DNA of 64,000 nucleotides, from NCBI GenBank assembly GCA_963971285.1, contig OZ020256.1, positions 2,978,501-3,042,500 of the forward strand, in the 5' to 3' direction. The notes below the pieces were generated by a model. The model searched no databases. It was not told the DNA's origin and saw only the letters and a list, made by a program, of their open reading frames with translations. Position numbers and translations under genes: made by a program. The stretch is from Astropecten irregularis (taxonomy: Eukaryota; Echinodermata; Asteroidea; Paxillosida; Astropectinidae). Shown piece after piece: positions 1-64,000 of the stretch (the stretch's first letter is position 1; each line of letters begins with the position of its first letter).

Positions 1-1121
1 AGCATACTTTGGGATAGATGGCAACTATTAAAAATGCTTAATAATATATCTAGTTCCGTACTTTATTAGTTTTAATTATTAAAATAATCCATAGCTTAAT
101 TTCGCATTCTAATAACTTCAGATGGTAAAGTAATTTTTGTTCAGACGCCATTCACGCTATGGCCGTGAACATGGGTGATTAAAAAGAACTAATTAATTTT
201 ATGACTTTTCCCTGTCTGCATCATCATTCAATAAAAGAGGTATTTTATTTTGTTCCCCCCCCCTCTCACACACTTTCATAGATACACAAGTGCAGGAAGA
301 TTTACTGTTGATGATCACTTTGACTTGGCAACTCAATTTAATAATGACGCCAGGAATCCACTTACCTTAATTCCTTGTCAGCAGCCGGGGCGCCGTACGG
401 TGCATGCACCGTCCAAGGCTCTGGTAGCTGGCGGCAGATACAAATGTGGAAGACCGGGCCTGTGTTCGGTGCATGGTCTCAGCCCGTGAGCTCCAGGCCC
501 CGTGCGGCCGGCCGTGATAGCCATGCTATCCGATAGTCAAGGTTGTTTTTAACTCCACCACTTTACTGACAAGAGATCAATAGCGATAACTAGCTTCTAA
601 TTAAAGTCAATTACTTCATGTACACGACCATCTTTAATCAGAATTGAGACTCCACTCCGGCGCCGATACAAGTTCCAATAGCTGTTGCTATTACAGAACT
701 GCAATACAGTAGTGCAGGCCCGACCAACTAGTGTGACTGAAGAATTTACACGTTACATTTCCAGTGAATTGGTGCATTTTCAAAATTCTTCGCCGACCAC
801 AGAGCCTTTTCAATACAAGGCTTTTGTTCGCAATTTGTAGGTGCCACAATAATGATCGTTCGGCATATAAGTGAACCGTTGGTGTGTTTGCAGCGCTCGA
901 TTTTGTATAATTGCTTCTTAGATATAATAGAATGTAAAAATGTGAACGCCTTACCCCTCAATAAACAGGACCAATTAAGTTCCATTGTTGGCGTATTGCC
1001 GGCGTGGAAATTTGACTGAGTCTTTCTATATTGGATTTTATTTGTTGTAAGACAAATAATACAATCGTTTGTGAAATTGGTGTCGATGTCTGTTCATGAT
1101 TTTTTTTGGGGGGGGGGTGGT
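1..1121. other. gene-free stretch
   Basis: No coding region is supported. All open frames are under 80 codons and lack domain signatures. The stretch contains a C-rich run near 254-264 and a GC-richer patch (about 385-525) with the small palindrome GGTGCATGCACC near 399. No repeat shared with the rest of the window was noticed here. Confidence 0.5.
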
Positions 1122-1308
1122 TTTAAAAGATTCACTAAAAGATTTTCGGTCGTTGTTTTACTTATTTCTGGATAAATACACCATTTCAGGCGGAAAGAAA
1201 TTGTAACGGTATGTTTCTATCACCACCATCTTCATACCCTATAAGTTATACGTAAATCTGTGAACATTTCTGTTTTAGTTTCTTACCAAAGTATGATGCT
1301 ACTTTTAA
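1122..1308 (+). mobile_element. 3' half of the 365-bp TTAA-type MITE (family A)
   Basis: The segment matches the right half of the full-length copies at 9193 and 45476: a 'GATTTTCGGTCGTTGTTTTA' block, the ACCACCATCTTCATACCCT block, and an end near ACCAAAGTATGATGCTAC followed by TTTTAAAGG. The left half is absent; a G-rich run near 1108-1118 precedes it. Plus orientation is defined here as having CATCTTCATACCC on the plus strand. Confidence 0.85.
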
Positions 1309-3337
1309 AGGTCACGGCCATGTTGTTCAAACTTACATCCGGGACATAACGTCGCCTCATCGATAGACATGTTATTGTTTCTGTATAATCAAACCGTCTG
1401 CTAGTTGACATGTAAAGGCAATCAGAGCAAAACCTTTCATCGTCTTGACAGACATGACCAAAATTCACAATCTGTGTTATTTTTTTTTACCAGCAATACC
1501 AAATACACCGGTCCAATAAATCATCGTTTTGTTTCCGACTGATTCGCCACTATTTTCTTTTAATATAAATATATATTCTTTTTTTTTTTGAAAAAAAAAA
1601 AAAAAAAACACGTTGCACCCCCCCCCCTTCCAAAAGAAAAGAGCCAAAACCCAAAGATAATATACCGAGAGGTTGTACAATGTTTGTACAAAGTCACTAC
1701 GTCCACATTACCCGGATGCAGACGGATAACCATGGTAACATATGAAAGGCACAATACACTGAATCCGCCATCAAACAATGTGAAGTCATAATTACTGTTT
1801 GCCATTTCACGATGTTCCATTTCTGACGAAAAGGGACGGATTTATTTTCAAAGGGTGCCGCCAATTATGACCATAGAGCGTATCAAGCATGCCGTTTATT
1901 TGACAGCCGAAAAACATGAAAGCATTCTATAAAGCCTCTTGTAGTGAGGTACATTTTACATATACCCGGAGGATACAGCCCTTGGCTTGTGTATATAACT
2001 GCAACATATAGATGTTTGATTGTGCCAAAGGGGACATGGTCCCAAACGTCTGACGTCACTGAATAAGAAGCTCTCTCTTTGCTCATTGTGACAACAATTT
2101 CAGAATTCTTTTGGGATTTTGCAGTTCATGAGTTTGCCTGAATTACAAAACGGATCCAACATCCATACGTTGTAGCACGAGACAACATAATTGTTCGCAC
2201 CATAATAGCGTTTCAGGCGCCGTGAATATATAACTCACCCAACATGTATTATTACCACTGGTTGACATGAAAATGATACGAAAATGGTTTCCAGTCATGG
2301 CAGTAAGCTTGCTTTACTACCCACAATTTTGTAAATTTGCAACAATCCTGAGAAAAAGATTCCTTGTTTGTATCGCTCTCTCTATTTTATGTCATGATCT
2401 CCAATGGCCCATGTCTCCTGTTGAAGAAGTGCGTAATTCATTTTATGTGTAGAATTTCGTCTACAATCCCAGGCTTATAATATTCATCACCCACTAACCT
2501 CTACTTGGAAAATAAACTGGCATATAGGCCTATTCACATCAATGACGTCCCCGAATCAATCCCAGAGCGATTAAAAAAAAGGAGCCTTGGTTAGCTCGGA
2601 ATCAATTAGTGATTATATAGATGCCGTATTTTTCTTGACTATTGCAACGAAGTTACAAGCCTTACTGTCACCGGTCATCCTTACCGACCAGCTGCCGCTG
2701 CGCTCCTCCCGAGAATTATTTGCTTTAATAGCTTACAAGTTCCCATCCGTCTCCCTGCATGCAATTCGCTGCAATCTGTTAGTAATAACATTAGGCCGGA
2801 GCAAATAGACGACCGTATGGGTTCATTATAGACCTAAGCATGCAGCCTCATTACTGTGTCTAAACCACTGATGAGCGGCTTCTTGCGCTACAATGAAATT
2901 AATATAGACTTCATCTCTATCTCATTCTATTTTTTTTTAATAAACCTCAAATGCCAGGTCAAACCTTATAAATGAGCGGTATACAGACAGAGTAGCCAAA
3001 GAAAACCCCTAAAGATGTACGTATTATGTGGGATTTGCCAGAGATACAATTTACTAGGAAGCTGTTTATTACATCACTGTAGGAGGTTGTCGGTCCCACG
3101 CAGTGAGCAACATCCGTTTGGGCCATCATTTTGAACGGTGTGATCGACTAACGGACAGGTGTTTGTGGTGTGAATAACATTCATTTAAAAATTCAATAAT
3201 TTCACCAAAAAAAAAGATACACAAATGTAAAAGCATATCTGCCGGATGCAACAAGGATAAGATGTATTTATGTCAATTTTAAGTAGGCACAACTGAATTT
3301 GCATTACTGCTAGTAGTAATGACATATCACGATTTTA
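1309..3337. other. gene-free stretch with homopolymer hairpin
   Basis: No supported gene. At 1579-1608 there is a run of about 11 T, one G, then about 18 A, which can fold on itself, followed by a C10 run (about 1618-1627). This looks like a degenerate poly(A)/poly(T) junction or a slippage-prone site. The remainder is AT-rich with short chance frames only. Confidence 0.5.
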
Positions 3338-3613
3338 TATAAAAATGCTTAAAGTTAGGAGGGCCTGACGCGTTTCGATGCTAGCAGGATCTTTCTCAAA
3401 GGCTAAATGACAGAGAACAGGAACATGCAGGTGAAAGAAACATACATGAATGGATGAGAGGATATGGGCAATGGGATGGTGGGGAGTGGGCTTAGTAGGA
3501 GAGTGGGTGTAAGTAAGATCAGTCAGATAAAGAGTTGTCAGATGGGCAAGATCTTTAAGCATTTGATATATTTCAGGTCATTTTGCCTGATGAGCAGTTT
3601 GCAGCAGTTTATT
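3338..3613. repeat. dispersed repeat with inverted ends (family R), probably retroelement-derived
   Basis: The left part (about 3345-3405) carries GTTAGGAGGGCC, GACGCGTTTCGATGCTAGC and AGGATCTTTCTCAAAGGCT, all shared with 42103-42157. The right part (3558-3613) is the reverse complement of 42050-42103, with TTTCAGGTCATTTTG and GAGCAGTTTGCAGCAGTT. The same consensus is therefore present here with its two halves in opposite orientations about 150 bp apart. The 'CGAAACG' motif followed by a small fold is common near the 3' ends of several retroelement groups. The family is not resolved. Confidence 0.6.
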
Positions 3614-3814
3614 ACTTGTATTGGCGATTTTATATATTTAGACCTATAGCCTACTTGTTTGCAAGATTATTACGGCAATATAAGTGCTATATGCGCAACC
3701 AGATCCAATAAGATCATAGCTTTTAACAACAATTTAAACAGCACATTCATGCTCTTTGTAATACAGAAGCCCATGCAGTAAAAAAATAAACACATGCTTA
3801 ACAATTTCAACGAC

Positions 3815-3898
3815 AATTTTGTCGAGAAACTGCACATCTTTCCACGAGCGCAGTTTGTCGACAAAATTAATTCCGCGCATTGTGATTGGCCAACGCGT
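3815..3898. repeat. hairpin plus fragment of the 39711 element's TIR
   Basis: Positions 3815-3833 and 3850-3868 form inverted arms (AATTTTGTCGAGAAACTGC and its complement) with one mismatch and a 16-nt loop. Directly adjacent, 3875-3898 matches 39970-39993, part of the right inverted repeat of the element at 39711-40034, with one mismatch in 24 bases. It is probably the remnant of a related element. Confidence 0.6.
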
Positions 3899-3979
3899 AT
3901 TAAAAAAAAGAATCATTTACAGACCTCAACAAAATGAGACGGTGCAATGAGAACAAGATGGCAAAAGACGTAAACTAAT

Positions 3980-4121
3980 GGTGCATTCGTTTAGCTAACA
4001 CCGGTCAGCCCTTACTGGGTTTGGTCGTGTTTTACTGCACAAAACAAGCCAGAGAATAGGGGGGGGGGGACGAGGTTGACTGTATGGTGTCGACCCGGAG
4101 GAGCTAAACGAATGCACCCTA
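3980..4121. mobile_element. MITE with GGGTGCATTCGTTTA ends (family C), copy 1
   Basis: The left end GGTGCATTCGTTTAGCT and right end AGCTAAACGAATGCACCCT are inverted copies of each other. The interior matches the copy at 33077-33213 (CAGCCCTTACTGGG, TTTACTGCACAAAACAAGC, GTGTCGACCCGG). This copy has an expanded G-run near 4060. It has no coding capacity; the end sequence would suit a hAT-type parent, but no clear 8-bp target duplication was seen. Confidence 0.8.
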
Positions 4122-5041
4122 AAACAGACACCCCCAACCCCGGAAGAAAGCAAACGAAAGGAGCAAAAATAAAACATCACACAACCCCACCATGTCACGT
4201 GGTGTAATCCCTGACGTGACGTCATCAGCCAACTTACCGAGACTCCTTGGCAACGCTCAATACACCAATCAGCACACGGCAATTGAGATAACAGTGAAAC
4301 GCACACTCCGTTCTAATCTTCGCACTGTTGAGAGAAAAATGGTATACCAAGTGACATGTGACTATTCCATGCGTGAAGTTGCGACCTCGCACTGACTGCT
4401 TATATATACTGTGGTAATCGTGTTAAGTAATTCCATAAAGAATTATGACTTCAAGATCTTCATCAGATTAAAACATAAATAGTTTACTATAGGAAAAACA
4501 TCAATGCAAAAAAAATACGAAAGCAAACAGTTTTGATTGCATCCAGTTCCAAAAATTATATTACTTCAACATTATTGAATCTTGAGTCCTAACGAATCGT
4601 GATTGCTACGCGTCCTCCGAGCAGATGAGAGGAAAGCTTATACTGAGAATAAATCCGAAAAAAGAAAAACAGACAGGATTTTGTTCTGATTTCATTTGGT
4701 TTTGGGGAATTGTATTACAGCACGTTGCAAGATAACACACCTGAGACGTGGAAAGAGGATCGGACGAACGAGGGCATGAATGTTACCAAGTTACCAAGTT
4801 GCAAAAGCCTGATAATGAGCTGAATATTCAAACGAACAGACTTGATTCGGATGACAAGACTTGAAAACAAAATCCAACATACAAATAAATAAAATAGACA
4901 TGCAAAACAACATGCACAATCAACAAATCAGCTACCCAACCCACCAATAAACAAGACAAGTAATGCAAAATAATCAGTGAAATGCAAATACTTATAGCAA
5001 GCCAACAACCAACATGCACCAAGCAATTATCCATAGTCCTA
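4122..5041. other. gene-free stretch
   Basis: AT-rich, with no supported coding region and no repeat family recognised. Confidence 0.45.
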
Positions 5042-5469
5042 TACAGGGTGCCCCCTCCCCCCCCCCAAAAAAAACGCAACATTTTGTGTCGATAACTATT
5101 ATATTAGAATTGTTTATCACTTAAAGATTCAGATATATGAACAACACTGTTTTGACTATCATCGTGTAGAATTTGAGCCAAATTGGACTGAAATCGAGGG
5201 AAAAAACTAAGACTGAATTGCCCAACCTCAACACACATTATGTGTGCATTGACCACTTATTCTGGAATACTGCAAATTTGTTTTCAAAGAGTACCCTTTC
5301 AATTGGTCATATTTTCGCCAATTTCAGCCAAATTTTGCTTAAATTATACATGGTGATAGCCAAGACATGGTTGTATCATATAGCTGAATCTTGAAGTGAT
5401 AAACAGTTTAATTTTAACATAATGGTTCCCGACACAGTGTTGCGTTTTTTCTGCATGGGACACCCTGTA
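5042..5469. mobile_element. mariner-like non-autonomous element (family B), copy 1
   Basis: The ends are TACAGGGTG and CACCCTGTA, so the inverted repeat CAGGGTG is flanked by TA on both sides, as expected for Tc1/mariner-type insertion. The inverted similarity continues inward for roughly 100 bp (GTTTATCACTT near 5115 against AAGTGATAAAC near 5394; TGTGTCG against CGACACA). A second copy is at 18563-18982. There is no transposase frame. The left end carries a C-run and A-run expansion (5050-5073). Confidence 0.82.
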
Positions 5470-6347
5470 CAATCTGTATTCTTTTGTATAATACCAGACA
5501 ACATTAAGAATATCATACATTTTCAGAATCTGTCTAAAAACACCCATGACAAACAACCAATTTCACAACAGCATTTTCACTCGTAATTTCACAAACTAAT
5601 ATATAGAGGTTTAGCAAGATAATATACGAAATCGAGACTTTTTTTCATTTAAAAAGAAATGTGCACATTGATGCAGTAATCGAGACACGTTGAAATCCAA
5701 CAAATTGTGTGGATCAATGGTACTATATACTCTCAAGAGATGCAAGTCTTCATTGAAATACACCGAGAGCGGGTATTTTTATCCCCCTTTTCTTGAATGT
5801 GTCGCGCCTTTCCATTTTCTTCCTACTCTTCTTATTCTCGACGCAAAATCGAAAGTACTGGCAGTTTTTCAAAATGTTATTTTGATATGTGAGCTTCATG
5901 TTGGTTCAAATACCAAGATTATTTTTCAGCGATCGTGATCATTTTTCCTCGGCAAGATCGGGCATCTTGTCGGCAAGCGATTCTAAAAGGGTCTGAAAGA
6001 ATCAAGACGCCGCGGTGATATCCTATATAGGCTTCTAAATTAATAATAGATTGTATGCGTCGGGCTGCATGCATGCTGAATGCCGTGCCATAGATGGGGG
6101 TCGTGCAAGCTCCTGTGGGTAACTCCGTTTACGTGATTTGTTTGATTTTAGGTGTGTCCCCCCCAAAAAAAAACAAGGAAGGATTGAAGAGCTTGTGTCC
6201 TTCTTCAAGACACTTTTCCCATCTTGCTAGGACAGGGATGGATATGTGTTGTGTCAGCTTCCATGTTCATTGTACATCATGGAGTAATCTCGTCGGCACT
6301 GAACAATACCACTGACCTGGAGCGGATATAAGAGCATCGGGATTTCC
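5470..6347. other. gene-free stretch
   Basis: No supported coding region. Short frames only and no shared repeat recognised. Confidence 0.45.
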
Positions 6348-6483
6348 AATGGGAGACTTTGGAGAACCAGCCAACAGCGCACGCGCGCAAACGCGTACGC
6401 ATGCGCAAAACAATGCGCGCATGCTCACAATTGCGTGCGCGTGCGCTGTTGACTTGAAGACCGGTTCTCCTTAGTCTCCCATT
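6348..6483. mobile_element. CGCG-rich palindromic MITE (family D), copy 1
   Basis: The ends are AATGGGAGACT and AGTCTCCCATT. Inner arms of alternating purine-pyrimidine sequence (GCGCACGCGCGC, GCGTGCGCGTGCGC) flank the core ACAATGCGCGCATGCTCAC. Two further copies lie at 56508-56657 and 56899-57043. It encodes no protein. Confidence 0.88.
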
Positions 6484-6833
6484 CACTAGTGAAATGCGCC
6501 ACACTTATTATACAAAGTCATAATAATAGTATTCATTATTATCATAACTATATCAATATGGCTAGGCAGACCATGATGTCAAACCAATGGGAAACAATGA
6601 GTGTTTTCATTATCAATCTTGAAGGAATTTCAATGTTCCGAATGGATGGCATTGCTCCTTGGGTTGCAGAATCTTTGTGCGGAAAAAAGTAGCTTGGATG
6701 AAGAGTTTAGCAACACTAAAACAGGAGCTAAATTGGGAAAGGCTTGGCGCACAATGCAAGAATGAGGGATATAGTTGTCCCCCATTTTTCAGATATTATC
6801 ATTTGTATAATACACTGTACCAAGTGGGTTCAG

Positions 6834-7198
6834 TTAAAGGTAGTATCATACTTTGGCAAGAAACCAAAACAGAAATGTTCACAGATTTACGTATAACTTA
6901 CAGGGTATGAAGATGGTGGTGGTAGAAACATACCGTTATAATTTTTCCGTCTGAAATGGTGTATTTATCCAGAAATTAGTAAAACAACGACCGAAAATCT
7001 GTTTGCTCCTTTAAAAGATCAAAAATAAAAGAGAAAAGACTTAAGAAATAATGTGGCTGTTTTTCACTGTTTTCTGAAGAAGTGGGCACCGTATGGGACT
7101 GAAATTTTCACAGATGACTGTTGCTGTATCTTCCGTGATATTTCTGCCCATGATTCTGTATTTCATTGACAAAAACCAAAGTATGATACTACCTTTAA
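6834..7198 (-). mobile_element. 365-bp TTAA-type MITE (family A), full copy
   Basis: The element begins TTAAAGGTAGTATCATACTT and ends with the complement AAGTATGATACTACCTTTAA. The diagnostic internal blocks are in minus orientation: GGGTATGAAGATGGTGGTGG, AACAACGACCGAAAATC, CTGTTTTTCACTGTTTTCT and ATGGGACTGAAATTTTCACA. TTAA at both ends suggests a TTAA target duplication, as used by piggyBac and Kolobok transposons. It is non-coding. Confidence 0.9.
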
Positions 7199-7551
7199 GT
7201 CGCTATTCATGTCATATTCTACACCAAAGTCACCCAAAGTCACCCAAAGTCGACATCGCCATGTGGTTGTGAATACGAAGTGCAGAGACGTAAAGCCGAC
7301 ATGTTAATTTCCAAATCTTCAATTATCATTTAGTTTATGAGAGACATGACAAGAGCACATTACTGTAATTGACTTTTGCTCCCAGTGGTATGCTCGTACT
7401 GATGGTGAATGGGACTATTTCTATGGACAAACCGTCTGTATGTGGTTCTACATCTCAGGTGAATGAACCTGGTGAAAATGTTCAAGAAATGAGTTTGCAA
7501 GGAGTGTATGTAATGTATGCATGTTGTATGTATGTATGTATTTGGGCGAGT
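7199..7551. other. gene-free stretch ending in a GTAT microsatellite
   Basis: Contains a short triple direct repeat CACCCAAAGT near 7229-7256 and an imperfect (GTAT)n tract at about 7505-7541 immediately before the SINE at 7552. No coding region is supported. Confidence 0.5.
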
Positions 7552-7830
7552 GCGGCAGCGTGGCCGAACAACGGTGCTGGACATTGTGCACCGGACACTG
7601 CCCAGCTAGTACGGGGCCGCTGACGGACACCAGGTGGTTGAACTACCGGGAGGTCACAGGTTCAAATCCCGCCCAGTTCAATTTCTATTTTAGTAAAGGT
7701 AAATGACCTGAAACGACACCTATATATTCATGTCAACTGCAAACACCCTCCTGAAGACGAACAGAAAATACTGTTCGGAACGTTGAGACAATACTACCGG
7801 TTCTTCTGAGAACCACACACTCTCACATTA
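7552..7830 (+). mobile_element. tRNA-derived SINE with retroelement-like 3' tail
   Basis: The head resembles a tRNA-Leu: an A-box-like TGGCCGAACAACGG near 7560 and a perfect B box GGTTCAAATCC at 7659-7669. The spacing between boxes is far too long for a real tRNA and the acceptor stem does not close. The tail carries TCGGAACGTTGAGA (7775-7788) and the hairpin GGTTCTTCTGAGAACC (7799-7814). A closely similar hairpin and an ACGTCGA motif occur on the minus strand at 12826-12868, suggesting the SINE borrowed its 3' end from that retroelement group. Pol III transcription is inferred. Confidence 0.75.
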
Positions 7831-9107
7831 TTTGAGATTACATGGTGTCACCACAAACCTACCTCATTTTAGTACTTCCACCATGCATAGCTTTGAGTAT
7901 TATTTGCTCTCAGACGAAACAACAAGTGCATGGCCTCCACTACGATATTTATCCATTTCTGAATGAAATATTGAAATATGTACATTCCCGAACGATACTC
8001 TTCAAAGCAAAGTATCCGTCATAATGTTAACGTGCGATATTTCATTTCACCACTTCAGACATCCTAAACTGCCAAAATGTTTCAATTTCGAAATTTAACC
8101 TCAATCTCGGAAGTACAGTGCATGTATGTTGTCTATACAAAATGTTAATAAACAACACCAATCCATTCGATGTTATTTGTACTTTGTGTTTGTATTTGTT
8201 ATGGAGACACGTGTATTGATTATGAGGCTAGCCGACTCGATCATGTTACATTATGGCAAGGACAACTTGCATTGAACTCATGTAGGCCTACCATTTATAT
8301 TCATAACGAACTCCGTGTCCGTCAGCCATTGGTTTTGGATACGAGATTGCTTGCAGCTCACGCTAGCCGTGCGGGTATGAGGTTACGAACACCGATACCG
8401 ATATAATACCGTTGCCAATTCTAAGACATGTATTTTTCCCCCTTTTTCCCCATTCCACGATATACCCTTTGGCGGAAGGTTATTCCAGTAGACAGTTATA
8501 TAAACCAACTATACCCTATCTGTATATCAAGATGCAAAAGCCAGATTTGCGTTTATCATAATTTCTTAAGCTGTGGCGAGAGCTATAGAAGAAAAAGCTC
8601 TAGATTTAGCGGTACAGCAAAGCCGTACCGCTACTCGTACGTATACATATCATGCACCTGCAAATTCACACAGTATGACTAATGCAAAGCATTTTCACGT
8701 GTTTTCTTCCATACGTTTCTGGCCATTCTATTTATATTGATATTGGAATTGCCTCATTATTAACATCGTTTACCGTGGGTTACTATTATCTACTTCGATT
8801 TGTTCCTCTCATATCTCTAATTGCTTTATTCAACTCTTCCGCGGTGAGTCAGATTCAGGAATGTCTATGAGTCTATTCTGGGTATTATATTCTCAGCCTT
8901 AAGTCTATTTTACTCCAACAATACAGTCGGAATTAGCGGAAATTAGTAATGAGAAGTGAGGTTAGACAGTTCACTCTAATACGAGGATATAGAAATTGTG
9001 TGTTATGTATACGCAACTATTTAACCCTCGGTGCAAATCAAGGTTAATTTGGCTAAGTCTGTGATAATCACCCAGAGACAATGCAAACAGTTATGACATT
9101 TGGAACC
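7831..9107. other. gene-free stretch
   Basis: No supported gene. Positions about 7845-7905 resemble 50239-50290 (CTTCCACCATGCATAGCTT against CTTCCACCACGCATAGCTT, with GGTGTCACC just upstream in both), a small shared repeat of unknown origin. Confidence 0.45.
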
Positions 9108-9170
9108 TTTAAAGGTACAGTACATGATTGGTAACATCCCCAAACATAAATGTTCACAGATTTACGATGC
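9108..9170. mobile_element. truncated MITE of the divergent A-type subfamily
   Basis: Starts TTTAAAGGTACAGTACATGATTGG, like the divergent copy at 10166, and keeps 'AATGTTCACAGATTTACG'. It stops about 20 bp before the full family A copy at 9193. Confidence 0.65.
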
Positions 9171-9192
9171 CCAGTCACAGTGTTCTGTCACC

Positions 9193-9556
9193 TTAAAGGT
9201 AGTATTATACATTGGTTTTTGTCAAAGAAGTACAGATTCATGGGCAAAAATATCATGGAGATACAGTCACAGTCATCTGTGAAAATGTCAGTCCCATACG
9301 GTGCCCACTTTTAGAGAAAATCGTGAAAAACGGCCACAGAATTTCTTAAGTCTTTTCTCTTTTATTTTTGATCTTTTAAAAGATCAAAAAGATTTTCGGT
9401 CGTTGTTTGACTAATTTCTGGATAAATACACCATTTCAGGCGGAAATATTTTAACGGTATGTTTCTACCACCACTATCTTCATACCTTGTAGGTTATACG
9501 TAAATCTGTGAACATTTCTGTTTTGGTTTCTTACCAAAGTATGATACTACCTTTAA
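9193..9556 (+). mobile_element. 365-bp TTAA-type MITE (family A), full copy
   Basis: TTAAAGG at the left end and CCTTTAA at the right. It contains the central perfect palindrome around GATCTTTTAAAAGATC (about 9369-9384) and all the internal blocks of the copies at 6834 and 45476, in plus orientation. Confidence 0.9.
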
Positions 9557-10165
9557 GCAATCATGTATTTGCCTTTAACACAGCGTTGGGAAACATTGGA
9601 CAATTTTTTGCTACTTGACACACGGGTAAGTGCGCTGCAAGCGAACAAAATGTCCGTTAATACTATACAGTAGCAAATTTCACCATATCATCACCGTGGC
9701 ACCGTTTAGCATGAGGGGTTCTGCGCGCTTTGATGTGTTGCATATTATGCAAAACTAATATACATACATAGTGATGTGAGGGCCTCAGTTTCTGATGTAA
9801 TTTTACTTTAAATATTCCTCACTTTTCCAGTAAAAGATATAAAGAAGGGAAAGAATCAGAGGCCATGCAGTCGATTTTACTTGACTTCATGAATTTATCA
9901 TTTTAATGGAATAACTTAAAAGCGGTCTATTGCATTGCTGTGTTATTTAATATCTCATTTGAATTTAAAGCACACAAGGTGAATCCCTTTTTACGTTATA
10001 GTATTGGATTATTTCCATCACTGACTGCATATGGCGTTTGAATACAACTTGAAGGGTGTTTTGTGAAGTCAAGAACTCAAAATGATTCACCAAATTTAGC
10101 AAACGAGGAAATAACAAATTTTTGTCACTTAACCTTTGGATGTACACACGAACAAATAGACGAAA
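9557..10165. other. gene-free stretch
   Basis: No supported gene and no recognised repeat. Confidence 0.45.
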
Positions 10166-10532
10166 TTAAAGGTATAGTACATGCATGATTGGTAAAGGTC
10201 ACAGAACAGCACTCACACTTTGTCTGATCAAACATGTTCATAAAATAATAAACCTGTGAAAATCAGACTTATGAGCCACGAGAGAATAGCGAAAAACCGA
10301 CTCATTTTTTCTTATAAAACGTAAAGAATGGTTTTGATCTTACTACAAGATCAAAACTGTTGTCGGTCTTTGTTTTACTAAATCATTTCTTGATAGATAC
10401 ACCATTTCGGGTGGAAATATTTTCACGGTAAGTTTCTACCAGCACCATCTTCATACCCTGGAGGTTATACGTAAATCTGTGAACATTTCTGTTCAGTTGG
10501 GTATGTTATCAAATCTGTACTGTACCTTTAAA
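10166..10532 (+). mobile_element. divergent full-length relative of family A MITE
   Basis: TTAAAGGTATAGTACATGC at the left and CTGTACCTTTAA at the right. The interior keeps the layout of family A (GAGAATAGCGAAAAACCGAC, ACCATCTTCATACCCTGGAG, GTAAATCTGTGAACATTTCT) but with many substitutions, so it represents an older or separate subfamily sharing the TTAA ends. Confidence 0.8.
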
Positions 10533-11708
10533 CGCTATACGATAAGGCGGCATGATACTCATTGTATGCAAACAAACTGAAATAAAGACCAAAAGCATTA
10601 ATATTCACGTGGAAGCTCAATTACTGAGCAGTCAACAGAATTGGTGAGGGTCAATGGTACTTCAAAGCGGTTCGGTTTCGCTCCGCTGAGAAAGCATAAT
10701 ATTATTTATTAAGTTTCAACAAGCATTAAGTGCAACATTATTATTACTGTGAAGTGTTTCACGCTGAACTCGGTTTGGATTGGTCATATTCGAGAACACT
10801 GCATGTGAAACCCTTTACATGTATAAACGAGTACCAAATACTGTGGCTGTTTTTCACTGTTTTCTCAAAATGTGGGCACCGTATGGTGGTATAATAAATA
10901 TACGAAAATAAAACCATGCATTTACAATGTACAATAAAACAACAACCCTGAAGACGACATTAAAGATTAAAAAAAAAAACGCACTAAAAACCGACCCACA
11001 AATAGAACGGGCAACTATAGACACCGGTATCATTGCAGTATATGGGCCTATATGCTGGTTACCAGAATCACAGAGTATTTGCATAGAGATTGGAGCTGAT
11101 TAATCTTTCATTGTTGTATTTATTTTCAATTTCCCCCATGGTGCCGAAGCATCAGAGTCCGGATAATTGCAGAAGACCTTGCAAGGCGACTAGCGTGAGC
11201 TGTAGGCCAGCCTCCATCCAGCAAGCTCCTTGGCCGAGCAATATAGCCTTTCCAATAACTGCGAGATGGGTTTATTCTGCGAAAGCTATCGAAAGGATTC
11301 TCCTAGCACACTATTAAGCCAGTCTCTCATCACACGGCTTTTATTGTTAGACCGCGAGCTCGTATAGATTTAACACCAACACTTGAACAGACCGATATTT
11401 TATGGAAACTATGGCTCAAAATGATGAGAGCAATCTCCCCACAGATTTGGAGTCAGATTTCATTTGGAGAGCGGATAAACCAGTCTTATTAAATCAATTA
11501 TCTCGTTTATACCTCACCGTGCACCTAGTCTGTATCATATAATACACGCATGCGATGTACGGTTAAATAATCATGGCAAATGAACTTGAATCTGTGCTGG
11601 TTCAAGGTTGCGTACAGTTACATGCACTGATTGCACTTATTAAATGGGATGTACGTAGTTACTAAGCGAGTGATGTGTTCGGTAAGTTAATTACAGAAAC
11701 TGGCAATT
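10533..11708. other. gene-free stretch with a small family A fragment
   Basis: Positions about 10837-10887 match the CTGTGGCTGTTTTTCACTGT...GGGCACCGTATGG section of family A. No supported gene in the rest. Confidence 0.6.
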
Positions 11709-11799
11709 GGGAGCCAATTTCATAGAGCTCTGATCAAGGAAGACCTTTCATGCTGAAGCAAATTTTGTGCTTGGTATCAGCTTTATGAAATTGGCCCCT
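11709..11799. mobile_element. short MITE with GGCCAATTTCATA ends (family G)
   Basis: GAGCCAATTTCATAGAGCTC at the left is inverted as GCTTTATGAAATTGGCCCC at the right, 91 bp overall. The inner segment (GATCAAGGAAGACCTTTCATG) matches, in reverse, the interior of the copy at 16917. Confidence 0.8.
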
Positions 11800-12012
11800 G
11801 GATGGAAACGAACTGGCCATCCAGCTGAACAAAATGTTGAACTTGATTGCATGGTTGGCAGGGAGTCAGACAGCGAAGACGAGCAACAATCAATTCCATA
11901 AAGACTGTTTATGATTATCATAATGATATGACTCTCTCGCTGCAGTATAGAGCATTGCATAGCCGAGTGCATCAGCCTGGATGCCCGTGGAGGTCTACGT
12001 ACGTAACACTCT

Positions 12013-12250
12013 ACGGGCGTTTTCGAAACGGAAGCTTAGGCTCAGGCTCAGGCTCTGACATCCATATGTTGAAAAATAGGTTGTGATTTTTCATTGAAGC
12101 TGAAGCTCTGTTTCCCCTTTCAAACCAGAGAATCTACTTCAAAACCGCTGCCAAAGGTCTCTATTTTGATGCCCGTTGTTTTGGAATGGATTCACGAAAT
12201 GGAACCGGAGCCTGAAACGGAGCCCGAGCCTCCGTTTCGAAAACGCCCTA
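12013..12250 (-). mobile_element. MITE with GGGCGTTTTCGAAACGGA ends (family E), copy 1
   Basis: The left TACGGGCGTTTTCGAAACGG is inverted as CCGTTTCGAAAACGCCCTA at the right. Subterminal GCTCAGGCTCAGGCTC and GGAGCCTGAAACGGAGCCCG repeats lie just inside the ends. The core (complement of CAAAATAGAGACCTTTGGC and GTAGATTCTCTGGTTTG) matches the copy at 34107-34324 in opposite orientation. Confidence 0.85.
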
Positions 12251-12821
12251 TGTGGTAAAAACCAGGGCAAATTGTATATCACTCGTAAGCCACTCACAAC
12301 TCTAGCGTATACACTATAAGAACACGACCCATATGCAGCAACTATTACGCGCTGGGTGTTAATCAGACTATATCACAGCCACCTTCTACACAATCTCTCT
12401 TGATTCCCCTGGGTGGGGACGGAGAAGCAATTACAGTCTTTGCTCAAGGACGCCAGCTTCAGAAACCAATTATCTACCTGAGGGACGACCACGGCATATA
12501 ATGAGACATGATTATTTCGCGCTTATAACTGCAACAGCGTTTTATTTTGCTCCCCAAGGTATCGAAGCGAAGCTTCGGGGGTGACCATTCACGATACAAC
12601 CTCGGGAGAAAATTTTTGTCGTGATTCTATAAAGAACTACGAAGAAAAGAACGGAGTTTTCTTCTGACAATATAACGTGGAGAGAACCATTAGGCCTATA
12701 CGGTACATATACACTTGTATACAGCTTCATACAACCTTTCTGCAAATAATTATGGTAGCAAAGAAAGGGTGAGAAACGAAGTGGGTACGTTTTGCGGTAA
12801 CGCCATGCAAAGTCCTCAAGA
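12251..12821. other. gene-free stretch
   Basis: No supported gene and no recognised repeat. Confidence 0.4.
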
Positions 12822-13420
12822 GGTGTGGTTCTGAAAAGAACCAGGGTGCGAGATGTCGACGTTTCGGCCGGTGTGCTCTGGCCTTCTTCTGGATCTGGAG
12901 ACAGAATGGCGGACTGTGGTGATGTGCTGGATTATAATGCAGAGATGTGTTTGTTCGGGAGTGGAAGGGGGATTAGGAGAGGGATTAGGCCGGATATCTG
13001 AGCCGATTGGCTGGATCAGTCAAGGCTGGAGGATGCAGGATGGAAGGATGCAGGAGGTGCTGGGAGTAGTTTGGGTCTTGTATTGTAGAAATGGGTGCCA
13101 GTTGTCGCCGAGGCTAGGGTGGAAACTGATGTCTGGTGAAACGGCGTCATGCTGTAAATTCACTATAGTTTCGCGGATTCTTGTAGCCAGTACGAGATGG
13201 GGGAGGTAGTAAGCTGGGCGGGGTCCCAGTTGATGAGGTGGTCGGAGGTACGTATGGGCGTGTTTGACAATGACAGACTTCTCCTCGTCTGTCATGGGCG
13301 TGGCTGTTTCTTGATTGCGGGTGGAGACTCTCCCGGACTGTTCCCACCTAAACCTTCGCACAGGATGCGATATACTCCCATAGTTGGGTGCCGCTGCCTG
13401 TGGATTGTTGGTCATATAGT
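12822..13420 (-). mobile_element. probable retroelement 3' region, family unresolved
   Basis: On the minus strand a GC-richer block ends with a CCGGCCGAAACGTCGACA motif (about 12853-12870) and the hairpin GGTTCTTTTCAGAACC (12826-12841). This arrangement of a GAAACGTCGA motif and terminal hairpin matches the tail of the SINE at 7552. A 131-codon open frame (13020-13415, minus) covers most of the block, is rich in Pro and His, and shows no domain I can name. Base composition differs from the AT-rich flanks. It could be the 3' end of a LINE or a Penelope-like element; it looks partial. Confidence 0.5.
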
Positions 13421-16400
13421 GGCTTTGAAGGAAATTGGAATGTTATGTCTTGGGAGTTGAGTGGAAGACACTGATGTTGGCCAACTCCATGATGCGACAA
13501 AGCTGGTAGGAGGCTGGTCTTCCCTGACTTCTAGTGACTTTGGAGACTTCGGGTAGGCCCAGGGGGCCTTAACACATTGAGATGGAGAAATAAAAGAAGG
13601 CCACGTGACAACGATTCTTTGAAAGCTTCGTCTTAAAAATCCATAATCCTGGATCTCAGTATTCTATCTTTCCAAGATAATTCCAATCGGATAACAATAA
13701 GACCACACTTTAATCTTTTCAGCATTAAAGGTCAGGGCAATCAACGCAGACTCCTACGAACAAAAAACAACAACCTTGTCCCGGGTCCTTAAGCGTTCAC
13801 TGATCTATATTCCACGGAACTTCCTGCTTTATGTGCTAGCTCCGAAGGACGTGACCGGGCATACAGTTAAGAAGGGAAGTTATTGATGTACGGTTCCACG
13901 ATATTGGTTATACAGGAATCCCAGGTATAGCCGTATACAACCGCTGTCTCCTTATACTAGATAGCCTGTCAATTTAATAGCATAAATAAAGACAGAAACA
14001 CGGTTAACGTTCGATGAACTTGTCCCCGGATCTATAAATACCGCTGAGCCAAGTTTTCTTTGGACACGGAGGGGGAAAAACAAGTATTTTTTTCGATGTG
14101 TTTTTCAGTTTTTGCTTGTTTTAAGTCAGAAATCGACTCTGGTCGAAAGATTGGCCTGAGCTGGAATTCCAATAAGGACCCCCTGGGGGCTCGAATTGGT
14201 CACCATCAGCAGGCCCACGTTCAAGTCGAGTGCTGCACCCCAGGCATGATCAGGTTGGGTCCTGGTAAGCTATATAGGCCCAAACTAAACATCAAGCGAT
14301 TTCATAACCTGTCATTTGGTGTGCCACTCGGTCGGTTATTGAGGATTGAGAAGGCGCTAGCTGGTCAGATATCATAACGACACAAGAAGGAGATTTCCTT
14401 CGAGCTCTGAGTTCATCATAATCGAAAGTCGTCTCCACTGACACGGGACATAGCCAGAGGGCCTAGAGACTATCGAGTAAAGCAGCACGTCTGTACTACT
14501 AAATAATACAACAACTTGGTATACGTCATATACCCTCACGGATCACGCTATCATTATATGGCCGTCTTTGACATTATACGGTGGCTTATGGTCGACATGA
14601 AGATCTAGAACCTCAATTTCACTCAGACGGACAAAACGGCGGACTTCAACTTTAATCAAAACATCGTTTCATATCAAATGCAACACTTAAGTCTTCAACT
14701 AAAGTCTTCAACTGAATTGAAGTACTTTTGCAACCTGCAACATCTGCCTGATCTTTCTTGTTTGTTTTTTTTTTTTTTTTTTTTTTACATATTACGGAAT
14801 GCCCAAGGGCCAATGAAAATGAATGAAAATGTCAGCCAATCACGTGGGCGAGCTACGTTTATCAAAACGCATCCTTGAACCAATTCAATTATCTTCAGAC
14901 ATGAGATCACCAATGGTGGTATCGCGCTGTAGCAATTAATGATCTCACATCAAAATACTAGGACGAGCAAGTCAGATTCGATCCATGCAAACGCACTACC
15001 ATTAAAAATGCATAGTATTTCTGCAGCAGTAAGGAGGAGGAACTTCGAGTCGGCCCAACTATACCCCGGAGTGTTAATAAACTTGGGCTGGAAAAATCAA
15101 TATGAACGCAATTTGCTACAGGTGAGTCAAGGCCTCCCTGTTATGAATGTACACCAACATGCACGTGTACGACACGTTAACGACATTTCCCACCTGATTT
15201 CAAAACGGTTGACTTTTTCCAAGCTTGAACATCAAAAAAAAAATAATAACGCAAGCGGAAAATCGCTTGTAAATGTCCATGGATTACAGAGAAATAACCT
15301 ATAAGCTATTCTATTCGCCAGATTTCCTAGTCCCTAGAAGCCAAATTGCCTTGGAAACAGTTTACAAAAAAAAGGATAGGGGGAGAATGAATATGGATGG
15401 ATACAGAATTACATGTCGACTTTCCCGTCCTGGCAGCATGCATGTATTCATGAGCCAATGAGCGCCTCAGGTCATTACTGCCTGTTATTATACAGTATAT
15501 GTACATCACAAACCAAACAACAACCAAACCCATTATTATAGCACTGCTTCTCTACATATTGGTGGTTTTTCTTCCAATATACCAACAACAAAAACAATGT
15601 CATAAAAACAACGGCATTTCGAGAGCAACAATCTGCAATAAATTGGCCGCTTGTTAGAGGGAGAAGCAGAGTATTGACACAAGTAGTGTATATAAATATA
15701 AATAACTTGCAATACGCAAGACTTGATTCCCACATCAACAGCCAGGGAAATCATCCATTCAACAATCATAAATGTCTGCTAGAGAGCTAGAGGCGAGGAG
15801 GACAGCTCTGGATTTGCAGGTAACACTAATCCCCGCCTCCCACGTCCGATGCTGATGATTTGGCCCACGAGATCAATAAATATGCACTCTCATGTACGTG
15901 TGTGAGCTCAGAAACAGTAAGCTTGAGTCAGCATGTGTGGCCTCGCTCCGATGGTGTTGGTCAACACCCGCGTAAACAACCAGACGTCACTCTGGTAACC
16001 TAACAACAACAAAATACCCGCATATATCAGTTTATTTACAACATTTCATTTCATTTGATTGCCAATCTCCGGGCAGAGTAACTGGATAGCTATAGGCAAT
16101 AAATAATCGCATCCAAAAGCACATTAATGCACGTTGTAACAATTTCGAGCATTCGATGTGGAAATATGCGCAGTTATTCAGCAATTTGGGCAAGCACTCG
16201 CTGATCCGTCTAATGCATAAATAACTTGTTTCTGATGGTAGAGGCCATCATCAATCAATAAAAAATAAAGTGGTGCTTCTTAGAAAGTGTTGTGCAAGTT
16301 GATTTTCTCAACTGACGTCATTGCTAGTTTGTTACAATTTAATTTTTTTTTTGCCTCGGATAGTAAGCAGGGAAGATGCGGTAACTATAACGCCATCAAT

Positions 16401-16916
16401 CTGAACTAAATAATCCTCGCTCGCTTCAGCACCGAGAAAACCCAACATGTTTACACATGGGGTCAGAGTTTTTCTGTAACCAGTTACAATATGCCTCACA
16501 TTGCAACCATTTTGTCACCTTCCTTGCATACCCTTCGGAAACGATAACACCAGTTCTTAAAAGAAAACGGGTACCAGACTATTTCGAATCCAAGCCTCGA
16601 TTTGATTGCACTGCTTCGAATGTAAGATGGATGCACAGTGAATAAGGTATATATGCAACTTGCCATAATTAAAGGTCCCTGGCAGTATCCTATATAATAC
16701 TGGCGCTATGGCATCAGGATCGAGAGCTTGGCTGGATCTTACAGGGGTGTGGGTGACCACACAGAAAAAAAGCCAGAAACAGCAAGCAAACAGCTGAAAT
16801 CAACTTCCTGTATTAAGTATATACTTTTGTACATTGCATGTTCAAAGAAGCTGTAATTCTAAGTTAAAATCTTAACAGACAAAAAAAGCTGAAAGCAGCT
16901 GAATTGTCACACACTT
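13421..16916. other. gene-free stretch
   Basis: No supported gene. It holds a run of about 22 T at 14765-14786 and a candidate, unproven, first coding exon at 15774-15821 (see findings). A 121-codon open frame at 14939-15304 shows no domain or codon signal and is taken as chance. Confidence 0.45.
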
Positions 16917-17123
16917 GGGGCCAATTTCATAGAGCTGCTTAAGCACAGAATTTGCTTAAGCATGAAAAGTCTTCCTTGATCAAACAGGATTACCAACCAA
17001 ATTTCCATGTGATGAGTACTGCCGTTGACTTGTATTCTGCCATTGTTTACAGAGCATATCATTCATAAGGAGTTTTGGCTGGCAAAGTTTGGTGCTTATA
17101 AGCAGCTCTATGAAACTGGGCCC
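16917..17123. mobile_element. MITE with GGGGCCAATTTCATAGAGCT ends (family G)
   Basis: The left end is mirrored by AGCTCTATGAAACTGGGCCC at the right. Subterminal GCTTAAGCA repeats are present. It is 207 bp and non-coding. Confidence 0.85.
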
Positions 17124-18562
17124 TGGTTTCACCAATATCACCAGAGTGATATGAATTGTGACATCATAATTATTTTGCTTACACAAATTTGTAAATACAT
17201 TCACATTTTATTGGGTGATGTTGGTGCTGCAGCTTCATAGCGCTTATGCTCAACGGTTGTGCTCTATAGCATGGACTGCTTATTGTTTAACAGGCGACTG
17301 TGCATTTTATTCGTCTGCGTCTGGTACCAAAGGCGCGCGGGGCCAGACTCTTGTTTTTCAGTCACGTTTTATATACAAGCGTAAAAAAGGAGATTACACC
17401 TAACACATCGTGCTATAAAACATAGGGGGAGAACCGCTCCGTTATGGTCGAGCGATGAACCATGAAGAATCGCTGTAATAGAATTTCAAATAGGCTACTG
17501 CTGCGTCACTGCAGCAAAGAAACGCATGGAAAATATCAATCGCGTAGCCCTGGTTACTTAAAGGTTACCTGTAATCAAAACTCATATGAAGTTAAATGTA
17601 TGTTTGTATGTTTTTTTAACGGAGCAAAGACCAAACAATTTCCACCATGTATGTCATTTTTATGTCATATTTTTTATATGAGTGGCGAATAAACATTGAA
17701 TTGAATTGAAATACATCTGTATTGATATAAAACTCAACATGTCTATTTGTTTTTTGTGTTAAAAAATATTGTACGCAAAAAGGAGGTATTTTAGACACAT
17801 AATAGCACCCACTTTTCGCGTTGAAAAACCTTGCTACGTCACCGGCAGAACGCCACGCAGTGTACAAGTCGCAAACCTGCCGACCCCGCGTTTTTGTTCA
17901 AATCGAAGAGCAAAATCCTACATGCAATGTGCGCGAGCCAGCAAGAGCTACTGCAGTGCGAGCCTACTTGTTGACCAGCCTGCTGGTGACGTCACACGCA
18001 TTGTTGGATGGATCGGTTCCGAGGTGGATTTTGTTTGGGGCGGGGCATACATGTACTGATTTTTTTGGAGTCAAAATTAAGCACTTACATAAACATTAAC
18101 ATTTATATAGTCATTAATTATGCATTAAGCAATAAGTTTAAAGCACTTTCATCGCTTTCCCAAATTTGATAACAGGTTACCTTTAATTAGGCATCTGCAA
18201 AGCCAATACACAATCATGACGGATTATTTTGTTTTAAAGAACTTGCCCCCTTAATTTCATCACAAATTTAAATCACTGACGCAAACACCAAAGTGTGGCT
18301 GATCATGTCGGCCAACATTGTGACCAATTTAATGCCAATTAATCAAATAAAAATGCAAATTCAACAAAAACTTAAATACGGAGGGATCGTATATAGATGG
18401 CCTGTCAATACCACGTAAAAGTACGATACGTTGTCGGTATATAAATATAATACAGCTCAATTTAATATCGTATATATATATTTTCATTATATACAGCCAT
18501 TATCCGGCACAGAAGCGGTTAGTGTATTATACTGTGTTTAGGCCTATTTTATACTAGGCCTA
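17124..18562. other. gene-free stretch
   Basis: No supported gene. A GC-richer part near 17820-18010 contains overlapping open frames of 92-96 codons without recognisable features; these are treated as chance. Confidence 0.45.
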
Positions 18563-18982
18563 CGCAGCACTTTGCGTCGGAACTATTATATAAAAATTAA
18601 ACTGTTTATCACTTCAAGATTCAGATATTTGATGCAACCATGTCTTGGCTATTACCATGTAGAATCTGAACAAAATTGGACTGAAATTGAGTGGAAAAAC
18701 TAAGACTGAATTACCCAACCTCAAAACCCGATTTTCATCTTTCTTTCATACACATTATGTATGTATTGACCATTATGCGTGTTATCCTTGCAAATTTGTT
18801 TTTGAGGAGTACCCTTTCAATTGGATATATTTTCGCCAATTTCAGCCCCAATATGCTTAAATTCTACACGGTGATAGCCAAGACAAAGCTGTATAACATA
18901 TCTGAATTTGAAAGTGGTAAACAGTTTAATTTTAACATAATGGGTCCGACACAGCGTTGCGTTTTTTGTGGGACACCCAGTA
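18563..18982. mobile_element. mariner-like non-autonomous element (family B), copy 2
   Basis: Matches 5072-5469 along its length (GTTTATCACTTCAAGATTC, CTAAGACTGAATTACCCAAC, AATTTTAACATAATGGGTCC) and ends GGGACACCCAGTA. The outermost left end is missing or eroded, and about 30 bp of extra sequence is present near 18727. Confidence 0.82.
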
Positions 18983-21850
18983 CATTGGTTACACAGTTTA
19001 TTAATTGCTTGCGTTATGTTTAATTATAATGTCGCTCAATCCACTTTATATTAAATGACGTTTTACTTGGAAACTATAACGACGATTCACTGGTATAGGA
19101 AAAGCCACAACTCGGGTTGTTTTTCAATTTTATTCCCATTAGAATTCTGCACTGAGGGCGAGAAACCATATTTTAATTCACTCTAAAAGGAGGTGGTGGA
19201 ATCGATTCCATGATGACGAAATCATGTTTTCGAGTTGTGCAAACCTAACTGCATAAAAGGAATCGATTTTTTTCCTCCCAACTCCATGTACCAATGTTTG
19301 AATTGCAGGGCTAGGGGTGCGAGAGATTTTACTTTAAATTTGATCAGTTATTAGATCTATTCAGCAATGTTTATACATGGCTGATACACATTTATACATA
19401 ATGCATGTTAAATATTATATACAGTTATTATACACAGGCCATAATACGATATTATATCTCCAACATTCTGGTTAATTGCAAATTACACTAACAACAGATT
19501 GACAATATTAAACAATAACCTGCAGCCGCGCAGAGTTAAGTAGGTGATTAGTCATTATAAACATTAGACTGGTTCTATGAATTAAAGTCAAGTGACAAAT
19601 CTATGACAATGTGTGGCACTGTGTGACTGACAGAGACGCATCAAAGCAGCTCGCCGCCCGACTCCTTAACCTTTAACTTCATGAATTCCCGTTTGAAATT
19701 CGTGACATACGAAAGGTTAAATTCTGGTCGTGATGGTGAAACTCACGACGTCACAAATTATTCCCAAATCCCCACGTGTTAGCTGGAAACGGTAGGCGAG
19801 CAGCCCCCAGGTCTCCCCATGGGCCACAGTCTGCGTCACTTTCATTGCCTTAAACCCATGACTGGTCTAGGCATAGTGTACACGTCTGATTAGCTATCCA
19901 AATACAGTGTACCGGGCAATTAAGCCCCGCAGGTTGATTTGTCCACATTACGTCTACACGCCTCGCAAGAATTAACGGTTACAACCATCGCTCGCGCTAC
20001 GACTTACTGCCATAGCCCTACACGCTCCCAGCAGCCCAGGGCAGACTCGTATCACAGATAAATATACAATGTAGGCAATAAAGCTCAGAAAGGCTGCTTT
20101 ACTTATTCGCTTCCTATGTGCCATAAATTGGCAAATTTCATTAAAGTAATTACAGCTATTATAAGATCGCGCATGGCGCGGCAATATTGTCTCCTTGGAA
20201 ACAAGGCGGTGAAGGGGGGTGGGGGGAGGGGGTCAAGTGTTCGGCAATCCTATAAGCAGTGTATGAGCAGTGACGGATTGGAACGCACCGTAGACGATTA
20301 TTAAATGCACACAGGGATTGCTACAAATAATATTTACAGAATACCGGACGGTTGCGTTAGCATGAAGAGTGATTATGTACTTCACACAGTAATTTTGAGC
20401 CAATGCGGCATGCCCTAAGTTTGCAACTAGCTTAGCTCCTATAGTTTTTCCGTCCCTTCTAGAGCATGACATTGACGAAACTGACACAAATTTAGTTCTG
20501 AAAAAACTAGCCACCTTTTTCACGTTATCTTGTACAAAAATAGTTTTACATCTTATTTGAACCGCTGTAGCAGTTTACAGTAGATAATTAATACACGATT
20601 TACATAAATCATTAAACCATCAGATTATACAGTTAATTGGCTATACACCGTTAGATAGGTAATTCAGGCGAAGTATTCTTATATTGATATTAATTATAAG
20701 TAAATACATACAGAAAACATTGATAACTAATGTTTATGTGCCCCTGTAATTATAAGTAAATATTATTTTGTTTCAAATCTAACTATAGTCTTCATTTCCT
20801 TGATTTGAATCATGTTGCCAGTCCAATGAGTAAAACAAATTGATCAATCGAATTGACGCTGCAGTCCATGGCAACACAAAACGGGGCACGTTTCAACGCG
20901 GCGAATTTAAGATGGCGTTTGACAAACCGCCGGAATAATTTCATCAACTGCCCATTAGTCGATCTTTCGCATCCTCTATAAAAGACCATACTTGTATGAA
21001 TCTTGTCAATTCTGGCTTCCAACTTCAGGCTATAACAGTGGCAAGATATGGCCAGGCATTGTCGTCCATTAGAGCATTTTAAATCATCCCTTTGTATAAA
21101 TACTTTATGGTCAAGTTTGCAGACGTTTTCAAAACATTCTTTCCCGCCTTTTTCATCAGGGGGTGAGGCAAGTTCATGTTTTACATGTATACCACTGGAA
21201 ATCCGATATGATGGGCGAAAAATGTAAATTAGAAAATGCAAAATGTTCTTCCTTGTTGTCCCTCGGGAAATTAGTTAATCGGAATATTCCACATTTTAAT
21301 TTGGAGAAAAAGCATGCAGTAGAAGGCAAAAGGACATTAAAGATTCATAAAAACTCGGCCTAGTTTCAATCATGGCGCCCACGCGTCTCAATCGCCATAA
21401 CCAGCGACCACATAATGCAATGCACGAGTATAGTCAGAACGCACAATATTATAGCTAATGTTTACTGTGTATGACGAGTTTTAAAAAAGAAAATACAAAC
21501 AAGATGAAATCAATCAAATTACACAAAAAGTCAATCGAATCAATGAAACATGGCCCAGATGTTCACAGTATCACCAAACACGTTTAAACGGGTCAATAAA
21601 AATGCGGCTCTGTTTTAACACTTGGTATGCAAAATAAATTACAAAACCAAACATCGCGCCCAAAAATGTCAATGTTATAAATCGCTGTTCACTCACGTGG
21701 GCGTGTGTGGGCTTTTTGATCTCCATGATGCTTTTACGACCAAGATATCAACATAACAGACTACATGACAGCTGCACAGACCAAATAGCAATCATAAAAA
21801 CAAAGTACAAAAATTATTTCCTAAAGAAGATGCACATACATGTATATAAT

Positions 21851-21978
21851 TTGGCGTGTGGACACGAGCTAGTGTGCGAGTACAAAATTCGCTTTCACGC
21901 AAACGTCACATTTTTTTTTTGGCGTGTGGACACGAGCTAGTGTGCGAGTACAAAATTCGCTTTCACGCAAACGTCACA
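21851..21978. repeat. exact 60-bp tandem duplication
   Basis: Positions 21851-21910 and 21919-21978 are identical over 60 bases (both start TTGGCGTGTGGACACGAGCT and end CACGCAAACGTCACA), separated by 8 T. The perfect identity implies a recent event. Confidence 0.95.
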
Positions 21979-22714
21979 GACCCAGCTCCACCATACCCGG
22001 AGGAAAACACCAAGAGGATGTTTCGTGTACATATAAACCAACAGAAATAATCGGATACACGGCCTGACGACGTTTAATCCCTCGCCAGCTGCCCAAGACC
22101 CCATTTTTGACGTTTTCAAGAAGCTCGACACGCCGTATTCACGCTGCATCCATCCTACATTCAAAACAGTGAAAAATCAAACCAAGGTTTGGATTCAAAG
22201 TAGTCTGGCACCCGTTTTCTCTTTTAGAATAGGTGTTATCTTTTCCAACGGGTATACAAGGAAGGTGACAAGATGGATGCACCGTGAATAAGGCCTATTG
22301 ACACCATCTTTGGGGTACATCATTATAATATCATTAAGTTGTACACAAAATACCTCCCCCCAAAAAACAATATGTTATAATGTTATGGTTTTAGTTATAG
22401 ATGTATCTGTATTTATTTCTATCGACCAAAAAAGATGTAAAAAACAAAGTCATTCTATGTATTCTATATTTCATTTGAATTTTTTTCTGACATGTACCCC
22501 AAGATGGCCGCGTCCAGTATAGCGCCATCAACAGACAAACAAGGTCCACTGTGACACTGTGTTCGCTATTTAACGATAGGTAACTTTAGACACCATTTCT
22601 TCTGACAAGACATGTATTACAATTCTCACTTATCACAACTGTTAATTCCAAAGATGGTATATTATTTTAGAAAGGGTTATTTATCGTGGTGAATACAGAT
22701 AAGGGGGGGGGGTG

Positions 22715-22754
22715 ATCAAAGTCACGTGATGTGACGACATCGCGTGACTTTGAT
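22715..22754. repeat. 18-bp-arm hairpin around CACGTG/CGCGTG
   Basis: ATCAAAGTCACGTGATGT (22715-22732) faces ACATCGCGTGACTTTGAT (22737-22754) across a 4-nt loop, with one mismatch. It may be the core of a very short foldback element or a dyad regulatory site. Confidence 0.85.
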
Positions 22755-25264
22755 TAAGGTATATTTTGTCATTAAACAAAACAATTTGGAAGGTTTCAAC
22801 AAACGGGGCATTGACCAGTGACAATGACTCGTACAACTCAGTACCAATGCTTGTGGAATGCCCTACAGTAACCGCGAAGTAAGGAAATACATGCAGTTTT
22901 AAATCCGTCTTCAATATTAATTCCGTAAAAGTACTCTGTTGACACGGCCAACAGTAATAAGCGATTCAACATGGTCTGGTGTCCGCCTCGTTTCCTCCCC
23001 CATCGATCGTTAATAATGTGCGGCAGTTGCCCTCCGGGGCCGGACTAGGTTGGGAGACTGTACAAAACGCTATCCAGGTCCGTGACCAGTGCTTAAAGGT
23101 AAAACGCAACGAGTCAAGCATCAAATAAATAGACACAGTCAGTATTTTACAGTCCGTCCGATTCGAGAGGCGGGCTTTAAAAATATAAAACCGACCATAC
23201 AGACAATTGTCAGGTACGAGTATACTGTCAATCTGCACTTCAAGTCTTTTCACCGTCTTGGCCTTAAGTTACCGTGCACGCAACCTTACCTATCGGGGGA
23301 ACACACGGCATGCAAATCGATCCTGGTACGGTAAATATTGTCCGAGCGCTACATGTCCGTCACTTACGGGGAGGAATGGATGGATGGCCATTTCAAAAAA
23401 TTGGGAGGTTTTCTGTTTTGCAACCTTAAAGCAACAATGTCCAAAAAACATGACGTGTTATTTGGTGAGAGCGGGCCACAGAAAATTAATCATCTCCATT
23501 TTAAGGAACAAAAAAGGACATTACTCAAACCTTGTAAATTATTAATCCGATCTCTATAATATAGTTACTGTATAATATATTATTTAATATACTGCAACTA
23601 TAGTATACACAACACTGAATGGGGTAATAATTATATCCCATTTTATGTACAGTATGCACTAAAACCAACGGTGTATGCACATCACTTCAAAAAACCAAAC
23701 AGGCAACGATGCTATGGATAGAAAAAGTCAATATGACCATATTTGAGAATAAATGAAAATTGATTGCTCGAAACGGCAAACATGACTGCAAAATAGTCTC
23801 CATCGATTAAATAGCGAACGATAATGTCCTGGATAATTAACAAGGTCAAACAAAACAATGGACAGTCTGTAATTATGATAAATGACACGTTAGATGGTAG
23901 GTCATATGGTTGTAATAATAGGACCCCGCATATTAAAGGTTAAATGCATAGTCACGAACGCAGAATATAATGGCGATATGGGCTGATGTGGACTTGAAAG
24001 CATGGTTTGTATGTACTCAATGCGCTCACGGTAGAACAAACGGCGCAACAGCAACGAAGCGATGTCAGGGGAATAACTTGAAGAATTCATTTGCAAAAAC
24101 AAAAACAAAACAAAAAAAAACAGCCATTTCAAAATACGTAATCATGCTTTAACAGAAAATACAGAACATTTTTAAAACAAAATGCATTTTTGCAAAGTGT
24201 GTAATAAATTTGATGAAATAAAATTAATTTATGTTCAAATGTATTGCTGTTTCCTTAAAACCAAAATTGAAAAGAATGATTAAATACATTTTTTGTCATG
24301 GCTGGAGTGATCTGCTTTTGAAAAATAATGATCTCTCCATTTAGTTTTTTAATTTGCAGCTGTCGTTTTCTTTTTCGATTTTTGGCCAGAGAGAATTGAA
24401 TATACGATCTGACATCGTAAAAAAAGGTCGCCTTAGATTCAAAATTGATAAACAGTCACTTGATAAGCCTGCTGGGAAGCCTTTTTAGACGCTGTTGCAA
24501 TGATAACTTTAAGAGGCGTTATCTTTTACCCTGTCCGTTGAAACCCGAGAACAAATTCGGTAGATTTTACTCGGCTTAAGTCAACAGTACATCGCCTTGT
24601 ATCGGGCGGCCGTGTGTACACATTCTCCAGTGTAACAACACCGGTCGGGCTTGTCACATCTTTCCTATGCAATGCCATCATGCCAGGTCGACGAATCGTA
24701 CGGTGATTGATACAAAAATAACAATAAACAGCAGAGTGGGGGGAGGGGATGGGGTGGGAAAAGGAGAGGGGGTGAGAAAGATCCTCCGAGCCAGACGCGA
24801 TTCCGTCCGGGTTGTTGTGTGGGAGAATTCGAGATCCGTCAAATACGACGCGATCGTCTGATGTTTTGATAGCGGGGCTCTTCCGCTAAGTCACCAGGGG
24901 GGATTGACCGGAGACTGTGTTATACTGCCGGTATACGGGTCAGGGTATGTGTACATCTAGCCCACGCCAACTAAACGCACTAAAACATCGTCAGGTAAAT
25001 TACATTCCAGCGTTGTTGCGAAAAAAAGAGCGAAGAAGTCATCATAATAATCTAGATTAGACTTGGGGACGTTTACCCCTATACTGATAGTCATCTGCTG
25101 TGAAACTAAACACACACGTCTTTAAAGGTGTAACACGGAAAACATGGAATCATCCAAATTAGGTAATCATCAGTAATGATACTCAGTAATGACAATGAAA
25201 AACACGTTCAAAATCTATTCAAATGCACGACAGGATATGTTCACAAATCTCTCATATTACATAG

Positions 25265-25628
25265 AGTATCATCATCATCATGGTTTTTTTTATCAAAGAA
25301 ATACAGATTCATGGGCACAAATATCAAGACATATACAGCAACAGTCATCTGTGAAAATTTCAGTCCTACACGGTGCCCACTTTTTGAGAAAACAGTGAAA
25401 AACAGCCACAGTAATTCTATTTCTTATGTCTTTTCTCTTTTATTTTTGATCTTTTAAAATATCAAAAAGATTTTAGGTCGTTGTTTTACTAATTTCTGGA
25501 TAAATACACCATTTCAGGCGGAAAAATGTTAACGGTAGGTTTCTACTAGCATCATCTTCATACCCTGAAAGTTATACGTAAATCTGTGAACATTTCTGTC
25601 TCTTATCAAAGTATGATACTACCTTTAA
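25265..25628 (+). mobile_element. 365-bp TTAA-type MITE (family A), near-full copy
   Basis: The left end is eroded (starts near AGTATCATCATCATCATGG with an expanded ATC run). The right end is AAGTATGATACTACCTTTAA. All internal blocks are present in plus orientation. Confidence 0.88.
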
Positions 25629-27120
25629 GACGAATAATATATAGAATCCTCCCATTGGGAGCATTTGTGGATGGAAAGAGTATAGGCCTAAAGGTAACCA
25701 GATTTCCTGTCTTGTTTCACGTCTCTAGAGAGTACAGTCCTGATATCGTGCACATTATGAACGCGAACGAGCAACAAAATCACAGCTGAAACCGCAATGG
25801 TTTTTCACTATCATAATTATCACGACTTGACTGACGGACTGGGCAGTAATGTTCAAAGATGTGTAATTTCACGTACATTTCGGGTCCAGACAAAATGTGT
25901 TTTGCCTTTTCTCGGTTACATAAATATGTGAAGCCTTTAGGCCGTTTCACACGAGACAATTCTAACACCAAGTCATCAAAGGCCAGATAAAAGAGTTATG
26001 TGAAAATATTATTTGGTATTTTTGTTATATAAATATTTACACCGTGGGGTTTACCCAAAATTGTCAAACATGTGGCTCATGTTCGCACGTCCGGACCTGG
26101 CATCTAAAACAATGATTGATTTTTTTGTTCATTTGAAAGACAAGTAGGCCTATGTTTTCAAATACATTGAGATTTACGGCTTCAAATTCAACAGTTCCAG
26201 TTTCATCTATTTCAGGGAATTGCATGTAACAAGATCTTCCTTTTTTGCAAGTTGAAACCGAATTTCATGTTTCGCTCTGAAATTGAAAGCTATATTGGCC
26301 ATTACCTCCAAGTATCGTATTCACAGACTGAATACTCCCCAAAGGTTAATTCAACGATAACATGAACATTTCTATACATTGTGTCACGCCGTATCAATTC
26401 CGTTGTGCAAGTCTCCAAAATTCCTTGTGTTTCGTCTTTTATGATTTACCTCAACTGTTCATAGAAGGTTTGGGAGTCCTATTTATACCAACTAACGCAA
26501 CTAGATATATTTAAACTATATCTAGAAGCAAGTGTTACTCTTATGATTATCCGTTTCATGACACGTCCCTATGCCCCCAACAAAAAAGGACAATAATGCC
26601 CTTTACCAAATCAAACAGCTACTTATACCGTACCTCACTTCTATGAACGAAATTCAGACAGTTTCAATTTTGGTGTAGCTTGCGGGTTGAGCATGTTGAG
26701 AGAATAATCATCAAAAAGACTCTCTTTCTGTGTTCAGTGTGAGATAAATATTTTTTCTCATGTCAAGTAATTTAAGGATTATAGTTCTAACAAATAAAGC
26801 GAGGTTTGTTGAGTGTTGAACATCCTCTTTAAATATTGGGTTTGTAGATCTTTTTGAAATGAGGGGCACAGGTGAAATTTATAAACGCAAGAAAAACTGA
26901 AGGTATTTAATACCTTATTAGTGGACAGTTTAATCATTCCACGCAGTGACATCACGGACCACACCGTACGGGTGGGAAGTCACAAGACTACATTTTTGGA
27001 CCTCGAATTCAACCTCACGCCCCTAAAGTACAAAGTGAGGGCCAACACCTCTACAAGTTGATAAATTACGGATAAACTTTGATAACATACAGACTGGTCC
27101 GAAATCGACCTGGACCTTAA
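25629..27120. other. gene-free stretch downstream of the GPCR
   Basis: No supported gene. The part next to 27120 is presumably the GPCR 3' untranslated region, though no clear minus-strand AATAAA was found. A small palindrome with arms CTAGATATA / TATATCTAG lies near 26501-26525. Confidence 0.45.
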
Positions 27121-28302
27121 CTAGGAGTCTCCCCCGTCACGTCCTCGGCACTCGGTCACTGCGGTGGTGGGGCGATCCTTCATTCTGTTGAGGGGAATGC
27201 TCAGCTCGTATCTCACCATGTCCCTGGACTTACGGTTGTAGCACGAGAAGGCCAGGGTGTAGGCCTTGCGATACTTGGAGTTTGTGATCCCGTATATGAT
27301 GGGATTGACCATCGAGTTGATGTACGTCAGCATCCTGAACACGTGAAGCCAGGCTTCGCCGATCTCAGCGGACCCTGCGAAGCGAAGCAGGGATGCCAGC
27401 TCGAAGGGAAAGAGACACATGAAGAAGACGCTGCCGTTGATCACCAGCATCTTGGTCACCCGATTGCGGATGCGTTCGTTCACGTCCTTGCAGCCGAACT
27501 CGCCGCCTTTGCTCACGATGTGGTTCAGCGACAGTATGATGCGAATGTACAGCAGCGTGTTGGCGGTCATGGCCACGAAGAAAGGCACGGTTTGGATCAG
27601 GTTGGCCAGTACGGACATCCACTCCTCAACCGGCACGCACCTGCCGAACACGCTCGGCAGTCCTTCGTATCGGGGTTCATCCGGCCACACGGGGAGGTCG
27701 GTCAATTCCAGCATGCAGTAGCTGGGGATGAGGGAGCTGGCGAGGAGTACACCCCCGGTCCAGGCGGAGGCCACCCATCTCATTGTGCTAGCTTTGGTCT
27801 GCTGGTGGCTGCCGGAGTGGGGACGGCATACGGCGTTGAAGCGGTGAACAGACACCATGGTGATGAGGAACAGGCCAGTGAAGTAGTTAGCGTCCATGAA
27901 CAGGTCGGTCAGCACGCATCCGGCCGTGCCTCGGAAGGCTTCGTTCATGAGCAGCGGGGTCTGCGTGAAGTGCCACAACTTGTCGCCGACCCCAACCGTC
28001 AAAAGCAGGACGTCGGAGAGGGCCAAGTGGAAGAGATATGTGTTCACGTTGGTCCTCATCCATGCTACCCGGTACACGACGAACAAGAAGCTGAAATTCG
28101 TGATTAATCCTATGGTCAAGATGCAGGGCATAATGACGGTGACGATTGTCGTTTCAGCGGCGTCATACTTGCTCATGTACGGGTGATCCATCACCGAGTT
28201 CCAGTAAGCATCATCACGGACTGATGACCCATTACCGGACTCCATATTCATGTACGATGATCCGTTCATCGCTTCAGTACCGTCAGTACCACCTACATCC
28301 AT
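27121..28302 (-). CDS. orphan class A (rhodopsin-like) peptide-type GPCR
   Basis: A complete single-exon frame of 393 codons encodes a seven-helix plasma-membrane receptor. Seen directly: an extracellular N-terminus with two NGSS glycosylation sites (13-16, 24-27); TM1 with Asn69; TM2 with LALSD, Asp97; Cys129 at the top of TM3 and Cys222 in loop 2 for the usual disulfide; Trp181 in TM4; Pro240 in TM5; CLFP in TM6 (Pro299); NPIIY (333-337) in TM7; and a likely palmitoylated Cys354. The DRY triplet is HRF (153-155) and the CWxP tryptophan is Leu. The start is supported by an in-frame TGA four codons upstream. The RVTKML segment before TM6 and the TM7 style recall the TRH/neuromedin U/ghrelin receptor group of peptide receptors, but ligand and orthology are unknown. 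GC content is much higher than in the flanks. A 254-codon frame on the other strand is only a shadow. Confidence 0.93.
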   Translation of the reverse strand: MDVGGTDGTEAMNGSSYMNMESGNGSSVRDDAYWNSVMDHPYMSKYDAAETTIVTVIMPCILTIGLITNFSFLFVVYRVAWMRTNVNTYLFHLALSDVLLLTVGVGDKLWHFTQTPLLMNEAFRGTAGCVLTDLFMDANYFTGLFLITMVSVHRFNAVCRPHSGSHQQTKASTMRWVASAWTGGVLLASSLIPSYCMLELTDLPVWPDEPRYEGLPSVFGRCVPVEEWMSVLANLIQTVPFFVAMTANTLLYIRIILSLNHIVSKGGEFGCKDVNERIRNRVTKMLVINGSVFFMCLFPFELASLLRFAGSAEIGEAWLHVFRMLTYINSMVNPIIYGITNSKYRKAYTLAFSCYNRKSRDMVRYELSIPLNRMKDRPTTAVTECRGRDGGDS

Positions 28303-30424
28303 CGGAAATAATCAGGCAGGTGTTGGACGAAAGAGGAGTCTCGACTAAACTGTTGCCCAGTGCGAGACCAGCCCTCAATAAGATATAACTTACGGAAATG
28401 AAGTGACGGCTACAAACAATATTGTCACAAGTACTTGTATAGCCCTGCGTTGACGACGTCGCGTGGTTTTAATAAATCAATTCTTACCGATGTATTCAAT
28501 GGCAACAGATGTTACTCATTGATGACATGAACCCCCTGTCGCACTTTCTCGTATTGATGCGGATGTTCTGTGTGTCTCCTCTCTAGGCTCCTATCCGTCT
28601 GTAACTGTGAAGTGTTATCTAATGGTTCATCATAATACGACTTGTGCAAACGTCTACGAGCAAGGTCCGTCACTGATAAATCTCCTTCCTGACTCCTCAT
28701 CAACATTGTCTACACAGGAATCGTGTGTCTACTTGCTGGCTCGGCACCAGTATAAGTTGTTTTGTATTTTTGAGACTAATTGCGATGGACAAGCCCCATT
28801 GACTCATAAGCAAACTGCGTTCCCTTAGTCACTTATCTCTTTTTGGAAGGGATGGCTGACCCGAGTTGTCACCAAGCTTACCGCGATCGACGGTGCGGGC
28901 ATGAAGGCACTGGGTGCCGGTATCGAGCACTTAACTCGGTGTGGCGTCTCGTCGGGTTTGCGAAAAAGAAACATTTCCCGTCGGGCGAGACCGGTGCACT
29001 TTCCTCCTCGTCGGTGTGTCTAGTCTCTGCAGCCTCGGTAGCACAATCACACCTTGTTCCTCCGATCTGCAAAACGTCCCCGAGCCTGGTGCAATAAAAC
29101 GGGGCTGGATCCTACGGCCTAGTTCCGAGCACCAATCGTCGGGTTGGCTCGAATGTCGACCGATCGAGTAGTACGCGATCAATGCATCATCATCAACAAC
29201 AAATCAAACACACAACAACCTGAGAAGATGACACAGTTGTGGGCTGTAGGCCTATACGGTTTCCAAGCCCGGTAGTGCCACAGTTTGATTTGAAAACACG
29301 CGTGCCATCAGCATGGAAACTCGCCTGTCGGTGGGGTGTATTCATAACATACTGCGGGGATAAAGTCTTCTCGAATGAGCTGTGTATAATGACAGCCAAA
29401 AGCTGTGTGAAGTGATGTCGTGGTATACGTACGTGCGTTCGTTTGTCCAACTAGGTTGAGTCTAGCCAATTACCTATATCCGCGGCTGGCATTCGATGGG
29501 CCGCTCTCTCTCTCCCTATCACTCCTGAAGATATACACCGCTGACGTTCACAACCACAACACGAGATCTACGGTGCAATTACCACCTTCCCGTTTAAACT
29601 CTGCCCCGCGTCGACAGATTCGCGGAGTGTTTTGGTTTTTTTTACGACACATGAGCTTGGCAAATTGTCTCGAGAAAGGTGCTATACCATCGAGGACATA
29701 CTTCCCCGATTGGCCAATGCTTCATTGGCACAAGTCCTTTATTTATACACCACTAGCTTGACGTAGAGCTGTAGGTGACTGAGTGTCAGCTGCTGATGCC
29801 ATGACCGGCTGTACGTATCACGCGCGCGTGTGTAATTCAACTGCGCATGACATACCATACATTCAACATGCACGATAGCGACTTCGCTCATACAGAATCT
29901 TCGATGAATGAGAGCACCGCCCTCTCTTGACCGATTTAGGGAGTGCAGTTGGAACTGAGAATTTATCGGAATGATCGCAATTGGCACACGCACGAACAAT
30001 CGTACGTCTGCAATTTACTGCCCATCGAAGATTAATCAAAGCACGTCTTATATCCCAAAAAGGACAGCTTTCTGGAAAGGATTCTTGTGAAATTCTTCGG
30101 GGAAACTGAATACAATCAGTAACGGTGTTTTTTGGTGTCCATTATTAAAAACTCACTGAAAAGAGATACACACTGCATGGCTCAATAATAACACAATGGT
30201 AGTAGGCCTAAAAACAGGGACTTCATTGCCCAAGTCGTGCTCGATTGAAATTTGCATTTCTTTAGCGATCCCAGCTGATCCAACATCATAAGAGAACAAC
30301 CGTGCCTCGACTTTAATTGCATAATTTGTGCGGGTTAGAAACCACTCGATGGTTACCTGGAAAAAAATCTAAAGACCATACTTTCCATTTCTTAATGAAC
30401 GATAAAGGCAATATTATATACTTT
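28303..30424. other. GPCR upstream region and gene-free stretch
   Basis: GC is raised up to about 29200, consistent with a promoter-proximal region for the minus-strand GPCR. No TATA box or other site is called. No further coding region is supported, and open frames here (up to 113 codons) lack features. Confidence 0.4.
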
Positions 30425-30778
30425 TTAAAGGTAACTCACACTTTGGGTTGTCCGAAAAATGCATCTTCATGGACACAAATATTAAGGAAGATACAGTCTG
30501 TATCTGTGAAATTTCTAGTAAACATACGGTGCCCACTTTTTGAGAAAACAGTGAAAAACGGTCACAGTATTTCTTAACTCTTTTCTTGTTTATTTTTTTT
30601 CTTTAAAGGTTCACAAATTATTTTGGTTTTACTATTTTCTGGATAAATACAGCATTTCAGACAGAAATATTTGAACGGTATGTTTCTACCATCACCATCT
30701 TTATACCCTGTAAGTTATAGGTAAATCTGTGAAGATTTTTGTTTCGGTATGCTATCAAAACCTTGATTCTACCTTTAA
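30425..30778 (+). mobile_element. family A MITE, divergent full copy
   Basis: TTAAAGGTAACTCACACTTTGG at left with GATTCTACCTTTAA at right; internal GGTGCCCACTTTTTGAGAAA and ATCACCATCTTTATACCCTG identify it. It has diverged from the 9193/45476 type. Confidence 0.83.
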
Positions 30779-31696
30779 GTTTAACTACCTATTGGCACTG
30801 ATGTACATTTTGACCTTCAATTTCCCATTAGAACGAGGTACTGAATACCATAATTATTTTAAGAGCGTTTTGTTAAACTGCAATAAACCGAAGTACGTGT
30901 TCCACGAAAGGCTGTGTACTTGAAAGTACATTAACTACATGCACGACAAAGCATTTAGTTTGAAGCCTTAACTGGTGAAAAAAAATATTTTATGTATCGG
31001 CAGCAATTTTTCCATAATTCTCCAAATGTATGACTTCGGCAGTGAGGACATGGTTTCTGCTCGTGGGATTCTCTCAGTACATGTGCAAACTGATTTTTCT
31101 GTCGACTATGACAATAGCCATCCGCACAGATACCAAGACCCCTTTCACAAGCCTTGAAGAGCTCCATCCTTCGCTCTTGCTAGGGATTTTTACTCACAAA
31201 CTTCACCCAAAAGCTACTGCTTTGATGCCTCTTACTTCAGAACGGAGCAGGGCGTATGAAATAGAGCAGAAGCCGAAGCCGAAGCCACAGCCAAGGCCGG
31301 ACATAAATAGTCATCATTGTATAGGATTGTGTTATACTTACAGTGAACGAAGACTTGACTGGCCTGCCTCGTGAAAAGGAAATCCGAACGTTAAGATTTG
31401 ATTATTCATTCACTGAAAAACAAAACAAAATAAAAATCAAGAAACCAATTAAGCAAGTAATTATTAAAGCACTGAGACAAGAAACTATGCATAATGTTTC
31501 AGATTATAGCCTTATTTAATTTGTAATATGTGATAAACAATATTCATTGACAGTGTACATTATTGACTGATCTTAAATTACTCGGTGCTGATACAGTTTA
31601 TAAACCAAGATTCACCATAATGCTAGCAAAGTGACTGTCTGGTGCCTGACAAAGTTTCTATTTGTTCTAAAATCACAATGGTTGTGCATTAAACCC
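30779..31696. other. gene-free stretch
   Basis: No supported gene. A GAAGCCGAAGCC run near 31269 recalls family E subterminal repeats but is too short to assign. Confidence 0.4.
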
Positions 31697-32304
31697 ACAA
31701 CCACCACCACCACCACGACACAATGACACCACAAGCACCACCACCACCACTATGACACCACCATGACACCACCACCACCATGACACCACCACCTCCACCA
31801 CCACCACCACCACAACAACAACAACAACACCAACATGACACCACCAGCATAATGACACCACCACCACCACAATGACACCACCAGCGCCATGACTTCACCA
31901 GCACTACCAGCACCAACATGACACCACCACCACCACCATGACACGACCACCAGCACCGCCACCATAAAACCAACATGACACCACCACCACCACCACCACC
32001 ACCATGACACCAACATAACACCACCACCACCACTACACCAACATGACACCACCACCACCACCACCACCACCACCACCACGACACCAACATGACACCATCA
32101 CCACCATGACACTACCACCACCACCATGACACCACCACCACATCAACATAACACCACCACCACCATGACACCACCACCACCACACCAACACGACAACACC
32201 ACCACCACCATGACACCACCACCACCACTAAGCCCCCCCCCCCCCCCCATCACCATGACACGACGACCACCACCGCCGCCATGACACAACCACCACCACC
32301 ACTA
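31697..32304. repeat. CAC/CCA trinucleotide-based satellite-like tract
   Basis: About 600 bp of CCACCACCA interspersed with TGACACCA and AACATGACACCA, forming a higher-order unit of roughly 12-20 bp rather than a pure triplet array. A C17 run lies near 32234. The minus strand reads through as Val/Trp/Gly/Cys-rich frames, which are an artefact of the repeat. Confidence 0.95.
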
Positions 32305-33076
32305 TGTATAATGGGAAATTGTTTACAGGTCTGCAGCGCCTTTGGAATCGTCTGCATATAACGACTACATTGACGCACTGTGAGTCAAACTCAAAGATTA
32401 CTAATTGCTTTCAATATGGATTCGTCCATGAGAAAAGTGAGGTAAGCTGAAAAGTTTCGTGTTCAAAAGTTTCAAATCCCCCCCCCCCGAATTGTCTCCA
32501 TAATTATGTAAAATGGCATACACACAATACCGTCTACAAAATGAGGTAATTTGCAGCACGATGACATTTACATATGAATCAAAACTGGATAAAGTCATTA
32601 TTGACCAATGGTCCTATAATCCCAGTGCAATTTTCGTTGGTAATACATGTACATAATACTCCAAGTTGAAGTGTACACATAGCAGTATACACCATAGCCT
32701 GCGTGTGTTACAAAGACATCTCCAAACATTGAATCAATAGCCGAACAACTCCTGGTGTGTGTTTTTTGTTCACCTTCAGCGGCCCTGAGCTAATGGATCC
32801 AAGTCCCTGATACATTTTTAAAAAATGTATCAGGGACTTAACTACCAGAGTAAAAATCCCTTGCGTGTTTCACGGATGCAGATGGGATGACAATAGTAAA
32901 CATTGCTGTCATTTTTACCTTTATGTGATAAATATCTCTCAGCATGACATAATCCACGGACTAAGTTACATGAAGACTCCAAAAAACAAACCCACACACT
33001 GCGAATGGCAATGCCAAGTCGGTCAGTGCAATGAGGTACAAATCTTACCACCACCATGGCCAGTGGCTGTAACTGT
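32305..33076. other. gene-free stretch with perfect palindrome
   Basis: No supported gene. It holds the palindrome listed at 32801 and a C-run near 32480. Confidence 0.45.
32801..32839. repeat. perfect 39-bp palindrome
   Basis: Arms of 19 bp (AAGTCCCTGATACATTTTT and its exact complement) are separated by a single A. Such a perfect inverted repeat implies recent origin or selection. Confidence 0.95.
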
Positions 33077-33213
33077 TAGGGTGCATTCGTTTACTTCAGT
33101 CACACGGGTCAGCCCTTACTGGGAATGGTCGTGCTTTACTGCACAAAACAAGCGAGAGAATGGGGAGGAGGTTGACTGGTGTCGACCCGGGGGAGCTAAA
33201 CGAATGCACCCTA
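33077..33213. mobile_element. MITE with TAGGGTGCATTCGTTTA ends (family C), copy 2
   Basis: TAGGGTGCATTCGTTTA at left and TAAACGAATGCACCCTA at right are perfect complements. The interior aligns with 3980-4121 apart from small indels. Confidence 0.87.
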
Positions 33214-34106
33214 TGTGACTGAACAGTTGCCCACGACAGAGGGCGTATTGAGATTTAAAAAAAAATGGCTGCTACAGCTACAGTTTCGAATTGTATCACT
33301 GTAGGCCTATGTCAAAAACACACCGTAAAACTTTTTTTCAGATACGCTACCCTGGTTCTGCACAGCTGAGATTGAAGTTCATTATAACTTGAATCTAGTA
33401 CGTTAACTCTTAAAGTTGAAGGATAAACGATTTATCCTTGTAGTCCGTCAGACGAATTCTTCCCTAGGTATAACAGTCAATGGCAAATACATGTGAAGAC
33501 ATTTTGTGGAACACCCCACCCCCCGAGTGTGTTATACACTAAACAACATGCATACCTATGTCACACATACAATGCCCAAGATATTTCTTTTCAATGGGTG
33601 TGTTATAATAAAAGACCACGTGCATCACCACACGCTACCCAGCAACAGTTTTAGTACACATGTAACTACACCACAATCACTTTGGACCTTACCGCATGTT
33701 TTATTCAAGTCTTCAAAGAATCTTCGAGAAGACTGTCTCCATTCCGTGGCTGGCATTGCTTCGGATTTTCTCAGTATAGCTACCTGAAATTCCTGAGGGG
33801 TTTTCACGACCGTTCATCTTTGTGATGGGGCTGCCTAAATCGCATAAATTACCATGTTTCTTATTATATTCTTCGCGGTGGCGATTTATTGAGCAGACGA
33901 AATGGCAGACGATCAAACAATTCGCAAGAACTCACGTTAACTGTTCCCCGTATATTCATTCTGCACGGCGTCGTCACAGCGGGTACCAGCGAAAACTCGC
34001 CACGTGCAAACGTTCCCAGAATTGTATGTCCGTAATAAGTGCCGCGTACTAAAAGCGATTTGAAACCTGGGAACGGGAACGTGTTTTCCTCATTCCTAGA
34101 ACTTCT
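33214..34106. other. gene-free stretch
   Basis: No supported gene. A 91-bp segment at 33693-33783 (minus) is bounded by splice-like AG and GT and is open, but is unproven (see findings). Confidence 0.4.
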
Positions 34107-34324
34107 GGGGCCTTTCTCAAAGCTCGGCTCCGGCTCCGGCTCCGGCTTCCATTTAGTGAATCCATTCGAAAATTACGGATTTCAAAATAGAGACCTTTGG
34201 CTGCGATTCAGAGTAGATTCTCTGGTTTGCAAAAGAAAACAGAGCTACAGCTTCAATGAAAAAACACATATGACAGAGACGAAGCCAGAGTCTGGGCCGG
34301 AGTCGATGTTTGGAAAAGGCCCTT
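34107..34324 (+). mobile_element. family E MITE, copy 2
   Basis: GGGGCCTTTCTCAAAGCTCGG at left and the inverse-type GGAAAAGGCCC at right. The triple GGCTCC subterminal repeat is near 34126. CAAAATAGAGACCTTTGGCT and GTAGATTCTCTGGTTTGC match 12013-12250 on the opposite strand. Confidence 0.8.
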
Positions 34325-35600
34325 GATGAGGCTATAGGCCTGGGATTTATTTTTGTGTCCTAAATGAAAGGAAGGATTTGAGAAACATTGCAAAGCTGGA
34401 GCGCCATTGTCGGCTTCGTTTCGAAAATCTGTATGTCGTTTTCACGTTCTCACAATTCCAACATTAAAATGACAAGAAAGGCTATCGAATGATTTCATTG
34501 AGCTCTGTTTTATTTCTTTTATTTCACCAACTGAGCTCCATCTAGACTTACAGTGTCATCTCCCGAATACAACCCGCAATTAAACGCAGTTATGTCCAAC
34601 AACGCCGTACAAAACACCATGTTTGTACAGAAATGCAGAATGTCAAGAGTTGTCAAATAGGACTGCCCCTTCTTCGAGTAATTAGATTCCAATCATATTA
34701 CATTGTATAGTTCCCATAGAAGGGCAATAAAGGAAATAACTCTTCAGTTAGTTCAGTTTGAGCAATGGTGTGTGGGTGATTTAGTTTTTCATTGGCTTCC
34801 ATTGATTTGGCTGCGGTATATCAAGTGTCTCTCGTCCGTACGTGACGCGAATTCACAGTTTTGAGAAGAAAAGGAAATAACAGCATATCTAAGGATGGAG
34901 TAGGCCCTGGTTGACATTACTAAGCAGGAAAGTAGTCCATTATAAGCCTAGTAACGTGAGAAATGACGTCAAGAACAATGTATTTGTTTATAATGTCAAA
35001 CAGGGCACGTAGTTGTCCCTTAAAACAAATCCTACAACTGGATCGTCTAATGCTTCAGACGTAGAAGAGGCCATCTAAAGTGTGTTATTATTATTATTTC
35101 AGGTCTCCTGCGCCATCAAGTGTGTTTAAATACGGAGTCGTGTTTCGTCACTTGTACATTGTTGTTGTCATTCTGAACTCTGCCGCGCAGTGTTGCCGCT
35201 ATACAAGGTTAGCTCCGGTTCGACTTCTGCCGTTATAGTGGAAACCTGATCGTATAAGTAGTATTTTGTACTGAAGAGGCCGCCTGCTTGCTGTTGCCTT
35301 TGGCCTGTCGCCCAATCATTCTATCCCGGGCCCCTTTCGTTTTCCCCCGCTGACAATTATTATTGTCGACAGGGTGATTCTCTCTGTGACTGTTTGTGAA
35401 TTCTTACCGAATGTTCGGCAAGTTCCGCCGCAGAAAGTTCCGGTACCTATAAACGTTATTCCCAGTACGCCAAGGTACACACTACAAACAGAATACCAAG
35501 GGCAGCACATATCCAGACTTGCTATTGAAGCCTTTGTATCATCAACCTTGATACATGAATGCTTCCTCAGCAAGCACCGACATAAAGCCTATACCCTTTG
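34325..35600. other. gene-free stretch
   Basis: No supported gene and no recognised repeat up to the element starting at 35601. Confidence 0.4.
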
Positions 35601-35617
35601 CTACTCTCTTAATGTAA

Positions 35618-35853
35618 AAGAGTGAAAAACCACTCTAAAAGAGTGAAATTACCACTCTTACAAGGAGCCATATGGCGGACAACTCTTTTTAGAGTGAAAA
35701 AAAGAGTGGTCATAATTCACTCCTAAAAAGAGTGAAATTTCACCTTTTAAAGAGTGACGAAAACCACTCTTTAAAAAGAGTGAAAGAGTGACTATCACTC
35801 TAAAAAGACAACTCCTTTTGGAGTGTTTACAAAGCACTCTTTTAAGGAGTGAA
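35618..35853. repeat. left AGAGTG dyad array
   Basis: About thirteen exact AGAGTG or CACTCT hexamers plus several one-off variants (GGAGTG, CACTCC) fall within about 240 bp. Many pair into dyads with a short A/T spacer, for example CACTCTTTAAAAAGAGTG near 35764 and CACTCCTAAAAAGAGTG near 35719. Confidence 0.9.
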
Positions 35854-36593
35854 CATGTCAAACTTGAAAAGACTTGAAATTTTTACTAAGTGAAGACTAT
35901 ACTGTCGGTGAGCATGTCAAAATAAAACACTGTGACAAAATCAGCAGTTCCATTTCAAATTGCAACGATGCAGCTGTTGAAAGACGAAACGATTCAAACT
36001 TCCACATGATTGGATGACAACCTGTTGTACATGCAGAGTACATAAAATTATACATATCAACTTGAAGTTATTGTACAAGACTACTAAAATAAATGGAACA
36101 TAACACAATTTCAATTCAGGATAAAAGTATTTTATTTTCCAAAAAAGATTATAAAAAAAACCTCCACAGGACAATCCTATGCAAACATCAGAATTAAAAA
36201 TTCATTACTTAATTATTTCTTCTCAATGTCTTAAATTTCGAGACCACACCCTAATTGATTTTTGAAAGTATTTTTTCTTGTTCTGTTGTTTTGTTGCGAC
36301 TGTACAGGAGGGGTGTGACTGGAGGTATACTAACTGAACAATCCACGAAATAATCGGCAGAAGGTTTTAGGGTTGCAAAAAGTCCAAGAGCAACACAAGC
36401 CGGATGGTTAATATTCCCATGTGCAGCTGCACAAAGAAATCCCTCACATTCAAATGTTCAAAATTATCTTGTATAAATTTAAGTCTCAGGGATTCCAGAT
36501 TTTAAAAGAAATTGTCTGAACAGTTCTGAAATATGGAGAAACACAACCCGATACAAAAGTGAAATCAGGGGAAATCATGAGAGTTCCTAAGCT

Positions 36594-36862
36594 GGAATTT
36601 TATGTGTAAAATTGATCTGAAAGTTGAATTGATTGCCTAATTTATTAGCCTTCAAATGAGGTATCGCACGGAAAAATCAATTAATGTCAATTTGTGATGA
36701 CATATGTCAAAAATTCAAATTGAAATCAAATTGACATTAATTAATGTATAACTTCCCATTGATGGATTTGTTTGTGCGATGCCTCATTTGAAAGCTAATA
36801 ACTTAGGCAATCCTACAAAATTATTAATTCAACTTTCAGATCAATTTTTTACATAAAATTCC
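36594..36862. repeat. foldback element nested in the 2.8-kb element
   Basis: Arms of about 100 bp: GGAATTTTATG, AATTGATCTGAAAGTTGAAT, TCAAATGAGGTATCGCAC at left reappear inverted at right (GTGCGATGCCTCATTTGA, ATTCAACTTTCAGATCAATT, CATAAAATTCC), with an AT-rich centre containing TTAATGTCAATTTG in both orientations. It contains a minus-strand AATAAA (36640-36645) that could serve the gene upstream. Confidence 0.85.
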
Positions 36863-36955
36863 GTCCAAAATCGGTAAATTCATAAAATAAAACTACCCCT
36901 GATTGTATAAACAAACCCAGGTATGTAATTTATGAATGTTGGCCTAGCTTACCCC

Positions 36956-37266
36956 TCAATTTGCCTCATGTATCGTACCATTTTCACGGTACAGTTCTCT
37001 GACACTGGGCATTAGTAAAACTCTAAATTTGTATACGATGCCCTCAAAGAAGTTGAAGAAGGTTTGCAGCGGCTTTGCAAAGTGTACACCAAATATGTAG
37101 TGAACCTTGAAGAGGTGGTCAAAAGCCTCACGAAGAGAACCTCCTGCAGGGATGGTCATAGTCATACTCATAGCATCCGCCATGATGAAGTACTCACTGT
37201 CCATTTCACCGAGGGCCAGGATTAATTGAAGGGTTGGGTGTAGGTTGCCTCCTTCGTTGTTGCGAA
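36956..37266 (-). CDS. small uncharacterised protein, exon 2 (terminal)
   Basis: Open from the proposed acceptor GTTGAGCAG (cut before TTCGCAACAACG) to the TGA at 36956, giving about 103 codons. The residues are HPTLQLILALGEM, EYFIMADAMSM, SLREAFDHLFKVHYIFGVHF and LQTFFNFFEGIVYKF, then a charged tail. This pattern (a short beta-like core with a D/S-EYFIMAD turn, then an amphipathic 'LFK-HYIFGV...FF-F' helix pair) reminds me of the C-terminal module of large uncharacterised protein families in invertebrates and fish, from memory only. Joined to exon 1 the phase fits exactly (CAA G|TT). An alternative acceptor (after ATTCAAG, or after GGGACAG) would run into early stops. The function is unknown; no catalytic motif is visible. 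Confidence 0.58.
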
Positions 37267-37734
37267 CTGCTCAACATCTGTCCCATCAGCCTTGAATGAG
37301 GAAACCAAAATAAAGATTATTAATATTATTAAAACATTTGCATACAATGTTTATCATAATCATGCCAAGTACTTGGAGCAATTGTGCACTTGTGTAGTTG
37401 TAAAAGTCGTAGGCCTGTGTAGGCCTATGCTAAGTATGTGCACTTGTGTTCATTATTTACTCTATGCTTCGTGACTATAAATAGGCCCTATGACTGCCGA
37501 AGTCTTACAAATTACACGTATACGGCGATGCTAGGCAGGCCCTAGTCTCGTGTGTTCTGCACTACAGCCTACACTACACCGGTATAAAGGCCTAACGTTA
37601 GGCCTAACGTTAGACCTAGCCCACGTACCGTACGACGATTGAGCAGCCTAACAATTTACAAATGACACGAATAACTACATTATAACAAACCTACGTACGG
37701 AAAGCAATAGCTTAATCCACTAACAAAAAGTTAC

Positions 37735-37810
37735 CTTGAAATTTCTGCTGGATTTTTTCAACCGTTGCAACCTCAAACACCGGGCCAAGCCTCTTCCAAA
37801 CGTTGTCCAT
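37735..37810 (-). CDS. small uncharacterised protein, exon 1 (start)
   Basis: ATG at 37808-37810 opens 25 codons (MDNVWKRLGPVFEVATVEKI, then QQKFQ) ending at a good donor, CAAG|GTAACT. An in-frame TAA six codons upstream makes this the first possible Met. The 468-bp intron (37267-37734) is ordinary in size. Upstream, 37800-37980 is GC-richer and contains a YY1-like ATGGCGGC core about 67 bp from the ATG, consistent with a promoter, though this is inferred. The two exons give about 128 residues, without signal peptide or membrane segment. Confidence 0.55.
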
Positions 37811-37982
37811 TCTCAGTTGCAGTACGCATTATATACGTTAACGTGTGTGCCGCTGTCGCCTACGCCGTACAAAAACAATGGCGGCCGTTGAAACTTTTTC
37901 AGATCATGAGCGCGTACGTAATATGCAAAGTAGTACTGACTACGAAAACGTTTGTGATTGGCTGCTTGTGGTAAACAAAAAT

Positions 37983-38407
37983 CACTCTAAAAAGAGTGAC
38001 TTTTTTATTTTAGTGAAATCCATCCGGCGTCCGCGAGCTAACGAAAGAAGTTTGCATGCCTTACTCCAGGGGTCGAAAACCATTGAAAAATATCAATTTT
38101 TTTAGAATGGAAAGTTTTCCCCAAAACAAACAAACCCCCCCAAAAGCTATGGAAGGTTTCAGTGGCACATTAAAGCATTAAAGAAGACCTTATAGTCTTC
38201 CATGTACGTTTCACTCGATATAGAGTGACTACCGAAACACTCCACGTTTAGAGTGGTATATACGAGCGCTCCATAAAGAGTGATTCAACTTTTAAGACGA
38301 AACTCAAACCGGGAGTGTTTTTTCCACTCGACTAAGAGTGAAGTTCACTTTTAAAAGAGTGAATTCAATATCACTCTGCAGACGGAGTGAGTTTTTCACT
38401 CTATTAC
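37983..38407. repeat. right AGAGTG dyad array
   Basis: About nine exact hexamers with variants (CACTCG, CACTCC, GGAGTG). Clear dyads include CACTCTAAAAAGAGTG (37983-37998) and CACTCGATATAGAGTG (about 38212-38227). It is sparser than the left array, with a gap between about 38000 and 38205. Confidence 0.88.
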
Positions 38408-38420
38408 ATTAAGAGAGTAG

Positions 38421-39710
38421 GGCTATAGGTCTCCGTATATAGCTTCGTTGTGACCAAACCTGAATTCATTATTCTGACGTGGCCTTAAAACCCACTGTCT
38501 TGTGGTGACGTCATGGTGACGCCATGGTACTGTTTCGACTATATAAGCCTTCCTGAGAAACACGTTCCTGGAGAATTACCTCGCCAGGAAGATTGTCCTG
38601 ATTTTTATCAGTGGAACTGAGCCACCAGGCGCCCGAAATATCTACAAGGAGGAAACGGCCAAGGCTGTCCATTGCTAGTTTTTTTTCCCACTAGAAATTC
38701 ACGGGGATGTTCATCCGGTAAAGGGTGCTTAGGGAGCCTGGACTTCGCCAAGACAAAGTGCTTCCTATTTTGTACGGCCCAATGTACGATGCAATGCAAG
38801 AGAACAATTTTAACAGTAGATTTCTAGTAGCATCATCTTCATACCCTGAAAGGTATACGTAAATCTGTGAAAGGTTCTGTTTTGGTCTCTAACCAAAGTA
38901 TGATACTACCTTTAAGCACCTTACGTTTATTTACAACTAGCTTCGTATTAAAATGGCTCTTTGACGGCACCGTAAAAAACATGTGTTGCCCAAAACACCA
39001 AGTTCAATATATCGACTCATCTCTTTTTATTATAATCTCTTCAATGACGGAAAGACACGACTTATTACATACAGAAGGAACTTTCATTCCTCAACAGCTT
39101 AGTTATATAACCATTCATATACACGTAATAATTGGATTGGTTAAGTCAGAATGTACTTAATATAAAATAAGTGAAAACAAAGAAGGTGGTAAAGAACTAA
39201 AGGAATATTTCGACAAAACAAAAACGTATATTCACATACACAAAATGAACCCAGGTAACGCACGTTTACCAATAGAAAAACTGCTTATAGTTATAAGCTG
39301 AATAAAATAATGAAAGCTGTTTTATTAATGCTGTTTTACGATAAAAGATAGTGCATTTACTAATTTATATTAGTATTGGTACTTTTCTAGTAAGAATTGT
39401 TCGATATATATATAATATTAACACACATTTGTATTTGCTATACGAGTATCCGTTCGACGGAAAGTGATTTCACACACCACAAACCCACACGGGTTATCCC
39501 AAATGAGATTCCTTTACATTGAACTCGTAGTACATATTAAAATTATACACTTCAGTTTTTATACATTGATACAGCACAATAAGAATATAATACAAAATAA
39601 TATATTTATCCATAGCTTATTTAAAACATACATTATACGGTGACATTAGTGGCCAGTGGACGTCAGTGCGATGTGAAATGTGTACAGGCCTAGCTGAAAT
39701 GCTATACACA
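38421..39710. other. gene-free stretch with family A fragment
   Basis: Positions 38806-38915 are the right-hand third of the family A MITE (GCATCATCTTCATACCCTGA ... AAGTATGATACTACCTTTAA). No gene is supported in the rest. Confidence 0.75.
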
Positions 39711-40034
39711 ATACGGGCGAGTCCAAATAGGCCTAGCGCGCCACCAAGAGTTTGCAACGCGTTGGCCAATCACATGAAAGGTCGAGTTCGGGCGGTCTGT
39801 TCTTGACACGCGAACCTCGTTCTCGCGCTCGAACCACACGAACGCGACCCAAGAACATTGCTCTCGGAACAAGATCACACACCACCTCCCCGCCGGGAAC
39901 AAAACTTCAGCTGTTCACGAACGACCGAGAACGTGGCGCCCGAACTCGACCAAAGAGTCCACAGATTCGGCGCATTGTGATTGGCCAAGGCGTTGCAAAC
40001 TCTTGGTGGCGCACTATTATGGAATCGCCCGTAT
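39711..40034. mobile_element. 324-bp element with long TIRs, ATACGGGCGA ends (family F)
   Basis: ATACGGGCGAGTCC at left and GGAATCGCCCGTAT at right. Inverted similarity continues inward past CGCCACCAAGAGTTTGCAAC and TTGGCCAATCACA to CGAGTTCGGGCG, i.e. about 100 bp per side. The interior is rich in CGAAC/GTTCG motifs. It is non-coding. A fragment of its right arm lies at 3875-3898. Confidence 0.88.
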
Positions 40035-42049
40035 TATTGCGTGTGATAATGTAAAACTGCTTTAAATCCCCCAAAAGCATAATTAGTATTAGTTGTCATT
40101 TTCAGGATTTTATCCTTTACCATTTTCTTCCCTGCAAAATTTCACAAACGCACCTCAAAACCCAAAACAGAAAACACTAAATGACAAAGTCACATACAGC
40201 AACTTCCAATGAGCCATTTTACAAGTCAGGATACAAAAAAGGTCATTAACCTGTAACTAATTAAGGTGCTAATAATTCTCTTCGCTAAGATCGATTTCAG
40301 TTCCAAATTTGTTATTCTTCAATTACATTGAGTAATCCGTCACAAGGCTATTAAGATTATGAAAACATTCTCATCCTACGACAGCCGTCGGCAAAAACAA
40401 AGTCCAAAGCGTTAATATGCTGAGACGGAATGTATTAACGTGGCATCAACAACCGGTAATTGATGGCTCAGATTAAGAGCCATCGCTTAAAACCTTTCCG
40501 TATAAGGTTTTTCTTTTCAAAACGGCCCACTCTCTCAATTTCCTGGCCAATCCGTGCGTATTTTCACTAGATTAGGCCTACTGGTGCTCTCAAATTACAG
40601 CATCGGCCACCAAATCAACAAAAAATACTTGGACAGAAACAAGCGAGCAATAATAGTAAACCAAATAATGCTGCAAAATGTTACCTTGACCGTCAACAGA
40701 TAAATCAATTCAAAGATAAACAGAAAGATACGCCCATCACACATCTCCTTCTACCTCCCCCCCAAAAAAACGAGGACAAAAAGCAGAATAAACACCTCCA
40801 CACACGTATAATGATACGAACACACAGAAATACACCTTGGTAACATTTTGTCAGCTGTTCGACTACTGCACAAAATAACGACCTCAAAAAATTGCATTTC
40901 ACGGCCAGCAATGCAGCCAGGCACGGTCGTAATCACGCCGGGCTTAGGGAGGTACTTATACTGTAGGGCCCCGTGGTACGCGGTATGAAGTTTCAGTCGC
41001 AACGTAAAGCTAAACCAAGTATCAAGTGGCCAATGTTGCCCTTCTGTAAATCAAAACACCCCAAATACTTGCCATGAACAAGCCCTAAAGGTAAATCTTC
41101 CTTACTTACGCATGAAGAAAAAAAACCTTCCAAATACAACATACATTTTCAGACATCTGCCAAAAACTGGATTTACACATATAAGCTGTTGGAGAATCAA
41201 GTCTTTCTTAAACGACAAATGAAGCTATATAATCTTGTTCTTTTGCATTTTTTATTCTGCTCATGACTTATCCGTCCTGCTTTGCACAGACGGATTCAGC
41301 TAAAAGTGAGTTGCTATAAAGCATGTCCGTAAAAATCCATTCCACGTCCATCCAATGTTCGTTCAGAACGAGTACTGGATGTGGTGCATAGTCTATAGTT
41401 TGACGCGACATAATTATTTTGTTGTTTTTGCATCCGTTTCTTAATTTGTCTTATTCTTGAAGACGTCTCCAATAAGTGACATTATTGTTTTTCAATATGT
41501 CACTTCCGTGGCAAACAATACACGAAATAATTTACCTTAGGTAATATCAATGGAATAACGTTAAAATAATCTCCTATTTACAATTATTGACAATGCTATA
41601 CTGTGAGTCCCCTATAAACATCAACAGCCAAAACACACTTCGTAATATTAATATTTTTTGATAAAAATCCTTTACAACAACGATTAGTCATGTACATTCT
41701 TATTTGACAACAAAAATACTGTTTCTTTCTTTTTTCGTATTTTGCAACGTACTTTCCTTTGATAGGAATCTCGCATTTGTATAATATATTAAGCTTTTAC
41801 ACACACTGATACTCGTGATTGGTTTCTGCACACATTCATGAACTGGAAATTTAGCAACAATGGAACTATAGAAAGTGGAATAAAATCATTATACTATACT
41901 GACTTCTTGTATGTACCAATAAATTGATGTAAAAATGTACAGGAATACGTCAGTGCATTCCAACGAGCTTTGGAGCAAAATGTTTACACTAATGTAAACA
42001 ACAAAAAACAAACATCATTTCTAATTGACAGTTTTCACTACAAGTAATT
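40035..42049. other. gene-free stretch
   Basis: AT-rich with no supported gene and no recognised repeat. Confidence 0.45.
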
Positions 42050-42204
42050 AACTGCTGCAAACTGCTCATCAGCCAAAATGACCTGAAATATATCGAATGC
42101 TTGGAGTTAGGAGGGCCAGACGCGTTTCGATCCTAGCAGGATCTTTATCGAAGGCTTGCATATTCTTGTCCTTCGTCATTTAGCCTTTGAGAGAGATCCT
42201 GACA
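42050..42204. repeat. dispersed repeat family R, second copy
   Basis: AACTGCTGCAAACTGCTCAT through CAAAATGACCTGAAATATAT continues directly into GTTAGGAGGGCC, GACGCGTTTCGATCCTAGC and AGGATCTTTATCGAAGGCT. Then an inverted AGCCTTTGAGAGAGATCCT (42182-42200) makes a hairpin. Here the two halves that are inverted at 3338-3613 are collinear, giving the likely original order. Confidence 0.65.
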
Positions 42205-42876
42205 GTTTTCACTTTTGCATCACCCAATTTACATAATTCAAGTCAAAATGGGGATACATTAAAAAAAAACCAAGAATTTAAATAAACAAAAAAAGAAAGA
42301 TAATCCTACACTTCAATTTACATCAGATCATCTCTACCTTCCAATTCCCCGGTGCAATTTGCTTGTAAATCCATGCATTAGTATATTAATTAACAGCGCA
42401 TCGTTGAGGCCTCGTGCACCTTTAAGGCAATAAATAACGCATGGGAAATGAGTTCACGGTAAAAGTGCGCTTGCCAGTATTATTAAAAACACGCTCTTTT
42501 CATTCCATAACCTTTCATTCCATTTATTCCGTTTGTCATGCTTGGAGCAAGCCCTTTGTTAAGGAGAGCTAATGGTGATAAATGTATTTAGACATGCATG
42601 ATAAATTAATGTTTAACACCTCCTAATGTTACCGATTCATTTCACTGAGTGACTGTTAAGTGGTTTTATACCGAGTTCTACACGTGTTATTGTCGTATTA
42701 AGTACCCGGGCCAAATAAATCCTTGGTGCTTTTGCATAAAATTAATCGTCTGCCACAATTTTCTCCCTTTTTAGTGGTGATGAAAAGAAGCAAGTGTACA
42801 CATACACAATGGATGTTTTAATGGGACCCTGCACCACACATAAATGCGCACAAAGGGAGGCAGATGTTATTAATAC
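42205..42876. other. gene-free stretch
   Basis: No supported gene and no recognised repeat. Confidence 0.4.
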
Positions 42877-43510
42877 CTCGGTCACATTTGCTATCCGGCT
42901 AGCGTACGGCGGCCGTTTGTACCCAAAATCGAGAGAAACGTGCGGCGGCCGCGGAAAACCTGCGGCGGCCTCAGGGTTGCCTTACGGCACATCCCTATTT
43001 TTATTACAGGCCGTAGGGGTGGCCGTAGAGTTATAGCGCGGAGTTATAACTCTTTTCATTTATACGTTCGCCGTGGCAATTCGACCCGCTATAGCCATCC
43101 CGTAGAACGGTTTTTCGGTTCCCGTACGCTCAACGCACGCTATCCGTAACACTTTGGAAACTTTGCAATAACATGATCATTGTGAAAAATCTTGATGTGT
43201 ATGGCAAACCCCTCATTATCATACTCATTGTATGCTGCGGGCGCTTTGCAGCAAGCTTGCGTTTTCCATTTTGGCAACGGCCGCCGCAGGGTCACCCTAA
43301 GGCGACCCTGCGTCATCACTTCAAATGACATACGGCAGCCGCAGGTTTTTTCTCCCCATAAATTAAAAATACGCCGTGCGGCAACCCTAACAATGTGACT
43401 GCTACAGTGTGTAACCGTGGAAATACTGCGGCGACCCTGAAATTGTTACTGGCCGTAGATAATTTAGAATCCACGGCGACCGCAGCAAATGTGAGCAAAT
43501 GTGACCTAGG
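42877..43510. mobile_element. 634-bp CGGC-rich inverted-repeat element (family H)
   Basis: CTCGGTCACATTTGCT at left and AGCAAATGTGACCTAG at right. Inside are many CGGCGGCC / GGCGACCCTG / GCGGCCGCAGG modules in both orientations, for example GCAGGGTCACCCTAAGGCGA near 43287. It is unusually GC-rich for the window. Short open frames across it are by-products of the repeat modules. Confidence 0.78.
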
Positions 43511-44560
43511 CATAAGCACGCAGAGCTGTTCAGATAATATAACATAGAAATTTGTACCTTACAATCTCCACGAGTTACAAACATGGAGATATACAACACC
43601 TAGAGTGGCATCGTTACAAGTTCGTCCCATTTTTTAGCTCAATTCCTCAGCGAAATAATATCTCACTTCAGTATTTCTATTGACGACGTATAAAACGGAA
43701 AAATCGCAAGATGATTGTTTTAATCCAAAGGGTAAAAATATTGCTGGCTCATTCAGAGAACAAAATGGGTCCGTTTTTGTGATACCAAGTGAGGTTATGA
43801 TATGGAAACAGCAATTAACAAGTTCTGACTCATTACAAGGACGGCTTACGTAGCTGTTTAATACAGGACCAGCCCCAAATTACCTCATGGATAATGAAGA
43901 AAGATATGTGATGCCCAACATGATCCAATCACCACGCCCTCGTGTGGCAAAAGGATGTCTACACCAAGAAATCCAATAAGTTGAACATAATTATGCCACG
44001 AACTGGATCCCCCTGTATCATTATATACAAGCACGGTGGTCGAAAAGGACTATAGTAAACCAATTACTAATTTAAACAGTTAACCGTTTACTGTCAGTTT
44101 AGCGCCCGTGTAACCACTAGGCCGCCTACTAAACTGTAGTTATTGCTTATCAAGCAGTTTACTGAGTATATAATATTAGCTACACAGGAAGAAACGTATG
44201 CAAAAGTGCATTTCAAAGTGGCACGTACAAAGTGAACGAGCAGATAGTCAAAAGTCCTAAAGACTTGCACGTCTATCGATACTGGGGGAATCTCACCAAG
44301 GCACCTATCTAGTACACCTGCCTCCCTTGGACGGGCTAAAATCATTAGGGACCAGGGGAAGAGCGGGGAGGTTGTGTGGCCTTCCTCCATGATATGACCT
44401 ATAGGACCTGTGATGCATTAACTTCAAACCACTGGAAACTCAGAATCCCAAGCAGGCCTGCATGGACGCAAAGCATGTGTCTGGCTTCTAGCTAAATTCA
44501 GTGACGATTGAGCGATCCATTGTACAATTATTAGCTCATATAATAAATTCTGCCCCAATG
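43511..44560. other. gene-free stretch
   Basis: No supported gene. A tRNA A-box-like GGCCTAGTGGTTA on the minus strand near 44115 lacks a partner B box. Confidence 0.4.
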
Positions 44561-44689
44561 GTAAATATGTCCGGGCGGACAGAATTCACCCAGGTAAAAG
44601 TGTCCGGCGGATAGACTTATCTAAAGATAACTGTTCACCCCCGGACAAATCCCACCGCCAGGTATTGCCATCCGTCCGGCCACATTTAC
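44561..44689. mobile_element. 129-bp GTCCGG-rich MITE
   Basis: GTAAATATGTCCGG at left is inverted as CCGGCCACATTTAC at right. Two further inner GTCCGG/CCGGAC modules form a four-part palindromic layout. Single copy in the window. Confidence 0.65.
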
Positions 44690-45475
44690 TAGAGGGACAT
44701 AGTTACCCTTCACACCGAGAGTACATATAGTGGCTTGTCAGTTGAATGGACAATATTTCCAAGATCTGTACCAGGAGTTTACAGCAGCTCAACAAATATC
44801 TGGAGAACTATGCATGGAACCTTTTCACCAGAAATATTCTTGTCTTTTTTTTCTCTCTCTGTCAAATGATTGCACTTTTCGCCGCCACTGAAGTGCCACT
44901 CTTCTTGGCTTCATTCTTGTTTTAAAAAGTGAAGAAGGAAGAGAGATGTGAGGTGTCAGAAAACCGTTATTCATGTACGACTGTCTGTCAGATGAGACAT
45001 CACAGTGTAAAGTTTCACTCTTCACAACGTCAAATCTTTTATACATTGCGAATACAATTGATGAATAATGCTGTTCAACACACCAACAAAATTCACCTGA
45101 CTTGCCAAAAAATGTACATTCATTATTATCTTTCAAATACACCACAGAATAAGTTAATACTGAACGATGTAAAAAAAAAAATATGTGTAAATATATATAT
45201 ATAATACATTTTCATGATATATAAATATTTCACTAGGTTGCCATGGTAACTGCACAGATGATACACGGCATCTGCAAACACTACTGACGGACTTTGTCTG
45301 CTCAACGAGGAGTTCACAGAGGTAACTGTCCTCGAGTACCAAGACCCCTTTCCCCTACCGTCTCAATTAACGTGCAAATTGTAGAAGACGAATTCTCATT
45401 GGGGATCAGTGTATCCAATCCTAATAACAGCACACACTATTAGCATAAATGACAAAGTACAGAGCGGCCTTAACC
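44690..45475. other. gene-free stretch
   Basis: No supported gene and no recognised repeat; short AT-rich runs near 45170-45230. Confidence 0.4.
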
Positions 45476-45838
45476 TTAAAGGTACTATCATACTTTTGTT
45501 TTTATCAAAGAAATACAGATTCATGAGCAAAAATATCAAGACAGATACAGTAACTGTAATCTGTAAAAATTTCAGTCCCATACGATGCCCACTTTTTGAA
45601 AAAAAAAGTGAAAAACAGCCTTTTCTCTTAAGTCTTTTCTCTTTTATTTTTGATCTTTTAAAAGATCAAAAAGATTTCCGGTCGTTGTTTTACTAATTTC
45701 TGGATAAATACACCATTTCAGACGGAAACATTTTAACGGTATGTTTCTACCACCACCATCTTCATACCCCGTAAGTTATAAGTAAATCTGTGAACATTTC
45801 TGTTTTGGTTTCTTACCAAAGTATGATACTACCTTTAA
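45476..45838 (+). mobile_element. 365-bp TTAA-type MITE (family A), full copy
   Basis: TTAAAGGTACTATCATACTT at left, AAGTATGATACTACCTTTAA at right, with the central GATCTTTTAAAAGATC palindrome. Flanked on both sides by CC/AACC next to TTAA. Confidence 0.9.
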
Positions 45839-46070
45839 CCAAAAGTCAGACACATTATACATATCACAATAATCACAATAATAAACTATGCATTGATTGA
45901 TAAAACAAAGCATACCGACAAATCCATGAGAAGAAAAAAACAGTGCATTTGCTCAAAATCCAATTAATATGGAAAAAAAATGATACGGAATTGATAAATA
46001 TAATGAGCGCATGTATAATGTATATGTATGGATGTACACGTGTATATACATGTGAGTATTCACCTGGATC

Positions 46071-46324
46071 GGACCTTAGGGAGACAAGGTTTGCTATAAA
46101 TTCGACCTTAGGGAGACACCGAACATTAGGGAGACATTTTGATGTCTCCCTAATGTTTTAGGTACCTTTTATAGACACATTTTTAAATCCATTTTTTTAT
46201 AGAAAATAGAGAATGCTTTCAACAAAAACATATGTCAATTTCAAGTTCATTGGTTTGGAGGATGTTTAGAAATAGGTAAATAAAGTTCAGTGCACAACCC
46301 TATGGGAATGTATCCCTAAGGTCC
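46071..46324. mobile_element. 254-bp element with GGACCTTAGGGA ends and a perfect inner hairpin
   Basis: GGACCTTAGGGAGAC at left and TATCCCTAAGGTCC at right. CCTTAGGGAGACA recurs at 46106-46118. A perfect 16-bp-arm hairpin (AACATTAGGGAGACAT, 46122-46157) lies inside. It is non-coding. Confidence 0.75.
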
Positions 46325-47130
46325 CATTTAGGATAAATTATATATAATTATGTATCATACACAACATTAATTGCAATACAAGAAAGTGTAGAATTCGGAC
46401 ATACATGTATGTATGTTAAAATGTACACACACCGAACAATAGAAGCTACATGTATTGTTTTGTCAAAGGCACATTGACAATCACTCACAGACAATGTTCC
46501 CTCACTTGGGTTCACTGTGTGTATTGCCATCAAAATGAAAGAATATTTAATGTTCGGATTTCAGATCTGAGGGTTAAAAAACCCCACAAAATCAAACAAA
46601 ACCCAAACAAAACTGGAAAATACTGAAAGCATGACGGAACCCTTATGGAATGATTACTGTTAATATCACCATTAATACTATGATTTTTAGTACTATTATG
46701 TATAAATTAATACACATGATGCATTTCGTTGTCAGATTAAGTAAAAATTAACAAACAAACAACCAAAATGCCCCCAAATGCAATACAAATATTTGGAGGA
46801 AACAATTTCTATGATCTGCATGTATAAATAGGAGTGACAAAACTGCACCCAAATTTAAGCAGCAATCAAATTTAATCCACATAATTCATTATTAAGGATG
46901 AGGTGGGCTTCTTTTGTTCTTTTTTTGTTCTTTTTTTTCTTCTTAGTTACCATGGAAATAACCTCCCACTGGCCCTCAGTTCTGATGAAGCAGTGCCCAG
47001 ATAATCTGATCAAACGACAATGACCATATATACATATGTATATAATTACTTCAGCTCTATTCTCCTCACTAAGAGGCTTATATATAGCAGGTGTATATAG
47101 CTAGCTCTATATACACCTTCTATATAACCA
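46325..47130. other. gene-free stretch
   Basis: No supported gene and no recognised repeat; a T-rich run lies near 46915-46940. Confidence 0.4.
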
Positions 47131-47350
47131 GGGGCCGATTTCATAGAGATGCTTAGCACAAAAAAATTGCTTAGCACAAACATGGCTTGCCCAATAAAAC
47201 AAACTACCGTTGGAAATTCGATCTGATATTCACGGTCAGCGAATAACGGCCAATAAGAATAATTGCAAGTGATACAGAACACATGGACATTTAGTTGTTA
47301 ATCCTGTTTTTATTAAGGCAGAAAATGATTTTTCGTGCTAAGCAGCTCTC
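47131..47350. mobile_element. MITE with GGGGCCGATTTCATAGAG left end (family G), right end lost
   Basis: GCTTAGCACAAA subterminal repeats at left and GTGCTAAGCAGCTCT at right. The terminal ATGAAAT..GGCCCC on the right is missing. Confidence 0.75.
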
Positions 47351-48289
47351 CTGCCTTTCTATCCATCTATATCTCCCTCCATCTCCTGGCCAGAGTGGTG
47401 CGTCGACAGAATCCCCGTCCTTGCCTTTACTTAACCTCAACTTAAAGTCTCAGCCTAGTAAATAATTTGCCAGGTATAGTGATGGTCTCCTTTTCTTGTG
47501 GCTAGCATTCAGTGAAATGAACCTTGAGCTAGCACTCCGTGAGGCAGGAAAGAGGAGGAATTTTGATTCAATCTGTCCCACAGTTCATTGCCTGCAATGG
47601 CTTTAAGCGCCCAATGAAATGACTAAGTGCATTCAACAAAAGGGCACCCATCTAAAAAGTCACATTCACAATTTAGCAATCACATTTTATTTCAATTCAC
47701 AGCCCCTGATGCGCTGGCTTCAACCGACAAGAGCTAGAGGATGATTTCAATACTCAGATCAAGAGCTATAAGTCTTCAGCATGGAATCCTTTTGGATAAA
47801 TTCCATTTCAATCTCTAATGAAAGATACATGGGTTTTCCAAGTGGGACTGGCAAGCAAGGTGGAATGTGTCGGTTCCGGCGCCGCACAAATTGGCAAAAT
47901 CTTTTGCAGATGTTTCTCGGCTATTAAGCACAAAATTAATTACTTTTTTTATACACGCCTTGAGAATAGACATGAGAGTATTGTTAATTCATAGTATCTC
48001 ACCAGGAACTATGACAGGCAGTCAATTTAGTGAACGGCAGATGACTAAGAGTGAGAACTTTCCAAAAGGTTGCTGAACCGAACCTGCCAGCAACAATTGT
48101 GATGATGTCCCGATCTTTACACCTGAGTATCTACAATACATTAGACTTTACCTTGATCACACACCCACTCATAAAAACTTTCAAAATTACAGTGAAAAAT
48201 TGATAATCTCTGCATTTTTAACACAGGGAAATGACCAAAACAGTTACAGATTGGAAATGGAATACTAAAAAGGTTTGCATGTTGGACCA
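47351..48289. other. gene-free stretch
   Basis: No supported gene and no recognised repeat. Confidence 0.4.
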
Positions 48290-48436
48290 GGGGCCGATTT
48301 CATAAAGCTCTGCGACGCATCGCAACTTGATTTGCGACGCGTTGTAGCTGCGACGCGTCGCATCTACGCGGTGAGTCTATAGAGAAAGGATGCGTCTTAA
48401 CTTGCGACGCGTCGTAAGTTTTATGAAATCGGCCCC
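48290..48436. mobile_element. GCGACGCGTCGC-type MITE (family G2), copy 1
   Basis: GGGGCCGATTTCATAAAGCT at left, mirrored by TTTTATGAAATCGGCCCC. Inside are four GCGACGCGTCG-type dyads. Nearly identical to 51048-51195. Confidence 0.9.
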
Positions 48437-49860
48437 AGGAGCAGGGACTAGAACAAGCAAGAGGTCAGAATTCAAGCAACATGATTCTTTCATGAGTATG
48501 TGGGCTGGTGAGGAGAACAGGTGCTTCAACAGAAGTCACAGCGACAGAAGAGATGATGGTCCATTTAGCAATGCATTAACAAGGGATATAGACCCTCACA
48601 AACTGGCCATTGCCCCTGTCCATCTTGAGAGAGACATGACTGCATGGCTTATACTGTACATGTAATAGTCATAGACAAGGAGCATGGCCATGAAAAAAAT
48701 GGAGTTCTCAACTCTGGTTTCATCTAAGGTCTGACTTAAGAAATTGATGGAATAGACCTCAGGGAACATTAATTTCTAGGTGCTATATGGCCTCAAATTG
48801 TGGTAGCACTTTTGTGTAATATCCCATAAATTATTGTAATATTTCCCCCCCCCAAAAAAAAAAATAAATAAATAAATAAAAATAAACAAATAGGTTTAAG
48901 CTCTTGCTTCTGACTTATTTTTTCTTTTAATGTTATTTCTCTGTGAATGGATTATGAATTATATAATCACATCATCATTCACCAAAATACATATCAAGGA
49001 CTTGGTAGGAGGTCAGAAAATACGACCACGCCCCCTTTTTCAGTTGCATTGTGGGAAAGTGAATGTTGTTTTTTGTTGCTCCTCAAATGATACCACATTT
49101 TCTCAATAGTGATACCACAATTTGAAGTCACATACTACCTAGCAAAGCTGTTAATGTTATAAACGTCAATTTTATGAAGTCAAACCTTAGATGTAGTGGG
49201 TGTTGAGCTCGCACCTTAATAAGAGTTTTTTCAGAACTTTTCTCCTTGACTATCATACATCCCAACTAGAAATGACTTCAGTTCACCTTGTCCTTCTCCA
49301 ATCATTCTCCCAGGGGCCAATAAAACCCTGGATCGATCTGCCTCTAGCACTAAAGATAAATCTCTTGTATTGCATGGAACTTTTGAAAGCATGTGAATTT
49401 GACTCCAGGCCAACGTTGTCCATTATTATCCCTCTGAACAAATCTAGGCAATACAGAGCACATTTCCTGTAAACAGCCTTTTAAAAAGAAGGTTTTTTTT
49501 AGTCCTTCATTTGCACAATAATGACTATGTCCCCTCAAGCAAAGTACATGTATATAAATAATGGGCAACGGCAGCCATTTTCACTCAGGAATTGTCAACA
49601 ATTCAAGCAAATTTGCCAACATGGTAAAAAACTGATTTGCTACTTTGCTAACGTCAGGATTTCAAGGGAAACCTGTGTTATTGATTCTATCAAAAAAGTG
49701 CTATGTTTCATGAGTGGTAAAGATCACCTGAAAGGTGCACCGCACTTTTCTTTTTTACAACTGATATACATTTTCAGGTCAATCGCAACCTAGGGACCAA
49801 GTCACTTTGATATCTACACGTGTAAAAGGTACAGGGCCCTTTACATGCAGAGTGTGATCT
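48437..49860. other. gene-free stretch
   Basis: No supported gene. An A-rich (AAAT)n run at about 48852-48890 follows a C-run. Confidence 0.45.
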
Positions 49861-50416
49861 GGGGTTGATTTCACGAAGCCCTAGGATCGATCGTAACTCG
49901 AGTTATGAAGAATAATCTTGCAATGCTTCATAATTAGTTCTATGACTAAGTCTTGATGGGTTTGGTAAAATTGAACACTTTGGAAAATGGAGTCATTATT
50001 GTGTCACTGGTCCATCATCAGGGAAGTACAGTGGCAGTCATCATGTCCTCCTAATCTCCTGGATTGTCTAAGGTTTCAACAGGAGAGGACACACAACATT
50101 GCATAACCTTTGTGAGACTCATGGCCAGACTCCATTTTACTTTCAGTGGTAACAGCATTGCTGGATAGGTGCCACTTTCCAAACATCTTGTACTACCAGG
50201 AATCAATTTCACCAAACTCATCATAACTTTGGTTTGCGGTGTCACCTTCATTTAGTTCTTCCACCACGCATAGCTTCAAGTCTTACTCATCATAACTTAC
50301 TATCAATCGTAGGACTGAGTATGCATTGCAGCCTCACATAGAAGTCGTAGGATACGACGGGTTACCCTTCATAACTCGAGTTACGATCGATCGTAAGGCT
50401 TCGGGAAATCGACCCC
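49861..50416. mobile_element. composite GGGGTTGATTTCACGAAG element (family G3)
   Basis: The outer ends GGGGTTGATTTCACGAAGCC and GGCTTCGGGAAATCGACCCC are inverted, as are inner GATCGATCGTAACTCGAGTT and AACTCGAGTTACGATCGATC. The middle (about 49955-50230) contains a further GAATCAATTTCACCAAACTC end, suggesting one related element inside another. Confidence 0.75.
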
Positions 50417-51047
50417 CGGTCCAAGGAAAATGTTGGAGAATCAAATTCCCTAAATGACCACCACTGACTAAAAGTCTGGCATGTCTCGACTGCACTTTGG
50501 TAATGTCGGTTCCTAGATGCAAACTTTGAATCTCACCTTAGAACGATGTGAATATATCAAAGCCGTTGGCGGAATTTGAAACAGCTGTTTGAATTAAAGA
50601 TACTATAAAACATTCATTTGGTAATCCCATGGGGGGGGGGGGATTAGACACTGGCTTAGTCGGTAGCTGTCAAATGATGAATTCTTTTTTGATAATCCAG
50701 ATGGATTACATAGTCTCATCAATATTTAGAGAGAGGTAAGCAAAAGCAATACTCTAATGACACAAACTAATTAAAAAAAATAAATAATTACAGACTAAGC
50801 CCAAAGCGAATTGCTGCATGTCAGTTCTTGCTTTGATGAGCCCTGCCATAAAGTGACGCCGTCGTATTCTGATATTCCCTCCTCACTTGTGTTCTCTCTT
50901 TGTATTTCAAAGTATGTGCCATCAAACCAGGCAATCTTATAGCTCAGGAGAAGGGAAAAAGCGTCTCAAAAACCTACATCATAGAAAATAACAACCCAAC
51001 CCGCAGATAACAGAGAGGTCCCAATATGACGTGATTAGAACTGATCT
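50417..51047. other. gene-free stretch
   Basis: No supported gene; G12 run near 50631-50642. Confidence 0.4.
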
Positions 51048-51195
51048 GGGGCCGATTTCATAAAGCTCTGCGACGCGTCGCAACTCGATTTGCGATGCGT
51101 CCTAACTGCGACGTGTCGCATCTGTGCGGCGAGTTCATAGAGAAAGGATGGGTCTTAACTCTGCGACGCGTCGTAAGTTTTATGAAATCGGCCCC
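51048..51195. mobile_element. GCGACGCGTCGC-type MITE (family G2), copy 2
   Basis: Collinear with 48290-48436 and only about a dozen differences by eye. Confidence 0.9.
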
Positions 51196-51367
51196 TGGGC
51201 TCTTCAGCTTTCCAAAACGAGGCTGTCTGTGTCAGCATCACATACATGCCAGTGCGTGTGCATACACAATGCACGTAAGGTCTGCTAGAGCATGGAGTAA
51301 TTAAACAGACAATGACGGAGTGAGCAAAGCAAGCCAACTGGTACCTGAGCTGAGAGTGTGATGTTCA

Positions 51368-51725
51368 TGTGATAATAATAACAAATAGTTGTATAGCGGC
51401 GGTACGGTATGCGCTCATGGCGCATTATCATTATCCCTTGTAGTTTGGCTACATTAACATTCCTGAAACCATCTTGACTCCCTGGAGAGTATACACAGCC
51501 CTGGTTGCTATAAGAACAGGAAGGCTTATCAAAAACAAAGCCATCTCTACCCTCATGCCATGATTGGTACCCATTTACACCCTGGGTGAAGAGGAGCAAT
51601 ATAGCGCCACTAACCCATGGCTGGATTTGAACCCACATACAATCTGTAGTTTGAGCACAAGATCTTGAGTACGACACACCAGACCACTAGGCATGCGAGC
51701 CATTCTGTGCCGAGTTGCTGTGGCG
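51368..51725 (-). mobile_element. tRNA-derived SINE, minus strand
   Basis: On the minus strand an A-box-like segment (CCTAGTGGTCTGG, 51682-51694) and a B box GGTTCAAATCC (51622-51632) are followed by a GGTGTAAATGGGTACC body motif (near 51570-51585) and a tail ending in CCGCTATACAAC..TTATTATTAT. The GCGCTATA(T)AA-TTATT tail type is widespread among deuterostome SINEs that use CR1/L2-like LINEs, from memory. Too long and unpaired to be a tRNA gene. Confidence 0.75.
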
Positions 51726-52374
51726 GCGCGGCAGCACAGAAAGACTCTGTTTCGAAGCGGATATGTGCATATGGGACTAATGTGAAATTCCTCTTTGAAA
51801 CAAGATGAGAGGTAATATGCATTATACTAAAAGTTAGAACTCTTGGAGAACTCAGCGCATATATGCATAATTAATGCATAATGCATAGACAATAGTATGA
51901 ATAATTAATGCATTGGATAGATATATCCCCATAGGGTTTCTGGTGAGTTTAACTGCACCAAGACGTTGAGAAACATCTTCAAGTTTGCGTAGGACTTTTT
52001 GGTATTTTGAATACCACCAGAGTGTATTATACATGATCCGAACAAGATTAAAACTTGATGACTTACAATTCCAGAATTCTTAATTCTGTTAGTTAATGAG
52101 CTATCATCATAGTCAGCGAACTAACATTTTTTTTCCTTTTTATGACATTCCTTGGTGGCTTGGAAAAACAAGCAATTTCCATAATGATTTTGAATACCGC
52201 ACAAAATTGTATCAAAATTACGTTCTACATTAAACATTTGATTTTACATGCAGATATCCCCCCTCTCCATCCAAATCTCTATACTGCATAAATTAAGTCA
52301 CACACAGATCCCTATCATCTGATTGGTGGGTACTAACTGATCACATGTCGACAACCGGTATTCTTATTGGTTCT
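51726..52374. other. gene-free stretch
   Basis: No supported gene; several ATAATTAATGCAT repeats near 51865-51915. Confidence 0.4.
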
Positions 52375-52516
52375 GGGGTCAATTTCACCAAACTCATCGA
52401 AACTTTCTATCAATCGTAGGACTTATACGATGACATGCTGCCCCATGTAGGATACGATGGGTTATCCTTCGTAACTCGAGTTACGATCGATCGCAGGGTT
52501 TCGTGAAATCGGCCCC
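52375..52516. mobile_element. GGGGTCAATTTCACCAAACTC-type MITE (family G3)
   Basis: Left GGGGTCAATTTCACCAAACT; right TTTCGTGAAATCGGCCCC; inner TATCAATCGTAGGACTT and AACTCGAGTTACGATCGATC shared with 49861 and 60163. The two ends are of slightly different types. Confidence 0.82.
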
Positions 52517-52524
52517 AGGTCATT

Positions 52525-52525
52525 G

Positions 52526-52558
<33 letters not shown>
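52525..52558. repeat. (TA)n microsatellite
   Basis: Near-pure TA repeat directly after the MITE ending at 52516. Confidence 0.9.
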
Positions 52559-53375
52559 AACATAAAATAACAAGGTAGCTTAATCCCCATATGCTTCGGT
52601 GGAATGATTTTTGAATTCACGTATTTGTATCAAATAAAACATAGTGATTAGACTGAATGTGCTTTACAAGCAAGCAATGCGTGGAAACAATACAAACAAT
52701 CTATCCAATTGCGTTTCCATGCAAAAGAAGTACTCACATTTGTACATCTGGGCAAAAACACAGCGCATATCCAAGACACGTTAGAACGTGCTGTGCTTGC
52801 TAGTGTAGATAAGACACGCTCATTATAGATTATGTGTTTTTATTTTGGAACACAAAATAGAACATTTTCAAATTTTCCTTGTAAAAGTTAGTGCATTGTA
52901 AACATGATTGTGCCATGTCGGCGTCAATGCAACATGAACAGTTTGGAGTTTTGAACACATATACCGTTAGCGCTTTGGCTCTGGCTATTCAGCGTACATG
53001 GATCATGGGATATCATCATGGGATCATGGGACCTATCACACTCTTGGACCACTGCCAACAGTGTGATATACATACTATTCCCGTTGGATAGTTTATACAG
53101 ACACACTTCCATTCATTTACTGGTATTCACATCTATTTCAGACACTGATTTGAAAGACTTTGTTGCCTCGGATGGACTATGAGTTGAGATATGTACAAAA
53201 AACAACAAAAACACAATTAATACTGATTGGAATTTCTTCCTATCACGAGAAAGCAAAATATCAGTCTGTTAAATATATCATATAAATGATAAAAATAATT
53301 CCCATTGTTATCCAAGTCTATACACAATTATATTATTTTGACACAAAGTTGGCACTATTTTTGGCAGACAGTGTA

Positions 53376-54331
53376 TCAAACACACCAGGTTAAGTCTGTT
53401 AACGTTACCTTAAGGATGTGGAATGCAGCTACGGCACGGATGAGTAGGTTGACGCTGGGCGTGTACGCCCCGCTGCATATCTCACAGTCCCTGGTGGATG
53501 CATGAGTCAGCTGGCCGACGATCACCTTAGATGTCGTGGGGGAGATATCATCCTCATCCCGGTAGATGGGAAGGGCCTGCCTCCAGTTCTGCCTGAGTTG
53601 ATGGGAGAGAAGTCCCACAAGCTGCCTGTTTGCTGGAGCCTCCGCCACGTTCACGTTCTCCATGGGATCCTGGCTGTAGCTGTAGAGTTCCCGGGCCAGG
53701 GGACTGGACCAGTCCACCTGGTAGTTGGAGTTGTTGAACGGTAGCCACTCTGAGTACCTGTACTTTTTCGTCCGCATGGAGTACCCCATGATGCTGATTC
53801 TAGATATTGGTGGAGTGTTGGTCTTGTGAGAGGGGTAGAACGTCGGGCGAGGATACTGGCTGAAGCTGGCGTTCTTCCACTGTTTGAATCTCACTCTGCT
53901 GGGGACCTGAGCGGTTTGGTGGATCAGGGGAGCCAGACTCACTCCCTCCGTGCAGAAGGTGACGTTGGAGGAGTTGCCGTGGGGACAGAGGGGAGGAACG
54001 GGGAGGCCCGCCAGATCAGCCAACGTGGGGAAGATGTCAACTAGCTCCACAAAGTCCCCGTTGACAAACCCTGAGGTGAGCTGGCGGGGAACGTACTCAC
54101 CTGAGAGGTTGAGGCCCGCACTGCTCGGCCTTTGGTCCTCGCTGTCAGCGTGGTGATGGTTGTGGTGATGACTAGGCCGGTGGAAGGGATCGATAAAGCT
54201 GAACTTGCGACGTCGGTGGCCAGTCCTGGTCTTGTCCGTCACTCCCGGCACGTGAACCATCAGTGGAACCTGAGTTGCCGACACAAAGTTGCTGTACTTG
54301 GACCACTCCTGATGCTCACCCAACTGAAAAC
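53376..54331 (-). CDS. IDS: iduronate-2-sulfatase, 3' coding exon
   Basis: Lysosomal exo-sulfatase that removes the 2-O-sulfate from iduronate at the end of dermatan and heparan sulfate. The exon starts after the acceptor CTGTTCAG at 54332-54339 and continues the upstream exon in phase (GAT CAC G|GT). It reads FQLGEHQEWSKYSN, then VPLMVHVPG, DLAGLPVPPLCP, FSQYPRPTFYP, SRISIMGYSMRTKKYRYSEW and ARELYSYSQDP, matching the C-terminal half of human IDS. The Lys of EWSKYSN corresponds to the conserved active-site Lys. Differences are a His-rich insertion (HHHNHHH) in the linker near 54160, and a C-terminus about 60-75 residues longer than human, including CEICSGAYTP. The stop is at 53376, but an AAG|GTAACG donor-like site near 53408 means coding might continue in another exon. 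Confidence 0.93.
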
Positions 54332-55695
54332 CTGAACAGTTTCAGAGGTTTTCATTAAAATTGACTGACATCCAATCAAAGGAAGAAACGTCTTATTATT
54401 CCACATTAAGGTGCGCCAAAAAATTGCACTGAGCCTTAAACATGTGTGTCAGTTTGTGAAAATGAAAAAAATAGCCAAATTCATTATAAACTGCTTCTGA
54501 CAGTTGCCAACAAGGTATTTTTTGTTCTTCGGCATATCATGCAAATTTTGAGCATGGTAATAATCCCTTTTCTTATAATTTTCTTTGTAGACAGATAACA
54601 GGATTTCCCCGTTGCCATGACAATTTATAATCCTCTGATGGGTTCCTTTCATCCGCAAATGGGCAGTCTGTATGTTCTTGCACTGCCTTCATTCGGCCCT
54701 TTAAGAATGACACTGCAATGCTGGAAATTTCCTAAGACCCTCCTGACTGTACGCATTAGATACAATCAGAGATGGATTAAAGAAATGATAGCTATCTAGG
54801 CACTGGCTTGCAGAGCATTGACACCAAAACTAGATGTCGCACCGTACCCGTGCATTAGCCAATGGGAGCTATATCCATCATGCATGACAGCGGCCATTTC
54901 AGGGAGGAGAAAAATGAACCTTAACATTCGAGCGCTTATTATAACGATCGCACAAGCTGCGCGGTATGCGGTGCTGTCCGTTACGCGTTACACGATGCAC
55001 CAGAAACATGATGGAATGCTGTAGCTATATTCGGTGGCTTAGATTGTTTGTCGTTAATTCCATCATTTCAATTCGCCAATTTCATTGTATTTTTTGCCAT
55101 TATGTAATTTTGGTTGCCAATTCCATCATTCAGTTTGTCATTCTGTTCGCAAATTCCATCATTCAATTTGGCAAATTTAATGATGGAATTACCGAAGCAA
55201 ACAATCTTAATCAAGAAGATAGCTACGGCATTCCATAACAACGGATTTGAAACACAATTTAAAATGCCGCCGTGAAAGACGCATCCACGAGCACCCAATG
55301 CGTCATCTTTATATATCTATGATTGACACCACAGAGAGCCTGTGTACAAAATCTACGCAAGGGCCGTGTTCATCTGGATTCATTTTGATTCCAACACGCG
55401 GCTGCTACATGTACGTCGCAGAAATACATCCAACTCATTACGGGATATTTCACCCGTCGCTCCAAAGCCTACACTTTCTATACTGCACTGCTAGTATCAC
55501 AGTTTGTCCATCATCTCCAAAGTATTTAAACTTCCAAAGCGTCTAGTAAAGGCCCAGGAGAGAACACAAATGTATACAAGAATTTGACTGTCAAAATGTG
55601 AATTCGAAGGGAGGGGTAGAGGTTGAACCCAGACAGGGAATTATGAGACCACGTGAATAATCGGTACATGATTACATCTTGCTGACTGCTCTCAC
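54332..55695 (-). other. IDS intron (phase 1)
   Basis: 1364 bp between donor CACG|GTGAGAGC (55695) and acceptor CTGTTCAG (54332). It contains the small inverted-repeat element at 55043 and otherwise nothing recognised. Confidence 0.88.
55043..55203. repeat. short inverted-repeat element with AATTCCATCATT modules
   Basis: TTGTTTGTCGTTAATTCC at left and GGAATTACCGAAGCAAAC at right. The module AATTCCATCATT recurs at about 55056, 55119 and 55152 and inverted near 55179. It lies within the IDS intron. Confidence 0.7.
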
Positions 55696-55822
55696 CGTGA
55701 TCTCCAAACAGTGCAATGACGGTGTTATCGGCTAAGCCTTCATCCTCCAGGGTGGATAGCACTCGTCCGATCTCGTAGTCGATGTATGACGTGGTGGCAT
55801 AATAAGCTTGCCTCATCAGGAG
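55696..55822 (-). CDS. IDS: iduronate-2-sulfatase, internal exon
   Basis: A 127-bp exon between acceptor TTTCTGCAG and donor GTGAGAGC. It encodes [20 protein letters not shown] and then a segment ending ALFGDHG, aligning with the human IDS region [20 protein letters not shown]...TSDHG. The Asp-His of GDHG corresponds to human Asp334 and His335, calcium ligands of the sulfatase active site. The next exon upstream, which would carry the VDFQRK-type region, was not found in the remaining 8 kb. The first-exon metal ligands and the Cys that becomes formylglycine must also lie upstream, probably outside the window. Confidence 0.93.
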
Positions 55823-56507
55823 CTGCAGAAATCAACAACAACAAAAACAACAACATGAATAAGAAGAAGACATTTTACGATCGCAAACAAAGCTTGACGT
55901 AGATTCGTGCTGCATGACGTGTGCCAAGAGTCCCAGTCTAAGGGCTTTTTCTCAAATATCCCCTGTGGAAAGGGAAGAAATTATAATTGATTGCATACAA
56001 ACTAAACAACAAGCATTGAATATACTGTACATGTATGTATGTACATGTACATGATGTACACAATAAGTACATAGTCAAGCAAAACAATAAGACTTGATAT
56101 GTATATTATTAAAGTTAATCCGATTCAAAGATCAAAGTTTTAATAGTGTTTTGTGAACTTAAAGGCCACTAGTGTCCCATCTGACTAGACCTATAAAAGT
56201 CTTAGACTATACATCATATAGAAGCTCTTCAAAGACCACATCCTAGTACTTCTTACAGAAATCGTATGACCATGATGAACCCTTAAACTTGGACTAGTTG
56301 GAAGTCCCCAGAGTATATTTCTAGTTATTGCTTTTTGGACATCAATCTGGACAAGTTGATAGAAAAGCTGCGGTCTGTTCATAATTTGATTTGTTATGGA
56401 ACAACAACAAAACTGTGACATTTTCAGCTCAATTGATTGTTTGAAACAGTAGAAAACAGTAAAAAAAAAAACGTCGCAATTGTTTTGCGAAATTGTGAGG
56501 TAATTGT
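55823..56507. other. IDS intron or upstream sequence
   Basis: No further exon recognised. A GTAC/ATGT-rich run occurs at about 56026-56060. Confidence 0.5.
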
Positions 56508-56657
56508 AATGGGAGACTTTTGAGAATCGGTCTTCAAGTCAACAGTGCATGCGCACACTCAACAGCGCAGGCGCAAAACAAGGCACGCATGCTCACAATT
56601 GCGTGAGCATGCGCTGTTGACTTGAAGACCGGTTCTCCAATTTTAAAGTCTCCCATT
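56508..56657. mobile_element. CGCG-rich palindromic MITE (family D), copy 2
   Basis: AATGGGAGACTTTTGAGAAT at left, AAAGTCTCCCATT at right, with CTTCAAGTCAACAG and CTGTTGACTTGAAG inverted inside. It directly abuts a family A fragment. Confidence 0.88.
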
Positions 56658-56660
56658 GTA

Positions 56661-56848
56661 AGGTTTTGGTCTAGAAGATCAAAACTGTTTTGGTCTTTTG
56701 TTTAACTCATTTCGGAATAAACACAACATTTCAGATGGAAACATTTAATAACAGTAAGTTTGTAACAGGTTTATCTTTATACCCTGTAAGTTATAGGTAA
56801 AATATATGAACATTTCTGTCTCCTACTAAAGTAAGATAGAACCTTTAA
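56661..56848 (+). mobile_element. family A-like MITE, right half
   Basis: AGATCAAAACTGTTTTGGTC, TTTATCTTTATACCCTGTAA and AAGATAGAACCTTTAA align with the right half of family A, the divergent type. Confidence 0.75.
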
Positions 56849-56898
56849 AAGACACTGTCTGAATCAGTTTCTTTAGTACTGTGTCTACGCCTGAAGTT

Positions 56899-57043
56899 TA
56901 ATGGGAGACTTTTGAGAACCGGTCTTCAAGTCAACAGCGCACGCGCACGCACAACGGCGCAGGCGCAAAACAACGCGCGCATGCTCACAATTGCGTGCGC
57001 GTGCCCTGTTGACTTGAAGATCGGTTCTCAAAAGTCTCCCATT
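56899..57043. mobile_element. CGCG-rich palindromic MITE (family D), copy 3
   Basis: AATGGGAGACTTTTGAGAAC at left, mirrored by TTCTCAAAAGTCTCCCATT. The inner arms are GCGCACGCGCACGC and GCGTGCGCGTGC. Closest to consensus of the three copies. Confidence 0.9.
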
Positions 57044-57741
57044 CAATTTGGATAACAACAACTGGACAACAACTCTAATCAATAAACAGTTGACTCGTTT
57101 CCTAGAAATATCAATGCAAGGCTTAATGTTTTGCTCTTATAGTATTTATTGTTATCCAAATTGTTCGTCCAAAACATCATTCACATCAACAAACTTGATC
57201 ACACACTGGCATTCTGAACAGACGGACCTTTGATGATAAAAAAAAAGATGATGATGAAAATGAAAAATCCCACAAACAATCAGCACGCTCGGGAATCACG
57301 GGCAATAAACGCGCATGCAATCGATCACCCACACTCCCATTTTCAAATTTCCTTTCAGGAATTATGGTGACCATTTTTTTCCCCGTTTTTTTTTTAATCT
57401 GCCATTTGATCAAAGTTTTTTTTTCTCCTCGTTTAGTCTCAGTATTTGTGGAATGATCCTGCGCTGTTGACAACTACTTATTATTGCATTGGGCTTTTTG
57501 TTTTTCAATTTTTCTTATCTTTTTGCAGGTGCTATCAATAAATACTGAAATCATTTGTCACGAAAAGGTCACCGGTGACAGCTGATTGCTTTGAACATTA
57601 TTAAAAAAAAATATGGGGGCGTAAGAACAGAGAGAGTGTGATATTTTTGTGGTTGAAGAACACTGGAAAGTATTTGTTTTCAGTGACAGAAAGACACTTT
57701 CACAGTGTACATTTGTAGCAGTTTGGTTTAAGATCCGTGTT
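57044..57741. other. gene-free stretch
   Basis: No exon or other gene recognised; T-rich runs near 57375-57425. Confidence 0.4.
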
Positions 57742-57857
57742 TTAAGTTAGTATGATACTTTGGTTTTTTTCAAAGAAATACAGATTCATGGGCAAAAATA
57801 TCAAGACAGATACACAGTAACAGTCATCTGTGAAAATGTCAGTCCCATACGTTGCCC
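57742..57857 (+). mobile_element. family A MITE, left-end fragment
   Basis: TTAGTATGATACTTTGG through GTCCCATACGTTGCCCG is the first third of a plus-oriented copy. It stops exactly where the next copy starts. Confidence 0.85.
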
Positions 57858-57858
57858 G

Positions 57859-58220
57859 AAAGGTAGTATCATACTTTGGTAAGAAGCCAAAACAGAAATG
57901 TTCACAGATTTACTTATAACTTACAGGGTACGAAGATGGTGGTGGTAGAGTCATACCATGAACATTTTTCCACCTGAAATGCTGTATTTATCCAGAAATC
58001 AGTAAAACAACGACCGAAAATCTTTTTGATCTATCAAAAGATCAAAAATAAAAGAGAAAAGACTTAAGAAATACTGTGGCTGTTTTTCACTGTTTTCTCA
58101 AAAAGTGGGCAACGTATGGGACTGAAATTTTCACAGATGACTGTTATTGTATTTTCCTTGATAGTTTTGCCCATGAATCTGTGATTCGTTGATAAAAACC
58201 AAAGTATGATACTACCTTTA
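57859..58220 (-). mobile_element. 365-bp TTAA-type MITE (family A), full copy
   Basis: AAAGGTAGTATCATACTTTGG at left; GATACTACCTTT at right. It lacks TTAA on both sides, unlike the other full copies, and lies head-to-head against the fragment at 57742. Confidence 0.88.
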
Positions 58221-59338
58221 CGAAGAAGTTGGAGTACAATGGTCACTTGAATCAATGTGAAATTGAACAAAATATACAAAAAGAAGGGTGAGGTACAAAA
58301 TATGGATGTGTGTGACAGTAGAGAGGGCCAAGGACTATCAATCAGACTGTGTACAGTGGATTCAGGAATTTGAAGTCATCTTACCAAATGAGAGAATGAT
58401 TAGACTAGAAGGGGGATTGAGTGCGGAGACAGGGTCGTTCGTTTCCCGTCCATGGGATGTGGGCGAGATGATTAGTTGTTAATCTGCAGCCAGGAGATAG
58501 AAGGCCTATAGGTCTGATTCCAGCCCCGATGATGTGGGTTATGCATTATGTATATGGCCCCGCAGGCCGTGATGTCATAAGAGGGAATGATGTAAAAGTG
58601 GTCGGGAAGAAACTCAGAAAGAAAACTAGATTTGGACAAACCTGCCTAGGTACACATGGGAACCCCCAGCACAAAACAGTCCCTGGAGTTGTTGGGCTAT
58701 GTGCCATCAATCTACTGTCCAATTATGGCCAATTTCATACCCTTAAAGTGGTAAGCAATTTGTGTTTAAGCCTATCGGAGCAGCCAAATTTGCCAAAGAA
58801 GGAGATTTTTTTTTTCCTGCATGTAAGCATGCTGCTTAAGCATACAAACCTGCTAAGCATAAAAAAGTCTTGCTCAATAAAAAACAAAACAGTATACTAA
58901 CCAAGCAAATTTTAATTTGCAATTTATTTTCATATTAACATTCTGCTGTAGCTTGCTCAGCATAGCAATCAAGCAGGTTTGGGGGCATGTTGGGGGCTGG
59001 TGTCCTGATTTGATTTAGCAATGGTTTTTAGCACTTATGCAAATTTTGGGAACATTAGAAGCTCTCTTTTCAGGAATCTGACTCAACGTTTCTCAACCTA
59101 TAAACTTGAAAACACCTGGAGGTTGGCATATCCTCCAAGCCAGCACAAGCAGACAATTAATATTGTAATAAGTTCCCTAGAGTACAACATCTGCATTGGT
59201 GTAACACAATGCGTTGGGCTGATGTAGTAGTAGGCACGTTCACACACACCCAAAAGCATGACTATTTGGGTTGCGCTCCAAATCGCTACCCAAATAGTTG
59301 CGCTTTTTGTCGTGTCCACACAGGCAAAAAAGCACGAC
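58221..59338. other. gene-free stretch
   Basis: No supported gene. AAGCATG/GCTTAAGCA/GCTAAGCATA modules at about 58825-58980 recall family G interiors but no ends are preserved. Confidence 0.4.
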
Positions 59339-59462
59339 CCAAAAAGTGGGCACCATATTGGACTGAAATTTTCACAGATGACTGTTACTGTATCTGTCTT
59401 GATATTTTTGCCCATGAATCTGTATTTCTTTGACAAAAACCAAAGTATGATATTACCTTTAA
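59339..59462 (-). mobile_element. family A MITE fragment
   Basis: AAAAAGTGGGCACCATATTGG to AAAGTATGATATTACCTTTAA, the right third of a minus-oriented copy. Confidence 0.85.
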
Positions 59463-60162
59463 CATGTTTAAAAGAAAGCCAAGTATGTTTTGAGCCTGCG
59501 TGTAGCAGGATTTTTCTCAAAGGAGCCTTTAAAAATAAAGTTGCTCATTTTGTTGTTTACTAGTCCAGCCAAGTTTCCAAAAGAAGGTCTGACTACTGTA
59601 GCTCAGAGTTATTAATCTACAGTCAGTTGACAGTACTAGTTTCTAAATCCAGAGTTTTGAGGTCATGGAGTCACACTGAATGATAACCAGAGGCTACTGA
59701 TGATACCTCCACGTACAACTCCAACAAAAGCACAATTGAAAAAAAAAAGACAGGGAGAAAAAAAACCAAGAAAGTAAAGAAGGTGTAACGTCAGTAACCG
59801 ATACGCCATTCATCCATTACACAGGACTACAGGAAGACAAAGTAGGTTAGAAGCGAGCCCTGGATGTATGAGCCTCTTTTTTTTCGCAATTAAGGAGGCA
59901 TTTGTTATTTGCCCTCCCGGCAAACCAACAGCTTCGACGGCATCCACTTCGTCCACTGGCGCCCGCCGATGTTTAACCTCAATTTACCAAAACGTACATG
60001 GACCCGACAAAACACATTCTCCATCCTATTCCCCACCCACTCCCCTCAATGCTAAAAGACATAAATGATGTTTGATATGTCGTCTTTTTTTTTTTCAATT
60101 TTTTTGAGAGAGGGGGGGAGCGTTTTGAACTACTGCTCTATTTGGATAAGAAATCTGTTCAA
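59463..60162. other. gene-free stretch with family R trace
   Basis: Positions about 59493-59522 (GCGTGTAGCAGGATTTTTCTCAAAGG) resemble the AGCAGGATCTTTCTCAAAGG segment of family R. No gene supported. Confidence 0.45.
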
Positions 60163-60319
60163 GGGTCGATTTCAAGAAGCACTACAATCGATCGTTACGA
60201 AGTTACGAAGTTATGAAGGATAACCCAACGTATCCGACAACTTCGACGTTGGGAATGCAATGCATCATAAGTCATACGATTGATAGTAACTTTACGATGA
60301 GTTTGGCGAAATTGACCCC
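60163..60319. mobile_element. GGGTCGATTTCAAGAAGC-type MITE (family G3)
   Basis: Mirrored by GTTTGGCGAAATTGACCC at right; inner AATCGATCGTTACGAAGTTA and GTATCCGACAACTTCG are relatives of the copies at 49861 and 52375. Confidence 0.8.
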
Positions 60320-62338
60320 ATGAGATGTTTCCTTTAAAAACATTCTTTTGGTGTTTCCAGTTTTCAATTTTTTGTCGCGGTTTTTCCCTTTGGCTAATGT
60401 CTTTACATTTTTCCCAGACGAGCCTCACTTCAGAAGGTTTCCATCCTGGGAGGGAAATCTCAAGTGTGAGACGGAATTAAATACAAAAAAAGAAAAACAA
60501 GAATAGCCGGTGAAAATGGAATCAGCCCTTTTGCCAAATTAGCAGGCTGTGTCTCGGGTGACAGATTTCCCGAAGGTCCCGTTCGCTTTTATACTTTAAC
60601 ATGGTTAACACTGATGTTCTGCCGCTAGTCTCGGGTTACAAGCGGGAGAGGTTAAAAATACCAAATCGAATATCGTCTGCAATCCAAAAGATAGCACAAA
60701 TATAGATCCCATTGGTACGCAATATGAGATTATCAAGGGAACGCTCAAGAAATTGAAACAGATAAAATGGTAAGGCTTTTCTCTGGGCCAAGAGAGCTGG
60801 CGAATTGCTGTCTCTTAAACCTGATACATGTCTGATGGTCAATCAGAAATTGTTACTTGTCCAGAGTCTGCAGTAAACATGCCCATATGTGACGTGGTCA
60901 TCTTTTCAAAAGTACTGGTCAATCCTAAGCCATTCTGGTTGGTTATGCGAAGTATAAGCTTGTGGCTAAGTCAATCAAGAATGTGCATTGCACTTTAATT
61001 TTTTTTTTTTACTTTTTAAAATCTATTTATAAGCTATATTTGAAGTTTCTGTGGTGTTGAACTTTAGTGGCAAAATCTAATGGCTTTCAATGGTTATAAC
61101 AATCTGTCAACATTCTAATAAGAGTCCTGCCCGTTTAAATACATGTAGTGTCAGCTATTACACCATGAATGCCTTGGGCACCGTCTCCTCCAATGTGTAA
61201 ATAAGCAGTATTGTACAAGTGTGATCATTATTGCCCTAATCACATTTGTAACATTAACAGACCCTTTGGGGGACATAGTACATGCAGGACATAGTACAAA
61301 ACAAAAAATCAAGTAATATTGTCATCTGTGTGTTTCTAAACTGTGCACTTAAGGCTACATCTTAACATGAACAGTTTGACCCAGCTGTACTTTTTGAAGC
61401 CAATTTTAAGGAAAATTCCATTTTAATATAAATATTTATTTAAAATATAGATCACATGATCAGAGGGAGACACACCCACTAAGATTTAGAGAGAAATTTC
61501 AGTGTCTCAATTTTGCAAATTTGCAGGTCTCAAATTTTTACACTGTATTTCTTGAAAGGATTTTGGCAGTCACAAATGGGGTAATTTTGCTAGCACTTGG
61601 GATGGGAATTCTCTGTCTACAAAAGTTGGTTGGAGAAGGGTTTATTAGGAATGGCGAAAAACACAAAGTTTTGGATTTATTAGGAAAACATTTGGTGCAC
61701 AAGCCAGTGGGAAAAGCATCCTCCTATTCCATCCTTGGCTTAATTTATTCATTTTCATTCTCCAACTGATAAGAAGCGACCTCTGAATTCAACGTAACCA
61801 TGGAAGGATACAATGTGGCCCTAGCCTAGGCCTTGGTACCCCCCCCCCACTCCACTTTCAAATATGCTCATAATAAATTTTACTTTTTATAATTTGTTCA
61901 CACATTAGAATACAAAAGGACATAAAAACTAACTTTTGAAATTTCACTGACCAAATTTCAGCTGTGTACTGGTGTAGTGTATCAAAATTGTCGTAGTTGA
62001 TTCGTTAACATCGAGACATAACGCTCCTGCCACACTACAGAGCTAAAGGGTTCAATTTAATCTATTTATTTGAGGGTTTCCACGACGAGTTATCCAGGTT
62101 AAACCTATCAAGCCAAGGTCCCCCTGGTCCACAATTTACCCGAAGACGATCGAGAGATATACTGACATTCATCCTCTTAAAAACAAGGAATGGCGTCAAA
62201 AAATAAAAACATGACTGTGTGACGACAACAACAAAATACCGATACTCAAACATGTCAAAGTAGCAAATGCGTATAAAACATGTCAATAAGGAAACAGAAG
62301 AGAAGCTAAGACTGGTGCTTTTCTCAACGAGTCTTTGC
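60320..62338. other. gene-free stretch
   Basis: No exon recognised on either strand, including for the missing 5' part of IDS. A C9 run lies near 61841. Confidence 0.45.
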
Positions 62339-62684
62339 TTAAAGGTAGTATCATACTTTTTTAAGACACCAAAACAGAAATTTTCACAGATTTACGTTTA
62401 ACTTTCAGGGTGTGAAGATGGTGGTGGTAGAAACATACCGTTAAAATCTTTCCGCCTGAAAAGGTGTATTTATCCAGAAATTAGTAAAACAACGACCGAA
62501 AATGTTTTTGATCTTTTAAAAGATCAAAAATAAAAGAGAAAAGACTTAAGAAATACTGTGGCCGTTTTTCACGATTTTCTCAAAAAGTTGGCACCGTATG
62601 GGACTGAAATTCTTTTGGGACTGATATTTTTGCCCATGAATCTGTACTTCTTTGACGAAAACCAAAGTGTGATACTACCTTTAA
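62339..62684 (-). mobile_element. 365-bp TTAA-type MITE (family A), full copy
   Basis: TTAAAGGTAGTATCATACTT at left and GTGATACTACCTTTAA at right; a small internal deletion near 62612 shortens it to 346 bp. Confidence 0.9.
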
Positions 62685-62741
62685 AGTTAAGTTGATGCTA
62701 TCTTTGGAATACAACCTCACTCGCTAGGATAAAACCATGTA

Positions 62742-62835
62742 CCGTAATTTTCGGAATATAGCCCGCGGCTAATGTGTTGATTCTCACGCTGAAAAATGTC
62801 TCTGCGGCTTATATTAAGGGCGGCTAATGTGACAA
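62742..62835. mobile_element. terminus of an ACCGTAATTTTCGGA-type DNA transposon
   Basis: TACCGTAATTTTCGGAATAT followed by CGCGGCTAATGTG and GCGGCTTATATTAAGGGCGG. This end sequence, with repeated GCGGCTTAT modules, is one I know as a widely dispersed DNA-transposon terminus in aquatic animals, from memory. The opposite end was not found in the window. Confidence 0.6.
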
Positions 62836-64000
62836 CATCTGAAGAATAAAATCAACTACACTATAAGTGAACGTACACGTGCATGATTGTGTATGAAATG
62901 TTGAAAGCTTGAGTGGTCAGCCAGCGGACTGTACACGCAAGTAAGTATTGTTAACGCCGCACAAATCGTGTGGTGCGTCTGTTCGTTTTTGTGTTTCTGT
63001 TCTCGTTGTGTTATCCATGCATATTCGTTCGTTTTTGTGTTATCCATGTACGTTACGCTCATGCGATGCTGAGCAACCTGCACGCGCGCACGCACGCACG
63101 TGACTGGGACTTGACTACACGGGTCCACAGTTACCCGTGGATACCGGTAATCTCTGTCGAGGCTGGCTCATGTGCGTTACGTGCAGACATAAAGTTTACG
63201 TTTTCTTCTTTGGGATCGTCGATTTTTGTAAGGATTTTCAAGATGTTTCATAAAAACAGAATTTACTGGCTGATTAGCAATAACAGTTGTTGACATAGAT
63301 GAGCTTCAACTTAAGAGTCTATTGAGAGTCTGAATTAATGCGTTCATATCACAATTAAGTCGGCACATCAAATAAAGCGATCAATCCGCAGGTGGGTACT
63401 TCACTACATACGCCGATGAAACTGATCTGGTTTTTTTGTTTTGGCTGAACCCCGATAAAACCATGGCTTGTAAGGGAGAGCAGTGCCATGGTGGTAAAAA
63501 AAACCCGGTTTAATAAATAATTGAACTATCCCACAGAAATCATGTGACGCCAAAAATAATAATATTAATAATCGGAAGCGTAAAGAATAATATTCCCCTT
63601 TTTTAAATATAATATTATAGCGCCCTCTCTTGACTTATTATAACAAATTAAAACCGGAAGCGAAGTCGCTCGGCACGATTTGTGCGAGTGACATACTTAC
63701 GGACGTCCGTGATTCTTCACAACAGTTGATGCCGTCTACTTCCGATTCAGGTCGTCAATTAACTCTTGAAGCAGTATCATTTATTTATTCATTCATCATC
63801 ATATACATGTACATTATTTAATGACATATACCAACATAAAATCATGCATGTTCGCTTTGCCGCAGTTGAGATTTTATAATTGAAGAGAAACAAACAGTCC
63901 TTTTCAGGACTACCAAAAACACAAAAGAGAAAATATTGTATGTCTGCGCCATAAAATTATTAATCATATTATCGCTTCTGTGCAAATTAATAAATACCGC
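62836..64000. other. gene-free stretch to window end
   Basis: No supported gene or repeat. A CACGCGCGCACGCACGCACG alternating run lies near 63080. Confidence 0.4.

Follow-up and report, generated by a model that had tools for sequence, protein, structure and literature searches.

A small non-autonomous DNA transposon family of Astropecten irregularis with TA target duplications and the relic of a gene akin to one found beside tnp2-like transposase genes

We describe a 2,814-bp transposon unit at positions 35604-38417 of a 64,000-nucleotide stretch of Astropecten irregularis DNA (the window; C20:2978501-3042500 of the 475.7-Mb source assembly), which belongs to a small family of cut-and-paste DNA transposons that are non-autonomous. 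The gene that it holds in broken form is probably not a captured host gene but a transposon's own second gene. The reading we favour, with a probability of about 0.66, is that the unit arose by deletion from a CACTA/EnSpm-like (CMCT-clade) DNA transposon with TA duplications and is itself non-autonomous. Our confidence is held at that level because no autonomous copy was found, the ends are not of the CA...TG type and exon 1 of the gene has no partner. Superfamily membership is something we infer only, since no autonomous partner with these ends came to light, and we likewise infer that ends and gene share one lineage, which transposase moves those ends and what the arrayed dyads inside them bind.

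The limits of the unit were set by comparing the flanks of 20 copies and by the empty sites of one copy, L015. Its 27-bp terminal inverted repeats (left, 35604-35630, plus strand, beginning CTCTCTTAATGTAAAAGAGTG; right, 38391-38417, minus strand) differ by one mismatch, give the termini CTCTCT...AGAGAG and are bordered by a TA duplication on the left (35602-35603) and on the right (38418-38419). A pattern of these repeats, allowing up to 3 mismatches, matched the window twice, both times at the element's ends, against a shuffle mean of 0.01. The inverted ends proposed in an earlier note on this DNA are real, the arms 35601-35630 and 38391-38420 agreeing over 30 nt at 97%, and its proposal of one mobile unit at about 35601-38420 stands in all but the exact limits: the outer C and G beside the TAs are flank, because most other copies do not have them. 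Elsewhere in the window there is a 600-bp imperfect CCA-type tandem array (31695-32302), where strand asymmetry is strong (GC skew about -0.33 to -0.38 over 31001-33000).

A genome search with the 2,820-bp stretch returned at least 121 matching pieces (the best 40 of 118 candidates being scored). Near-full-length copies comprise the window copy and at least 8 others at 94-98% identity, and there is a shorter subfamily of at least about 8 copies, whose identity is roughly 80-89% over the left and middle portions and mostly 95-98% over the right end. A 269-bp imperfect inner palindrome (36594-36862), present in the long subfamily, unmatched in the short one and with a few partial relatives at C22:14439308, C22:14446227 and C22:14685020, is probably a nested insertion, a MITE of another family. 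TA stands on both sides in 13 of the 20 copies whose flanks were compared; one copy (L010) has TG on both sides, and an end or flank is missing or damaged in six (L016, L017, L018, L025, L026 and L027). L016 and L017 have common flanks and were counted as one insertion; the other copies have unrelated flanks, with homology stopping at the terminal repeats.

The target site itself could be read from empty sites. Copy L015 sits in repeated sequence, and its flanks, joined by a single TA and used as a query, matched ten places at 94-100% over query positions 51-220 (best 100%), eight of which span that stretch fully; in three of these (L079-L081), read letter for letter, the 38 letters round the junction are identical to the join. 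The filled copy matches the same query at 1-91 and 89-220, an overlap of TAC, and because the C of that overlap is also the element's first base, the duplication is TA. The junction of the corresponding query for copy L019 was spanned at 84-88% in the best 40 of 3,174 candidates, an alignment-level match only. A target duplication of CCTATA was not borne out by these empty sites or by the flanks of the 20 copies, since CCTATA/TATAGG is an inverted coincidence and the empty sites of L015 carry a single TA. A duplication reaching beyond TA was also rejected: in the flanks of about 15 copies and of related MITEs, compared by eye, only L013 and L019 agree at 2 bp, which is about chance. Dispersed copies that share both ends and gene, the TA duplication and the single-TA empty sites show that the element has moved, the earlier note having named multiple copies with common ends and gene as support for a mobile unit, and with its terminal inverted repeats and its lack of intact coding capacity it has the features of a MITE or other non-autonomous DNA transposon.

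Immediately inside the terminal repeats lie arrays of CACTCT/AGAGTG dyads (left, 35631-35857; right, 38211-38390), with one further perfect dyad at 37983-37998. The left 300 bp hold 9 dyads (shuffle mean 1.30) and the right 300 bp hold 7 (shuffle mean 0.62), each count being reached in 0 of 200 dinucleotide shuffles, and two interior 300-bp stretches hold 1 and 0 dyads, with no excess, so that the description of dense arrays at both ends is upheld. Subterminal repeats are usual in CACTA elements.

The ends are also found in much shorter elements. The pattern CTCTCTTAATGTAAAAGAGTGAA (up to 2 mismatches) occurs at 201 places in the genome and the pattern CTCTCTAAATGCAAAAGAGTGAA (up to 1 mismatch) at 302, the reversed control giving 0 for each; the two sets of places overlap, and pairs were judged among 100 of the 201 and 100 of the 302. 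Inverted end pairs among the places listed mostly span about 190-260 bp, and the short elements read between such pairs carry the CACTCT/AGAGTG motif. For instance, the MITEs L060 and L061 have TA on both sides and hold AGAGTG or its complement 7 and 9 times, their dyad counts alone not being significant (34 and 38 of 200 shuffles reach them); four others (L066, L076, L077 and L078) have one damaged end. The window family evidently has ends in common with an abundant MITE family, and because these short MITEs have the same ends and the same dyad motif, the arrays travel both by themselves and in company with the gene.

Among the 100 of 201 and 100 of 302 places, none proved to be an autonomous copy with CTCTCT ends, and no tnp2-like transposase ORF was present in the 20 copies read or inside any CTCTCT end pair listed; the inserts within L018, L023, L024 and L025 gave no tnp2-like match. 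Loci considered as autonomous copies and rejected were L057, which has a broken end; L033, a 478-bp left part followed by other DNA, with a 56-residue tnp2-like piece outside; L065, a solo right end; and L066, a MITE.

The gene within the unit lies on the minus strand and has two exons. Exon 1 (37810-37735) opens with an ATG at 37810-37808 and ends at a donor placed by eye (AG/GTAACT); exon 2 (37290-36949), in which we see the probable remnant of a tnp2-linked second gene's last exon, follows an acceptor placed by eye (TTCAAG) and ends in a TAA stop. The two-exon structure proposed earlier holds as a relic, not as a functional gene, exon 2 being broken in 19 of 19 copies: in none does any reading frame run without interruption from the acceptor as far as the conserved stop. 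L027 is without the usual exon-2 acceptor, and L025, the copy nearest to an open exon 2, keeps 106 of 108 codons, but with the last part in a shifted frame. An alternative in which exon 2 ends in a splice donor was dropped, since the conserved frame stops at TAA there. The upstream region, previously called GC-rich, is richer only mildly (0.44 versus 0.375 for the whole element). Selection on exon 2 is not supported, exon 2 and intron being equally diverged between the subfamilies (identity 0.915 versus 0.909). Exon 1 is identical in both (76/76), which is no clear sign of selection because the upstream stretch (0.976) and the right end (0.986) are nearly identical too. Searches gave no convincing relative of exon 1 (best E 4.6), and the exon-2 peptide of the window copy matched nothing in Pfam at E up to 1 and a single entry in the PDB, at E 0.6.

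The relatives of exon 2 were more telling. A protein search of the genome with exon 2 gave 34 matches, 4 of them outside the window family and 34-40% identical (C2:69730; C4:186171; and, with equal scores, C1:12171058 and C1:14747171), and each of the four has a tnp2-like ORF on its own strand at a distance of 0.7-5.0 kb. Two further protein queries brought the domain loci to 64, of which 17 belong to the window family and the other 47 form 38 clusters. As a raw count, with no random-placement control, 25 of the 38 clusters have a tnp2-like match on their own strand no more than 12 kb away (in 21 of those 25 tnp2 is upstream, at a distance of 3.6-6.3 kb); 2 are within 9 kb of such a match on the opposite strand and 11 are farther away. 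C1 is rich in both kinds of match. In all seven relatives read by eye (L058, L059 and L067-L071) the domain exon starts near a splice acceptor, within a few codons of its position in the window. On this protein similarity, exon 2 is akin to a gene that sits beside tnp2-like genes. At two places the domain is repeated consecutively, six times at C15:8507718-8511364 and four times at C21:5921834-5923807, in each case downstream of a single tnp2-like match, an arrangement suggestive of tandem duplication of the last exon within the element.

Members of the domain match Pfam weakly only (E 0.033 and 0.086, in one of seven members each), and a structural model of it (mean pLDDT 74, seven sequences) found no fold in the PDB (best E 2.1); a single-sequence model of the tnp2-like protein (mean pLDDT 35) was of no use. 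We take the exon-2 domain to resemble the C-terminus of SAMD3-like proteins, such as vertebrate SAMD3. A pairing of SAMD3 with transposons was not met in the titles and opening abstract lines of the papers listed, a narrow basis for calling it unpublished.

The relative on C2 lies in an element that carries both a tnp2-like gene and the second gene (C2:63534-73495). The ends of this element are identical 21-bp repeats, CACTGCAAAAACTCGGGTGTT (CACTG type; CACTGCAAAAA ends), with CA on both sides, a 2-bp duplication. Its right end stretch holds 14 AACACC/GGTGTT dyads, a number reached in 0 of 200 shuffles, and its left end holds 3 (11 of 200 shuffles), not significant by a strict standard. Adjoining the second gene on the same strand is a 789-codon ORF with weak zinc-finger matches, which scores below the cut-off against Transposase_21 (tnp2; E 0.016 and 0.028 for its two forms) and whose core matches the genome at 95 places, many of them within open frames 600-950 codons long. 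It has C(2)C (417-420), H(3)H (627-631) and, at 651, the E of RYEAKH, motifs in the order described for the CMCT clade, the catalytic residues among them being putative. Close beyond the element's right end lies, on the minus strand, a 620-codon open frame (L063, about C2:73521-75380) whose repeat tract is long and rich in proline/glutamine. An element on C25 also carries both genes and was delimited by comparing two copies, both of which start with TACACTCTC, end with TGTGTGTA and hold GTAAAATTTTAC palindromes. TA stands beside CA...TG ends in the two copies; the left end is uncertain, as the three bases before the left TA are also common to both, and the dyad excess at the ends is not significant (49 and 25 of 200 shuffles).

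Comparison with known systems places the window element close to, and not wholly within, the CMCT clade. In the available text of PMC12730594, elements of this clade have target duplications of 2-5 bp, CA...TG termini in most cases, and transposases with a reported motif order that includes C(2)C and H(3)H. The TA duplication of the window element falls within that range and the C2 ORF has both motifs in order, whereas the window ends are CTCTCT...AGAGAG and the window element is without a transposase. The same text describes ESTA, EnSpm-like transposons with TA duplications, which are alike in combining a TA duplication with an EnSpm-like context and unlike in being fungal and in carrying TET/JBP genes, a comparison made by description and not by sequence. 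SmTRC1 and related CACTA elements of animals, as far as the available text of PMC1636069 goes, show 2-bp duplications in 7 of 14 copies and ends that begin CCC rather than CACTA; they resemble the window element as animal CACTA relatives with 2-bp duplications whose ends do not start with CACTA, and differ in the CCC itself. If the favoured CACTA-like reading is right, the ancestor would have had two genes, one for a zinc-finger/tnp2-like transposase and a second one of several exons, and an internal deletion would have spared the ends, exon 1 and the final exon of the latter. The terminal repeats would be bound by an autonomous relative's transposase, the arrayed dyads by that transposase or by the second protein, and the unit would have been excised and then reinserted at TA dinucleotides.

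The main rival is that the ends and the MITEs belong to a TA-targeting family of another superfamily, for instance Tc1/mariner or a Harbinger-related lineage, and that this family picked up a CACTA-like second-gene piece. The TA duplication in 13 of 20 copies, also the target duplication of Tc1/mariner elements, speaks for this, as do the abundant MITE family with the same ends, the departure from CA...TG and the lack of a tnp2-like ORF between such ends among the places listed; against it, arrays of short dyads, with other dyads, are also found at the ends of the C2 element that carries both genes, and the copies read revealed no transposase belonging to another superfamily. We consider this rival rather improbable.

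Alternatively, the exons might have been captured from a host gene together with its promoter and intron, as in a Pack-TIR element, which we think unlikely. The exon-intron structure is kept and the upstream region is mildly GC-richer, and certain domain clusters lack a tnp2-like match in their neighbourhood, among them five loci on one strand over 1.5 Mb of C11 (C11:20181968-21728940), with none within 170 kb, which may be host genes of the same family or decayed elements. Against capture, no parental locus with DNA similarity outside the family appeared among the best candidates scored, and the four nearest protein relatives all adjoin tnp2-like genes. Tgm-Express, a Pack-TIR/CACTA-type element described in the available text of PMC1947982, likewise has terminal repeats round exon-intron gene fragments; its cargo consists of host gene fragments, whereas that of the window element is akin to a transposon-linked second gene. 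The earlier note had left the choice between a captured host gene and the element's own gene of an undescribed family; we favour the own-gene form, because the gene is related to the second gene beside tnp2-like transposase genes, with the amendments that the copies are decayed and non-autonomous and that the wider kind, CACTA/EnSpm-like, is already known. That note had also held that arrays occurring alone, with the gene at a conserved locus that lacks them, would speak against a single element: arrays do occur alone, as short MITEs, and relatives of the gene do occur without these arrays, yet within the source genome mostly beside transposase genes and not at a demonstrably conserved host locus. 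Segmental duplication without transposition, which the shared flanks of L016 and L017 (seemingly one duplicated insertion) might recall, is refuted by the empty sites and by the unrelated flanks of the other copies, which end at the repeats, and is highly improbable.

In itself the window element is ordinary, a member of a small non-autonomous family. What appeared to be a gene-capturing transposon is likely what remains of a DNA transposon with two genes. It draws attention to a protein domain, linked to a transposase, for which Pfam offers no model at E up to 0.03. This leads us to a wider proposal, offered as a possibility toward which we do not yet lean: animal CACTA-like transposons may share a conserved second protein, with this C-terminal domain, that acts together with the tnp2-like transposase on arrays of short dyads specific to the family. 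Ends, dyad and second protein would form a matched set in each family, and the window family would be the defective relic of such a set whose autonomous member has gone. If the second protein does read the dyads, then CACTCT/AGAGTG in the window family, AACACC/GGTGTT in the C2 element and perhaps GTAAAATTTTAC in the C25 element would offer a comparison for how transposons evolve new end specificity. If the reading of a shared second protein is true, host proteins of the SAMD3 type would be domesticated copies of it, or its donors.
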